Shown here: positions 1-64,000 of the stretch, one piece after another
Numbering within the stretch: the first letter of the stretch is position 1
How the letters are laid out: every line of letters begins with the position of its first letter
Position numbers and translations under genes: made by a program
NCBI GenBank assembly: GCA_010015675.1
Contig: ML976998.1
Coordinates: forward strand, 91,402 to 155,401
Direction: 5' to 3'
Length of the DNA stretch: 64,000 nucleotides
Source of the DNA: Byssothecium circinans
Taxonomy: Eukaryota; Ascomycota; Dothideomycetes; Pleosporales; Massarinaceae
The notes under the pieces: generated by a model
The model's database searches: none
What the model was told of the DNA's origin: nothing
Seen by the model: the letters and a program-made list of their open reading frames with translations, nothing else

Positions 1-1236
1 TGTAGTGAGTGGCAATTGTAATTACGCTGAATCAATTATCGCGATTTTTTGAAGGGTGGAGGATTTCTGCGCGGTGTCTCATATCCCTGGGTGTCTCATG
101 ACCCGATGCGCTAGCTTAATGGAAGATTTAATTAGTAGCTAAAAAAACCTGGCAGGATGAAAACCATGCATTCCGGCTCTCGCGGATGCCTTTTGAGGAG
201 GTTCCCGGCCCTCGGTAATTCAATTATTCGCATTTACTGTGTCGCTGGTACATGATTAATTATGCCGACGTGGCCGTAGGTAGCCATACTTTAATGCTCG
301 GGTGGACCAAAACCCACGGGCTTTTGCCACCCGCGCTCTGATGTGTTGTATCTTACTTTCCAAGTCATTGCTAAAGGTTTCGCTGGGGATAATCGAACGA
401 CCTGTTTTGACCAACTTAGACGAGTACCTTACCACACCAGTGAGGCGGGGTAATAACCCTTGCAGGATACATCCCCGCACCGATTTAATGCCTGCATCAT
501 AATGCACCCCGCATATGTACCTGAATCTGTGTCTGGGCCTACTTCTGTCAATGACGCAGTGTTTCTCCAGAGAAGCCTACCGGTAGAAGTGCCGATGTGC
601 GGAACACCACACGAGCTGCAAGGGCTGACCGAAGTAGCATTACAGACTTGTTGGTCGGCTCGAGCTCTGAAAACTTCAGCCGCTCTTCAAACCTGAAGAA
701 AATAGGCATAGTCATCGTTTTTGTTGAGGTTGAAGAGTGCACATACTGGCAAAGAAACGTCGCGCAACCACTTTCAAACAAGACACGAAGATCCGTTAAA
801 CGAGTGTATCTTTTCAAGTGTTTGTAAAGTCGAAAGAGCTTGCGAAAGCGCTCGGAGCTCGGAGTATTATCAAGTTCGAGTGCCTCTCCGCTACCTACCT
901 TTTTAAGGTAGTGTCGGGGAGTGGCGCAACTATGTATGTATGTACTTCCAACGGGAAGGTTCCAAGGTTGCATGATGGCCCTGGATACTACTCATTGAAG
1001 ACATATGCACCGGGCCAGGCAGTGGGGCAGCTACTATTCATACTACCGTGCAAGGTCATTTCAGCCGTGAAATATGGAGTGAGGCAGGATGTTTAGGGTG
1101 AGTAATTACAGATATGGCGCCTCGGAGCGAACAAGGGGTATAACGTATAAGAATCCTACTTCTACGTCTTTGCGATGACCACTCTGTGCATCCAGGAATT
1201 GCGCTCTTTCCCTAGCTCCATATCCCCTCGCCCAGG
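1..1236. other. Left-edge intergenic region, no gene recognised
   Basis: Short open frames occur on both strands, the longest about 140 codons at 548-973 on the minus strand. They overlap one another, lack recognisable motifs and have no clear splice structure. I see no gene I can support. Confidence 0.5.
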
Positions 1237-2332
1237 ATGAAGTCTGTATTCACTGCGATAGCTGCAGCTGCTGCAGCAGCTCTAGCTGCCGGCTCCGGTA
1301 TGCGCCTACTCCATGTTGCTTCCCTTACCGTTCTCTGACTTTGGATTAGAAGTTTCCAACCCCACCCAGCCCAATCTTCTCATCTTCAGCAAAGCTTCTG
1401 GATATCGCCACGACAGGTAAGAGCCTTCTTCGTTCCTTTAACGAACATATGTTAACACTAGAGCACAAAGCATCCCCAATGCTATCGAACTGGTGTCCTC
1501 GGTCGCCAAAAAGAATAACTGGACCTACAAAGCAACAGAAGATCATACGATTTTCCATCGCCCAGAATTGAAAACATTCACAACCTTGGTGTTCCTTCAC
1601 ACCACAGGCCTGATCCTGGAGGACAGAGGCTACGAGGCCATGTATCAGCACCTTCTTTCAGGGGCTTCTTGGCTAGGTATCCACTCAGGTCTGTTCCTCT
1701 TCTCCTAATCGCCGGTAGTTCAATGAACTGACATTATTAGCCGCTGACTTTTGGAACCATACACCACCTTGGTATACCAATTTGGTAGGAGGAAATGTAA
1801 GAACCGATTCAGTTACACATGTGCCAAAAGTACTAATAGGTCGCGTTTAGTTCCAGTTCCATCCCTGCTCTCCAGAGTGGACGTGCAGTGATGCGCAAAG
1901 AGAGCGCTACCCTCCCTGTAAGCTTGCAACCCTACAAACTAAACATTTTGATATGGCTAATCGCAATCGTTCAATCTAGATGGAGGTGTTCGCCCCGACA
2001 TCATAACACTCCAGGACACCACTCACCCTTCCACCGTCAACCTCCCTCCGGTCTTCAACCGGACCGATGAGTGGTATTCGTACATACCCAACCCAAGCCT
2101 GTCGTCAAACTACACCATTCTGGCGACCTTGAACGAGACCTACATTGATGATGTTACTCCTTCGTACTTGAGCATGAAACCGGAGCACCCGATCTCATGG
2201 CACTCGCTGTTTGAAGGGAAAGCTAGGGCGTGGTACACGGGCATGGGTCATACCATTGAGACTTATAGCGACGAGCTTTTTATCAAGCATGTGACTGGTG
2301 GACTGGAGTGGGTTACTGGCACGAAGGATTAG
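1237..2332 (+). CDS. Secreted ThuA-like domain protein
   Basis: Six exons: 1237-1297, 1350-1416, 1462-1688, 1741-1796, 1851-1917 and 1980-2332. All introns are GT-AG, 45-62 bp, and the phases close to 276 aa. The N-terminus has an alanine-rich hydrophobic signal peptide (about residues 1-20). The mature part begins with the ThuA-type strand LLIFSKASGYRHD, followed by a long helix, the strand TLVFLHTTG, a GIHSAADFW segment and, near the C-terminus, HPISWHSLFEGKARAWYTGMG, matching the family's conserved HP(I/V)xW...R.WYTGMGH block. ThuA proteins have a class I glutamine-amidotransferase-like fold; bacterial members are linked to trehalose/sugar use. The substrate here is unknown and secretion is inferred from the signal peptide. 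The family call is firm, the role is not. Confidence 0.85.
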
Positions 2333-4743
2333 GGGAGATACTTGTTGATTGTTGTGTAGTAGACACGATGCTACAATAGCGATAATATGAGCAGCAGGTT
2401 TAGTGCATGACGAAGGCATTGTAATGAAGCAGATGCAAACTAATGAAATAACTTCCTGGCCCTACATGGGCATTCTCAGATCAATGTGTCGGTTTCTTTT
2501 GAGCTGTCAGGTTGTGGGATGTGAAATCATCTCGCAGCTTGCTGTCCGCTTTGAGCGAAAAGATGAATAATTGAAAGTCGTGTTACTGATAAAGTGGCAA
2601 GCTACGTCTTTTCGCAAGGTTGTAACTTGACGTTGTCGATTCCGGATATCGTATCGCGAGGGTTTTCACGAGGTCTTCCCCGCGTTTCCTCGGTTTGTGT
2701 AGTAGTTCACAGCTTACCTATGCTGATTGCAGTTACGTCTATTACTCTTAAATACTCATACGAGGAAGCTGGGGATGTTTGAGGAAGGTAAATGGTTGAT
2801 TGTTAGACAAGGACGGATTTCTTAGATACGCAAAGGTCGGGGTCGCGACCAACGTAGCGACCAGTTCCTTTTCGTTTAATGGTGCTAGGGATGGCCTCAA
2901 ATCGGCCCTGGCGGGGTTTTGAGGCATGGATCGATATTTTGGCTTGCTTTATATTTGGTCTTGGAGCACCTTCCTTTCCTCATTGATTGGACCACTCGCT
3001 CAGCTTGTCAACAGGAGTGATGCGAGATTCTAAGCTAACGTTGTGCAATTACTTGCGTGGAGGGTGGCTGTGTCTTTAGGTGCTTTCGACCTATCTGCTC
3101 CTTGGAGGAAGTTGAATTGATGTAGGCGCTGTCCTCTGCATGGAAGAGGTTTCCACTGTGTATTTCTCTTGCGTGGTGCAGCTGGAACGCTTCGACACGC
3201 GCTGAGGGAGCAGTGAGCGATTTACTCCGACGTCAATGAAAGGACTATAAAGGACCGAGGAAAATTAGAATTCGTGGGGTTAGTGAGAGCGATGAACGAA
3301 CGCGAGAGAATTGATGTAATGTGCCAAAGGGTGGTGGCACTTAGATGAAACACATGTGATTGAGACGAGACGTGGCCTGACACATCACGTGCACGTGGTA
3401 AGTGACGGATGACACTAGCCTCTTTAGAAAGAGTACGGGTCCACACGAATGTTTTCACCTCAACTGCAGTCCATCTTCACAACAATTCATCGACTCCATC
3501 ATCCAAAGTCTATCCAAACAACAATTGTGAACGAGCTCATCAAAAAAAAAAAAAAAAATCCAACCGACAACATCACAAGCATGGCCGTCCACGCTCCTGC
3601 TTTCTTCATGAAGAGTACTGGGTGTACTCTTCCTCACCAATACTACCGCCATTCCATCGCCTTCAGCTCCTGCGACACCGGCTCGCCCATTCCACATCGT
3701 GAATGTCATCACGCGAGGTCAATATGAGCTCAGCTGGCGATGTTCTTCTGCCTGTTCTCCTTCCTACCTGGCTTCTTCGCTAAACAAATTAAACAGCACA
3801 ACCTTCTAACAATAGCCACCCAATCTATCCTGCCGAACCGCTGCCAGTAGACCATAAAGAAGCACCCCAGAACAGCTCGTAACATTTCTCAGAGCACGCG
3901 CCCCCAATCTACCTACTCAACGAAGCTCTACCCTAGCGTCTCAATTTACGCGGATCAGCGACCGTATCAATATTTCAATTGATGAACGATACGAAGGCTA
4001 GAAACCTTCTTTCTGCTCAAGTCGGCAGGACGTTCTAGAAACATGCATCGCACCTCGCTAAATTCTGGAAAGGCTCCCAGCAATTAACCGTCGCCGTTTA
4101 CTGAGAGACCTCGGCCTGGTCTTTCAATTTATTATATATAATGCGCGACTCTTCCAAGCCTAACGTCCTTTTATCACGCTCAAGGGGTTCCTTCTCGCGT
4201 ACTATTTTGGGGCATGTGATAGCTTTACCGTATCCTGTCTCCTGGTTTGCAATGTTCTAGAGCGATCGTTGGTCATGGATGCCTCCTTTGAAAGCGTTGC
4301 TGTGCATGTTTATTCCATGAATAAAGCTGTAGCAGCAATATGGATGGTACGAGAATTTCTTCTTGAGCGGAGAGAACACTAGGTTTTGGAGGTTTACGAG
4401 CACTTAGCCTCATGCTGGCTTCGCGTTCAGTACAGCGAGATCCACTTGTTTTGGCTTCTACAATGAGGAACCACGAGGAGCTTAACTCAAAGGAGACCAA
4501 TGCACGGCCCGTAGGACCGTGCCTTCATACGACCGTTGGAAATGTTATAGTAACCGGCATGGGGCGACTGCTCCAGACTGCTTGCTATCCCGTCCTGTCG
4601 AAGCATATAAGGCTAACGTCACTCCCTTCCTTCCTCAGTCTATTTCCAATATCAAAAAACTCACCTCAGCCCATCCCTGCCTCCTTGGATACCTCCTCGA
4701 TCCACTACCTGCCGTCTATATTCCAATTCCCCGTATCACAACG
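2333..4743. other. Intergenic region, possible tiny ORF
   Basis: There is no conserved gene in this 2.4 kb. A 17-A tract lies at 3541-3557. Just after it, at 3582, an ATG in good context opens a 48-codon frame ending at 3727, without recognisable motifs; I would not call it a gene without transcripts. Confidence 0.4.
4604..4612 (+). promoter_or_regulatory. TATA-like box of the DUF4360-like gene
   Basis: The motif CATATAAGG lies about 135 bp upstream of the ATG at 4744 and is followed by a pyrimidine-rich stretch typical of a fungal transcription start region. Inferred from position and sequence only. Confidence 0.4.
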
Positions 4744-5419
4744 ATGAAGGCTGTCTCAGCTCTTGCCACCCTGGCGCTCGTGACCGCCTCCCTTGCCTCT
4801 CCCATCCCCGACGCCGTCTCCTCCTCGCCACCGGTCTTCAAGATCAACAAAGTCATCTCCGGTGGCTCGGGTTGCCCTCAAGGCAGTATCGACGTCGACT
4901 ACACAAACAGCGGCATTGTTCCCATCTACTTCAGCAAGGACTTCACTGCTACCGTCGGTTCACATGTATCTGCGGATCAGTCCCGCAAGAACTGCCAACT
5001 GAATCTCGCCTTGACATATAGCGCTGGATGGTCATATGCAGTGTACAGTGCAGACTATACTGGATGGGCGAATGTTGATGGTGGAGTCAAAGGTGTAGTC
5101 AAGAGTACATATTACTTCTCTGGGGAGCAGGAGCAGGTGAGTCCCCATTGGGTTTTTTGATCGTGGTTGAGCTAGATATTGACATGATGCACAGGCCTCT
5201 TCAACTATGTACATCGACGGACCTTATACTGGAAAATATACCAAGAAGGATGAGGTTGCGCTTTCCGTCTGGTCTCCCTGCCGCGGCGAGGCTTTGCTCA
5301 ACATCAACGCTGAGGTTTCTCTCACTCCCCTGGGAAGTACTGCTAGTGGAACCATTGCGGCGGTGAAGGAGACTGGCAAGTTCACCAACCAGCTGTACCT
5401 CAAGTGGAAACAATGTTAG
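4744..5419 (+). CDS. Small secreted DUF4360-like protein
   Basis: Two exons, 4744-5136 and 5195-5419, joined in phase 0 across a 58-bp GT-AG intron, give 205 aa. Residues 1-19 form a clear signal peptide (MKAVSALATLALVTASLAS). The mature protein shows the pattern of the fungal DUF4360 family: SGGSGCPQGS near the start, a YFSKDFTA strand, and a conserved NCQLNLALTYSAGWSYAVYS block. Conserved cysteines (CPQ, NCQL, SPCRG, terminal KQC) suggest disulfides in an all-beta secreted fold. This start is preferred over an upstream in-frame extension because it begins exactly at the signal peptide and follows a TATA-like box. Function is not established; such proteins are abundant in fungal secretomes. 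Confidence 0.85.
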
Positions 5420-5911
5420 AAGATAGTCTGATGTTGGGGGAGTTTGCTGTCCTTTTACTTTCGAAAAGAAGGCTTAGATGTTGTGTTGGCGAGGATGACG
5501 ATAGTGTTAGAATACCCATGCATTTCCTTCATTCACAAGATTGCGATCTCAAGCGTGCTACGTGCTCCTTCAGAGTCCTTCTCGCATGATACAAACTGAG
5601 TTTAGCGTCTTGGCGCAATTGCCTTCCATCTTCTTCCCGATGGCTTTCTCCAGCGCAGCAATCTGAGGCGCAATCCAATTACGCAAATTTATCTTTCCTT
5701 GCATCTCTCCAAAAATTGTGGTTCGTCTCATCGTTGCTCAAAATGTTACCAGTTATGAAGGGGTTGCCGCTTGTAGGACAGCACACCTGCAGTTGCCTTG
5801 CCGGCCGAGCCTCAGTGGGCTTACTATCCTTCAGCCTGATGCGACCCCGCATCCCTTTTCATCTCCCCTTTCCCCATCGCTGAGGCCTGAACTCAAGCAT
5901 CATCCTTCACG
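5420..5911. other. Intergenic region between DUF4360-like gene and NACHT-ankyrin gene
   Basis: About 490 bp holding the 3' region of the DUF4360-like gene and the promoter of the NACHT-ankyrin gene. A pyrimidine-rich stretch (about 5850-5880) precedes the NACHT start. No other gene is seen. Confidence 0.5.
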
Positions 5912-8900
5912 ATGAGTTTTGGCGTCGGTTTCGGTGATATCGTGAAGGTGGTTGAGCTGGCGAGAGCTGTTCGGAAGCAGTTCGTCGATGCGCCCGAACA
6001 GTACAAGGCCTTATCAAATGAGTGAGTGTTCAGAATAATTCTTTACTCACGGTGAACATCACAATTGATATTTTGAAGTGTAAAAAGTCTTTATCGGGTT
6101 GTGGAGGAGATCGACGATGTCCTCCCATATCGAGACCTTACACCACAGCAAAAGCTGCATCTCGCTGAAACACAAAAAGACTGCGAAGCTATCCTGACTT
6201 CGCTAAAAGAAAAACTTGACAAGAACACGCTTCTATCGGGATCGACCACCAACAAGAAAACCCGAGGGTTCCGCGTGGCGTGGCAGAGACTTCGGTGGGA
6301 TCAGAAAGATGTTCAAGAGTTGCGTGACCGCCTGCACCTCAGCATAGATGGCTTAAGCCTCCTCCTCCAAAATTTAACCAGCGACAAGGTCTTCGAGATC
6401 GGAAAACAGGTCGATGATATACATTTGCTAGAAGAAACTCGGGAAAAGCACCGGAAGCGAGAAGCCATCGTGAACTTTTTCTCTACGTTGGACTATGCAT
6501 CGTCTCAGCAGGACGCACTTCAAAGGCAAATTGAGAACACCGGAATGTGGTTCTTGCAGTCGAGCGAATTCGTCGAGTTCCGCGACAATGCAACCGAAAC
6601 GCTTCTTTGCCATGGAATTCCCGGGGCTGGAAAGACCGTTATGGCATCCATCGTCGTCGATCATCTGCAGGCAGTACGCAAGTCCAAGCCGAACATCAGC
6701 ATAGTGTACTTTTATTTCAGCTATGGCTCAAAAACTGAACAGACTATCGAAGCAGCATTGGGCTGTCTCGTCCGGCAACTGCTCGAGCTGACGCCTGAAA
6801 TCCCCGACGAACTGCAAGAGATATGCGCAAGTCATCAAAAGAACAAAACGAGACCAAACCCCAAGGAATTGCTCTCGATTTTTCAAACTGCGATCATGGT
6901 CCACTCGAAGGTCTTCATCATTCTTGATGCTTTAGACGAGTATCACGCAGGTGATCCAGGGCGGTGCCTCACATTCCTTGAAGAACTGATCAAAATGCAA
7001 AAGCGAGCCCGTTTCAAACTCTTTACCACAACGAGAATTAATTCGGAGATCATCTCACAGTTCGGAAACTGCCCCATGATTGAAATTCGGGCACACGACG
7101 AGGATATAAGGATGTATGTTGGTACGCGAATGCCCGAGCTGCGCAAAATCAAGAACAACCTCGAACTTCAAGACAAAGTTTATGAGACTATTCTTAACGT
7201 CACCGATGGAATGTAAGTACTCCTCTGGGAACCTGCCCCCATTTCACCAGGCTTATGGCACACGACCGCACGCCCTCATACTAATTGCAAAAGGTTCCTC
7301 CTCGCACGCTTGCACATGGATGCGCTCAAAGAACCCGTCACTCTAGGGAGCTTCAAGAAGTGCCTGGACAATTTGCCAAATGGTTCAACAGGCCTCAACG
7401 ATACATATGCTAAAGCGGTCAAACGCATTGAAGCGCAAGGTGAAGAGCGTCAGAAACTTGCAAGAAGGATATTGTGTTGGATCGTCTACGCTGCTAGAAC
7501 TCTGACTGTTGCGGAGCTCATCGACGCCCTCGCTGTCGCTGAAGATCCAGAAAGTCCTCGAGTCGACCCTGATCTAAGGCCTGATATCGAGGATATCGAT
7601 TCTTTGTGCGCCGGCTTGGTCAGGGTGGACACAAACGCGGGCACTGTGAGTCTCGTACACAAGACGACACAGGAATATTTCACCGAGGTTGCTCCTTTTC
7701 CGGATGCGCATCGAGATATTCTCAGGGTCTGTCTTTCTTGCTTGTCTTTCGTTGATGCCTTGGAAAATATTGCCTCCGACATACCCAACAATCCCTCAAC
7801 AGGCTTCCCTGCGTGGGGTATAGAGTCAATGTATGAGCAAGCCTCTCCATTGTGTCTCTATGCTGCAGAAGAATGGGGCTGGCATGCGTCCGCGGCGGGC
7901 GATTCGGATGACGACGGGGTGCACCGATTCCTTATCTCTCCCTCTAGATCCATACACGTGTCAACGTGTATGCGTTATCTGATACGGAGGGTAACAAAGG
8001 TGAATTGCTCTTCCTACCTCCAATGCCTCGGCATCCACTTAGCGGCTTATTGTGGGCTCTGTGGAGTGGTTGACGGACTCTATCAAGCTGGTCAAGCTTT
8101 CGATGCGGAGGACACTGATTGCAATATGCCGTTGTATTATGCAGCGATCCATGGGCAATTGGAGACTGTCCGGTTCCTACTAGCAATCCAGCGAGACCAG
8201 GACGAGAAGGAACCCGCACTTCAAGACGCTGACCATGAATTTAATGATTCGTGCGACGAGACCAGGGAAAGGCACCTAGAGTGCACGTTTAAATCCTTAG
8301 ACGTAGCAGCAGGTGAAGGTCATCTGCCAGTAGTCAGAGAACTTGCTTCCGTACCCGGCTTGGAAGAGACTGTCAAAAAGAAGATCTCAACGACTCCGTC
8401 AGACTGGGACCCTATTCGCACAGCAACACTCAACGGTCACACAGAAACACTGAGCTTTTTGTTGGACACTTGGGGTACGTAGCTCTCTGGCGCCGACTAC
8501 TTTGACCGTGCACACGGCCTAGCATGATACGCTATTGCAGTTTGACAATACACACTGATACCCCCTTAGCAGAATTTTGCTGACATTGTACCCTTCAAAC
8601 TTAGGTGCCTGGCTTGGAGATGCCCATCCAAATTGGGCTGCGATATCTTTGCGAGCCGCTATCCAGAGAGATCATGAACAAATCGTGCGAGCCGTACTGC
8701 ACCGAAGACGAAGTCTTCCTCTTATCTCGGACGCAATATACCAAGCCGAAGGCGATACATTCCTCTGCGAATTGACAAAGAACAGAGAGATCATTGAGAT
8801 GCTAGCCGATTGCTACCTGGAAGATGAACGCTGGAGTGAATTCGATCTCGGACAGGAGATATTTCTCCAAAGTACGGCAGTTGGGCTTTCAGAAATCGTA

Positions 8901-9938
8901 GACCGACTCGTTCCACATATTCTAACACAGCCGAAGCCTCCAAATTTCAATACCCGCCTGCACTTCACGGTATTGAGAGCTTCCCGTAATGGCCACGATG
9001 GAGTGCTGGACTGTATCTTTCGACATTTCGAACTCGACCCGTATGCGATCGTGTACAGACCGGAATTCTACATTAAGACCGCAATTCGAGAAAATCTGGG
9101 TAACCTAGTTGACCGCCTTGCCGGCCTGTTAGATTTGAGCGCCGGTGGATCCGATCAAGCCAAACTGCTGGCCATTACCTTCGAGGTTGGAACCAGTTAT
9201 CCATTTTGTCTGCGTAATCTTCCCCTCGATATCGACATGCAGAACAACAACTACCAGAATGCAGTTGTAGCTGATATTCTGCGTGGAAAACAAGGACTGC
9301 TTTTGAACGAACCTCACTGTTATCCGATGATTTTGGCCGCCCAGTCTGGCCTCCCGTGGATTGATTTCTTCCACGAGCAAGGAATCGATCCAAATGCAAG
9401 AGACTCGACAGGACGGACTGCCCTATCTTATGCCGCCAGCGAACATAGCAAAACGTGCTACTTCCTCGCATACCATAGCAGAGCTGAATGGGAGTTTCCA
9501 TTGTCCACTCTACTGAAGCTTCCCGACGTCAATACGACAATCGAGGATGACGAAGGGCATACGGCGCTCTGGTGGGCAATCCACAGCATTGATCGATATC
9601 TCGAGGAAGAAGAAGACCAATGGCAGCCCGCTTTGGCCTACCAAGAGGAGGCCGTTGAGCTGCTCTTGGAAAGGGACGATGTGACACCCGATGGAAAATC
9701 CATGCAGCTCGTCACTGAGAAACTTCAAATGGACGACGCTGGGAAGAGGATCAATATTATTTTCTATAAACACTGGCCCATGTCATTTTTACAAGAGATT
9801 GTGGAGTTGTATGAGCGAATCCAACAGTCCATGCAGACAAAGCTCGCGGTTCTGGAGGCACACGAGGTGGACCCGAATGTGGCGCCGATTGCTGACCTTC
9901 CTCTACCGAAGAGTATCAAAGACAAGGAAACACCCTAG
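5912..9938 (+). CDS. NACHT-ankyrin STAND (NLR-like) protein
   Basis: Four exons, 5912-6021, 6079-7212, 7294-8474 and 8605-9938, close to 1252 aa. Residues 1-200 are a helical N-terminal domain of the kind found on fungal NACHT proteins (start MSFGVGFGDIVKVVELA). A linker with the characteristic GMWFLQSSEF leads into the NACHT NTPase. The P-loop GIPGAGKT is at residues 216-223 and the Walker B strand VFIILDALDEY at about 315-325. A winged-helix-like segment (ILCWIVYAARTLTVAELIDAL) follows. The C-terminal half has degenerate ankyrin-like units such as MPLYYAAIHGQLETVRFLL, GRTALSYAASEHS and GHTALWWAI. STAND proteins act as ligand-triggered oligomerising switches in fungal non-self recognition and cell-death control; ligand and output here are unknown. 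The 8475-8604 intron was placed at the only acceptor that keeps the frame. Confidence 0.85.
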
Positions 9939-12173
9939 AGAGGCGAAGCAATCCAAGTTCGGCCAGTGCTATCTCGTACTGTACCCTTCGCATTCCTTCC
10001 TTTCCAATTCCGGAATGGTTGAACCGCTACCTGGCTTCAACACAGTTTTGTATACACACATGGAGAATCCGCACACTACATGCTGGCCCAGATTTTCCAA
10101 ACGCGCCTGCCTATCGTGCAGATACGATCATGGCTCACTTTCAAAGCTCGCTGGTCCAGCAAGCCTACAAACACGTCCGAGCGAACCTCACTGCCCGAAC
10201 CATTCTCGAACCCGCAGCAACGTCGCCGCAGCCCCGCCTCAGCCAACAACCCCGGGAACCGCCTACGCACGTTGCCTACGCCGCACACACGCACCACCAA
10301 CCAAAATCCAATATATTGGGTATTCCCGAGTTCCGGACCTCAACACTACGCCGCACGCACATCAATCAATCCCCGACAGCCCTCCCTGCACAGCCTTCCC
10401 TTTCCATTCTTCCTCGCCGCTCAGATACTGCGGGAAGGATGGGCGGGCGGGTAGACGGGATTTTCGGGAGCTAGTAAGGGTGGTTTAGCCAGTGGCTGTA
10501 GAGTACAATTATTTCGTTATAAAACTGGGATATTTTTACTGAAGTGTGTAACGAGAAGGATTGCTTTGTCGATGGAGTAGTTTCTACAATGAGGGGTGGG
10601 AGCTGCGGTTCTGAATACCATAGACGCTCTTCTGGGGAAGGCTGTCGAGTAAGCGCCGGGCGTAGTGTGTAGGTGGTGGCTTGGATGCATGCAGAGGGTA
10701 GAAAAAGCGCCATGCGAGAACGCCTGTGTATGTATGTTGGTTGGGTTTTAAGACACGACATGGAAAGAAGAGTGCCGTCGGTCAATTAGTTGGACAATAG
10801 CGTCCGCATTCCACATTCCACATACTGCACGGAATAACCAGGCTTACAATCTTATGCCTTCCCATCAGGGCTCCAAAACCTCACATGTCTTCGTCTTCCA
10901 CTGAAACTCCCATCTCCAACTTCATATACATATGCATATCCACACGTGCCACCCACACACCAACATTGAACCCTTCCATCGCCGCGACACCTTTTTATCG
11001 CATCATCCCTCCCACGTGCCACCCCCTTCCCCTTCTGGTCTATCCCTTCACCGATTAAGCCCCCAATCCACGCACAGCCCGACCCTGCGTCCACGGTTCC
11101 ACCATGCGCTAACGGCCAAAATCCTCACCCTTTTCCTCGGTGCCTCTAGCTCCTCCTTCTCCTCGGTTCCCCTCAGACCAATCCAAGGCCAAATCCCCAA
11201 TCCAATCCACCACATTTCACCTTCACCGCTACCATCCCTCTACCTCTTCGCGCCTTCGTCGGAGGCTTTTCACGCCGAATGAGATGTCATTTACCTTTCT
11301 CCTTTTTGAGGGGGTTCAGCTAGTTGGTGGGTGCTGGGAGGTAGGGTCTGGAAGGGTCTTGGCGGGACGGTCTCGGAGGTACTGGGAGAGGGGGCATGTA
11401 GCATGCTGTCATTGCCCCGGCAGCGAATGCTTGATCTGAGGGAGGAGAGGAGTCGTGTGCGAGGCGGGATCGGTAAACTCAGTAGATAGTAGAGAGGCGC
11501 GGGAAGGGGGACGGGGGAAGGGAGGTAGGAAGAGACAAGTGTATGATATGATGATGGCGTCATATGATGTTTGTGATGGAGATGGCGTACGTTGTTAGCT
11601 TGTGTCAACGTTTAGTGGGTTCTTGCGTCTTTCTTTGGCGGCGAGTGGAACTATACGTCACTCGTTCTCGTTCTCGTTCTCGACACACCGGGGAATAGCG
11701 GTAAAATACTAAAGGAGACTCGGGGAATTCCTTGATTTATGGATAAGCCGAAAATGAACAGGGCATGTATCATATCGTATCATATCATGAGCGAGCCAAT
11801 CTCGAAAAAAAAGAATGGGTACTCTTTTCTTCCCATTTCATAGGAATAGTCAAGGTAAGATGGGACAAGACAGACACAAGTGTCGAAAATGGCAAAACGT
11901 ACATGCACACATACATACATAGCCAACCACCCATATATATGCGGGGGAAAAAGGGCACTCCGCTCGCTCGCTCGCACGCGCTGCTGTCAAACTCAACTAC
12001 AACTACAATTACCTCCAACAACCTCGTCATGCGGGAGGTGCTACTCCTACTCCTACTGTAGGCCTACTACTACCCCTCCGACTAACCCACTGCAACATCA
12101 AAACCCCCACATGCACACATGCCAATTCCCCCTCGTTCCTCACTCCAGTAGCAAACAAACAAACAAACGAGAA
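9939..12173. other. Intergenic region, low-complexity sequence
   Basis: No recognisable gene in 2.2 kb between the 3' ends of the NACHT-ankyrin and noxA genes. Pyrimidine-rich stretches around 10960-11260 open several meaningless frames. A short TCGTTC/TCGTTCTC repeat lies near 11662-11682. CTACTCCTACTCCTACT-type repeats near 12040-12070 lie just downstream of the noxA stop. Confidence 0.5.
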
Positions 12174-13963
12174 CTAGAAATGCTCCTTCCAGAACTTGAA
12201 ATTCACCTCCTGACACCTCGCCTCCTTACACGCCTTCTTGATGTCCCGTGCGGCCACGTTCGGCCCGCAGAAATACACACCGACGTCGGTCCTCAGCGTG
12301 CTCTCCAGGCCGCTCATGTACGTGCGATCGATGATACCGTCGCGCATGCCCATGAGCAGGCGGTGGAAGTCGGGACGGCCGAAGTTGGTGCGACTCTTGA
12401 GTTCGGTGAGGGGATCCTTGTCGGTGCCGACCGAGTTGAGGACGATGTTCTGCGCCGTGTTGGAGTCGATCTTCTGCGTGAGGTATGTGTGGATGCGGAG
12501 GAATTGGTCGTTGTTGGTGCCGCCGAGGGATTGCGCTTCGAGCGAGGAGAGCAGCGTTTGGAACCATTCGAACGAGGACGTGTCTTTGCAGACCCAGATG
12601 AATTCCACACGGCGGAGACGCTTGGGCGGGTTGGGCGAGAGCCGGAGGTGGTATATGGATTTGAGGATCGAGGCCCACGGCGTCACGCCGATACCGGTGC
12701 CGATGAGGACGGCGATTTCGTTCTCGAAGACGTCTTCGGCGGGCGCGCCGTAGGGTCCGTCGATGCGCAGCGCCGGCATCTTTTGGCCGTGCTGGAGCGC
12801 GATTTCGTACATGCCCATTGGGTCGAGCTCGTCGTAGAGCTTGGATTGCGATTGGCCGGCTCCGAGAGCGTCGGCGAGGGCGCGCGTGAAGTCGCCTACT
12901 TGACGGACGTGCACGGAAATGTAGGGATCTTGAGGGCAAGATGTGATGGTAAAGGGGTGCCACTGGTGGTAGCTGACTTCCGGGCAGTTGAGGAAGAGCC
13001 ACTGTCCGGGTTTGTACTTCATGCTGGGCTTGGTGAATTGAATCTCCACGGCGTCTGCGGATGTTAGAAATCGTCAAGTGAAAGCAATGGGAATGCATAC
13101 CGTATGGGTGACGAACGACCTTGACAATCTGCGTCTGTCTCCTGCAGCGGACCTCACGGTACAGACGGTCGAGCAAGTACAACCCACCTCCGACAAGCTC
13201 CCATCGCCAGCCTTCGTAACCAATGCAGTGGGTCCAGAAGTTGTCGTGGTCGAAGGGAGAGTAGTTGGGGACGCTGTCACGCACAAAGCAGCTGGTTGCA
13301 TGCGTGTACATGCCCAACAGAAATGGGATGAACAGATGGTGAGTGTACCAGAAGGTTTCAAAAGATTGCTGTCGGATCCTGTGGTGGGCAGTCGTGTACA
13401 TGAGCAGCATGCAAAGCAACATTATGTGTCCAGTAATGCCACCGGCCTCGCCGTAATGGATCTGGAGAGCGATCTGCGGTCGTACCTGGGTTCTCTCAAC
13501 GTTGAAGAAGCTATTGCTGTTAGGTGGATGTTGTAGTGGGACGTCTGGACAACTCACTTTACGTAATGGGCAGCGGTGTGCACAATGGTAAAGAATAACA
13601 TGGCATAGGCGACCTGTCGGTGAAACCACATTGACTCGTCCAAAGGTAGGATCCTCATCTTGGGTCGGATCACTCGCAGGATATTTCTGCACATGGGCAT
13701 GAGGATGACCATGGTGTCGACGGACAGCACGAGACCAGCACCTCGCGATATCCACACGGAGAATTGAAGAGCATTAAGAGGTGCTAGACGGATATCGCCT
13801 TGCTGTTTCCACCTGGGGCATGTCAGTAAGGCGACGTCGAGGTTGATTCCGGGACGACATACCATCCTATCCCGAATATAGCCCAGTGGAACGCCCAAAA
13901 GAGAATGTTGAAGGCGAGTTTTCGCGGGGCGAAGAAGCCATGGCAGACCGATTGTGCCCCCAT
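12174..13963 (-). CDS. noxA: NADPH oxidase, NoxA/Nox1 type
   Basis: Four exons on the minus strand: 13963-13863, 13812-13558, 13510-13101 and 13054-12174. Total 548 aa, the normal length for fungal NoxA. The N-terminal half is the ferric-reductase membrane domain, with haem-ligand histidines in WFHRQVAYAM, VHTAAHYVN and the block YTTAHHRIR...FWYTHHLFIPF. The C-terminal half has the FAD site (HPFTITSCP), the NADPH site (GTGIGVTPWASIL) and the signature end FKFWKEHF. There is no EF-hand extension, so it is not a NoxC/NOX5 type. NoxA moves electrons from cytosolic NADPH across a membrane to oxygen, producing superoxide; it works with NoxR, Rac and Bem1/Cdc24 and is needed for sexual development, hyphal fusion or infection in various fungi. 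The 47-bp second intron was placed at the acceptor that restores the conserved VNFFNVERTQ. A long opposite-strand open frame over this gene is an artefact of its high GC. Confidence 0.96.
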
Positions 13964-16900
13964 GACGGCAGTCTTTCAAGTCGACGGTGATGATATGACT
14001 CTTTATCTTCCCCAAACACAAGGCATCAATTGCGCCCTCAGCAAGCCGGCCGGTCAACGGTGATTACAACAGTATTAAAGAGCGTACGCGGTAGAAAAGG
14101 AAACGTCGACCGGAAAGGTAGGGATCCAGTCAAAGTTCAACCCGGCCAGCCAGATACGAATCGAAGAAATGAATGTCGGCGTCGAGGGACGGAGAAAGTG
14201 AGGGTGGAGGGAGCGGAGGTAGAGATAGCGACCAAGACCCCAAGGAACCAAGGGCGTTATTAGAGGGTAAGCTTTCGCCTTCGCTTCTGGCAATAGTGCA
14301 GATCAGGTGGATCTCGGATGAGCGCTGCAGAGGCTGTGATGAAACCGGCAGGCTTGCACGGATCGGGCGTGGCTCAAACTCCAGTCCTAGGTGTTTGGTG
14401 CATACAAGGGAGGGAATAAGAAGGGTTGACAATTTGCAGGCTCTGAAAGGGTTCGGGATCAGGCAAAGATGAAGCGTGGCGAAACCTGGAAAACCGGGCA
14501 GCGGTTAAAGAGGACGAGGGGCGCAAGGCGCGGGCAGCTATGTGATGTGCGCCAGATGTCTGAGGAACGTCTCAAACCTGAAGCGCGAGGCACAGAAGCA
14601 TTTTGGTCGTTGCGGGAAGAAGACTATTCGGGAACTATGTGCGTTCAGGGCTGGCGATGCGCAGGAATGGGCCGAAGGAGTTGTGATGAATAGGCGCGGA
14701 ATCGCAACTATCGGGGCTCGATAGCAGTTCTTTCTGGTGGGTTGTGGGAGCTCAGTAGCAGTGGTTTCTGGTGGGTTGCACAGGCGTGTATAGTACGTTG
14801 CTGCCTTAGCCGTCGGAATACAGCGAGTAAGGGATGGGCACGGTAGAGGTCGGCGTGCGGGTGAAGGGGTTCGACGGCTCTTTGATACGCAGGGGGTCGT
14901 TTCTGAGACGGGAGACGTTCGAGGCCTGACAAAAGCACACGAGAGGTCAGGATGACTGAGGCGCGATATCTTTGACGGCGTAGCGGTCGAGGCAAAAGTC
15001 AACAGATGCTATCTATTGTGATGGTGGGAGACGTGGTGAGGAATTGTGTGCAGCCTGTGGGTACGGTACTCCAGTGCCCAGCGCTGCGGATGGCCTGGCC
15101 CTGGCCCCGACCCGGACCCACTCCGTATGTACTATGTACTATGTACGGTAGAGGCTGGTGGGTGCACGCATGCTGTGATCAGTCTCTCGGATGCGCCGGG
15201 GCGTGAAAGAGATACAGCAATCAATTCTCTTGAAGCCCTTCTTGGACGTGGTTGGCAGCACACGAAGGACGCTCGGGCATGGCGGCAGCGGTTGGGCCAA
15301 TCTGCTAAGGGGTCGAAGCGCTCAGCATGCCGCTAGCCTCCCGAGGTCACCACGGGAATTATTTTGGGACTTCTTCCATCTATCGACCGCAGACGAGCAC
15401 GACCACGCCGGCAGTGCACTGTATAGTGTACATACAGATTCCGTGCAAGACTGGACCTTTCGTTGCTGCCACGAGGCGGGCTAGGGCTGTGATAGAGCTA
15501 GCAAGGTGCAGCGGACAACACCATGAACACGGCTAGCACGACACGGCATGGAAAACCCAGACCGCGTGTGGTTGTATGGCATTCGTTGCATAGAACTTGG
15601 ATGCTTGGCAGGTACCATACGTCTGGTGAAGCGGCGAATGCGAATCGTGAAGATCTCGTGTAAGAGACGAGAGGATTGGGAACGTGCTACACTTGGACTG
15701 TGGAGTTTGAACGAGTCGAACATTTGAAAGCAGGTGTCGTGGAAATGTCTTTTGGATCGTATAGCATGTTCAGACTTGAATTCCAAAGCTATATATTGTT
15801 AATAGATCAGTTTGTAAAAGGCTGATTGCCAATTCGCGGTCCATCTCCCATTCTACGCCTGGTGCTTCTATCACGCACTGCCCGATTGGGAAACCTTTTG
15901 ATATCAAAACCCCCTCTCCGCACTCCCACAGACGTCTCAAAACAACATCAGGCCATTGTTTGAGGCCGTCATCCTCACACAGCAGCTTTCCCCTCTCCAC
16001 CCGTTCCCCAGTCCCTGCCGTGCGAACCATGACAGCCGGTGCAGCAAAACAACATCGTACGATACCTTTGCAGTGTCAGGCCACTAGGCTTCCCAAACCC
16101 CAAGACAAGCTTTCTGCTGCGCGCTGTCATGGCACGATCCACCGTTCAAGCTCAGATTCATGCCTGAGGTGCGCATCCGGGCGCCAACCTATGCATGACG
16201 GATGAACAACGGGAACAACACTTCTGGAGTAAACTTGGTCGTACGATGGTGTTTGATGATCATCAAGACGCTCCTGGGTGATCTCCCTGGCGTCTGTGGC
16301 TGTCAGAGAGAGGCTCGGATGGGTGCCGGCCGTCGGAGAAGGTCTGTTTTGTACGTCCTGAGGCACTTCTCCGAACCGGCACTCAGGCATCCGGGTTTTT
16401 TTGTGGGCAGGCCAATGATGGCATTGCGAGTGAGAACGGATGACTGGGCCTCGGATCTCAGGCGAAACCCTCACCGCCAGGCACGACAGCCATCGCAAGC
16501 CTGTGGGAAGGGAAACCTTGGTGGAGCGAGACTTCGAGTCGAATTTGTCACTAAAGACTCGCTTACCACAGCCAAGGCCGCGCGGAGACTTGACGAATCA
16601 GACGACGACGAGCGTACGAGATCCGAGAAAAAGCCGCACTACGCGATGGTATGGTGGATGCATGTGACCTCCTTCGACGAGCACGTGAGGCTGCAGAGAA
16701 CACTGGCGATGGCGGCGGTGGGCGATGACAGGCAGGGGGCACCCACTCAAAGCGCTAGGATCAGGACTGTGGCTGCAGTTCCGCCGGGATGAAAAGCTCA
16801 AGAGGCTGGACACGATGGCACATCTCACGCATCACCTCTAAGCGTAGCCAATCAGACCCCCCACCTCGCCTGTGCGGTGCCCCCGGCGGCTACCCATTGG

Positions 16901-17521
16901 CACCCACCCACGCCATCCCCGTCCCGCTCTCTGTGCTCTCTGCGTCCTATCCCCCCAGCGCATAAGGCATCTCGACATATACGGCAGCGCTCCCTCCCCC
17001 AATCCATCCAAGTGACACGCAGCAAGTAGCAAACCCGCCCTTCACCACGCAAACCTGAGCAACCTGAGACCGCACTGCACGTCGCAGCCTGCCTAGCCCT
17101 CGCGATCGCTCCAAGCCTCACGCCTGCAATTCTGCAATTCTGCCTCAGTCCCTGACTCTCCGTGACCATCGCCTCCCATCGTCCCGTCCTGCTTGAATCG
17201 AGTCGCAAAAAGAAGGAGTCGACAGAGAGAAACCTGACACTATCCCGCTTTCATCCCCTCTGTAACGCCAACGAAGGCCTCGACACCTGGTATAACAAAA
17301 CCCCGGGCCCCCGCGCGCCTTGCTGCCAGATGCTTCTCGAGTAAGCTACTGGTAGCTCGCTGCGCGATCCATCACAATCGTTATACCAATTACTGTCTCT
17401 TCTTCTTCCACTTCACTTCTTCATTCTCTTCTCTTCTCGACATCTACAAGCCGCCGGGTCGGTCCTTTCTACCTCGTCCTTTCTTTTAATCATCATTCTT
17501 TAAAGTACACTTTTGCGCACG
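13964..17521. other. Long 3.5-kb intergenic region between divergent noxA and the DUF7727-like gene
   Basis: This region must hold the promoters of two divergently transcribed genes. I find no conserved coding region. The longest open frame (16202-16792, plus) has a composition unlike a protein. A (TATGTAC)-like repeat lies at about 15125-15147, and pyrimidine-rich TCTTC runs at 17397-17440 precede the next ATG. The size is unusual for this gene-dense window and may hold regulatory sites or an untranslated transcript. Confidence 0.5.
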
Positions 17522-18084
17522 ATGGGGAAGTTAATCAAGAACCACTGGGCGCGCCTGATCGTCCTGACCGCCGCTGCCTGTAAGTTCTGAGGCCTCACCC
17601 ACCACCATCATCATCCACCAACCCATACTAATTCAAATCCCGCATCAGATCAAATAGCAGCAGGCATCGAAGCCTTCTTCTGGCCCAAAATCTTCTGGGA
17701 CTTCCTCACCAAGAACCTCGACGGCGCCGTCAAACCCGTCCCCGCCTTGCAAATCATCAACATCATCATGGGCGTCGTGGGGCTGGCCTGGGAGTGGCCG
17801 CTCGGCTTCCTCGCGGGCACCGGCCTGCATCGCTCCATCGAGGCACGCTTGATCATCTATCCGCTCAGTGCGCTGGTGGCGCTGTTGATATATCAGGGCA
17901 CGAACGCCGGGTTGTACTATATCGTGGGCATGATGGCGTATTTCTGGGCGTATAGTGAGGGCGAGGTAAGCTTTATCTGTTCTAGACTTCCATCTGGTTG
18001 TATTCTGACGGTGTTTTCCAGATTGTTTGTCCCGAGCCTTGGACGCTGCCGAAGCGTGGTTCTACCGCTCGTCAGTGCGTGTAA
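17522..18084 (+). CDS. Small conserved fungal membrane protein (DUF7727-like)
   Basis: Three exons, 17522-17579, 17649-17965 and 18022-18084, give 145 aa. The start MGKLIKNHWARLI, the segment AFFWPKIFWDF, a hydrophobic span ALQIINIIMGVVGLAWEWPL, the motif HRSIEARL, two more hydrophobic spans (residues about 90-122) and the tail CPEPWTLPKRG match a widely conserved, uncharacterised ascomycete family. Three or four transmembrane helices are expected. I recognise the conservation pattern rather than any enzymatic motif, so no function is assigned. Long TC-rich leader sequence upstream suggests good expression. Confidence 0.85.
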
Positions 18085-18382
18085 ACCATCCATCCATCCA
18101 TCATCTATTCAACCCATGGACCGATATAGTTATACCAATTAATGCCTTCCCGCCGCTGTGAAGGACCACAAACACGATCGATACTTTTCCACCCCACCGC
18201 CCTTTTCTATCTCTCTTACTCAACTCAACCGCACCACCACCTCTCTCAATATACCACCACCGCTCCACCGCTTTTTACAGCGGAGAGGGCGTCCCCTTTT
18301 TCTTTCTTCCTTCCTTCTTTCGGCGGGCATGAAATGAAAAGGCGTTTTCCTACCTCGACGCCAACGTTATGTTATGCCTATA

Positions 18383-18409
18383 TTTTTTTTTTGGGGGGGG
18401 GGGGGGGGG
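18383..18409. repeat. T10-G17 homopolymer tract
   Basis: Ten T followed directly by seventeen G on the plus strand, in the 3' region of the DUF7727-like gene. Such tracts are slip-prone in replication and in sequencing, so the exact length may be unreliable. Confidence 0.8.
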
Positions 18410-19027
18410 TTCGATTTTTTCCGTCAATCACGTCGATATGTACGAAGACGACCTGTGTGTAGTATCGTAATGACTAGTACCAGAGGCAAGCAGCGATTCC
18501 GAGTTCGTTCATCATCATCGCGTCTCTGCATGCAGCAAGCAATCAAGAAATGCCAAAAAATAAAAAATTGAATCAAACCAAATCACCAAAAAAAAAAAAA
18601 GGACACCCTCACGCAACCTGCTAACCGCGATTCCAACTCTCAGGATCATTGGATTATGCGTTCCTAAGGCTAATCACTACACTAAACCAACAATATTGAA
18701 GGCGACCACAGAACGTCATGCAGCCAACGCCACCACTTTTGAAAAACACATGCGTATCCTTGAAAATCACTCCCCTCCCAAAGAGAAGAGAAATAAAAAG
18801 GGAAAATATCACCTCATCCCCCCCACCTCTTCCCGCGCGCATACGCACGCAAAACCGTCTGAGGCTCCCCACTCCCCGAGGCACTCCCCGTTTCAAAGTT
18901 AAACCACGCCACCTTCCCTTCCCTTCCCCCTCACCTCCTACCACACCACACCACACCACACACCTAGATATCTAGTCTACAACGCGTCCGTCCGTCCGTC
19001 CGTGCCGCCTTTCAGGGTCTAGACTTT

Positions 19028-19066
19028 AGAAATTTGGAAATTTGGAAATTTGGAAGTTTGGAAGTT
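19028..19066. repeat. Short tandem repeat of GGAAATTT type
   Basis: Five near-identical 8-bp units (GAAATTTG drifting to GAAGTTTG) in tandem, in the intergenic region. The 8-bp period would shift any reading frame, so it is not coding. Confidence 0.7.
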
Positions 19067-19699
19067 GGGCATGGGAGGTAAAAACCCCGCACCTACACCT
19101 AACCTGAACCCGCACCAGCACCAGCACCCGAGCAATTATGTACGTAGATGTAGAGAGTAAAATAACGCCTTAGCATGAGGCCTTGATCGTGCTGAAGCTT
19201 CAGCTGGGGTGACTGACGATCATGTGAAAGAAGAAGCGCCGTGGCTTTGGTTTGCTTTGGTTTGGTCTTGGTTTGGGTTTTTACTTCTTCGCAGGCTTTT
19301 CCTGGTGGAGCGAGGATGCGGATTTGCGCTTGAGATGGCCGCCGCGGCCGCGTTCTTGGTGTTGGGGTGACGACGCGTCGGGGGTTCTGGATGGGGAGGG
19401 GCGTTAGAAATTGCACGTGGTCTGTGGTAGATGTAGACTGAGGTGGTGTGGTGGGAGAAAAGGAACATGGGATACGTTGGAAGAGGAGAGAGAAGAGATG
19501 TAAAGGCAAAAAGGAAAAGAGAAAAAAGAGATTATTTATCCGTTCTGCCCAGTTCCCTTCCCCATCTCCCCCAACCTACAATACAATATCCCGCACAACT
19601 CCGCCCGTGCAGCGAAAAAAACTCTAAACACATGTACTCAAGGGACAGACAATGAAGTAGACCAAGAAAAGCAAATAAAATAAAATAAAATTGCAGAAC

Positions 19700-20972
19700 T
19701 CACTCCTCAGACGGTCCCTCGATCAAAATCTTAATCCCCTTCCCCTCCTTCACATTCTGGAAGGCGCTCTCCGCATCCTCAAACTTCACTTTCCCCGTGA
19801 TGAGTTCCTTGACCGAGATGCGCTTCGTAGCGACCAGGTCGACGGCGGTCTGGTAGTCGCCCGAGCCGTAGCGGAAGGAGCCATGGACTCTGAGTTCCTT
19901 GGTGCACATGGCCATGATGGGGAAGTTGATGTCGGGTTTGCCCATGCCGCCCTAGGATCTATCAGCAGAAGTTCTTTTTGGGGGGAGGGGGGAGGGTGGA
20001 GGGTGATGTACCTGGACATATGTCCCGCCCATCCTGAGCGCGTGGATGGCAGTTTGTATGCATGGCTCTGCTCCCGAGGCGTCGATGATGATGTCGGCTC
20101 CCGGACCCAGTTCGCATTCCGTGATCATATTCTTCGCGTTCTCCTCCGCGCTCACTCGCGCGCTCTTGAAGCTTGTGGTGGCTGCGTAGGTGAGCGCGAA
20201 TTGTAACCGCTCATCGTTGATATCCACGGTTACGATCTTGGTCGCTCCGTACGCCTTTGCAACTGCACAGCACAGCAGTCCGACGGGCCCGGCACCAAAG
20301 ACAACCACGGAGTCACCTGGTTTGACAGCTGCCTGCCTCGTGATATGCACCGCGACGGCAGTCGGTTCAATCAGCGCGCCCTCTTCTAGTGACATGCCCT
20401 CGGGGAGCTTGTAGCAGAGATCCTCAGGTAGCGTATAGTACCTCGCCAGTGTGCCGTCAAAAGGTGGGGTCGCTGCGAATTGCATCTCAGGACACAGGTT
20501 GTACTTTCCTTCTTTGCACCTTACGCAGCGTCGGCAAGGTACACCAGGCTCCATGGCTACGCGATCGCCGACTTTGAGCGTCGTCACTTTGTCGCCAACG
20601 CTGTGAACGATGCCGGCTGATTCATGACCGAGTACCATGGGTGACTCGACTACGAAATGTCCAATGCGTCCATGGACCCAGTAGTGCACGTCGGAGCCGC
20701 AGATGCCCGTCCATTTCGGCTGGACAAGCACATCGTAAGGAGATGGGAGCTCGGGGATGGGCCGGTCTTCGTAGGTGACATTATTGGGTGAAGAGAGGAC
20801 GAAAGAAGGATTCTGCGGATACAATTAGTATGCTGAAGTGCAATTGAGCGTTGCTCAGAGCTTCAATTAGGCTTCGTAAAGCTCTGTCCGAATTGAGTTG
20901 CGACGGGGGAATTGTGCAACGCGGGGCTTGGTGGGGCAGCTTCACCTTCAGAGTTGCCGTCTGTGTCGTCAT
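19700..20972 (-). CDS. NAD-dependent xylitol/sorbitol dehydrogenase (zinc MDR family)
   Basis: Three minus-strand exons, 20972-20946, 20812-20012 and 19951-19700, give 359 aa. The first exon encodes only nine residues (MTTQTATLK), a common arrangement for this gene. Catalytic-zinc motifs are GICGSDVHYW and GHESAGIV; the structural zinc loop has four cysteines in the PCRRCVRCKEGKYNLC segment; the dinucleotide fold is VVVFGAGPVG. The acidic residue after strand 2 (KIVTVDINDERL) points to NAD+ rather than NADP+. The enzyme oxidises xylitol to xylulose or sorbitol to fructose in pentose/polyol catabolism. Xylitol dehydrogenase is the best guess by overall pattern, but sorbitol and L-arabitol dehydrogenases are close relatives and not excluded. 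Confidence 0.92.
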
Positions 20973-21467
20973 TGTGGCCTTCTCTTTCTTTGGCTGCTCC
21001 AGCTCCGGCGGCGACACTTCAATGTTTTTCTTCTTGGGAGGGAAAATGTGTCTGAAGCAAAGATAAGATGACATTTGGAAGCTATCTCGATCGCAAATAA
21101 CACTATACCAAGCGGACGGCCACGCGGCTAAAAAGCTAGCGCGTGGTAGAGCTCCATCCCTCGCGCCCTGCTATCCCGCTGCGAGCCGCTTGATGAGCCC
21201 TGAGGCGCGGGATGGAAGCTCTAGTGGCTCTGTGAGCTCTGGAAGCTACGTTTTAGCCGAGGAATTTATCCGTCCGCTCAACACTTGGCGACTATCGTGA
21301 ATTGTGCGTGCTATCGTGGTGCCGATATCGCCAGAGGGACTCCACGGCATCGTGACTGGAAGCACCGGGAGATACCAGACGCCGTACCCCCACAGAACCG
21401 ACGATTCAATAAAAGCGCCGGATCCGCAGGAGCGGTGAGACGGAATTTCCATGTCCAGCCTGTGCTC
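20973..21467. other. Promoter region of the polyol dehydrogenase gene with a hairpin
   Basis: About 495 bp between the polyol dehydrogenase start and the 3' end of the methyltransferase gene, both on the minus strand. It contains the imperfect inverted repeat listed separately (21147-21223). No gene is seen. Confidence 0.5.
21147..21223. repeat. Imperfect GC-rich inverted repeat
   Basis: The left arm (21147-21167, TAGAGCTCCATCCCTCGCGC...) is complementary, apart from small indels, to the right arm (21204-21223, GGCGCGGGATGGAAGCTCTA). The loop is about 36 bp. It sits about 175-250 bp upstream of the polyol dehydrogenase start. Confidence 0.65.
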
Positions 21468-22563
21468 CTACGCTTTCCTCCCCCAGCATGACCACCAACA
21501 GGTCACGAGCGCATCCTCATTCTTCTCGCTGCCCCAATCGTCATAGCCTTTTTCTTCACCCTCATCTAGGATGTGTAATCCGGCATTGGCCATTCGTTTC
21601 CGAAAGTCGCTGAGTTCTGGCAGATACGCCTCTCTGTAGGGGAACTCAACGATGACTCTTGCATCGAAGCCTTCTGAAAGCCACGCTTCTACCGCGCTTA
21701 CAAGCAAGCGTGGATGTTCTGGAGAGTATAGAGAATCCGCTGCCAGTATGAGAGGGAACTTGGTGACTAGAGTCGCGCAAACGTCTTGCAAATCAACGGC
21801 ACCCTCGTTGAAGAGGACGCAAGAGGTGGGAGCGCTCCAGTCCAGTACGCCTGTACGCGTCGATCCACCATTCTGCTGCACCACCGCCGAATTCTCCTTC
21901 GCATTGCGTGCTAGATTTGGGGCAATGCTAGGCAAGTCTGTGAGGACCACATCAGCGCCGAGGGACGCCATTGCGAGACCTACGAGCCCTGTGCCAGAAC
22001 CTAGCTCCAAGACTTTGGCCGTTCCTCGTTCACCTTGCAGTATGTCGAAGGTGTGCAGTCGCTTCGCGAGCAGGTAAGATGCTGCCCAGGTCTTCAATCC
22101 CAGATCATCGCCAGTCAATGCAGGCTCGTGGATGCTGAGCTCGAATGTGCCGTTCGGGGAAGGGATGCGGAACTTGCGCGAGATTGCGCCCATCGCACTG
22201 CGGCCCGATCTCTCGCTCAATCGAGTGCTTGCTTGGTTCCATATTTCTTCCTTGACTGCGTCGTCATGTATCCACCCTAGGCTATTGCTTATAATGCTTG
22301 TGAGGTACCGCGCAACTCCCTCTGGGTTGATCTGCACAGTCAGGTGCTTGTCTGACCATTCTTCATCCTCCTCATATCTCCCTCCGTCTACGGTTTCGAT
22401 GGGATGGTTGTCCCAAGATGGTGGTGCCGTGGTCAGCAGCGCGAGCGTGCTGAGGAGGGATTCGGCTGACGGCTTCGTATAAAGCTGGGGAAGGTCGAGA
22501 ACTACAGGACGTTAGCGCATGAATTGGATATAGCGTTGAAATCATACCATGGATTACAGACAT
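21468..22563 (-). CDS. Family-16 protein-lysine N-methyltransferase, EFM2-like
   Basis: Two exons, 22563-22548 and 22501-21468, give 349 aa. The five-codon first exon (MSVIH) is followed by the conserved start VLDLPQLYTKPSAE. The SAM-binding motif is VLELGSGTGLVGLAMASLGA, the acidic post-I strand is DVVLTDLP, and a post-II strand is ILAADSLYSPEHPRL. This is the arrangement of METTL21/EFM-type seven-beta-strand lysine methyltransferases. The N-terminal region upstream of the SAM domain and the NPEGVARYLT segment resemble yeast Efm2, which methylates translation elongation factors. The substrate is inferred from family. The gene lies 191 bp downstream of VPS28 on the same strand. Confidence 0.8.
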
Positions 22564-22754
22564 TATCGTTGTGTAATCCACTAGAGACAGCACTCACAGC
22601 TGGCGCGAACGGCATTGCCCAACTTTTGGTGCACGGGCCAACCCCACTTCGAAATGGAGGGGCTCTCTTGAGGAGGGTCAAATTGAACATTGCTTACCAC
22701 GACCAACTGGTATTTGGAACAGAAACGATTTCGGACTTTGGCGGTTGTGATTTC

Positions 22755-23560
22755 TTAGTCCCTCTTCAAGGTCTTTTTGAAGCCGTAATATGCCTGCTCC
22801 ATGTCGAACTGGAACTCGCGCGCTTGATCGTCGTTCAGCTTCTCAGCAGCCCGCATCTGATTCAGCGTGATCAGCCACTGCACAATCTTTCCCTTGCTCT
22901 CAAATTCTTGATCAGTGACCTTGTTCGCCGCCTGTATGATTTCCACGAGGAGCGGATGCAGGGTATCCTTCTCGACAAGCCCTATCCTGATGGCGTCAAG
23001 GAGCGTGATGAAGTTCTCTGTAGCGGACACTATGAGAGTAGCATCGGCCGATTCTCCTGGCTGTGTAGGTTTGTGCGTAGGGCCTTGCTCGACGGTAGCG
23101 GGGATGCCGACGCGTAGACGTTCGGTCGCTCGAGGGCATTCCATCTGAATGTGTTAGAGACCATGACGGTAGGGGATCGCGATTGCCACGTACATCCCAT
23201 TCCCGCTTGAATGTTTCGAGGTCACCAAAAGCTCGCGCAACTGTCTCATCCGCAAGATTAGACTTATATTGCTTGAGCAGTCTGCTGCATGTCTCGGTGT
23301 AGTCGCCTTCTGTTATTGAATCCTTCAGGTAAGCCTTCTCGACAGCATCCAGGGTGATGATGATGCTGTATATCTCGGCTAGGGAATCATTCAGGTCTCG
23401 TTCAGCATTCGTCGTGGACAGCTTGACTTCCTGCGAATGCGATCAATGACTGTCTAAACAAAAGACTGGACGACTGTACCTCGTCAAGATTGATGGTCGC
23501 AGACAGAGTTGATCGCGGAACATACGGCGTCGGCGCGTAGGCCAGCTGATTCCCGTACAT
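22755..23560 (-). CDS. VPS28: ESCRT-I subunit Vps28
   Basis: Three minus-strand exons, 23560-23480, 23430-23194 and 23144-22755, give 235 aa, the usual length. The N-terminal core (LSATINLDEEVKLSTTNAER, then AEIYSIIITLDAVEKAYLKD) binds the Vps23/Vps37 core of ESCRT-I. The C-terminal four-helix domain (ATENFITLLDAIRIGLVEKD, then FEFDMEQAYYGF-like helix) contacts ESCRT-II. ESCRT-I sorts ubiquitinated membrane proteins into multivesicular endosomes. The start at MYGNQLAYAPTPYV was chosen because it matches the family's short N-terminus; an in-frame ATG 11 codons upstream is possible. It shares a 253-bp divergent promoter with NOC2. Confidence 0.95.
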
Positions 23561-23813
23561 ATCGCGTGTGGCAGCTTTGCGTGCGTGATGCAAGATAGCG
23601 CTCGAGTGCTGTAGCCAGCAAGCTCCCGCTGACGGAGGCTGTCGGCGCTCGGTAGTGCCTCCCCTGCAGGCGTTGTGGGTAAGGCGCTCGGGCCCAGCGA
23701 ACTTTTAGCTTGGCGATCAACTTTTTCGACGCCGTACGACCTGCAACACGCTTCACGCTGACCCCCCAACAACACCTCACTCCTGCGCCAAGCAGGTTGA
23801 AACTCTCTTCAAG
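23561..23813. promoter_or_regulatory. Divergent promoter between VPS28 and NOC2
   Basis: Only 253 bp separate the two start codons, which face away from each other, so this stretch must carry both promoters. No TATA box is obvious, as is common for housekeeping genes. Confidence 0.6.
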
Positions 23814-26193
23814 ATGCCGCAGTCGAAAGCTACCAAGAAATTCGAGAAGAACCGCCTCAAGGACGTTCTCAAAAAGCGCAAGGATGTCGCAAAAATCAAG
23901 CAGAAGAAGCAGATGGACGCAAAGCGGAAGGAAAAGAGGGCTAGAGACAATGTTCCCGCCGACGGAGTCGATGTCGAGACGAAAAAGACCAAGAGCAATG
24001 GAACGGACGAAGCGTTTGGTGAAATGTCCATGGACCAGTTTTTCCAGGGCGGATTCCAGGTGCCCGAGAAGAAGAAGCAGCGTTCGACGAAGCCGAAGAC
24101 GGGAAAGCGCAAGCGCACGCCGGTAGAGGAGGATGAGACGCAAGATCCAGATGTCGACATGGAAGAGGCAACAGCGGGAGCGGAAGAGTCGGATTCAGAC
24201 AGCGCATCGGGCGACGACACCGAAACGCACAAGGAGCAATTGGCTGCTCTTGCCGACAAGGATCCGGACTTCTACAAATACCTCAAGGAGAACGATGCCG
24301 AACTACTCGACTTTGCCGAGGACGCAGACCTTGCCGAGATTGATGCCCTGAGCGCCAGTGAAGACGAGAGAGCCTCGCGGAAGAAGCAGAAGTCGGACAA
24401 GAAATCGAAGGAACAGGAGGAGGAGACCACCGGCAATGAAGTGTCGAAGAAGCTCATAAAGAAGTGGAAGACATCCATGGAGGAGAATTCGTCTTTGAGA
24501 GCTATGAGGGAGGTTGTGCTCGCCTTCCGCGCCGCAGCTCACCTCAACGACGAGGCTGAGAGGACATACAAATACACCATCTCCGACCCTGATGGTATGC
24601 ACTTTCTTCAAAGGACCTGGCACATGACGAACTAACTCGAATAGTGTATCATGAGGTTCTTGTGACCGCTCTGCGCCTTGTTCCCAAGGTCTTGCAGCAT
24701 CATCTTCCCGTCAAGGAGTCCGCCTCAGGCAAAATGTCAGTCTTTCGTCCCCTCTTCTTTTTCTCATGCATGCTGACTTTCGTAGCCGCGTTTCAACCGA
24801 TTCGAGGAAGTTCAAGACCCTCACTCCTCTTCTCAGATCACATACCGTTTCTCTGCACCACTTGCTCGAAAACCTTTCAGATGCGTCTACCCTAACCATG
24901 ACGCTAGACTCACTACTCTCCCTCCTTCCGTACCTACTTTCCTTCAAGAAGGTTGTACGAGAAGTGACCAAGGCCGTCTCGTCCGTGTGGGCAGACTCGT
25001 CAAATACAGAGATGACCAGGCTGTCAGCATTCCTCGTCCTGCGAAAGCTCGTAGTGATCTCGGACGCCAGTATCCGGGAAGCCGTGCTGAAACAGACCTA
25101 CCAGGGTCTGATCAAAGGCGCCCGAAATACCACAGTTCACAACATTCAGGGCATCAATCTCATGAAGAACACTGCTTCCGAGCTTTGGGGACTGGACGCG
25201 AATGTTGGATACACGACTGGGTTCGGCTTCATCAGGCAACTCGCCATCCACCTGCGCCAGAGTATAACAAAGCAGACCAAGGACTCGTACAAGACAGTCT
25301 ACAACTGGCAGTACATACATTCACTTGACTTTTGGTCGCGAGTCGTGTCAGCACACTGCGAATCTCTACGTGAGGCTGAGGCTGGCAAAGAATCACCGCT
25401 TCGACCGCTCATCTATCCGATCGTACAAGTCACACTCGGGGCCATGCGTCTCATTCCAACAGCGCAATACTTCCCTCTCCGCTTCCAACTCATACGATCT
25501 CTACTCCGCATCTCCGCTGCGACATCCACCTACATTCCCCTCGCGCCCGCCCTTATCGAAGTGCTCAACTCCAACGAGATGAAGAAGCAACCAAAGCCCA
25601 GTACGCTCAAGGCACTCGAGTTCAGCACAACCATTCGTGCCACCAAAGCCTACCTTCGCACGCGCATCTACCAAGATGGGATAGGCGAGCAGGTTGTGGA
25701 GCTACTTTCCGAGTTCTTTGTGCTCTGGTCCAAGAACATTGCATTTCCCGAGCTCGCACTCCCCGTCATCGTCATGCTCAAGCGGTGGGTGAAGGCCATG
25801 ACGAAGAAGTCAAGTGGTAACCGCAACTCCAAGATCAATTCGCTTGTTGCGCTATTTGTCCAGAAACTTGAGGCAAACTCGAAATGGGTCGAAGAGAAGC
25901 GGGCGAAGGTTGACTTTGCACCCAATGATCGCGCTGGCGTGGATGCGTTCCTCAAAGATGTCGATTGGGAGAAGACACCATTAGGCGCGTACGTCAGCGG
26001 ACAGAGGAAAACGAGGGAGCAAAGAGCGAAGTTGGAGGATGCTGCTAGAAAAACAGAGGATCAAAAGCGCAAGCAAGCCGAAAAGGCGGAGGCAAAGCGA
26101 AACGCTGAGACGTTCAGCGACGCGGAGAGCGATGATGAGGCCGAGGACGAAGAGGTTGAAGACGTGGATGAGTTCAGCGGGGACGATGAGTAG
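23814..26193 (+). CDS. NOC2: Nucleolar complex protein 2
   Basis: Three exons, 23814-24594, 24645-24735 and 24786-26193, give 759 aa. The N-terminal third is lysine-rich and acidic (KKFEKNRLKDVLKKRKD; a long E/D run before DPDFYKYLKEND), typical of nucleolar proteins. The conserved Noc2 core follows: FRAAAHLNDE, VYHEVLVTALRLVPKVLQHH, FLVLRKLVV, GINLMKNTASELWGLD, IHLRQSI and YNWQYIHSLDFWSRVVS. The C-terminus is an acidic tail. Noc2 pairs with Noc1 in the nucleolus and with Noc3 in the nucleoplasm to drive maturation and transport of pre-60S ribosomal particles. Essential in yeast. Confidence 0.96.
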
Positions 26194-26528
26194 ACGTCTT
26201 CATGTTGCATCTTTTGGATACATTAGTTAGCCTGGGTGTTCCAGCACCAATCCATATTCATCGTCTTTGGCGTTTGCTGCAGGGTAAAGGTCTTCCGAGC
26301 TGACTACCGTAATCATTGTAATTAGGATGGATGCATTTGTGAGTGCATGTGATGTAAAATCATGTGAAAGCCTCGGTACGGCTCCTCGTTCCAGCGGCGC
26401 GCATCATCAGTCCGGGGAAGCTGCGGCTTGCACATGCAACATTGAACAAGCCAGCGCTGCGCATTCACAACCCACGTAAAGGCCTCAGAACATGCCACTC
26501 CTCTACTCGAGGATGTTCATGGCCAACA
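26194..26528. other. Intergenic region NOC2 to ABC transporter
   Basis: About 335 bp with the NOC2 3' region and the ABC transporter promoter. The frame of the transporter stays open upstream to a GTG at 26364, but that stretch lacks an ATG and looks non-coding. Confidence 0.5.
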
Positions 26529-29081
26529 ATGGCCGCACAATCAACCTTGCGACAGCCTCATGATCCTCTCCTCGAGCTTTACCATCTTTATGCCGCCCGC
26601 CTACGTAACCGCGTCCGCGGCGCCTCGAACCTCACAAAGCTTCTCTGCACCATCACACTCGCCCTTACGATAATAGGCGCTGGGTATGGAGGGCGAATAT
26701 GGTACAAGAGTAGGAGAGCGGAGAAGGAGACGGGACGACGGTTGCTGAGGCGGAATTCGGGACTGAGAGGCAAAGATGGGAGTAGAACTATCTACGTACC
26801 GTACCGCGACTCGACGTCCAAAGTCGTCATCAATCCAACGAAACCAACGACATTCGATGCGCATAGGCGACTGTTCCTACAGCCTCCGCGAGCGGCGCGA
26901 ATGAACGATGCATCGAGGGATCCTCAAGCGCCGCCACCGCAGACGAAACCTGGGTTGAACCTCGCGTTCCTACACCAGTTCCTCAGCCTCCTCAATATCA
27001 TGATACCACGGTGGAATAGCAAGGAGTCAGGTCTTCTAATAAGCCACGGTGTCTTCTTGATGCTGAGGACATACCTCTCACTTGTTGTGGCGCGACTTGA
27101 TGGAGAGATTGTGCGGGATTTGGTTGCGGGAAATGGCAAGGCGTTTCTCTGGGGCATACTGAAGTGGCTGGGTGTGGGGACGTTTTCATCGTATACGAAT
27201 GCGATGATCAAGTTTTTGCAGTCAAAGGTGTCGATTGCGTTCCGGACGAGGTTGACGAGGTATATTCATGATTTGTATCTGAATGACCATCTCAACTACT
27301 ATAAGCTGTCGAACTTAGATGGCGGCGTGGGTCAAGGCGCGGATCAGTTCATCACCCAAGATCTGACGCTGTTTTGCGCGTCGGCCGCTTCGCTATACTC
27401 GTCTCTCGGGAAGCCGTTCGTCGATATCTGCGTTTTCAACTACCAGCTCATCCAGTCGTTAGGACCACTAGCTTTCACAGGGCTTCTGGGCAACTACTTC
27501 CTCACCGCAACCATATTACGCCGCCTCTCGCCGCCCTTTGGCAAGCTCAAAGCCGTCGAAGGCCGCAGAGAAGGCGACTTCCGTGCCCTCCACTCCCGCC
27601 TCATCGCAAATGCCGAAGAAGTCGCGTTCTACGGCGGCGACCAGATGGAAAAGCACTTCCTCGAGCGTGGCTTCAAAGACCTCAAACACTGGATGGAAGG
27701 CATCTACAGCCTCAAGATCCGCTACAATATGCTCGAGGACTTTGTCCTAAAGTACTCCTGGTCCGCATTCGGCTACCTCGTCACTTCTCTTCCCGTCTTC
27801 CTACCAGCATGGGGCGGTTTAGGCAGTGCTCAAGAGCTCTTAGCTGGTGGCGAACGTCAAAACCGCGAAAGAAACCGCATGAAAGACTTCATCACGAACA
27901 AGCGACTCATGCTATCTCTTGCAGACGCAGGAGGCCGGATGATGTATTCCATCAAAGACCTATCTGAACTCGCAGGCTACACATCACGCGTCTACACCCT
28001 CATCAGCACACTGCACCGCGTCCACGCAGATGCTTACTATCCACCACCCGGAGCGCGGCCAGAACTCTACTCTTCTTCAGACATCCAAGGCACAGTGCAC
28101 AAAGGCTTCGACGGCATCCGTCTTGAACATGTTCCAGTTGTAGCCCCGGCCCTACACCCAATGGGCGGTGACGAACTCATCGAATCCCTCTCGTTCATCC
28201 TGCATTCTGGTGACCATTTGCTCATCACAGGTCCAAACGGCGTCGGCAAGTCGAGCGTTGCACGCATTGTCGCCGGTCTATGGCCTACGTATCGCGGTCT
28301 TGTATCGAGACCGAGATCTATTGGCATGGACGGCATCATGTTCCTTCCGCAGCGCCCGTATCTGAGTACGGGAACGTTGAGAGACCAGGTCATCTATCCA
28401 CATACCGAGGTCGATATGAAGGATGCCGGAAGGAGGGACAATGAACTGCAAGGTATTCTTGAAGAAGCCAGACTGGGCTATGTGCCGGAGAGAGAAGGTG
28501 GTTGGGATACGAAGAAGGTGTGGAAAGATGTATTCAGTGGTGGCGAGAAACAAAGGATGGGAATCGCACGACTGTTGTATCATGAGCCGAGATACGCTTT
28601 TATCGACGAGGGAACCAGTGCCGTCTCTTCGGACGTCGAAGGCCTTTTGTACGAGCGCGCAAAAGCTAAGGGTATCAGTAAGCTCTCCCCTCTTTCCCAT
28701 CTATATCCTATTGCTCCACCGCCATCACGTATGCTGACATCGTTCCCCACAGCTCTCATAACAATATCCACCCGCGCCTCCCTCAAACGTTACCACACCT
28801 ACACACTCACCCTCGGCCAAGGCGCGCACGGCGACGAATGGGAATTCCAACGCATAGGCACCGAATCCGAGAAATCCTCGGTTGAAAAAGAGCTCGCCGA
28901 GCTCAGGGACAGGCTGGCGAAGGTCGAGGAGTGGAAGCTGAGGAAAGAGGAGATTGAGGAGGAGTTGGGTCGGGTGTGGGTTGCGAAGGAAGGTGAAGGG
29001 GAGGGTGGCGAGGAGTTGGGTCCGCCGGCTTATGTGGAGAAGGAGGGAAGGAGTGAAGAGGGGAGCGCTGTGGAGGTATAG
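26529..29081 (+). CDS. Peroxisomal fatty-acyl ABC half-transporter (ABCD; PXA1/PXA2 family)
   Basis: Two exons, 26529-28677 and 28753-29081, give 825 aa. The start MAAQSTLRQP is the common fungal start of this family. The membrane domain contains the ABCD EAA-like motif (ANAEEVAFYGG). The nucleotide-binding domain has Walker A GPNGVGKSS, the signature FSGGEKQRMGIARLL and Walker B YAFIDEGTSAVS. The tail is a charged coiled-coil (KSSVEKELAELRDRLAKVEE). Pxa1/Pxa2 form a heterodimer in the peroxisomal membrane that imports long-chain acyl-CoA for beta-oxidation. Which of the two this is cannot be fixed by eye. The single intron is 75 bp, a multiple of three, and has no stop codon, so an unspliced message would still be translated with 25 extra residues just before the switch-histidine-like region. 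Confidence 0.93.
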   Translation: MAAQSTLRQPHDPLLELYHLYAARLRNRVRGASNLTKLLCTITLALTIIGAGYGGRIWYKSRRAEKETGRRLLRRNSGLRGKDGSRTIYVPYRDSTSKVVINPTKPTTFDAHRRLFLQPPRAARMNDASRDPQAPPPQTKPGLNLAFLHQFLSLLNIMIPRWNSKESGLLISHGVFLMLRTYLSLVVARLDGEIVRDLVAGNGKAFLWGILKWLGVGTFSSYTNAMIKFLQSKVSIAFRTRLTRYIHDLYLNDHLNYYKLSNLDGGVGQGADQFITQDLTLFCASAASLYSSLGKPFVDICVFNYQLIQSLGPLAFTGLLGNYFLTATILRRLSPPFGKLKAVEGRREGDFRALHSRLIANAEEVAFYGGDQMEKHFLERGFKDLKHWMEGIYSLKIRYNMLEDFVLKYSWSAFGYLVTSLPVFLPAWGGLGSAQELLAGGERQNRERNRMKDFITNKRLMLSLADAGGRMMYSIKDLSELAGYTSRVYTLISTLHRVHADAYYPPPGARPELYSSSDIQGTVHKGFDGIRLEHVPVVAPALHPMGGDELIESLSFILHSGDHLLITGPNGVGKSSVARIVAGLWPTYRGLVSRPRSIGMDGIMFLPQRPYLSTGTLRDQVIYPHTEVDMKDAGRRDNELQGILEEARLGYVPEREGGWDTKKVWKDVFSGGEKQRMGIARLLYHEPRYAFIDEGTSAVSSDVEGLLYERAKAKGISKLSPLSHLYPIAPPPSRMLTSFPTALITISTRASLKRYHTYTLTLGQGAHGDEWEFQRIGTESEKSSVEKELAELRDRLAKVEEWKLRKEEIEEELGRVWVAKEGEGEGGEELGPPAYVEKEGRSEEGSAVEV

Positions 29082-29667
29082 GGGGGGCAGAGGAAGTGCT
29101 GTGGGCGGTGTTGGATTTGTAGGATTTGGATTGTTGTTCTACATTCGCATTCGCCTCTTTACGGGTAGATGAGTATAGAAGTTGCCCCTTTAAAGTCCTT
29201 ACTCCCTTCTTCAATCATTAAAACAATTGTTTCGCAGCACTTCTTACTACCGCGTTCTAAAGTACGAAAAGCGGCTTTTGACAGGGCCTTGCATTCTTAA
29301 TTGTACTTTACATGGTTACGCCTCTTCGCTACCCCGTAGGAGTACCCCGCAATATACTCAGTACGCAAGCTTCCTTAGCGTATACGCCAGCCAACGGTCC
29401 CGATCCCAGTTCCAGCCAACATCTCCGCAAAATGCTCTGATTCCCGGAACTTTATCATTCCGTAGAGCCGGAACATCTGGGCGGATCGCCATGCCTCCCA
29501 ACAGTACAGTACCTAAGCAGTAGCTAATTTAGCGCACCGCTGAGCAGAAAACCCAAGTCGTCATCAGTCAACACGACGATACTTTTTATAATATGTAACA
29601 TAACCATAATGCACAGAACACAAGAAAGCACGCAGAAACAGAAGTCATCACTAATCCCACCCACACT
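29082..29667. other. Intergenic region
   Basis: About 590 bp. No conserved ORF; the one frame of 98 codons (29227-29523) has no motif. It includes the promoter of the secreted Asp-box gene. Confidence 0.5.
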
Positions 29668-31137
29668 ATGTCTCCCTCCTCCCTCACCCTAACCATCACA
29701 CTCGCACTCGCACTCTCCCTCCTAACCCCCCAAACCCTCGCCCTCCCCCCACCCCCAAACACAATCTGGCAAGTCACACCCCCCCTAAACCACACCGACG
29801 CCCTCTACGCCGGCATCCCACCCCTCCCCCTTAGCTCCCAAACCCTCGTCTACAACGGCACCCAAACAGGCCGCACATACGCGCACCACCCCTCGCTCTA
29901 CCACAGCGGCGGTGGCGGCGGCGGCGCCCGCATCTTCCTGCAATACAGCACGTCGCCCATCGACGAAGACTCGACGGGCCAGGAATCATGGCTATCGGCG
30001 TCGACGGATGGCGGGCGGACGTGGACGCAGGGAAGGAGCATTTTACCGACTGCGTTGCTGGCGAACCAGACGCGTGTTGGGGCGGCGAATTATTCGTTTT
30101 GGTGTGCGGGGAGGGTGTGGCAGAGGGCGGTTCACCCGGTTGCGTGGGTGGCTGTGCGTGGGTTTCTTTCTGGCGGTGGGAAGGGGGCGCGGGAAAACGA
30201 AAATGAAAATGAAAGCGAGGATGAAAATGAAGAGATACTCTACGCGGTATCCCAAGTCACGCTCCGCTACTGCTGGTCCGACACCGCGAAGGGAACAAAA
30301 GGCGGCGGCCGCATCGCCCGACGCATCAATAGAGACGGAAACCCCGTGGGAGACCCGTGCTGGACGGAGAAGAACCACTGGACGGATGTCGTGCGCTTCA
30401 ACGAGACGGTGTACGGGCTGGAGTACGGGATGAAGTACTGCGAGCACGCGGCGTATATCGAGCGGTATTTGAAGGAACCCGAGACGACGCCGGCGTGGGG
30501 CAGTTGGTTGTATGGGACGAAGATGTACGCGGGGGACGGGGTGCATGATGTGCAGGAACCTACGCATGCTGTGTGGTTTGGCGATGGTTCTAATACGACG
30601 TATGGGAACGGGAACGGGGCCAGGGCTGGAGACGGACGGGGAGGGAATGCGACGAAGGCGGGTTATTGGCAGCGCTTCTGGCGCGATATCTCGAACTCAA
30701 CTACTATAAGTAATAACGTCTGGATCGAACGTACCCCCTCCCCCAACGGAGAAGATTGGTACCCAAATATCGAGCAACAATACAACAACACCGCCATCCT
30801 AGAGACTAACATCCCTGACGTCGGCAGTAAATCCCACTACGGTGTCCTCCCCTCAGGCACCACATACCTAATCCACAACCCGCGGAAGAACACGGAGAGG
30901 TACCGACAGCCCCTCACCATTGCGACGAGTCGCGTGGGAGATGGGGGAAGGTTCACAGGCATTGGGGTGTTGAGGACGAATGCGAGTACGGTTATGGCGC
31001 CGGATACTAGGGGCTTGAAGAGGTTGATGATGAGTTATCCGTCGGCGGTGCTGGTGGGAGGGAAGCTGGTGGTGGCGTATAGTGAGAATAAAGAGAATAT
31101 ATGGGTTAGTATTGTGGGGGTTGGTGACTTGCTTTGA
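29668..31137 (+). CDS. Secreted Asp-box (BNR, sialidase-fold) protein
   Basis: Single exon of 489 aa with a signal peptide (residues 1 to about 26, ending TLALPPPP). One clear Asp-box, SxDxGxTW, reads STDGGRTW at about residues 112-119. The C-terminal part (TTYLIHNPRKNTERYRQPLTIATS and PSAVLVGGKLVVAYSENKE) matches the BNR repeat-like fold of fungal sialidase-superfamily proteins. Many NxS/T sites fit secretion. Between about residues 175 and 190 an inserted Asn/Glu-rich stretch (ENENENESEDENEE) is coded by a near-perfect 6-bp repeat. Substrate is unknown; I cannot see the arginine triad of true sialidases with certainty, so the neutral name is used. Confidence 0.75.
   Translation: MSPSSLTLTITLALALSLLTPQTLALPPPPNTIWQVTPPLNHTDALYAGIPPLPLSSQTLVYNGTQTGRTYAHHPSLYHSGGGGGGARIFLQYSTSPIDEDSTGQESWLSASTDGGRTWTQGRSILPTALLANQTRVGAANYSFWCAGRVWQRAVHPVAWVAVRGFLSGGGKGARENENENESEDENEEILYAVSQVTLRYCWSDTAKGTKGGGRIARRINRDGNPVGDPCWTEKNHWTDVVRFNETVYGLEYGMKYCEHAAYIERYLKEPETTPAWGSWLYGTKMYAGDGVHDVQEPTHAVWFGDGSNTTYGNGNGARAGDGRGGNATKAGYWQRFWRDISNSTTISNNVWIERTPSPNGEDWYPNIEQQYNNTAILETNIPDVGSKSHYGVLPSGTTYLIHNPRKNTERYRQPLTIATSRVGDGGRFTGIGVLRTNASTVMAPDTRGLKRLMMSYPSAVLVGGKLVVAYSENKENIWVSIVGVGDLL
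30189..30232 (+). repeat. Coding hexanucleotide repeat (GAAAAY/GAAAAT-type)
   Basis: Tandem GAAAAC/GAAAAT units with drift code an Asn-Glu run inside the Asp-box protein. The 6-bp period keeps the frame if copy number changes. Confidence 0.7.
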
Positions 31138-32831
31138 GGAAGGATGGGGATGGTGGGGGGGTTTGAGGAGAGTAGGTTGAGAGGGTTGGGTGAGTGGGAG
31201 GGAACATGTTTATAGTGTGCTGGGAATGTGGTATAAAGCTAAACCTCTCATATTATTGTATGATGCTTGAGTAAGAAGATGTTTGCTCGATCTTGTTCGT
31301 TACCATACTTCGCAGGAAAACTTTAACGAATTGTCGTTACAGGTTGAATGGAAATTTAGGAAGGCTACTTAGGAGCTGGCCCCCATTTAGACCTATCTCT
31401 GGTGCTTACATCTTTACTAACCTTACTGAGGCTTCAGCTTTATTATTAGCCTAAGGGGGAATTAACCATCGAACTTTAAGGCATGGGTGATAGCCCGGAT
31501 GCGCACACGGCGGTGCGCCTCGTCTTTTGCTGCTAGATCATCCAATCAATACGACATTCTAGTAAATGGATCTTTGGAATAGTCAATGCAGTTTGGGAAC
31601 ATGATCTGGGTCTTTAACTACGCCCCCGAGTCTTTCGCCCTCGTGTCTTTGCTGGCGTCAGCAAGCATCGCCTCAAAGTCAGCCAGTTTCGGCAGTTACA
31701 TGAGAAGAACACCAGAATCGAAGCCATCCAAGGCAAATCTTGTAGCCTTTGATGCTCTGCGATAGTTGGTGAACGAGATACAAAGCAGTGATGAGCACCG
31801 GGGAGAACACGGTGGAGGATAAAGTCAGCGTACTAGAAATCCGCTAGGCGCATCAGCATAATAAATCCTAACGAGGAATCTGATGAGTCGATGATTTTGA
31901 TTTGAAAGACGCTTTTTCAATTGTTCCATTTGTCTATGTCCCTCCATTGCTGATGCGCTGACGCCCTGCACGTGGTTGCAATGTTGCTTATTCACTGCCA
32001 TCCTTGCTCTAAAAGGCGCCATGTGCTTTGATTCCAGCCAGCGAAAGAAAGCTCGTGGCTTTTCAGTCCTACATCATGACGTAAAACAGCGATTGATGGA
32101 TGTTGGTAATACCTTTTTTCAAGGGGGTGCAAGAGGTAGGGCTGACCGGTTAGTAGTCGATGACAGTTTGATCGAGAGGAGCGTGCTGAAACTAAGTTTT
32201 CACGTTCAGGGTATGTTGAGGCTGATCATGGTCTTTAAGGCTTGTACAGATGATCAAAAACTCTGCAGCAAAAGTTAAAAAGGGGTTATGGGGATTAATA
32301 GTAAAAGCGTCAAGTGTCTGAAACGTTAATGTCGCTTTACACCACTTTTTCATAGGAACCTTCTGAGAAACTTAACAAAGAGTAGAACAATAGAGGCTCC
32401 TCTAGTATAGACTTCTAGAGGTCCGAAGTACTGCCTGACGTTATTCGTAACGACAAAACTACTAAACATACCATCGCCACACCTTCTTTACAGCCATTGT
32501 AAGCTGATCTCAACAGCCTCCATTGCAATGTGGCGTCCACACTGCCTCCTTGCTGAGCGTCCTTCATCACTGACTGTATGCTGACCACCATGGGGCTTTC
32601 CCTCAGTCATGAGATCTTCAGAGTTTATGTGTAGGTAACTAGAATAGGCCACCTACACACGAGGAAACGGTCTCGATGAAAACCGAGGAAGCACTAGAAG
32701 CTACAAATCCCAAGTATAAAGCCAGCGTCCCCAACCTCTCCAAACCATCACCATCATCACCTCCCCTCCATCAAACCAACAACCGTTCAAACCACTTCCA
32801 CACTTCCAACACACACCTCCACTTAAGCAAA
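31138..32831. other. AT-richer intergenic region, no gene
   Basis: About 1.7 kb, visibly more AT-rich than its flanks, with only short frames (for example 31976-32278). A small inverted repeat CCTCTAG...CTAGAGG lies at about 32398-32420. It may be a decayed repeat, but I recognise no element. Confidence 0.45.
32715..32720 (+). promoter_or_regulatory. TATA box of the GH23-like gene
   Basis: TATAAA lies 112 bp upstream of the ATG at 32832. A start codon upstream of it (32676) is therefore unlikely to be in the message. Position-based inference. Confidence 0.5.
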
Positions 32832-33604
32832 ATGACCACCCACTACAGCGGCCCATGGCAAAACTTCCCCTCCATTGACAAATGGATCAGTTTCGAAGAC
32901 ATGTTCAACCGTAACAAGCAATCCATGTACGTACTCATCCTCTCACCCCCCCTCTCCCCAACTTGCCTTCCCAAATCCCCACGTACTCTGAACGAACACC
33001 CACCATCCTCCACTTTACCTTTTACTGACTTCATCTCCCTCTATCAGGCAGTCCACCGGTGACACCGGCGAAGACATCGGCCGCATCTGGAACGCCGTGA
33101 AAGAGTGCGCGAAAATCGGCGTCGACGAGCGCGTCATCTTCGGCATCATCATGCAGGAAAGCCACGGCAACGTGGGCGTCGAGACGACCTTTTCACCCGG
33201 TGACCACATCCCCACCGGAGGATTGATGCAGTGCAGTGGCGATGCGGGGCATCCCGGGCAGCACGGTTTGAGCCAGGTACGTATCACTCTCCAAGCCAAC
33301 ACGATGCATAAAAAGGAAATCCCCGCTCTGGAACGAACCCTGCAGTTGGAGATGGGAGAAATGAGAGATGTGCTGATTTACTACTACCTAGGCTGATATC
33401 ACTGGTATGGTGCGCAAGGGAACTGAGCACTTCAAGGGCAATTTGAAAGCTCATGGAGATAAGCTCAGCGGAGAGTCCATCTACCCTGCTCTGAGGGAGT
33501 ATAACTCTGGCAGCGTCAACCCGGGGAATCTGAGCGATGGGCTGGGCGCTACGGATTCTTATGTTAGCGATATCGCGAACCGTCTCACTGGGTGGGTCAA
33601 CTAA
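32832..33604 (+). CDS. GH23 / SLT-type lysozyme-like protein
   Basis: Three exons, 32832-32926, 33048-33276 and 33392-33604, give 178 aa. The three motifs of the SLT (lytic transglycosylase, GH23) fold are in order: IIMQESHGN with the presumed catalytic Glu69, GGLMQCSG at about 89-96, and REYNSGS at about 143-149. Length fits a minimal goose-type-lysozyme fold. Family members cleave peptidoglycan between MurNAc and GlcNAc; fungi have no peptidoglycan, so bacterial walls are the expected target if the enzyme is active. The protein starts MTTHYSGPWQ and has no visible signal peptide, which is odd for such a role. An upstream in-frame ATG at 32676 would add 52 Ser/Pro/His-rich residues but lies before the TATA box. 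Function is inference from motifs. Confidence 0.8.
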
Positions 33605-34027
33605 GCGGGAGTATGCATGCGGACTGAGGAAGATGCAGGAGATAGGATGGTATATCGCTCTTTTGGAGATTGGATATAGGCTATTCTGTAACGGAGGAGC
33701 TGGAATTAGAAGGGTTTTAATATCAATGTTCTGATTGGGATACCGTCAATTTAGAATACACTCTCGTTTTCGTAGTCGTCTTCGCTGTATTTCCCCATCG
33801 ACCACCGAGCCGGCTCCCATTTTCTTGAAACTTAGGGGAAGGGAAGCACCTGTTATCTTAACAGCACCTCTCACAAAAAGGCGTCTTCGAGAAATAACTA
33901 AATGTCAAAAGCATGTCTACTCTATCAAGTACTCAGGATCTAATCTACTCTGTATGAACTCAACCATTTTTCATTATGACGACTCTACAAAATTTGGAAT
34001 CCACACTCGAGTATCTACTAACTCCTC
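33605..34027. other. Intergenic region between converging GH23-like and NACHT/zinc-finger genes
   Basis: About 420 bp of 3' flank for two convergent genes. Nothing coding is seen. Confidence 0.5.
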
Positions 34028-37000
34028 TTACCACACGATAGGGTTCCATTGTCGATCCCTTTCCTGTGCCTGTTTTTGTTGTAATGCTACTCTGTCATGT
34101 ACCGCTTGCATCGTAGGCGCTCCCGCTTCCCTTCGCAGGACAGCATCTCTCGCCTCCAGGGCTTGCTGTTCCTTCCACGCCTCTTGTATAGCCCACAAAT
34201 TCTTTTGTAGTTCATCGAGTCTAGCCCATTTTGAAAACCCCCTGTCCAGTTGGGATGATATCTCAAAGATACGGGTTTTGACATCTTGTGGGAGCTGTTG
34301 ATACCCTATTTTCATCTTTAGCCAAAAGGCAACGATAGAGTCTGACCGAAGATGCTGAAAAAGTTTATTGTTGGAGTCCAATTCGGAGACGACGCTGATT
34401 GCTTCGCAGGCTGCGTTGGCGTCATTTCGCATTCTGGGCATGAAACTTCGGATTGCGTGGAAAAGATCAGTGCCTAGGATTGAGATGAAATCGTGTATCT
34501 CCTGTAGAGAAGGGTAGCCAGGAATCTCATGCTGTGTTAAAGCGATCGATAGCGTTTTGGGTTCGTTTATAATGATTTGTCGCCCCACCAGATCTCGATG
34601 TTGCACCACGATAGGGGGTAGAGTAAGACCCTTCGCATCATCAAACCCTGGTTGAAATGGATGGGATGGAGGAGGGAGCGGTATTGATGGCACTGGACTA
34701 GCTAGTAACGCATTTGCTGGGTTCGAGCCGGCTCCAAATTCCAGTTCGACCAGGAAATCTAGCATCTCAGATGCCTGTGTCGAGATACTATGTCGTTTCT
34801 CAGCGCCCACTGCCCATAGCGTCTCTTCTCTTGGCATATGTGGAAGAGGTAAGAACAGCCGTTGGTCTTCATCATACTCTGATACCAGTAACGCCATGTC
34901 AATCAGATGTCGGAATTGTGTGTGATCGATCTTTTGCCGGAAGTGACGAATGAGATTTATTGGGTCTACGCCAGAAGGTAGCATCGCGGAGTAGATCTCC
35001 ATGAGTGAGGGGAATTGAGTCGTTACAGGAAACAGATTGGTACTGTATCTGTGGTTCACGGCTCGTGGATCCATGGAATTGCTGGGAGAAGTCCTGGTAT
35101 CTGTGTGAAGTTGTTTCGGCTTCGGACGATCTATTTAATAAATGATCAGCAACATTTGACCAAGAAAAGATTGAGCACATACCGTCGAGGATGAACCCCT
35201 GTCTTAGGCTCATTACATCCAGCGATTGCGATTTGTCAGGTCGCGCTTGCCTAGATGTATTCGTACGAATAGATCCTCCAGTCGGAGATGCTGGGGCCCT
35301 GTTGGTTGTTCTTCCAAGTTGCCATGCGAGTGACTGACGTGCTGAGGCCTTTTCCTTTAGTAAGCACTCGGTGCAAAAGTCGGGTTGTGAAAAAGGTGGT
35401 TTGTGGACTACACAACTTTCATGGAACCAATCATGGCAATTGGGTGCGAGGCACTGTTTATCCACATCTCGCTCATCCTGGCAATAGACACAACGGTCTC
35501 TTATCCAGCCTCTCTTGGAGCACTTGTCGATTCGCGCCAAGACCAGGTAGAAGACAGCCGCCTGCTCCAAGTCATGATCGAACAACTGCATCATCTCTTC
35601 ATCTGTCGTATGAAAGTCAGTCGAACTACGCTGGAACTTGTCGAGTATCTCTGCAAGCTTCGCGTAGTGTGGCATTCCCGCCATCCGTCCAAGGTAATTG
35701 GCGACCAGTAGCTCAACTGCCGGTGATGGAACAGGCTTATTTTCATCCTGGTCGGATATGTGCCCCTGGACTGGTGCCACCTGTTGGTATAATGGACTGA
35801 AATCGGGGAGTGACGATAGTTGGGGAGGTCCAGATGTCGTCGGCTTATCGAGCACAGAAAATAAATCCACATCCATTGCTGAGTCAAAGGTATTATTTTC
35901 CCGGCTCACATCGATCAAGGCTTCCTCACTGCTGTGTACTGTTGCTGCGTCTATGTGTTAACCACTATTCCTATGTATTCGGCGCGGGCTCGGTAAAACG
36001 TACCTTCTACTGAGGCATCAAACTCATCAACAATCCTACGAAACTTACACTCGGTGCATAACGGGATTGCGTCGAAGTAGCTGTCTATTACACAAGAAAG
36101 GTGGAACGAGTCAGTGCATGCGCTGCATGATGCGCATAGGTCCAAATCCTCCACATCAGAAGACGTGCAATATACACAATCGAGCAACATAGCTTGTTGC
36201 TTTGTACATTTGTTCGCCTCTGCGAGGATCCTAAAAAAGGCGCCAAGCTTTCTCGGGTTGTTATTGAAGAATTGTCGCACCTCCAAAGATACGTCATATG
36301 CATTTAGAATATTAGTTGAGCAACTTCGAACGATTACGCGTATTCTGGAATGGTACTCCGCCCGCGTGGAATGAAGTAACGAGCCGTCATAGACGGGGAT
36401 CAGGCAATCATTGCATGCGTGAGTCTTTGGATATATGTCTCCTTCGTTGAGGCTGTAGTAGCATTTTCGATGCTGCCAAGTGTTGCATTTAACACAAAGA
36501 ATATCGTCATGCCTGGGTCGTGGTCGATCACATATGCATTTCATTTGATGGTTTGTCCAAGGAGAAATCGATCGAGATGAACGTGACTCGTGCGTTGAAA
36601 TTGAACTCTTGGAGCCGGTCTTCGTTGGAGTCGAAAGTGTCTGATCACTTTGCTCGACGAGGTTATTAAGTTTGGCTGTCGTAGTTGAGAGAGAATCAGG
36701 GTTCCGGTACAGCATCCCCTCGCCGTAATCACATGTCAATTTACGCTTCTGGCAAGGTAAACAGGCGGGTTGTTTGCCATCGCAGGCGTCTCTATTTCTG
36801 ACGCAGCTGGTACATGCGTTTGGATTCCGTTTTCCGAGACTCTGTCTGGGTGGCACTAAGCTGTCATTCTTTCGTGTAGGTTTAGCACCCGACGCTGTGC
36901 GCCCACTTATCGACACGGCTGATTTGGCTCCTGGGCTCAATATGCCAACCTTGCGTATAGACTTCCTGACCGGGATAGTAGCATGACGGCTGTCGAAGTG

Positions 37001-40000
37001 TGATTTCAAAGCCTGGGAGGTCCGAAAAGGCGGGTACTGGCAACTAACTTCCGAACATCTGAAGCCACCGGCATGGCCCGTCTCGTGTTCGTGACGGAGT
37101 TCGTCGGAATCAAATCCGATGGTGGCTCGTGGGCAAGATCGCAGGCGACAAGTATACGCAGATGTTCGAAATTGACTTTTGAAAAACCGGAGTTCCTCAA
37201 TCGATGCCCCCGGACAAGAGTCGTGGTCAAGAAGGGTTTCAACACTCTTCTGATATGCATCAAGCATTGAAGATATACTGTCATCGAACTCGGATTTTGC
37301 ATGTTGCGTGCTTAAATTGTCGTCTGTCTTTATTAGAAGGTGTGCGAATTCCTTGCGTGTTGATTACGTACCCGAAAGGAGCAGTATCTCAGATTCCAGC
37401 CTTTTCTGTGACCGAGCCCACAGCGCCTTTGTGATTGCAAGTTGCAGACATGGATAACCATTCAAGAACTTCAACCGATCATCTAGAGAGCTAAGCGGGT
37501 TTGCAACGGAGCCAGTGGTCTCGATCAGGGCCTCACTGAGGCGACATGACATGTTGACGAGAGAAGAAGAAGCGTCAAGACCGTCACCTGTCGTAGCATT
37601 TGCCAAGAGATACTCGGTCCAGTACTCGGTTGCGTAAACGTGAAGACCGTGTACACCTTTCACAAGACGAAGGAGTTTAGCATGCTCGCTATAATCCTTG
37701 CGAAAAACTTCGACGGCTGACAGAAGGCAAGCAACTGAGGCTAAGCCGTGTTCTTGCAGAGCGAGTTGTTCATTGATACAGACTACGTTGGAGTGTGATT
37801 GAAGGAACCTGTATCGGAAAATTAGCGGATTGCTTAGCGGTAGGTACTGTACAAATAGTTTAGCCGGGCGAACTAATAATGCTGATGTACGGAATGGTCC
37901 AAAAGTTCGACAAGGGTTTGCAAAACCAAAATGACAGCAAGAGTTGTGGAATGCTGGCGCATAGCTGTACTGGGGCTGAAAACCTAGGTGATGGGGAATG
38001 GGGAGTGTATCAGCTTACTCTTTGACAGAAACGTGTATGAACGCGAGCGTCGTGTCGTGCCTCTCTTCCACAAGCGGACTGCAAATTTCGAGGATATAGC
38101 GCGGTGCAGGGCTCGCAATGTCGGGGGACCCGGGAGAAAAGGCAAGGGCCGAAAGAAGTTCGAGCCGGCGTAGTGGTCGTTTAGCAAAAGCAATCCATCC
38201 CAGAACAGATGTGATCCTTTCCTTTGAACGCGCGTCCAGATTTACCACCATTTGAGTCAAGATATTCTGGTAGCTGCCATTTTATTAGCGTGGAACTCTA
38301 TTAGACACAAGTGCACCTACAACTCCGTCACCGTCTCTGGTAGTGTTTCGATGGATTTTTTGAGCTCGTTGCCGTTGAAGAACAAATTGGTGGATAAGTA
38401 GTCCAGAACTAGTCGAGCGTAGAGAAACATCCCTATAGGATTAGTACATTCGACTGTGAGTGTTGAGGCTCTGACTCACCATTGGCTTTCTCCGCTACCA
38501 ATTGTTCAATGGTCTCAATCTCTTCGATGCTCATGTCAAGCTGCCGGAGTCTCTCATGCAGAGACTGCAATCGGTGGGAGGCGTACAGTTTGATAGCTTT
38601 TGAAGTATGCTCTATCTCATCGCTCAAACACAAAGTGTGCTTCTTGGGCATGCGTCTTATTTTAGTCGGCAAAGCACGGCTAGACAAAAGTACCTTGCAA
38701 ATTGTCGAGCTTTGCAGGGAACTTTTTGACGCTAGATTAAGTAGCAATGAGACTAAGCGTGCTTGTTTCGCAGTTTCGCACTCCTCGATTCCGTCGATGA
38801 TTATCCACACGTATTCAGAGTGATGGGCTTCAGAGAGCGCAGATAGGAGGGTTGACAGAAGCTGTTCAAGACTCGGTGTAGTAGGCGCTTTTTTGCCGAC
38901 AACGTACTCATGGTATGCAAAGGCGGTCAAATCTCCACTGAATCGCAATAGTTGATGCACAAGCGATCTCAGTATGGCATCGTACCTAGTCGAGGAGGCG
39001 TACGTGTAGCTGCAGAAATGGTGCAGAACATGTGATCTCGATCCTTGAAGAAAGCCTACAAGCTGTGTCGTCATAACACTTTTTCCAGTCCCAGGATTTC
39101 CTTGGACCCATAGCTGTTGATAGTCAGGCTTCCGTGATAACCAAGCCTTGATTTGGCTGTTGTTCGATATCCAGCTACACGTTCCGGAGTATTTCGATCC
39201 TTCTTCTGATATTGACTCGAAGATGGCTATTTGTTCCGTCTCATCGGTCTTCAACCAGGATAAAACGGACTGATACTGCTTTGTGGCTTGATGTCTCTCT
39301 TCTTGTTCAACCTTCTCAAGACTCTCCTCTCTCCACTGACGATGCTCCTCGCGATGTAAGCGCGCTTCTGCAATGTTGCGAGCATTGGCTTCCATATCGA
39401 TGAGTTCGCCATGCTTGCTGAGGTCATGGAGCAAATTGGCAAAGCGTCGTTGAAAACGACCCCAAGATGTGTTGAAGAGAAGGTGCCAGCCTAGCAGAAG
39501 TCAGGGTATGCATGCCAGTGGGCTTTTGTGGCTTACTGCTTCGCCTGACGAATTTGTAGGCATGTTTGTGGAATTGTAGAATGTCGGCGTAGAATATGGC
39601 GAGGGTGTGTTGAAATCCGGCGTCATTCGGGAAGGCGTTGCCAAGAATCTCAAAGCGGACTAGTGCCTTGGCTATCTGGCTGTACCCCTTCATGATGTGT
39701 TCAAAGGCCTCGAGGAATTCCGAAGAGACCCTCAGTATCAGGCTGATCGGCGCCCAAATCCAACTCAAATACGGCGTTCCGTTGCATAGCACTTCAATCA
39801 CCTTTGCGTAATGCTCGAGACCGTTCAGCAATGGGGCAAGGCGACGCATATTCCGGAGACTTCCTCTCGCAGCCAGCTGCCTCTCAATATCCAAGGCTGC
39901 TTCGCGTACCTGTCCGATAGCAGTCATTGAACGCATCTGTATGGCGTCTGCGGGAGTTATCGTCTTCTCGAGGTCCTCAAAGGCGGCTTTTATAGTCCCT

Positions 40001-40038
40001 CTGGCCAGCGCCGACACGGTAGGCGCCATTCGAGGCAT
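34028..40038 (-). CDS. Giant NACHT protein with C2H2, Zn2Cys6 and PHD-type zinc fingers
   Basis: Eight minus-strand exons: 40038-39537, 39490-38480, 38432-38321, 38273-38019, 37808-37372, 37323-36004, 35950-35183 and 35130-34028. All are GT-AG and close to 1835 aa. Residues about 60-190 match the DUF7708-type helical domain of fungal NACHT proteins (NGTPYLSWIWAPI, FYADILQFHKHAYKF). NACHT has P-loop GNPGTGKS (298-305) and Walker B YVWIIIDGIEECE (about 394-406), then a winged-helix-like part. Two C2H2-like fingers lie at about 831-886. A canonical Zn2Cys6 motif has cysteines 943, 946, 953, 960, 963 and 970 (spacing 2-6-6-2-6) followed by basic QKRKL. A PHD finger spans about 1035-1079 and two related PHD-like units lie at about 1155-1198 and 1366-1408. 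The last 400 residues are helical and unrecognised. Role is unknown; STAND switch plus DNA/histone-binding parts suggests a nuclear sensor or regulator. Confidence 0.85.
36731..36814 (-). other. Zn2Cys6 binuclear-cluster motif within the NACHT protein
   Basis: Six cysteines spaced C-x2-C-x6-C-x6-C-x2-C-x6-C with lysine/arginine between the last two, exactly the fungal Gal4-type DNA-binding pattern. It lies in the middle of a single long exon (37323-36004), so it is not produced by a doubtful splice join. Confidence 0.85.
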
Positions 40039-40314
40039 GCTGGGACTTCTGGTGCTGAAGACGCCAGGCTCACGGTGGATACTCACAATTCTTTGTCGGT
40101 CTGTGAAGTGGAGATATTGTTGTATGAAACTTGGTTCAAGGAGTGGTGGAGGCGATGATAAGTTGCCTACATGCACGCACTCAGCCCCTCGTAACGATTG
40201 GCCTCTATGCTGCAGCAGGGAGCTGCGCCCTCCATCTTCACCGCTTTCAGCCTTGTTGCTTCATCTCCTACATCACGTTTACTGTCAATTTGAATCCTCT
40301 CCCTAATCGCCATC
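40039..40314. promoter_or_regulatory. Divergent promoter of the NACHT/zinc-finger and SNF2 genes
   Basis: Only 276 bp separate the two start codons, which face apart. An inverted CCAAT (ATTGG) occurs near 40197. The minus-strand frame stays open for about 45 codons upstream of the chosen NACHT start but only from a GTG, so this is treated as leader. Confidence 0.55.
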
Positions 40315-43300
40315 ATGACGAATTCCTATCGGCGTGGTGCGAAGCGGCAGCGACTGCTAGAAGACGAGAATGCGGCTGAGTTACCTTTCACTGTTCAGCC
40401 TGACCCTAACACGATATCGCCACTTCACACCATTTCGGATGACGGCCTTACAGTCCTCAACAGTGCTCCATCAAATGCTATAGGCGAGCGAGACGAACTG
40501 GTTTGTTTTGGCGTTGTAAGTTACAGGAAAATGTTGAACACTGGCTGGAAGAACAGTTAAACAGGCGCGAACTCATAGGCGCCCAGCGGTCATGTGAATA
40601 GCTTCTCATTTAAGCTAAGAAAAACACCACTCCTCTTCGCCGCTAAGTGAGCACTCAAGGAAGCAGCTAACACAATAAAGATTTCCTCAGTTGACGGCAA
40701 ATGCGAGCAACATTACTCCACTACTGACGCATTTCCGGTCCAACTAACTTCCTCCGATCGCTTTCTATTGCCGAATTCATCCCAAATTGTCGGCCACATT
40801 TCTACGCAACATGGGCCTATGATCGATGGCCTACTAGGCGAACAGTCTTTGGTCCTATACACCTTGTGTAAACCCGACCTCACGCAAAAGTCTCGCCCCA
40901 CCGCATTGACTCAGCTCTCTTGTTCTCTCGAAATAGCCGTTTATGGTCCGTTGGAGCTCTGTGAGGAGATCGGTAGCTGGTTTGAAGATTATGACGTCTT
41001 CCTCCAGGACCCTCGTATCTGTCATCTGGACGTTAGGTACTGTAATCCGCAGAAGCTTTCAACGCACAATTCGGAGCCTACTTTGACTGTTTCCCAAATC
41101 ATCGCACAATCTTCTGCGCGGGTCCACTTCCAAGAGCTCAATGATCGGCCTGATCTACTCGAGATCATCAGTGGCCAAGAAGATCTTGAAGAAACAATAC
41201 CATCACTACTGCTCTGTACAACCCTCCACAAGTAAGTAACCTCAGTATTTATATCGCGAAGCAATTCTTACCTTCTGCGAAGACATCAGAAACAAGCCCT
41301 AACCTTTATGCGCCGCCGAGAAACTGGTTGGAAACCAGGTGACACATGGCAAGATATCTGGGAGATGGATGATTCCAGTCAAGGAAGACAGTAAGCACAT
41401 TCACCCTGTAGGCTCTTCTCCGAATGCTTGAAACGATGAACCTGGTTTGTATCAACGCACACGCTGGCTACCAAAGATGTCTGTGTTTGATTCCGCCACC
41501 TAATGTTCTAACGATTGTATAGTTACGTCAACCGCATTACCAAGCAGCATCAAGGCGAACCTCCCCAACAATGTCACGGAGGGATCATCGCTGATCCAAT
41601 GGGCCTCGGAAAGACACTGACCATGATTGCATTAGCAGTCAGTGACTTCACGGCGCTCACGGAGCACAACATCAGATGGCAAGAGTTGGACGATTTTGTT
41701 TCAGTTAATGCGACACTCGTAATCGTCCCACAGCCATGTATGTTCACACACTACATTACAGTTCTTTCCCAGCTAACCAGTATTGTCGGACACAGTGTTG
41801 AATACTTGGGAGGAACAACTAACAGAGTAAGTGCATGTATGCGTCAAGAATTTGTCGAAGCTTTCCATGGTTCCCACTTGATGAGCGTCGCCAAATTTTT
41901 GCGCCAATGATACATGTAGGGAGGCCGGTATTGAGTGCTAAATTTGTCTTAGACATGTTGCCAGCGGTCGCGTTCGAGTTTGTCGCCATCACAACAAGAC
42001 TAGGGTTCGGAGTCTGGACGATCTTCGAGGCGTCAACATTGTGTTGACAACATACCATACGCTATCAGCCGATTGGAATAGCCAGAAAGCAGACATAGAA
42101 ACTCGCATTATGTTCGCAGTGCGTTGGAAGAGGCTCATACTGGACGAAGGTACGTTCACATTCCGTACGTAATGCACGCAATGCTCAAGTAATCAAGCAC
42201 ATCTCATCCGTAACGTGAAAACGCGGATGGCTCGCGCAATCTACCAACTCGAAGCGGATGCGCGTTGGGCGGTGACGGGAACACCTATCCAGAATAATAT
42301 CAGCGACCTTGCTGCCCTCCTCAGGTTCATCCGCGCATACCCCTATAATGATTTAAAACAATTCGACAATGACATCTCCCGGATGTGGAAGGCTGGAGAG
42401 GATGAAGAAGCCGTGAAGAGATTGAAGCGTCTTTCACGTTGCTTGATACTTCGTAGGGCCAAGAAGACTATCGATCTCCCTGTCCGAAGAGATGTCAAAT
42501 GCCCAGTCGACTTCAGCAAAGCGGAAAGAACTTTGTACGAGGGTATTCGACAACAGGCCATTTTAAAGATCGATGACGCCCTCTATCACGATATGGAGCT
42601 TTCTCGGTCCGGTGCATACGTCAACTTCCTTCAGCAGATTGAGTCAATGCGACTGGTCTGCAACTTGGGCCTTCATTACCATAGTCGCCATGGAAATTCC
42701 GCTTCGAGGGCTCCGGCAGATTGGACAGCCACCGCACAGCAGGCTTTCAATTCTCACCGCGAAATGAATACTATCGTCTGCTCTCAATGTTCCTCTAGTC
42801 TCGAGATGACCGAAAGCGTCATGGATGACTCAACCTTTCAAGACAGTCCTCTCTTCTCACGCTGTCTGAAGTATGCGTGCGCAGAATGCGCTCACCAACT
42901 CCGAATTACCGGATTCAATATGGCCTGCGACCATACCCCCCGCTGTCCAGTTGCGCCGGTCTCTATCAGCACGAGCTCACTTGAGGAGACTTTCAACCAA
43001 CCGCACGGCAAAGATAGAGCAATGCCAACGATTCGAGGTAGCTTCCCATCAAAAGTTGAAGTCCTGGTATCTGATCTCAAGGCCCTACCCTGGGATGTCA
43101 AAAGGTTCATAGCTCACCCGTCTCCTGCGAAAATTCGGCGACATGATGGCTAATGCTCAGCAGTATCGTCTTCTCTACCTGGAGACTCACACTTGACCTC
43201 GTCGAGACTGGTCTCAACCAGGCAGGCATTCAATGTGTACGTTTCGACGGAAAAGTACCGCAAACGCAACGACAGCCTGTCTTGAATCGCTTCAAGAACG

Positions 43301-43860
43301 ACCCGAATGTCCGTGTAATGCTTCTTACACTGCAATGTGGCGCTGTAGGGTAAGCCATTATCTCCTGCGTATAACTATGTGTCGAGAGGCCAGCAACATT
43401 TCCCCAGTTCAGCCATGGCAAAATGTTACGAGATGTTAAGCCTAATTCTTCTTTCGGTGCGGCCACTAACACAGTGACTAGACTTACTCTCACGGAAGCA
43501 TCCCGAGCCTACCTTATGGAACCACACTGGTACGTCAAATATAGTCTGACATCATCTTACTTACGAATTTGGCTAACTACCCACGGCCAGGAACCCGACC
43601 ATTGAAGACCAAGCCCTAGCCCGTATCCACCGCATCGGTCAAAAGCGCGAGGTTACCACTGTTCGCTTCTACATCCGCGATTCGTTCGAAGAGCGCGTCA
43701 TGGAAGTTCAAGAGTCGAAGAAGAACCTTGCTGGCGTTCTGCTATCGGGCCATGATGGCGGACAAGCTGACGATAGCTTAGGAGCGCTACAGGTATGTTG
43801 AAGTGGATTGGACAGTGACTTGGGCTAATGTCGAACTAGAGGTTGCGTTCTCTGCTCTGA
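40315..43860 (+). CDS. SNF2-family ATPase/helicase, Rad5/HLTF-like
   Basis: Eleven exons: 40315-40515, 40681-41231, 41283-41390, 41523-41737, 41796-41826, 41953-42149, 42198-43104, 43164-43349, 43482-43529, 43591-43792 and 43840-43860. Phases close to 888 aa. Motifs in order: HQKQALTFM (Q-like), ADPMGLGKTLTMIAL (I), NIVLTTYHTL, LILDEAH (II), AVTGTPIQNNISDL (III), a degenerate RING-like insert with paired cysteines (CSQCSS, CLKYACAEC), then SIVFSTWRLTLDLVE (IV), LLTLQCGAVGLNLTEAS-type motif V and ARIHRIGQKREV (VI). It ends RLRSLL. Family members translocate on dsDNA to remodel nucleosomes or displace proteins; several are ubiquitin ligases through the RING insert, which here looks weakened. 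Exon 7 uses a poor donor (AAAAG/GTTCAT), chosen because it restores motif IV. Confidence 0.88.
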
Positions 43861-43870
43861 GCCGCCCACT

Positions 43871-44249
43871 ATGGATTGGGAAGGCAGACGGCGTGGACAA
43901 ATCTACTACTTCCAGGACATGTTCACAGCGGAGTACTTACATTTCGGAAGCAAGCAAAAGTGCGTATTGACCACTTGAAGCTCTATTGCTATGACTAACC
44001 AAATACTTAGAGTATCCAGGAGTTAATATTGCAATTGTTGAAGGACCGCCAGTCAAGGGACTCATAGATCTCGAAGACAACCAGTGGGAGGAGGTTGAGG
44101 AACTGCAGGGAAGGCGGAAAGTGGGGAGGGGGTTCCAATACTTGGTGAAATGGGTAGGATTTCCTGAAAGCGAGAACACTTGGGTGAGAAAGAAGGACAT
44201 TAGTGCGGAGTTTGTAGTCATCTACGATGCCAGGCATCCTTTAGATTAG
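43871..44249 (+). CDS. Small chromodomain protein or chromovirus relic
   Basis: Proposed two exons, 43871-43963 and 44013-44249, joined across a 49-bp intron with a TGACTAAC branch site, giving 109 aa. The second exon is clear: WEEVEELQGRRKVGRGFQYL, VKWVGFPESENTWVRKKDI, ending ARHPLD, which is a chromodomain with both conserved tryptophans (KW.GF and NTW). The first exon (MDWEGRRRGQIYYFQDMF) is less sure and an alternative donor at 43960 breaks the frame. The sequence resembles chromodomains at the end of Ty3/gypsy chromovirus integrases, but no integrase, RNase H or reverse transcriptase lies next to it. It begins 10 bp after the SNF2 stop on the same strand, so it could also be read from the SNF2 3' region. 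Confidence 0.5.
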
Positions 44250-44637
44250 TTTGAAGACGTTAATCGCAACAAGGAATGTCTGAATTTAAATCATTGCCAC
44301 TTGGCAAGCACCCAACGTTTCTTTCTGTGACCGTATCATTCGGCGCCGAGAAAGGAAGCGATCTATTATATTGCTCGTTAGGAATATCATCGGAGTTCCA
44401 CAACTGGTCGCATTCCTCTCTGTGTGATCTGCTGTAGGGGTTGTTTCGGGCTTTCATCCATTTTTCTAAGGTCCTGTTCGCAGTTCTGGCCTCCGCGGCC
44501 CATTCATCTGGAAACTCGGTTTCTTCGCTCAGCGGGTACTGTTCGGCGAAGCGTGCCAGGCATTGGCGTCCACCGCGCACACTTCGCAGGTGTTTGTGAT
44601 TTGCGCGGGAGAAGGCGAGTAGTTGGTGGCCGAGCTT

Positions 44638-44671
44638 GATGAGCCCTGGTTCCGGATGAGCCCTGGTTCCG
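44638..44671. repeat. Tandem 17-bp direct repeat
   Basis: GATGAGCCCTGGTTCCG occurs twice in direct tandem (44638-44654 and 44655-44671). Confidence 0.8.
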
Positions 44672-44815
44672 TGTGAGCCCAGTCCGCTGTATGTCGACGG
44701 CCATGCTCCACTGTCCCTGCATATGGCACCTCCCGACCATTAATCGTCGTCGCATTCGTCCGGTTCGGACTTGGGTGTTGCCACTCGCAGGTTGTGTGAC
44801 TGCTTGTGGGCTAGA

Positions 44816-44844
44816 CGCGTCCGCGCCGCGCGTGGGCGGACGCG
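44816..44844. repeat. GC-rich inverted repeat
   Basis: Arms CGCGTCCGC (44816-44824) and GCGGACGCG (44836-44844) are perfectly complementary around an 11-bp GC-rich loop. It lies about 300 bp upstream of the transposase relic; no function is assigned. Confidence 0.7.
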
Positions 44845-45146
44845 ACATTTACCGCTGCGGCTTCGCGGAGGGTTCGGCTTTTTGGGGTGTGACCGTCGCG
44901 GCGGGTTACAAAGGCTCAAAGGTTAAGGTTCTCCGGTCCAAGAATCGATTTCACCGCAGTCGCTTCACCGCAGTCCGTTGTCCTCTCTGTCCGTTGGAGT
45001 GGGCCGGTGACCCGGCTATTTACATGGCAAGATTACTAACGCAGCGTCCCCTCAGGCCTCATGGTTGATGCCTTGGCCTGCGACAGATATCAATCGCTCG
45101 AAATTTCTTAGCGCGAGGCCTCCCCGGCTTTTAGAGCTCTGTCAAG

Positions 45147-45600
45147 ATGCGTCACAAGACGCGTGCGATTTCAGATCAATTACTCCTCTCACGCTCCATT
45201 ATGGAGGAGGGCATTCCTCCACCTCCGGACTGCCTTTATCCCTCCTACGAAGAAGCCTACGATTCGCTCAAGAGCCATGGTATACAGCATGGCTACGGCT
45301 TCCACTTCAACCAGAGCCGGCCCACTAATTCTAAGGTCAAGACACGATATTTTTATTACTGCGACAAGTCCAGAGTCTACGAGTCGAAAGCAACGAAGCT
45401 AAAGACAAGTTCACGCGCAACAGGATGTCTGTTCAGGCTTATCATCTACAAGACAAAAAAGACGAGTGGATGCGGCAGGTCACAGACAAGAATCACAACC
45501 ATCTCCCATCAATCCATCCTAGTACGCACAACTGCTATCGCAAACGTACACCGCCAATCTATATTCAATCAGAGACCAGATTGGTGATTGGGTGATTGGG
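45147..45600 (+). pseudogene. Broken Mutator-like (MULE) transposase N-terminus, FAR1-type
   Basis: The frame begins near 45147-45201 and reads YPSYEEAYDSLKSHGIQHGY, then RYFYYCDKSRVY and SSRATGCLFRLIIY. This is the FAR1/WRKY-GCM1-like zinc-binding domain at the start of fungal MULE transposases (a Cys pair, then DKNHNHLP-type His motif). At an A-run near 45455-45461 the reading frame shifts: the original frame goes off-family and stops at 45587, while the shifted frame continues with KDEWMRQVTDKNHNHLPS and stops near 45590. The transposase catalytic core is absent downstream. So this is a truncated, frameshifted relic. Family call is from the motif pattern. Confidence 0.65.
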
Positions 45601-46261
45601 TGCATCCCAGTTCGGCGGTGTTGTGTAAGGCAAGAAATACGCCAGAAGGCATTAAAAGTCGAAGGAAGTAGATAGAAAATTGGAATGTACGAAAGGCACT
45701 GTCGGCTAAAGGGCCTTTAAGCGCTAGTATGCAGAGCCAGAAGGTCCGACATTGAAGCTCGGACAGCGAGGCCTCAACCCCCATTCTGGATAAGAGCAGC
45801 GAGGTGCAGCACGCCGGCGAGCACCTCGCTTTCCGTGACGGCGCGTTTCGGTGAATTAAGTTTGATAGGAGGCCTTCAAATTCACTCAATACCGCAAAGT
45901 GCAAGCAGAGGCGAGAATAATCTTCTACGTTCATAGAAGAAAATCCAGTTTAATTCTGTTAACACATCTTCAATTTAAGCTGCTATAATGACGATGCAGA
46001 TATTCATGATTGATGGTGTTTGTCGTATCGTTAGACTGCGAGAAAGCGTGAAAATTGTCACCACATTATGCAACAGCTTTCGCACAGTTGCCGAATGTGC
46101 AGCAAGAGAATTCTTGACACTCTAGTAACCACTCACCATCTTGCACGGAGCTCTATCTGTGGATAATTCGGCGAACGGTTTATAATATGTTAGATACAAA
46201 TGTGCTGCATACCACTATTGACAGTCTTCCTCACTTGAATCCGTGCCATCTCCGCGATGCC
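45601..46261. other. Intergenic region after the transposase relic
   Basis: About 660 bp. A short GGTGATTG repeat sits at its left edge (about 45581-45602). A 121-codon minus frame (45569-45934) has no motif. No gene supported. Confidence 0.45.
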
Positions 46262-48271
46262 TTAATGCTGGTATGCAAAATTCGGCCAAGTCTCGGTCAA
46301 AGGTCGCCGACACAGGGTCCCCTCTCCTTCGTCGTACATCCATTCATCGCTTCCTATGCATCTTCTGCACCAGAAGAGATCATCCATGTCATACTTCGCC
46401 TTGATAGCGCGGAGGTGAGAATAGTTTGATCCATACATAGCCCATTGCCAGTTCAGTTCGAACTGATCACACTATTCGGCATAATTAGCTTCGTTTCATT
46501 CCACTTCGACAAGGTAGTGATGATTGACTCACTTCATTCACATAACAACCTGAGTCTGGCGAAAGTTTACGCATAGCATAACCGATCTTGTTTGTCATCG
46601 TGTCGTGGAACTGCAGGACTTGTTCCTCAGACACGTCGTCACTCCAGGAGACTTTGACAACCATGTGGACTGCGGTGTCACGCCAGGCAGGGTTCAGAGC
46701 GTTCTTGACAGGTTTTGAACTGGCGATGAGGCTACCCGCGAGGATGTGGCTAGATATGCCGCTCTTATACGTAGTCCTGTTAGTCTGGCACAAATGAATT
46801 AAGAAGGGTGAATACTAACCTCATATCCCTTAGCGTTGGGACCAATTGCTCCAAACATCCTTGCCGAAGCATCCAGATCCTCAGTCAACCCCTCTCGGGT
46901 GAGAAGTCGCATACTTGAAATTGTGCCACCAGGTCCATCAGTGTTATCCCGCGTCTGCTTGGGAAGAGCATTATACGCGTCGATCCATCTATCATATCGC
47001 GTGATATTTGAGGAGAGCGAAGCTAGATCTTTTGCGGAATTCATCAGAGAGATAAAGGGCTCCAGCGTGCTCTCGATACTAGAATTCCGTTTGTCGTATG
47101 CGAGGAAGTACCCTCCCATGGACAATGGCCCATTCTTCGGTCCGGAAATCGTGTAGTATCCCTGAAAGCCGAGTTCGTTTATCTTCACCATTTTAGCATG
47201 GAGCTCCGCAACCAGCTTCCACCAGTTTCTAGCATCTGTTCCATTATTTGCAGAAACATTCCACAGCCATTGGGTTGTCTGTGGCATCGTATACGCTTTC
47301 ATCGTGATACGTGTGATGACACCGAAGGTACCGCCGCCACCGCCGCGGATGGCCCAGAAGATGTCAGCGTTCTGGCACTCGTTCGCGATGACGATGTCAC
47401 CGGATGGTGTAGCCATTTCGACTTCAAAGATGTTGTCAGCACCCATACCATATGAGCTAGTTAGCCAGCCGTGGCCACCACCGGTGGACCATCCGACAAT
47501 GCCTACGGTCTATCTGCTGTGTAAGCAATGGATGTGCTCTCAAAGTTTGGCGATCGATCAACTCACATCGAATGTGCCTCCCACAGTGACGGCATTGTGC
47601 TTCGCCATCGCCTGGAAAACATCGTCGTCCTGTTCGCCCGCCCCCAGGGTCGCCGCCATGTGAGAGTTGTTCTGGGAGCAAGATTGAGGAATGTAGTTCC
47701 GATGAAACTTGAATCCCTTCATATAATGTGTGGATATGCTTTCAGGGTCAGTTGCTAAATGAAGACATGTGATAAACAACGATCAATCGTCTTCGAAAGA
47801 CTTACAAAAGAGCGCCGCAAGTCGAGCTCCTATGCAGGCTATCAGTAATTACGTGACCAGTACAATGTATCTCACAAACAACTAACCTTCCCGGTCCGGC
47901 ATGTCCAGTATTGTTGACATTGACCTTGAGGTTGTGCTCTCTAGCAAACTGGAGCGTCGCTTGCACATGGGTCGCATTTGTAGCATTCACGATGTACGTT
48001 CGGCTTCCCGTTCCGCCTGTGGGACAAACCGATTTCGGAAGCTCGGTGGGCAACACACGTCCCGTCAATGTCTCATTTAAAGATGTCCATGTAGTTGCGG
48101 ACGGCCAACAAGGATCGGAAGGAATCTGTAGATAAAGATGAGAGACATGCGCAATGGGTTTGTTAGGGAGGGTGGAAGCCGTACGCATTTGCAGCTAGAA
48201 TTGGACCCAGCATGTGCCGTGGAAGCTACGGAGAGTAGAATACCAATCCAGAGAAGCAGCGGAGAAATCAT
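46262..48271 (-). CDS. Secreted FAD-linked oxidase with berberine-bridge C-terminus
   Basis: Seven minus-strand exons: 48271-48185, 48125-47887, 47829-47806, 47738-47567, 47509-46820, 46763-46533 and 46471-46262. They close to 550 aa, the usual size. A signal peptide covers about residues 1-21. The FAD-binding type-4 domain has the likely flavin-linked histidine in NNTGHAGPGRSS, then MKGFKFH, VGGTFDTVGIVGWSTGGGHG and IFWAIRGGGGGTFGVITR. The C-terminal BBE domain reads ELNWQWAMYGSNYSHLRAIK and DLFWCRRCIGSEEW. Enzymes of this class oxidise sugars, alcohols or alkaloid-type substrates with oxygen, releasing hydrogen peroxide. Substrate cannot be told. The third exon is only 24 bp and was placed by phase and by the family pattern GRSST..L. 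Confidence 0.9.
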
Positions 48272-48711
48272 TCTGGGCTAGTGAAAGGCACCAACAAATT
48301 TCCAGAAATGACTGCTTTAGGGTTGTCAAAGAAGTGTTAGAAGCTGGCTGATTTATATGAATTAAATTTCAGGAAAGCCATCATGATGATACGCAGCAGA
48401 CAGTCAAACATATACCAAGTCCTGAGCAGGGTGAGCCCTGAAGATCTTCATGAGAACGCGCGTAATCCAACGTACAATATATGTGCAACAAGACTAAAAT
48501 TTACTAGGACCGATACAGCTAGATTTGCGACCCAATTCTCGGAGAAACGGCATATCCATGAAGGAATAGTAGTTTAAACGCATCTTCACCAACGAAGCTT
48601 ATGCCCACGTATTCATATTGTGAACTGCGAAATCATATGCACCACTTGAAAACAGAGGTAATCTGTGTGAGTACACTGTATTGAGTAGTAACTAGGCTAG
48701 AAACAGTCAAT

Positions 48712-48840
48712 AACGTCACCCTACCCCTGTCTTACCCCTCATGACGTCACTTTTAACCCTTACTATCCTTTTAATAGTAGGTGGGGGAAGGAAGTGACGA
48801 TATGAGGGGCACACGAGGGGTAAGATACAATGGGTGACTT
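48712..48840. repeat. Imperfect palindrome, MITE-like
   Basis: The left end (CGTCACCCTACCCCTGTCTT, then ACCCCTCATGACGTCAC) is mirrored by the right end (GTGACGATATGAGGGGCACA, then GAGGGGTAAGATACAATGGG and TGAC), with small gaps. The centre near 48770 (ACTATCC...AATAGT) is also self-complementary. No coding capacity. Confidence 0.65.
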
Positions 48841-48950
48841 TTAGAACTAATTAGGTAACATGCTCGGCAAGATCCCAGTTTTGGCCAATCAACGATAGAT
48901 TGTCATACAATTTACCGAGCACGTGACGGAATTAGTTCTGAAAGTTGCCC
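48832..48950. repeat. Inverted repeat of about 35-40-bp arms, MITE-like
   Basis: The left arm (48832-48871: GGGTGACTTTTAGAACTAAT...GCTCGGCAA) and the reverse complement of the right arm (48911-48950: TTTACCGAGCACGTGACGGA...AGTTGCCC) agree at most positions, including 15 in a row over AGAACTAATT-type core. The loop is about 39 bp. Overlaps the end of the neighbouring palindrome by about 9 bp. Confidence 0.75.
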
Positions 48951-50702
48951 TTTGTAGGGGTAAGAGTTTTCGTATTTCTGATACAGGGGGATGTGGCGCA
49001 GCTTCGCCTCCACACATGCACGTTCCCACTGCGTCAAGTCAGAGCCTCATCGAAAGTACCTCGCATCAACTATCTCCTGAGCTCCCGGAGAGCAACTATA
49101 TCGCCGAGACAGGACAGTTGCAGCGGGCTGCCACCACGGACGAAGAGGAGGTCACACACCAAGTCGAGCACCGGGACGGCGAGAGTTGCATGCAATCGGA
49201 CCGGATGGCACGCTAACCTGCACGAAAACTAAACGATTGGTCAATCTACGCGAGGATTTTAAAGCGCTAACTCCCGTACTTCTACCCACAAAACCACCCT
49301 CAGCACCAGCTGTTCGAGGAAATGAAAGGATCCAGAACAAAAACTCAAATTGTACTCTGAACTCACACTATCTAAACAACTCGCAGTACTGCAACGACTA
49401 TGGTACATATAACTCAGAAGAGAGAGCTGCCTAACTAGCCAACGGTAGGGAGAAACGTCTGCCTGGCGCCATGACGAGCAAGGCTTGCCATCTGCCAACA
49501 CCAGCATCCCTCCCATTCATATGCATAGTTTACTAGCATCGAATATTTTCCTTGTACTACTAAGTTAATAGGAGATTTACCCCTCGTAAGGACGGCTAAT
49601 TGTACAGGACCTGCTCCCACCACTTGCACCTCGCGTTCCCCGCCGGATCCTTGGCCATTATCACATTGTTGGCGTTAATGAGGACCACGTTCGCACTTTG
49701 GCTATAAGTAGGGACCGGGGAGAAACCATCAAGACGGCTATCAGGAGCCCCGTGAAGAATAAAATTGATTAGATAATCCTGGAGAATATACGCGACCCAC
49801 GGGAAAAGGAAAAACTCTGCCGTCGTCGCCGTCGTCGTCGTTGATATTGTTCTCAAGACAGGCGGTCCTCGCTTCATCTAACCCACACAACACCTTGAAC
49901 AGGGGCCGGGAAGAGGGAAGCGGGTGCATACCAGCAGTCCCCGGCCTCTATTTATCTAGACATATAGACGATTTCGACGATCTCGTTCCCCGAGAGATTT
50001 CCATTCACCAAGCTGGAGTTGCTGCGTGCTGGGCAGAACCCGTCTTGTCGCCCCATCCACCCGTGGCTGCCTCGCGTGGTGCATTGGTCAAGGGATGAGA
50101 CACGCGACACGTTTCGCGCTAAAATGTAAAGTTCCATCATCGAAATCGAACATGGCTAAGCACATTTCTACCGAGCGAGCCAAGTGATCTTGACGAAAAA
50201 GCCAAGGTGCCTGATGTACCGAACTCCCGAAGGGAGTTTTTCTGTTGTTATTGTCTATCTATCTGGTTGTCAAGATTCATTAATGATAGCTTCGTCCCTG
50301 CTGGGGAGGACGGTGCAGTTGTTGAGGATTTTGAACTTTGATGTTGGATTTTTATTGTTTTTATCTTTTTTGATGCTGTATGTACTGTATGGTGCAGTGG
50401 CGTGGAGTTACATATCTATATACTCATGTACATTACATACTATGGCGTATGGCCGTGGCTCTGCCTCTAGAAAAATGCCGTGGAAACGCCTGTCGCGATG
50501 CTTGCTGGATGGGTCGTCGATGGGATCCGAGTTGCCAATATCCCCCGTGGACCGGTCCCAAAGAACGGCGATGATGCTGTTCAAGACCGCTCGTCTAATC
50601 TTTTCAATCCCGAAACAGAAAAAGAAAAAAGAAGAAATGAAATGGTATCTTCGCTCCCGAAGCAAGCTCCCGTGCTATGCTCTCGCCAAAATAAAGAAAC
50701 GT

Positions 50703-52134
50703 CTACACCAAACCCGCAACCCTACTCTTCTCATCGTCCTCACTCTCAAACATAGTCTCTTCCAGCCACCGCGTAGCCTTCGCACACCAAGCATCCACGT
50801 ACGTAGTCCACATATGCGCGACAACATACAGCATACCGAACCACAGCGGAATCGCAACAGTCCAGACGAACCAGTTCTGACTCCTCGGCACCCAATGAAA
50901 GATCGGTTCCTGACCCTCCGGGTGTTCCTCCGAGAACGGCGCCGAAGAAAAGCCATAGATGAACCTAACCAGCACAACACGCATGAGTGTGCCATGCGTC
51001 AAGTACACCGCAAAGCTATTCCTGCCCAGCCACATGAACAGCTTGTTGGAGAAGATGGTCTGTAGCGTGGGCGAGAGCCAGAAGCCGATGGCGATGAGGT
51101 GCCATGCGATGGCGGACCAGCGCTTCGGGGGGTCGTTGTCGCGTGGGAACAGGAAGTTGAATTTCTCGAGCCCGCGGGACCAGGCTGACCATTCGATGTT
51201 TCCTTCGGGGAAGCTGCCGACGTAGAGTCCGAGGACGATGAGGACGGTTTGCACGATGCGGCGTTTTTGGGGGCGGCTGTTGACGTAGTCGCGGAATTCG
51301 ATTTCGGAACCGATGTCGCAGAGGAGGACGCCGAAGAGGAACATGCATTCGAAGGTTTCTATGTTGTATTAGATGGCAGTTTATAGGTATTTGTGAAAGC
51401 TGTACGTACCCGTCTTCCACTGATTGCTGCACCAGTACCATGCCCACAGTACAAAGACGGTAAGCACTCGCATGCGGAATTTCATGTAGCAAGTCGCAAA
51501 CAGTGTTGCGTAGATGAGGAAGGCGCCCTTCAGAAGCGGGAGCAGAGCCCACTGATGCTCATCATACGCCGGAGTCCCATTAATCCACGAGTTCTGGAAC
51601 TCCCAAAGCAGCCTGACGAGTTCATTACTAAGACCTCCCTCTCTCGCAGGACTGGAGCCTCTCAGCCAGTCCGAGTCGCAAATCTTAGCAATCGCGAAAC
51701 CGTCCAGCTGCGTCACAGCCCATGCAATGATGAGCGCAATTGTCGCTGGCATTATTAATCGCGGGGGTCGTCGAAAGGCGGATTTTGCGAGCGTCGTCAA
51801 TGCGCCTGAAGTGTTGCCGGCTTTAATCTGGCGCAGCGGCTTGATGGCGCAAACGTAGCCTGTGAGGAAGGAAAACATCATTACGCCAATTCGTCCTTGG
51901 AATGGTACTCGCAGGATGGGTAGTTGTAGGAGTCTTGGTGTCGATTCTTCACTATCGGCGGGCCAGAACAGAGGGTAGTCCCAGGCTCTTGCGAGATGTG
52001 TGACGACGACGAGAAAGGAGGCCACGCCTCGAACACCCTAGGAATGATTAGCAATAGTTAGGGAAGAGGAATGTGTGATATGGCAGTACCTCCACCCATT
52101 TTACATTTTGCTGTCGGTTCTCTCTGCCCGACAT
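50703..52134 (-). CDS. Membrane acyltransferase, acyltransferase-3 family
   Basis: Three minus-strand exons, 52134-52090, 52037-51410 and 51358-50703, give 442 aa. The 15-residue first exon ends WVE and joins to GVRGVASFLVVVTHLAR, restoring the family's start motif (D/E)GxRGxAxxxVxxxH with its essential histidine. About ten hydrophobic helices follow, including FLTGYVCAIKPL, RLIMPATIALIIAW and a late LGRNSFAVYLTHGTLMR, which matches the family's C-terminal (S/Y)F..Y..H motif. These enzymes transfer acyl groups to sugars, lipids or small molecules at membranes. Substrate unknown. It is a single gene with no partner nearby on the same strand. Confidence 0.88.
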
Positions 52135-53334
52135 ACTGGCGATTGTTGTTTCCCTTGTATCTGGCGCACCTACAACCCGCAATAGGAAGTGACGTGATGA
52201 GGTACGACAGCTTGCGGAGCTTTGGGGAGGGAGATGAGATGGAGCACAAACCTCCAATTGATGTGCCTAGGGAAACAGGATTATAAAAAGCGGAATGTAG
52301 ACAGGAGGAAGGTGGACAACACGAATAACGCAGAGTGACGAAGGGACATTGAAGTTTTGAACAAAAGTACAATTCCTTGGTCAGGGACCAGGGTGCTCGG
52401 ATAGACGGCGCCCATGGAAAGTAGAGCACTTGGCAGCGATAGAAACAATGGCTGCAGTCTGTGCAGACGATCTTCCAGCAAATCTCCCAGCTAGAACCGC
52501 CTTATCCATTCCAAGTGGAGACCGCATAATGCATCTGCTTGTCTTCCGGGACGCTCATTATGAGGGGTGCAAATAATAGCGACCTTCCCCACTCAAGCAC
52601 TCTCGCACAGCAGGCGAAGAGGTACAGACCGGTATTCTTCGCCAGTAAGGTTTCCGACAGAACATGGGTTCCGGCTTTTCGGCACCATGCCAACACTGAG
52701 ACGTAACATGACGGAGACGGAGGCTGGAGCCAGGCATGGCGAGCGGAAGCGGATGCTTGCGGCGTGTGGGACATTTGGGTGTCTCGAAGAAGGGCGAGGG
52801 CGACATCGACATGGAATGTTGCGTGGCCCTGGGGAGCACCCTGAAGAGTCGCAATTTCCAAATGATTCAGGGAGCGATCGCTTTGCACCATCTCAAAATG
52901 TGGTTGAAGGAGTTTTCCGCTTGATTGGCGCCAGCCCACATTTTCTGCGATATTGACAATTGACAAGCCCCCTAATCCCCTGCCCTGGTCAATGCTCGTG
53001 AGGCGCTGTGGATCATCATCATGCCGAGGCGGTGCGAGACAAGACTACGTTCGATTCCGACTTGTTTGTGATCGTCTTGGGATGCCATTCTCACGCGCCC
53101 ATCAGGTTTCCGAGCTTTGTGCGATTGCCGGGGTTTGCCGTCTTTCCGATCCATTACATATATGGGGGTGGCTGCTAGCTGCTGTGGCTGAATTAACCCT
53201 AAAAAGGCCGAGGCATGATAAGACAGATTAGGCCTGCACCATGACGCAGTTGTCCAGGTGTCAACACCATGTGCGCGGCTGGCATCTATCTACCATGGTA
53301 CTCCATACCAACATCAGACAGGCGATGATCCCGC
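52135..53334. other. Intergenic region
   Basis: About 1.2 kb, promoter side of the acyltransferase gene and 3' side of the oxygenase gene. Overlapping frames on both strands at 52500-52970 have no recognisable motif. Nothing supported. Confidence 0.45.
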
Positions 53335-54562
53335 TCAATGATTCTTCTCTACAATTTCCTTTGCAAAAGCAGCAAAATCTCGCTTCTCATCCACCATCTC
53401 CCACAGATTCGGCTGTGTGAATACCGCCAACGTATTCCGTGCCACCTTTCCCCCAGTCTTCCCCGCGCCCCTCACGAAATGCGGGACAGCCCTGAACTTG
53501 CCTTGGGTGATGATCTCCAGCGCCTCGCCCGTCTGGAACGCTAGGCAGTCCCTGGGAATGGCGACTTTGGTGACTACGCCGGTTCGAGAATGAATGTAGA
53601 GGCCGGCTTTTGGATCAGGCGAGCGCTCGAGTTCTTTGAGCGGAGAGAATGAGGATCCAGTCTGAGGTGGATGTGCTGCCTCGTCGACGAACATGGCTGA
53701 AGTCAGACCAGTCAGGCAGCCGTGGTCCAGATGCGTTGCGCACCAGTCGTCATCGTTGCTGGACGTTTCGATCTGCGAATCTGGAGCCGGGAAGTAGTGC
53801 AACAAGCGGGCTTTTGTCGAGATACTCGTCTTTACGACATGCTCCAGATATCCCTTCTTGTACGATTCAATATTCGCCTCTGCATACTTATCGCAGGCGC
53901 GAGCCACCAGAGCCGCAATGTCGATGATCAGCGTGCAAAGCTCGCGGAATGTATCCTCGAAAGCAGGGAGTAAATCTTTCGAAGGCCACACATTCGGTGC
54001 CGTGTATTCCGGAAACGAAGGATACTTTTCAGCCACCACCTTTTGCTGATCTTCGAAGCCAGAGGCGCAGTTTACGTAGTATGAGCCTTTCAACGTGTCG
54101 TATCGACCGTCTTTGAGTGTTTCTTTCCCGCATGACCAGCCTACAAGCCACTTCGATGCCGGACTCTCCAGTTTTTCTATTTTGGACATGTTAGCGATCT
54201 GCTCATAAGGCGTCCAGGATGATAACAAAGACCACCCAAACCCGGCAATTTTCGAGAACGGCAATATCGCATACCTAGTTCTGACTGAGGTAGGCTTGCC
54301 AATGTCGAGGAGTAGGAAAGGAGTTCATGCCGCAGCCTGTGGAATTTCTCAGGGAGGTCCTTGACGACGATAATTCCGAGAGATTCGGGCCCGAAAGCTT
54401 CTTCCAACGCGGAGAATTCTACATGTTCTGTGACAGGGAGACGTTAGTTTAAATATCAGGCACGCCACAGTCAGGTACGGGGCAGCGGGGGCGAAGTGAG
54501 GCGTACGTACCATTGCGGAGATTTTCCAACCCAACTGTGACTGCGCTCTGATTAGCAGCCAT
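53335..54562 (-). CDS. 2-oxoglutarate/Fe(II)-dependent dioxygenase-like protein
   Basis: Three minus-strand exons, 54562-54511, 54427-54275 and 54176-53335, give 348 aa. The segment ALEEAFGPESLGIIVVKDLP is the N-terminal DIOX-like part, and DTLKGSYYVN, PNVWPSKD follow. The iron-binding HxD is in CATHLDHGCLTGL (His217, Asp219), and the later RAVPHFVRG probably holds the distal histidine. The residue that would bind 2-oxoglutarate should lie in the following VARNTLAVFTQP strand. Family members hydroxylate or desaturate small molecules. The substrate is unknown. The start shares a 203-bp divergent promoter with FRG1. Confidence 0.85.
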
Positions 54563-54765
54563 GATGAAATCACTGTATGAGCGCTCAAGATGTCAGAAAG
54601 AGCATAAAAAATTGCAAAAGAAAAATACTGGACTATCGTGAAGTTTTCAAGACGGGATGTGGTCGAATTAGGCAGGTGCCATGATGGAATTCTGCCGCCC
54701 ATCTCCGCCCTCCGCCCTCGGCCCTCCACACCACCATCCTCACCCCACACTCACCAACCCACGCA
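54563..54765. promoter_or_regulatory. Divergent promoter, 2OG oxygenase and FRG1
   Basis: 203 bp separate the two opposite start codons, so both promoters must lie here or overlap the genes. The FRG1 side is C-rich (CACCACCATCC-type). Confidence 0.55.
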
Positions 54766-55663
54766 ATGGTCAAACCCCTCCAATTCAAAGGCGACAAAAA
54801 GGTCAAAAAGCGAAAGCGCGTCGCGGACCCCTCCGATGCCTCAGCGCCAAACTCCAAAGCCGTAGCCACTACCACGACCACGACCGACGCCAATGAAGTC
54901 GCCCCCATCGAAGACGACGATTCGTGGGTAAATGCGGACGCGCCCTCAGATATATCGGGCCCGATAGTCGTAGTCCTTCCAACGGAACCCTTGAGCTGTC
55001 TAGCCTGCGACGCGAATGGCAAAGTCTTTTGCAGCGAGATAGAGAATTGCGTCGGGGGCAGGGCAGAGACGGCGGAACCGCATGATGTGAGGCAGGTATG
55101 GGTAGCGAGTCGGGTTGCGGGGACGGAGAGCTTCAGTTTGAAGGGGCATCATGGGAGGTACGACACCGTCATCTCCCTCTCTCCGTAAAGGAAAAAGTAG
55201 TATTGACATAAAATTTGATGGTAGATACCTCTCCTCCGATAAATACGGCCTCCTAACCGCCACATCCACCGCCATCTCCCCCACAGAATCCCTCCTCATA
55301 ATCCCCGTCCCAGACAACCCCTCCACATTCGCCCTCCAGACCGCGCGCGACACCTTCCTCAGCATCACCGGGACCAAGGCTAAAACTGGCGGTGCTAGCC
55401 CTGATATCCGCGGCGACGCGGAGAGTATAACGTTCAACACCACGTTTCGGATACGCATGCAGGCGCGCTTCAAACCGAGACATAAGGTTGCCAAGGAAGA
55501 GAAGGCGAAGGAGAAGATTAGCAAGAAGGAGCTGGAGGAAATTATTGGGCGGAGGTTGGACGAGGGAGAGGTTAAGGTGTTGAAGAAGGCGAGGAGGGAG
55601 GGGAATTTTCATGAGACGGCGTTGGATATTAAGGTTAAGGGGAGCCATGATAAGTATGCTTGA
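54766..55663 (+). CDS. FRG1: FRG1-like protein
   Basis: Two exons, 54766-55157 and 55225-55663, give 276 aa. The start MVKPLQFKGDKKVKKRKR is typical, with a lysine-rich nuclear-signal-like block. The fascin-like beta-trefoil contains VRQVWVASRVAG, FSLKGHHGRYLSSDKYGLL and SITFNTTFRIRMQARFKP. A charged C-terminal helix (KISKKELEEIIGRRLDEGE) follows. FRG1 is found in nucleoli, Cajal-like bodies and spliceosomal preparations and binds RNA and F-actin in animals; the fungal role is less studied. The family call is strong. Confidence 0.92.
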
Positions 55664-56009
55664 GAGAGGGGAGTGGTTTGCTAGCAAATCTAGGGGGGAC
55701 ACTGAGCGAATGCGGATATCAGTGTCCGCGCTATGAGGGCTGGAAAATATAGCAACAGTTGAGATTTCTCAATGCGGTGGGAGTTGCCAGGCTCTAAGAC
55801 CAGCGCTAGCATCAGAGTATCAATAATACTCCAGAGTGATCCCGTAGACACAAGCACGATAAGCGATTCAGGGGAACAGAACGGCCGTCACCAGCGACGT
55901 CAAGAAACACTGAGCTACATGGTACAATTAAACATTTGATCATCTGCATACGCTCTGCGCCTCAGTGTTATCATACAATTTCACTTCATCCATATCCCAC
56001 ATTGCTCGT
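55664..56009. other. Intergenic region between converging FRG1 and FDH-like genes
   Basis: About 350 bp of 3' flank for two convergent genes. Nothing coding seen. Confidence 0.5.
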
Positions 56010-57446
56010 TTAGAACCTCTTCAACTCGGGACTACCCTCACAAGCCGGCGCACTCCACCTCGTCTCCGCAAATACCTTCTGCATACCATCATCCTTGTTC
56101 TCGAACCGCATGTACACCTTGTCGAGATCCTCGAGCCTCACGCGATGCGACACCATCTTTAGCGGGTCGATCTGCTTGTCCTGGATCATCTTGAGAAGAG
56201 ACTCCCAGTAGAGGTGGACAGGCGCTTGGCCATTGCCGATGAGGCGGATACCACGCTCCATCAAAGAACCGATGTTGAAGTGGTTGGTCTAGACATATTG
56301 TTACACATTGCGAACAAGTGAAAGGCGTAGGGAGCCACTTACGAATCCAACGTAGACGCCAGTGATACCGCAGCGACCAAAATTGCGTGTAGAAGTAATC
56401 ATCTCGTTGACAATCTCACTAGTATCCGTCTCCAAACCCAGCATAATCTCAAAGTAGTGCGCCCAACCCTTTGCATACTCGCCAGCTGCACACTCGATGC
56501 TCACATCGGGGCCGCGGTTGTTGCACATCTCCTTGAGTTTGCTGGTGACGCTCTCGCCCTTAGCTAGTGCCGTAAAGTCGATCGTCTCAACATTCGGATA
56601 CTTCTTCTTGATGTATTCCAGCCGCCAATTCTGATCAATCATGATGACCTTGGCAGCGCCGTTCAATAGCGAGAAATCCGCAGCCATCTGTCCGATCGGT
56701 CCCGCGCCCCAAATAGCTACGGTATCGCCCTTCTTTACGCCTGTGTCAACGACAGCGTGCCAGGATGTGGCGAGCACGTCGGAAAGGTAGAGACCCTTCT
56801 CGTCAGGTACGTCATCGGGGAGCGGAAGAAGATTGACATCGCCGTAGGGTACACGGGTAAATTCTGCCTGGCCGCCTGCGAAGCCGCCAGTGAAGTGCGA
56901 GTAGCCAAACATACCAGCTGTGCGGCCACCGTACATTGCGTTCTCAATCGTGTTGGAGTTTGTCTTTTCGCATTGCGAGGAGAGCTTTTGCTTGCAGTAG
57001 AAGCAGGAGCCGCAGGCGATCTGGAAGGAGGCTACAACGCGTTGGCTGTGAAAACGTTAGTTGAAGCTCGCCAATTACATCTCGCAAACTCACCCTTTCT
57101 TCAAGTTCGTCACCTCGCTACCGATCTCATCAACGATACCGCAGAACTCGTGTCCGAGGATATCGCCCTTCTGCAGCTCTACAACCGAACCGTGCAGCAA
57201 GTGTAGATCTGAACCGCAGACAGTCGAGCCGGTGACTTTGACGATGACATCGCGAGGTTCCACGAGCTTGGGCTTTGATACCTCAATGATCTCGACGGTG
57301 TTCTTGCCCATCCAGGCGAGGGCTTTCATTTTCCCAGCGCCTGCGGCATCAGCGATGTCGGGGTTTGTGATATCTTGAGCGGTAATTGCATTGTCGCCGT
57401 GGCCAATTGCCTGCTCAGCTTTATAGGCGCCTTGAGCGAGAGCCAT
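56010..57446 (-). CDS. Zinc-dependent alcohol/formaldehyde dehydrogenase-like enzyme
   Basis: Three minus-strand exons, 57446-57094, 57045-56343 and 56288-56010, give 444 aa. An N-terminal extension of about 38 residues precedes MKALAWMGKNTVEI. Catalytic zinc residues lie in TVCGSDLHLLHG and LGHEFCGIVDEIG. The structural zinc loop is ACGSCFYCKQKLSSQCE. The NAD(P) fold is VAIWGAGPIGQMAADFS with an acidic residue in KVIMIDQNWRLEY. The long loop with GYSHFTGGFAGGQAEFTRVP and the total pattern match the glutathione-independent formaldehyde-dehydrogenase-like branch of MDR enzymes. Likely oxidises an aldehyde or alcohol; exact substrate is not known. Confidence 0.9.
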
Positions 57447-58527
57447 GATGTAAAGTGGTGTATGAAAGTGTGATGGGTATAATTTACTGTGGAGAAGAGA
57501 TAGAAGTTGAAGTGGGAAAGGTTCGAAGTAAGGAAAGAGCAATTGAGAGAGGAAACTGCCGTACTTTCAACCGACATGTGCTTGGGGGAAAAATAATTAT
57601 GACATAGCTGTTACCTCTTAGCTTACCTCGCCTCAGGCTATACTACCAAACGCATATCCTCTAAGCCAGTGTAACTCAACTACCGAAACTTCGAAGGCTA
57701 TTCTCAGCCCTTGTAGACATGCTCGAACAAGCAACCCGTGCGTCATGACTACACATCATGGTGGCCACGCAGTTATGACAGGCGAGTCGCGTATGGGTGC
57801 CGGGCGTCGAATTTGCAAACAGTGGATTCATGTGGTAATTAGATGGCATTTTTGTGGAATTGTCATGTTGACGCAATGGCTTGGCGGTGGGATGATGCAC
57901 GTTAATGGCGGGGCAACGCGGTGTTTTGAGCTGGAGACGGGCTTGGAGATGAACGTTTCCAAGGCTGAGGAGGGAGAGGAGGACGTTTTTATGTTGTGGA
58001 CGTGAGGACCATGATGGATCTGATGGTGCTATCGCACGTTTATGCTTACATTCGAGGGTCAACGCTTGTGGACGATACAATAGACGAGAGCAGGCAGCCA
58101 TAAGTGGTAAAAATTAGACAGGGCTATGCAAATAATCTCTACTCCGTGCACCAACATGTCCCTTGATGAAAAGGCAGGCGAGAACCGAATTTGGGAGGAC
58201 CAGCAAAAGTACTATCGTGGTAGGTAGCTTGCAAGATCGGGCCTAGCGTGCCGGAGATTATCCAGATAAATCCGAGCTATGTCTTGGCGGTCTGAGCTCG
58301 AGAATTTGCTCGCAGCTGTCAGGCTTCGTCGACATGTCGTGAACAAGCAGGTATGTGTATACTTTCCCATCTCAATCCACCTCCAATGATGATCTTCAAC
58401 ATTAGAACCGTTGCGACTGACGCCTCCGGGCGCTTGATCTCACGACATTTGTCACCCCAGTCTGAACTATGTACTGCCAACTACTTGCTTCATCTTCCAT
58501 TTCGTTCACGTGCTGACATGACCAAGT
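57447..58527. other. Divergent intergenic region, FDH-like gene and MSK1
   Basis: About 1.1 kb. A plus-strand frame at 58279 ends at a good donor site (58351, GTATGT) and could be a 5' untranslated exon of MSK1, but it does not join the MSK1 coding frame. No other gene is seen. Confidence 0.45.
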
Positions 58528-60255
58528 ATGAGCAGGATATCTCTCCCCTTTCTCCGCCCCTACCTCTTCCGTAGCGTCAACCCTCGCAACAGCCCCGAGG
58601 CCGCCCGCGCCTACAATGCCGTACACAAGCAATTCATCTATCATGACCTCCCTGCCAGATATCTGGGCCCTCTCCCCGTCGAGAAGCAGATGCGACTAGA
58701 TACACTGCGGAATGCGAGACCATTGGGATCATATCACCCGAGGCTCGAGATGAAAGCGGAGGACACGCAGGACCTCTCCATCCGGGACTTCATCTCGCAG
58801 TATGAGAAGATCCAAGAGACGCAGGCAGAAATGGTCTCAGTGTTCGGTATGCAGAATGGCTGAATGGGTGAGGACTACAGGCTGACGATGCCAGGAAGAG
58901 TGAGGTCGGTGCGATCCCTAGGCTCGAAGCTCATATTCATCGACGTTGAGCGGGCTGGGCAGAGACTGCAGATCATGGTCGAGCAGAAGAATTTGCCTGA
59001 GAAATGGCGCGTAGAAAACTTCAAAGAGCTGAAGAAGGTTGTGCGCATCGGTGATTGGGTTTCGTTCACAGGTCATCCCCACAGGACCAAGTCTGGAGAG
59101 CTGTCCGTCCTTGCCATGCGCGTTCCTCAGATACTTGCGCCCTGTCTACACCATATTCCTGAAAAAGTGGAAAACCTCGAGACACTCGCTCGACATCCAC
59201 ATGTGCACCAGCTCACAAGCGAGGAACCCGGTGATATTCTTCGACTCCGTGCGTTAATTTACGACCACATCCGCAGCTTGCTCGTACAGGATGGCTTCTT
59301 GGAGGTGGAAACCCCAATGTTCGACGTCAGAGCAGGAGGAGCCATTGCTCGTCCGTTCGAGACTGTGGCCAACGAGCTGTCGAATATGCCTATTCGTCTC
59401 CGGATAGCACCGGAGTTGAACCTCAAGCGGTTGATCGTGGGTGGTCAGGACCGCATATTTGAGCTTGGCCGGGCCTTCAGAAATGAAGGCGTCGACAACA
59501 CACACAACCCCGAATTTTCAACATGCGAATTTTATGAAGTCGGGGCTACTCTACCTGAGTTAATACAGAGGACGGAGAATATGGTGAGAGGTCTCCATAC
59601 TGCTGTCGAGTCGCTTAGATCGTCATACTTTCCGTCGCTTGCGAAGACAGAAGGCATTGACTTTTCGACTCCATTCAAGCAATTGCGCTTCATTCCAACC
59701 ATAGAAGAGGCTAGTGGTCACCAAATGCCAAACCTCGCATCGCCAACCGCCACTGACGATGTGCTTGCCATGTTCAAAGACCTGGACATAGCTGTGCCGC
59801 CCAACCCCACCCTACCCCGTCTTCTCGATACCCTCGCAGAGAAGTACATCGAGCCGCTCTGCATCAACCCCACCTTCATCATAAACCATCCGGAAGCACT
59901 CTCACCCCTCTCGAAAACATACCACGACATATATTCCGACGGCCAACTAGTCGCCGCACGCGCTGAGCTCTTCATCAACGGTCGTGAATACGCCAATACG
60001 TACGAAGAAGAAAATTCACCGTTTGAGCAGCGACGCAAGTTCATAGAGCAGCTAGAGTACCATCCCGAAGGCGAACGGGAGAAGGAGATTGACGAAAGTT
60101 ATCTTGAGGTGCTTGAGTGGGGGATGCCTCCGACAGGTGGCTGGGGATGTGGTTTGGACAGGTTGGTGATGCTTTTTGCGAACAAGAAGAGGATTGCTGA
60201 TGTGCTGCCTTTTGGCACGTTGCGCAACGTTGTCAGCATCTCGAAGAACAAGTGA
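58528..60255 (+). CDS. MSK1: Mitochondrial lysyl-tRNA synthetase
   Basis: Two exons, 58528-58846 and 58895-60255, give 559 aa. The arginine-rich start (MSRISLPFLRPYLFRS) fits a mitochondrial presequence. An OB-fold anticodon domain (GRVRSVRSLGSKLIFIDV) precedes the class II core: motif 1 around DGFLEVETPMFDV, motif 2 FRNEGVDNTHNPEF then TCEFYE, and motif 3 GCGLDRLVMLF. It charges mitochondrial tRNA-Lys; in yeast Msk1 is the organelle enzyme. A TGA codon appears in frame at 58861-58863, but it falls inside a 48-bp GT-AG intron with a CTGAC branch site close to the acceptor; splicing restores the OB-fold. Because 48 is a multiple of three the frame looks continuous across it. Confidence 0.94.
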
Positions 60256-60890
60256 AGTCGGATGTAGGATATGTAATAGTAGGGTGTTTGACTAGGTTTG
60301 TACGACCGTAGTAGTTTCAGCTACATGTTCATCTATGCCCCATGGTTAGTTATGTTCCTGAGACATGTAATATTTCATTGGTGCTTGAGGGTTTCCCTAT
60401 ATTCTTAAGAGTTTGCCGCGGTGCCAACTGCCTTTGTGTATCTCTTCCTCCAGACAATTTGTATCTCCCTAGTTGGCGTCAAGATATGCTCCGCAGCAGC
60501 AAAGAGCCGGATCTCGGACGCGCAAATGAAAACAAGCTTCTCTGCCAGTTCTCATCACTGTCCGCTCTAATTGCGGTCCGAACATTGGCTGTGCTGTCAC
60601 CGCGCTAGAACACGGCGGGCCGGTCGACTTGAAGAGCAGCAGTATCGGGACCATATCGTCAGCCACTCAACTGTCGCCTATACGACACACTTTCACCGCA
60701 GGTCTCGCATCGACACTTGTACAATTTGAATCACGAACCTAAGGCCCGGTCGCAACCGCAAAGTCAACGCCAGCAGTATTTGGGACCGAGGCACTCACAC
60801 AACCCGTCGCAGCGACTGCTCAAACACACGTAATTGAATCCACCGCGCCGCTCAACAACCTTAAAGCCGACGCACGAACACCCGCTCACG
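60256..60890. other. Intergenic region MSK1 to orphan gene A
   Basis: About 635 bp of 3' and 5' flank, no gene seen. The downstream frame is open from a TTG at 60834, but the first ATG is at 60891. Confidence 0.45.
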
Positions 60891-62144
60891 ATGACAACCT
60901 CTCCCTCGACCTCCACAGCCTCTCCGCCTCCATCTCCCCGGTCACCACCGGGTTGTACCCACATTATACCCAGCAGCCTCGCTGCCCGCTTGACCCCTCC
61001 GATATACTGCCCTCTCTGCACCATCCGCTCGGACATATCAGCCGTCGAATCTGTGCACTGCGCCATCTCCTCACGCGACGGTGTCTTCGAGTCTAAAGCA
61101 AGGTCCCGAGACGAGGAATTCGCAATCGTGAACAATGACGCAGTCGTGCATAAAAAGCTCATGGATGAGTCGGTACTAGTAAAGAGGAGGCTGGTCAATC
61201 GCGTTTCGAACTTTGAGGATGTGCTGGCGAAAATGAAGGACGATGATGCTGATGTGCATGGGTGGTGTCTGGATGAGATGTGGGTGCTTGGAGCCGCGCT
61301 GAGGGTTTGGGAGAAGGAGAAGGACAATTGTTGCGAAACGCCCGGTTTGGGAGAGAGTCGGGATAAGCGATGGGGTGCCGTTGCCGGTAAATGGATAGAG
61401 AAGGTGCAGAACGCGGTCTCTCCCCCTACATCGCCGACGGTGCCTGAGGCCCCTCGAAAGTCTACTCTACGCAAGACATCGCAATTTGACCGCCCTAGCC
61501 AACATCTAACATCCGACGATACCCGCGACAAGTCCATTAGCTGGGCTAACCGTCCAGGAAACACATTTGCCGAAACTGAAGAGTCTGATTGTACCTTTAC
61601 GACTACTTCACCTTCCCCGCAGAAGGGACTCCGATTCTCTCGCGTTGTTAGGCATTCGCCCGACAGCTTGAACTACATCATCTACCACCCTTCTGAGCTC
61701 GCCCTCATATCCCAAAGCCAAACCCAGGAAGTCCATCAGGCCACCCACAACTACCACACAGACGCCGGATACGCTCGCCCGCGGGATACATTTTGGCGCT
61801 CCTGCACTCGGCAATATCGGCCTGGCACATGGACCAGCATGTATGGGTGTGAAAAGGTGGACACTAGCTTGTGGACTGTGGCGTGGGAGGCCGCAGAAGC
61901 ATTGTATCTTGTGAAAGATAATCTGCGGGAAGATAGGACTGGCGAAGAACGGAAAGGGAAGGTGCCGAAGACTTCAGAGAAGGGGAGCGCTGTGGAGAGG
62001 GTCAAAGTAATAGGCGTGGTGGCTTGGTTTGCGTGGTATGTTGCCGCCGTTGGAGGGAGGATAGGAAGGGCGTTGTCCGCTTTGGTGATGGGGATTGGCA
62101 GGTTGACAGAGGTGATATCTTTCAAGAGAAGGAGAGGAAAGTAA
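60891..62144 (+). CDS. Unrecognised protein, tandem family copy A
   Basis: Single exon, 417 aa. I do not recognise a named family. The start is Ser/Pro/Thr-rich, then IYCPLCTIRSDISAV (a CxxC pair) with a preceding Cys, which may form a small zinc site. A helical charged region follows (VHKKLMDESVLVKRRLVN, VLAKMKDDDADVHGW). A short RKSTLRK stretch resembles a nuclear signal. The conserved-looking segment FSRVVRHSPDSLNYI and TFWRSCTRQYRPGTWTS then EKVDTSLWTVAWE are shared with copy B downstream. The C-terminus has hydrophobic stretches (VIGVVAWFAWYVAAVGG). The start ATG follows a C/A-rich leader. Coding status is supported by length, composition and similarity to copy B. Confidence 0.75.
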   Translation: MTTSPSTSTASPPPSPRSPPGCTHIIPSSLAARLTPPIYCPLCTIRSDISAVESVHCAISSRDGVFESKARSRDEEFAIVNNDAVVHKKLMDESVLVKRRLVNRVSNFEDVLAKMKDDDADVHGWCLDEMWVLGAALRVWEKEKDNCCETPGLGESRDKRWGAVAGKWIEKVQNAVSPPTSPTVPEAPRKSTLRKTSQFDRPSQHLTSDDTRDKSISWANRPGNTFAETEESDCTFTTTSPSPQKGLRFSRVVRHSPDSLNYIIYHPSELALISQSQTQEVHQATHNYHTDAGYARPRDTFWRSCTRQYRPGTWTSMYGCEKVDTSLWTVAWEAAEALYLVKDNLREDRTGEERKGKVPKTSEKGSAVERVKVIGVVAWFAWYVAAVGGRIGRALSALVMGIGRLTEVISFKRRRGK

Positions 62145-62749
62145 GTAGCGATGATGAGGGCGTGAAGACGCACACAGTCAAGTCTGAAGTATGGGGCCAT
62201 TCAAACAAATAAGAGGGGTTTGGGGACATATTTGACATGTGCACATGATAGTGAGTGTGACAACTTTCTTTGATTGATCAAGCATTGCGGCGATGGGCAC
62301 GACTCTTTCCCGTTGTCGTTCACTGTCCCTTCCTCATCTGGCCTAGTCTGGAAACCTTAACCATGGCACCTCCCCCGCTACCACACCGACGTGCATACTC
62401 AAGCTCCTATCAAGCTAGACATATTCCCCTCGCTTATCGAACTTCTTCAATTTCGGCGCAAACGCAACTGAGCTGCCTAGAAAAGGGATCCAATAGGACC
62501 ATACGCTCATTGGTCGATCCACGTGCACTGTTTGTAGACACCCGTGCCCAGGACCTCCACATTCACTTCCGCAAACTCGCATCAGCAAGCTCCACGCAAT
62601 ACCACTCGCACACTCGTTCCACCTCTTCATGACTACATACCTAGGCAACAAACCAACGCCAGCGCGTTCTACCCTGCCATTCACAGACACAACCGCCAGC
62701 GCACTCACGACCATTGAGAAACGACTACAGCGCACCTACCACTCTCACC
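62145..62749. other. Intergenic region between tandem copies A and B
   Basis: About 605 bp separating the two related genes. Frames at 62270-62632 and 62629-63039 are shadows or chance; no third copy seen. Confidence 0.45.
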
Positions 62750-63955
62750 ATGCCAATCGATTTCTTCGCGCCGTGCGAGCACAAGGTCTCCGCAGACCTT
62801 ACGCACAAGATCCACAAGGCCCACAAAGACTACGGCTGTCCCACCTGCATTATCAAGCGCATCACCACCACCATCAAAGACGTGCAGAAGGAGCTAGCCT
62901 CTCGCGGCGGTGTGTTCGTCTCCAAGGGCTCCGGTCACGGGAAACATGCAAAGCATGTTGGCTTGAAACAGAAATGGCACAAGGCGAAGGTCCAAGGCAT
63001 CAATGTTGCCGACCGACTGCGGGAGTTTGTCGATACTGAGGGCGATGATACGGATAAGACGACGGCGAGGCAGGCGTTGGATATCTGGGAGAGGGAAGTT
63101 GATCGCCTGTGGAAGGTTCCGGGGCAGAACTATGAAGGGGAAGAAGAGGAGATGAGCGAGGAGGAAAAGGCGACGGTTAAGCTGATGCTAGAGGATCTGG
63201 AGGCAACAGTGCGACATCTCATGAGCGAGTTGAGCATTGACGACGCGCCGCCTACGGCAGTCGCCTCACCAAGCTCGCCCACGCCGCAGGAGGACGCAGA
63301 GAAAGTGTCATGCACAGCGACTCAACCGACAGAATCAGATGCTTCGCAGGACTGCAACGTGACAGACGCCCCCTCAACACCACCATCCCATTCCCCTCCC
63401 CCACCAAGCACAAAATCACCCACCCGCTCCATCCTCAAGCGGAAAATCCATCACTCTCCCTCCCCCACACCCTCCACAGCTCCCCGCAAGCGCGTCCGCA
63501 CCACCGACTTCGCAATAATCTGCCCCGACACCCTAACCTACAGCAACCCCTCCCCCTTCCAACCTCCCACGCACTCCCCGGAACCCACCAGTACCGGTAC
63601 CGCGACAATGCCGGCAACGGCAACCGCAACTGCCGACCTACACTACCACCGCGACCCGCTCCGCCGCAAGCGCTCCTTCCACCGCACGAATCCAACCTAC
63701 ACGCCCGGCAAATGGGCCTCCCCCGCGTTCAGCGAGAAGGCGAATACGAGTTTCCAGAAAGTGGCGTGGGAGGAGAAGGGAAAGATTGTGGAGAAGGAGG
63801 AACAGGAGCGCAAGGAGGAGGGGGAGGTTGTTGAAGGTCTGAGAGTCGTGAGTGGGGTGTGGATTGTGCGGTGGTGGATAAGGAATGTGGTGGAGAGGGT
63901 GGGGGTGGAGAGAGTGAGGAAGTTGACGGCGAGGGGGAAGGGGTGGGGAGGTTAG
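62750..63955 (+). CDS. Unrecognised protein, tandem family copy B
   Basis: Single exon, 401 aa. The start MPIDFFAPCEHKV and YGCPTCIIKRITTTI give a Cys-His plus CxxC arrangement like that of copy A. A helical region (VADRLREFVDTEGDD, ALDIWEREVDRLWKVP) follows, where LDIWERE lines up with the LRVWEKE of copy A. A Ser/Pro-rich linker leads to SILKRK and RKRVRTT basic stretches, then FAIICPDTLTYSNPSP, SFHRTNPTYTPGKWASP and EKANTSFQKVAWEEKG, matching copy A in order. An acidic/basic helix and VSGVWIVRWWIRNVVE end the protein. No function is proposed; nuclear localisation is possible from the basic motifs. Confidence 0.75.
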   Translation: MPIDFFAPCEHKVSADLTHKIHKAHKDYGCPTCIIKRITTTIKDVQKELASRGGVFVSKGSGHGKHAKHVGLKQKWHKAKVQGINVADRLREFVDTEGDDTDKTTARQALDIWEREVDRLWKVPGQNYEGEEEEMSEEEKATVKLMLEDLEATVRHLMSELSIDDAPPTAVASPSSPTPQEDAEKVSCTATQPTESDASQDCNVTDAPSTPPSHSPPPPSTKSPTRSILKRKIHHSPSPTPSTAPRKRVRTTDFAIICPDTLTYSNPSPFQPPTHSPEPTSTGTATMPATATATADLHYHRDPLRRKRSFHRTNPTYTPGKWASPAFSEKANTSFQKVAWEEKGKIVEKEEQERKEEGEVVEGLRVVSGVWIVRWWIRNVVERVGVERVRKLTARGKGWGG

Positions 63956-64000
63956 GGAGGCGGAGGGGGGGGCGTGGGCGGGCGGTGGAGGAGGTTTTGG
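63956..64000. other. Right edge of window
   Basis: G-rich 3' flank of copy B, cut by the window end. Confidence 0.5.

What the first reader, a model, noticed from the sequence alone, without database searches (positions are those of the whole stretch)
34028..40038. NLR-type switch fused to Zn2Cys6, C2H2 and PHD fingers
One 1835-residue model carries a DUF7708-like N-terminus, an intact NACHT P-loop and Walker B, and then an unbroken exon with two C2H2-like fingers, an exact 2-6-6-2-6 Zn2Cys6 cluster and a PHD finger, with two more PHD-like units after it. Fungal STAND proteins usually end in ankyrin, WD40 or TPR sensor repeats. Here the place of the sensor is taken by DNA-binding and histone-reader modules. 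By analogy with integrated-domain NLRs of plants (for example RRS1 with WRKY) and transcription-regulating NLRs of animals (CIITA, NLRC5), this could be a nuclear sensor, a decoy that watches effectors aimed at transcription factors, or a direct regulator. I do not know of a described fungal protein with this order, but I cannot search.
Basis: partly seen in the sequence, partly recalled or inferred. Interest (0 to 1): 0.87.

Follow-up and report, generated by a model that had tools for sequence, protein, structure and literature searches.

The report
Fungal NLR with exchangeable chromatin-type tail
This fungal gene encodes an immune-receptor-like switch whose end carries pieces resembling gene-control proteins, and some relatives carry different gene-control pieces in the same place, as if the slot held interchangeable bait; what it senses has not been tested.

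Summary
A minus-strand gene (40038..34028, eight exons, seven GT-AG introns) encodes 1835 residues: DUF7708, NACHT-type NTPase (NPHP3_N 6.7e-35), a C2H2-like pair, a 2-6-6-2-6 Zn2Cys6 cluster, a PHD finger and two PHD-like units. The C2H2-like pair belongs to the family core (146 of 155 listed relatives). The core is 59-69% identical to two Periconia proteins; beyond the pair identity is 13-26%, except the PHD (49% to one). That PHD is closest to a SET3-like gene in its own genome, and a SIN3 PAH-like unit precedes the last finger. In relatives the same slot holds other transcription/chromatin modules (43 of 155), with at least 32 label changes on a quick core tree. The Zn2Cys6 lacks the basic residue before Cys3 seen in 46 of 48 resident clusters read, which argues against ordinary DNA binding. 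Best reading: an NLR with a slot for captured nuclear-machinery domains, probably bait. Ligand, location and function are untested. Zinc fingers and decoys in fungal NLRs are in print; my searches found no report of this rotating slot.

The parts
34028..40038 (-). whole gene, 8 exons, 1835 aa: DUF7708, NACHT, C2H2-like pair and nuclear-type tail
   Evidence: splice model; alignment of residues 1-1080 to P0001
39366..39828 (-). DUF7708, residues 71-209 (spans intron 1); stands where NLRs have their signalling domain, function unknown
   Evidence: Pfam 5.2e-15
38676..39185 (-). NACHT-type NTPase (NPHP3_N), residues 270-439
   Evidence: Pfam 6.7e-35; P-loop and Walker B
39078..39101 (-). Walker A GNPGTGKS, residues 298-305
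36983..37150 (-). C2H2-like pair, residues 831-886; constant end of the family core
   Evidence: pattern kept in 146 of 155 listed relatives; AF2 blocks of pLDDT 64-88; C2H2 structures head the Foldseek list, none under E 0.001; no Pfam C2H2 match
36731..36814 (-). Zn2Cys6 cluster, residues 943-970, exact 2-6-6-2-6 spacing, Ala before Cys3
   Evidence: Zn_clus 26.5 bits as segment, 25.8 bits in own-genome search; residue control
36404..36538 (-). PHD finger, residues 1035-1079, nearest to the SET3-like PHD of its own genome
   Evidence: PHD 20.7 bits, cut-off 24; own-genome best 47%, 4.6e-9; PDB: alone HORMA-protein PHD 1.3e-5 then SET3 5.8e-4, as profile of six NLR PHDs SET3 first
36047..36178 (-). 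PHD-like cysteine/histidine unit, residues 1155-1198
   Evidence: pattern; Pfam only zf-HC5HC2H_2 0.024 and PHD 0.33
35517..35729 (-). PAH-like helical unit, residues 1287-1357
   Evidence: hhalign to PAH profile: Prob 89.8, E 1.8e-6 with two relatives; alone 18.1 against a best of 15.8 in 200 control stretches; AF2 helices at low confidence; Foldseek top SIN3-UME6 but E 1.5; no Pfam PAH match
35364..35492 (-). third PHD-like unit, residues 1366-1408
   Evidence: zf-HC5HC2H 25.1 bits, cut-off 29.1; cysteines kept in P0001 and P0002
34028..35130 (-). exon 8, residues 1469-1835, no recognised domain
   Evidence: no match; whole tail found nothing

Best explanation
Shown: the gene belongs to a fungal NLR (STAND NTPase) family with a constant core DUF7708-NACHT-C2H2-like pair, followed by a slot in which a good part of the named members carry modules of the transcription and chromatin machinery, different ones in different members. 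Here the slot holds a Zn2Cys6 cluster, a SET3-like PHD finger, a SIN3 PAH-like helical unit and two further PHD-like fingers. Inferred: the slot is a bait. At rest the C-terminal region holds the NACHT switch shut; a foreign or non-self protein that attacks the real machinery (HDAC co-repressor complexes of the Set3 and Sin3 kind for this copy; RSC/SWI-SNF, Mediator or SAGA for others) binds or alters the copy, the NACHT exchanges nucleotide and oligomerises, and the DUF7708 end signals. The C2H2-like pair may place the receptor on nucleic acid or in the nucleus. Replacing the module changes what is watched, which would explain a conserved core with an exchanged tail.
For: Core 59-69% identical to two Periconia relatives, tail 13-26% apart from the PHD, with the break just after the C2H2-like pair. 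43 of 155 listed relatives carry a transcription/chromatin module in that slot: Rsc7/Swp82 in 15, Med15 pieces in 9, SET3-type PHD in 8, ING-type PHD in 4, Zn2Cys6 in 3, PP4R3 EVH1 in 2, KIX, QLQ, Clr5 and SGF29 tudor in 1 each, two of them with two kinds (recount); 7 carry WD40, KRIT1-type ankyrin or WW instead. On a FastTree tree of 151 cores the SET3-type PHD (9 rows) needs at least 5 changes, Zn2Cys6 (4 rows) 4, Med15 (8 rows) 6, the labels together 32 (33 after one label was corrected). The PHD segment of P0001 is 48.6% identical over 111 aa to the resident SET3-like protein, beyond the finger itself: descent from a known nuclear gene. A profile of six NLR PHDs, without that resident PHD, finds yeast SET3 first in the PDB. 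The Rsc7 module recurs through a Trichoderma clade. The Zn2Cys6 spacing is kept while the basic residue before Cys3 is lost.
Against: No ligand, location or signalling test exists. Most listed tails have no named module: of 14 long-tailed relatives scanned none gave a tail domain over its cut-off, so 'nuclear' is the majority only among those that could be named, and the naming was not blind. The PHD profiles were built from some of the proteins they then matched. The window's own PHD, alone, matches a HORMA-protein PHD in the PDB better than SET3. Label changes were counted on a quick tree with unnamed tails scored as absent and cannot tell gain from loss. The PAH-like call rests on moderate profile scores and a model of pLDDT 46. 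A non-nuclear minority exists.
Confidence: 0.5

Rival explanations
1. Direct nuclear regulator: the NACHT switch drives a chromatin- or DNA-bound output through its own fingers, as CIITA and NLRC5 do in animals (recalled). The tail is then the effector, not the bait.
For: Zn2Cys6, PHD and PAH-like unit after a C2H2-like pair in one protein; PAH and PHD are parts of co-repressors (recalled); the Rsc7/Swp82 module recurs through a Trichoderma clade.
Against: Modules of different complexes sit in the same slot of close relatives; the window's Zn2Cys6 lacks the basic residue before Cys3; the tail differs far more than the core; a simple pattern found only one short basic cluster, KRK at 965.
Confidence: 0.25
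2. Nucleic-acid or general protein sensor: the constant C2H2-like pair is the real sensor and the tails are loosely constrained additions.
For: Pair in 146 of 155; the authors of PMC12258605 propose zinc fingers as fungal NLR sensors (sections 14 and 20 read); 12 of 155 have tails under 60 aa, such as P0137 beside the Rsc7-bearing P0033; most long tails are unnamed.
Against: Repeated appearance of the same kinds of module with kept zinc ligands is not expected of neutral additions.
Confidence: 0.18
3. Gene-model artefact: an NLR and a neighbouring chromatin gene read as one.
For: No transcript data; exon 8 has no homologue.
Against: C2H2-like pair, Zn2Cys6, PHD and the second PHD-like unit lie in one unbroken exon; an independent genome's protein aligns continuously from residue 1 to 1080; the two nearest rows of the tree, P0001 and P0002, have NLR core and PHD on one protein.
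Confidence: 0.05

Closest known systems
P0001 (Periconia digitata, 1799 aa) and P0002 (P. macrospinosa, 1696 aa)
   Same: best local alignments 56% and 63%; C2H2-like pair, PHD, PAH-like unit and last PHD-like finger
   Different: no Zn2Cys6 by pattern; P0001 has two PHDs, P0002 also DUF7896
P0114 (Trichoderma velutinum, 1395 aa)
   Same: DUF7708, NACHT-type NTPase, C2H2-like pair, SET3-type PHD and Zn2Cys6 in one protein
   Different: best alignment 40%; Zn2Cys6 lies near the end and keeps KVK before Cys3; far off on the tree, so probably a separate acquisition
Sordariales NLRs with zinc fingers and other non-canonical domains (PMC12258605; passages and sections 14 and 20 read)
   Same: 57 NLRs with zinc fingers, 52 of them C-terminal; a CHK2-like kinase as putative integrated decoy
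   Different: the parts read do not describe this family or a slot rotating among transcription/chromatin modules; 'PHD' and 'chromatin' occur 0 times in the main text; its supplementary tables were not seen
Plant integrated-domain NLRs such as RRS1-WRKY (recalled)
   Same: NLR core with a copy of a nuclear regulator domain
   Different: NACHT instead of NB-ARC, no LRR matched, effector binding unknown here
CIITA / NLRC5 (recalled)
   Same: NACHT protein linked to transcription
   Different: no LRR matched; domain order differs
SET3 / MLL5 and SIN3
   Same: PHD type and PAH-like unit
   Different: no SET domain and no other SIN3 part matched in the window protein

Membership tests
fungal NLR (NACHT STAND) | NTPase with Walker A and B | tested here: met
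fungal NLR (NACHT STAND) | winged-helix part after the NTPase | tested here: inconclusive
   HTH_TANC1 0.0099 and GPIID_WHD 0.11, below cut-offs; E better than 1e-3 but still below cut-off in P0026, P0005, P0114, P0118 and P0025
fungal NLR (NACHT STAND) | known N-terminal effector domain (HeLo, HET, sesB, PNP and the like) | tested here: not met
   Pfam gives only DUF7708 of unknown function
fungal NLR (NACHT STAND) | C-terminal ANK, WD40 or TPR repeats | tested here: not met
   none in the Pfam scan; an NLR-like protein with an atypical C-terminus
NLR with integrated domain | extra domain derived from a non-NLR host protein | tested here: met
   PHD 47% identical, 4.6e-9, to a resident PHD-plus-SET gene; 48.6% over 111 aa in P0001
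NLR with integrated domain | domain is bound or altered by a foreign effector and triggers the receptor | not testable with these tools
   needs experiment
Zn2Cys6 transcription factor | six cysteines at canonical spacing | tested here: met
Zn2Cys6 transcription factor | basic residue before Cys3 (base contact, recalled from Gal4) | tested here: not met
   Ala here; K or R in 30 of 30 highest-scoring and 16 of 18 readable low-scoring resident clusters (20 fetched; exceptions G and V); 50 of 131 matches examined
Zn2Cys6 transcription factor | fungal transcription-factor middle domain | tested here: not met
   no such Pfam match up to E 10
SET3 family | PHD plus SET domain | tested here: not met
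   PHD only; no SET match
CIITA/NLRC5-type NLR | C-terminal LRRs | tested here: not met
   no LRR match
CIITA/NLRC5-type NLR | nuclear action on promoters | not testable with these tools
   needs experiment

The most novel reading that the evidence does not exclude
Filamentous fungi run a dedicated class of NLR surveillance over the gene-control machinery: one conserved NACHT chassis whose last segment is repeatedly replaced by captured pieces of SET3, SIN3-type co-repressors, RSC/SWI-SNF, SAGA and Mediator, each a decoy for foreign or non-self proteins that attack that complex. The list of captured domains would then be a readable catalogue of which nuclear complexes are attacked in fungi.
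Probability: 0.42. Interest if true: 0.88.

Novelty: new variant of a known kind. Interest (0 to 1): 0.72.

Why it matters
Integrated decoys tell plant biologists which host proteins effectors attack. For fungi little is known about what NLRs sense. A family with one constant chassis and nameable, captured nuclear modules makes that question testable: each tail nominates a host complex to use as bait in binding screens. It would also suggest that bacteria, viruses or rival fungi manipulate fungal chromatin.

Tried and rejected

Papers: PMC12258605, passages and sections 14 and 20; PMC9815663 and PMC4986451, term searches only; others only as listings. Searches in which I saw no description of this family: (DUF7708: 0 papers).
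Full report
WHAT IS THERE. Pfam finds DUF7708 (71-209, 5.2e-15) and NPHP3_N, a NACHT-type NTPase (270-439, 6.7e-35); NACHT itself, Zn_clus, zf-HC5HC2H and PHD fall below their cut-offs on the whole protein. As separate segments the Zn2Cys6 reaches 26.5 bits (cut-off 21) and the PHD 20.7 (cut-off 24), while the PHD of the resident SET3-like gene scores 22.2; the C2H2-like pair matches no C2H2 family and is named from its cysteine/histidine pattern. In a search of the own genome the Zn2Cys6 passes the cut-off again (25.8 bits, third from the end of 131 listed matches). Walker A GNPGTGKS and Walker B are present. In 20,000 shuffles of the tail the exact Zn2Cys6 spacing appeared 0 times, a looser form once, a PHD-like pattern 0 times.

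ONE GENE OR TWO. The C2H2-like pair, Zn2Cys6, PHD and second PHD-like unit lie in one unbroken exon of 440 residues. P0001, one annotated protein of Periconia digitata, aligns without a break from model residue 1 to 1080 at 56%, across introns 1-5. Exon 7 is supported by weaker alignments to P0001 and P0002. Exon 8 is not supported by homology.

THE FAMILY. Two protein searches listed 155 relatives (120 of 182 significant; 120 of 425, 35 of them new); both scored only the 7990 or so candidates sharing most words. The species names shown that I recognise are filamentous ascomycetes (recalled, not looked up). The length limits of the first search favour long proteins, so tail lengths are not a fair sample. 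146 of 155 keep the C2H2-pair pattern, so the pair is the end of the constant core. Against the two nearest relatives the window protein is 59-69% identical over DUF7708, NACHT, the following part and the pair, and 13-26% beyond, except the PHD, 49% to P0001. In P0002 that alignment does not match its PHD to this one (14%), but a PHD profile finds one there (4.4e-9).

THE SLOT. I ran Pfam on 34 of the 155 and used the precomputed Pfam column for the rest, tail-to-tail comparison, two small PHD profiles (partly circular, as seven of the twelve relatives named by them helped to build them... see next sentence) and domain-to-tail comparison. The SET3-type profile was built from P0001, P0056, P0114, P0136, P0139, the window and the resident SET3-like PHD, and newly found P0002, P0118 and P0138; the ING-type profile was built from P0003, P0027 and P0034 and newly found P0084. 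A transcription or chromatin module is so named in 43 of 155 (recount): Rsc7/Swp82 in 15 (1.4e-28 in P0005), Med15 pieces in 9 (seven by tail similarity only; the two Pfam scores lie just under the cut-off), SET3-type PHD in 8, ING-type PHD in 4, Zn2Cys6 in 3, PP4R3 EVH1 in 2 (9.2e-15 in P0071), KIX (4.4e-8, P0022), QLQ (1.1e-9, P0106), Clr5 (1.5e-14, P0119) and SGF29 tudor (3.4e-17, P0148); P0003 and P0114 carry two kinds. That these are nuclear modules is recalled. The name ING-type is mine, by eye; for P0003 Pfam gives PHD 2.1e-4. Seven carry WD40 (3), KRIT1-type ankyrin (3) or WW (1); the WD40 accessions are recalled. DUF7896, of unknown function, is in 11 by the precomputed column. The other tails are unnamed or short: of 14 long-tailed relatives none gave a tail domain over its cut-off (two weak ones, Zap1_zf1 in P0080 and HD_assoc in P0028, lie below), and P0009, P0109 and P0057 none. 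So the predominance of nuclear modules holds only among named tails.

ON A TREE. A FastTree tree of 151 cores (156 less 5 with incomplete cores) places the window with P0001 and P0002 (support 100). The least number of changes is 5 for the SET3-type PHD (9 rows), 4 for Zn2Cys6 (4 rows), 3 for Rsc7 (16 rows; 4 for 15 rows once P0007 is corrected), 6 for Med15 (8 rows), 1 for the ING-type PHD (4 rows) and 32 for all labels (33). Close neighbours differ: QLQ in P0106 beside P0128 with none named; SGF29 in P0148 beside P0065; PHD in P0136 beside PP4R3 in P0071. The Rsc7 module recurs through a Trichoderma clade. Unnamed tails count as absent, and gain is not separated from loss.

WHERE THE WINDOW'S MODULES COME FROM. 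For the 557-residue stretch of the tail searched in the own genome, the best match outside the gene is the PHD of a PHD-plus-SET gene on contig 71; for the PHD alone it is the same (47%, 4.6e-9), then the contig 5 gene (5.2e-6). Over 72 residues the tail is 40% identical to it; P0001 is 48.6% identical over 111 residues, E 4e-27. Against solved structures a profile of six NLR PHDs finds yeast SET3 first (1.9e-13), then MLL5 and a HORMA protein; P0001's PHD alone MLL5, then SET3; the window's PHD alone a HORMA protein (1.3e-5), then SET3 (5.8e-4). So the SET3/MLL5 descent is clear for P0001 and likely, not certain, for the diverged window copy. That copy has lost the DDDG loop shared by P0001 (as DDDG), P0056 and SET3 but keeps all zinc ligands and WQH. 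For residues 1287-1357, comparison with the five PAH repeats found in this genome (three of a SIN3-like gene on contig 61, two of the contig 5 gene) gives probability 89.8 and E 1.8e-6 when aligned with P0001 and P0002; the window sequence alone scores 18.1 where the best of 200 random core stretches scores 15.8. Foldseek's first hit for the exon 7 model is a SIN3-UME6 complex, with E 1.5 on a model of pLDDT 46; VIA-align does not set it apart; Pfam does not see it. The tail thus resembles pieces of Set3- and Sin3-type histone deacetylase co-repressors; that grouping is my inference and the complex memberships are recalled.

IS THE ZN2CYS6 A DNA BINDER. In 30 of 30 highest-scoring resident clusters and 16 of 18 readable low-scoring ones of 20 fetched the residue before the third cysteine is K or R; here it is A (VRNRDA). 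50 of 131 matches were examined. The T. velutinum relative keeps KVK. Zinc ligands are kept and the usual contact (recalled) is lost, which fits bait or protein contact better than a working transcription factor. It does not prove it.

MECHANISM. Shown: architecture, family, different modules in one slot, kinship of the PHD. Inferred: autoinhibition by the C-terminus, triggering by a protein that attacks the real machinery, NACHT oligomerisation, signalling by DUF7708. The general scheme is the one PMC12258605 draws for fungal NLRs after plants (passage). Rivals are a direct regulator, a C2H2-based sensor with loosely constrained tails, and a model artefact.

PRIOR WORK. [quoted passage not shown] So zinc fingers in fungal NLRs and the decoy idea are known; its supplementary tables were not seen and may list some of these domains. 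Term searches found 'zinc finger' 0 times in the main text of PMC9815663 and of PMC4986451. DUF7708 occurs in no paper of the library, and searches joining NACHT with Rsc7, KIX or QLQ, with PHD and Zn2Cys6, or with decoy and chromatin listed no description of this family that I could see. Most subscription papers and all bioRxiv preprints are outside the library.

VERDICT. A real architecture with good sequence support, a new variant of a known kind: a fungal NLR family with a slot that takes different nuclear-machinery modules.

Noticed in passing
window 40315-43150 (+): Frames with SNF2 matches (41512-41910, 42173-43153) follow a frame with an ATG at 40315; if they are one gene it stands head to head with the NLR, about 276 bp between the two ATGs.
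   Followed up: partly
window 6536-7036 (+): Another NPHP3_N match, 3.1e-36, in the same window (C22:97937-98437); the genome has 110 such matches, pieces of one gene counted apart.
   Followed up: no
L025 (own genome C34:157500-163500): A relative of the same core with a different, shorter tail that shows further C2H2-like fingers by eye; a remnant of the C2H2 part with stop codons lies at C44:137158.
   Followed up: partly
L027:1-4332 (-), own genome C5: One frame with PHD, two PAH and a second PHD match (Pfam) and C2H2-like stretches: the same kind of nuclear mosaic; no NPHP3_N match is listed near it.
   Followed up: partly
P0001 and P0155 tails: They share a stretch of about 117 residues at 35% that resembles a TFIIS N-terminal domain by eye; Pfam and PDB did not confirm it.
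   Followed up: partly
window PHD, 36404-36538: Its best solved match is the PHD of a HORMA-domain protein (9mug, 1.3e-5), a meiotic kind of protein (recalled), rather than SET3.
   Followed up: partly
tails of P0032, P0036, P0038, P0074, P0089, P0096 and of P0043, P0064, P0066, P0111, P0140: Two groups of related, unnamed tails; by eye in the printed ones the first has a CxxC and later histidines, the second is glutamine-rich.
   Followed up: no
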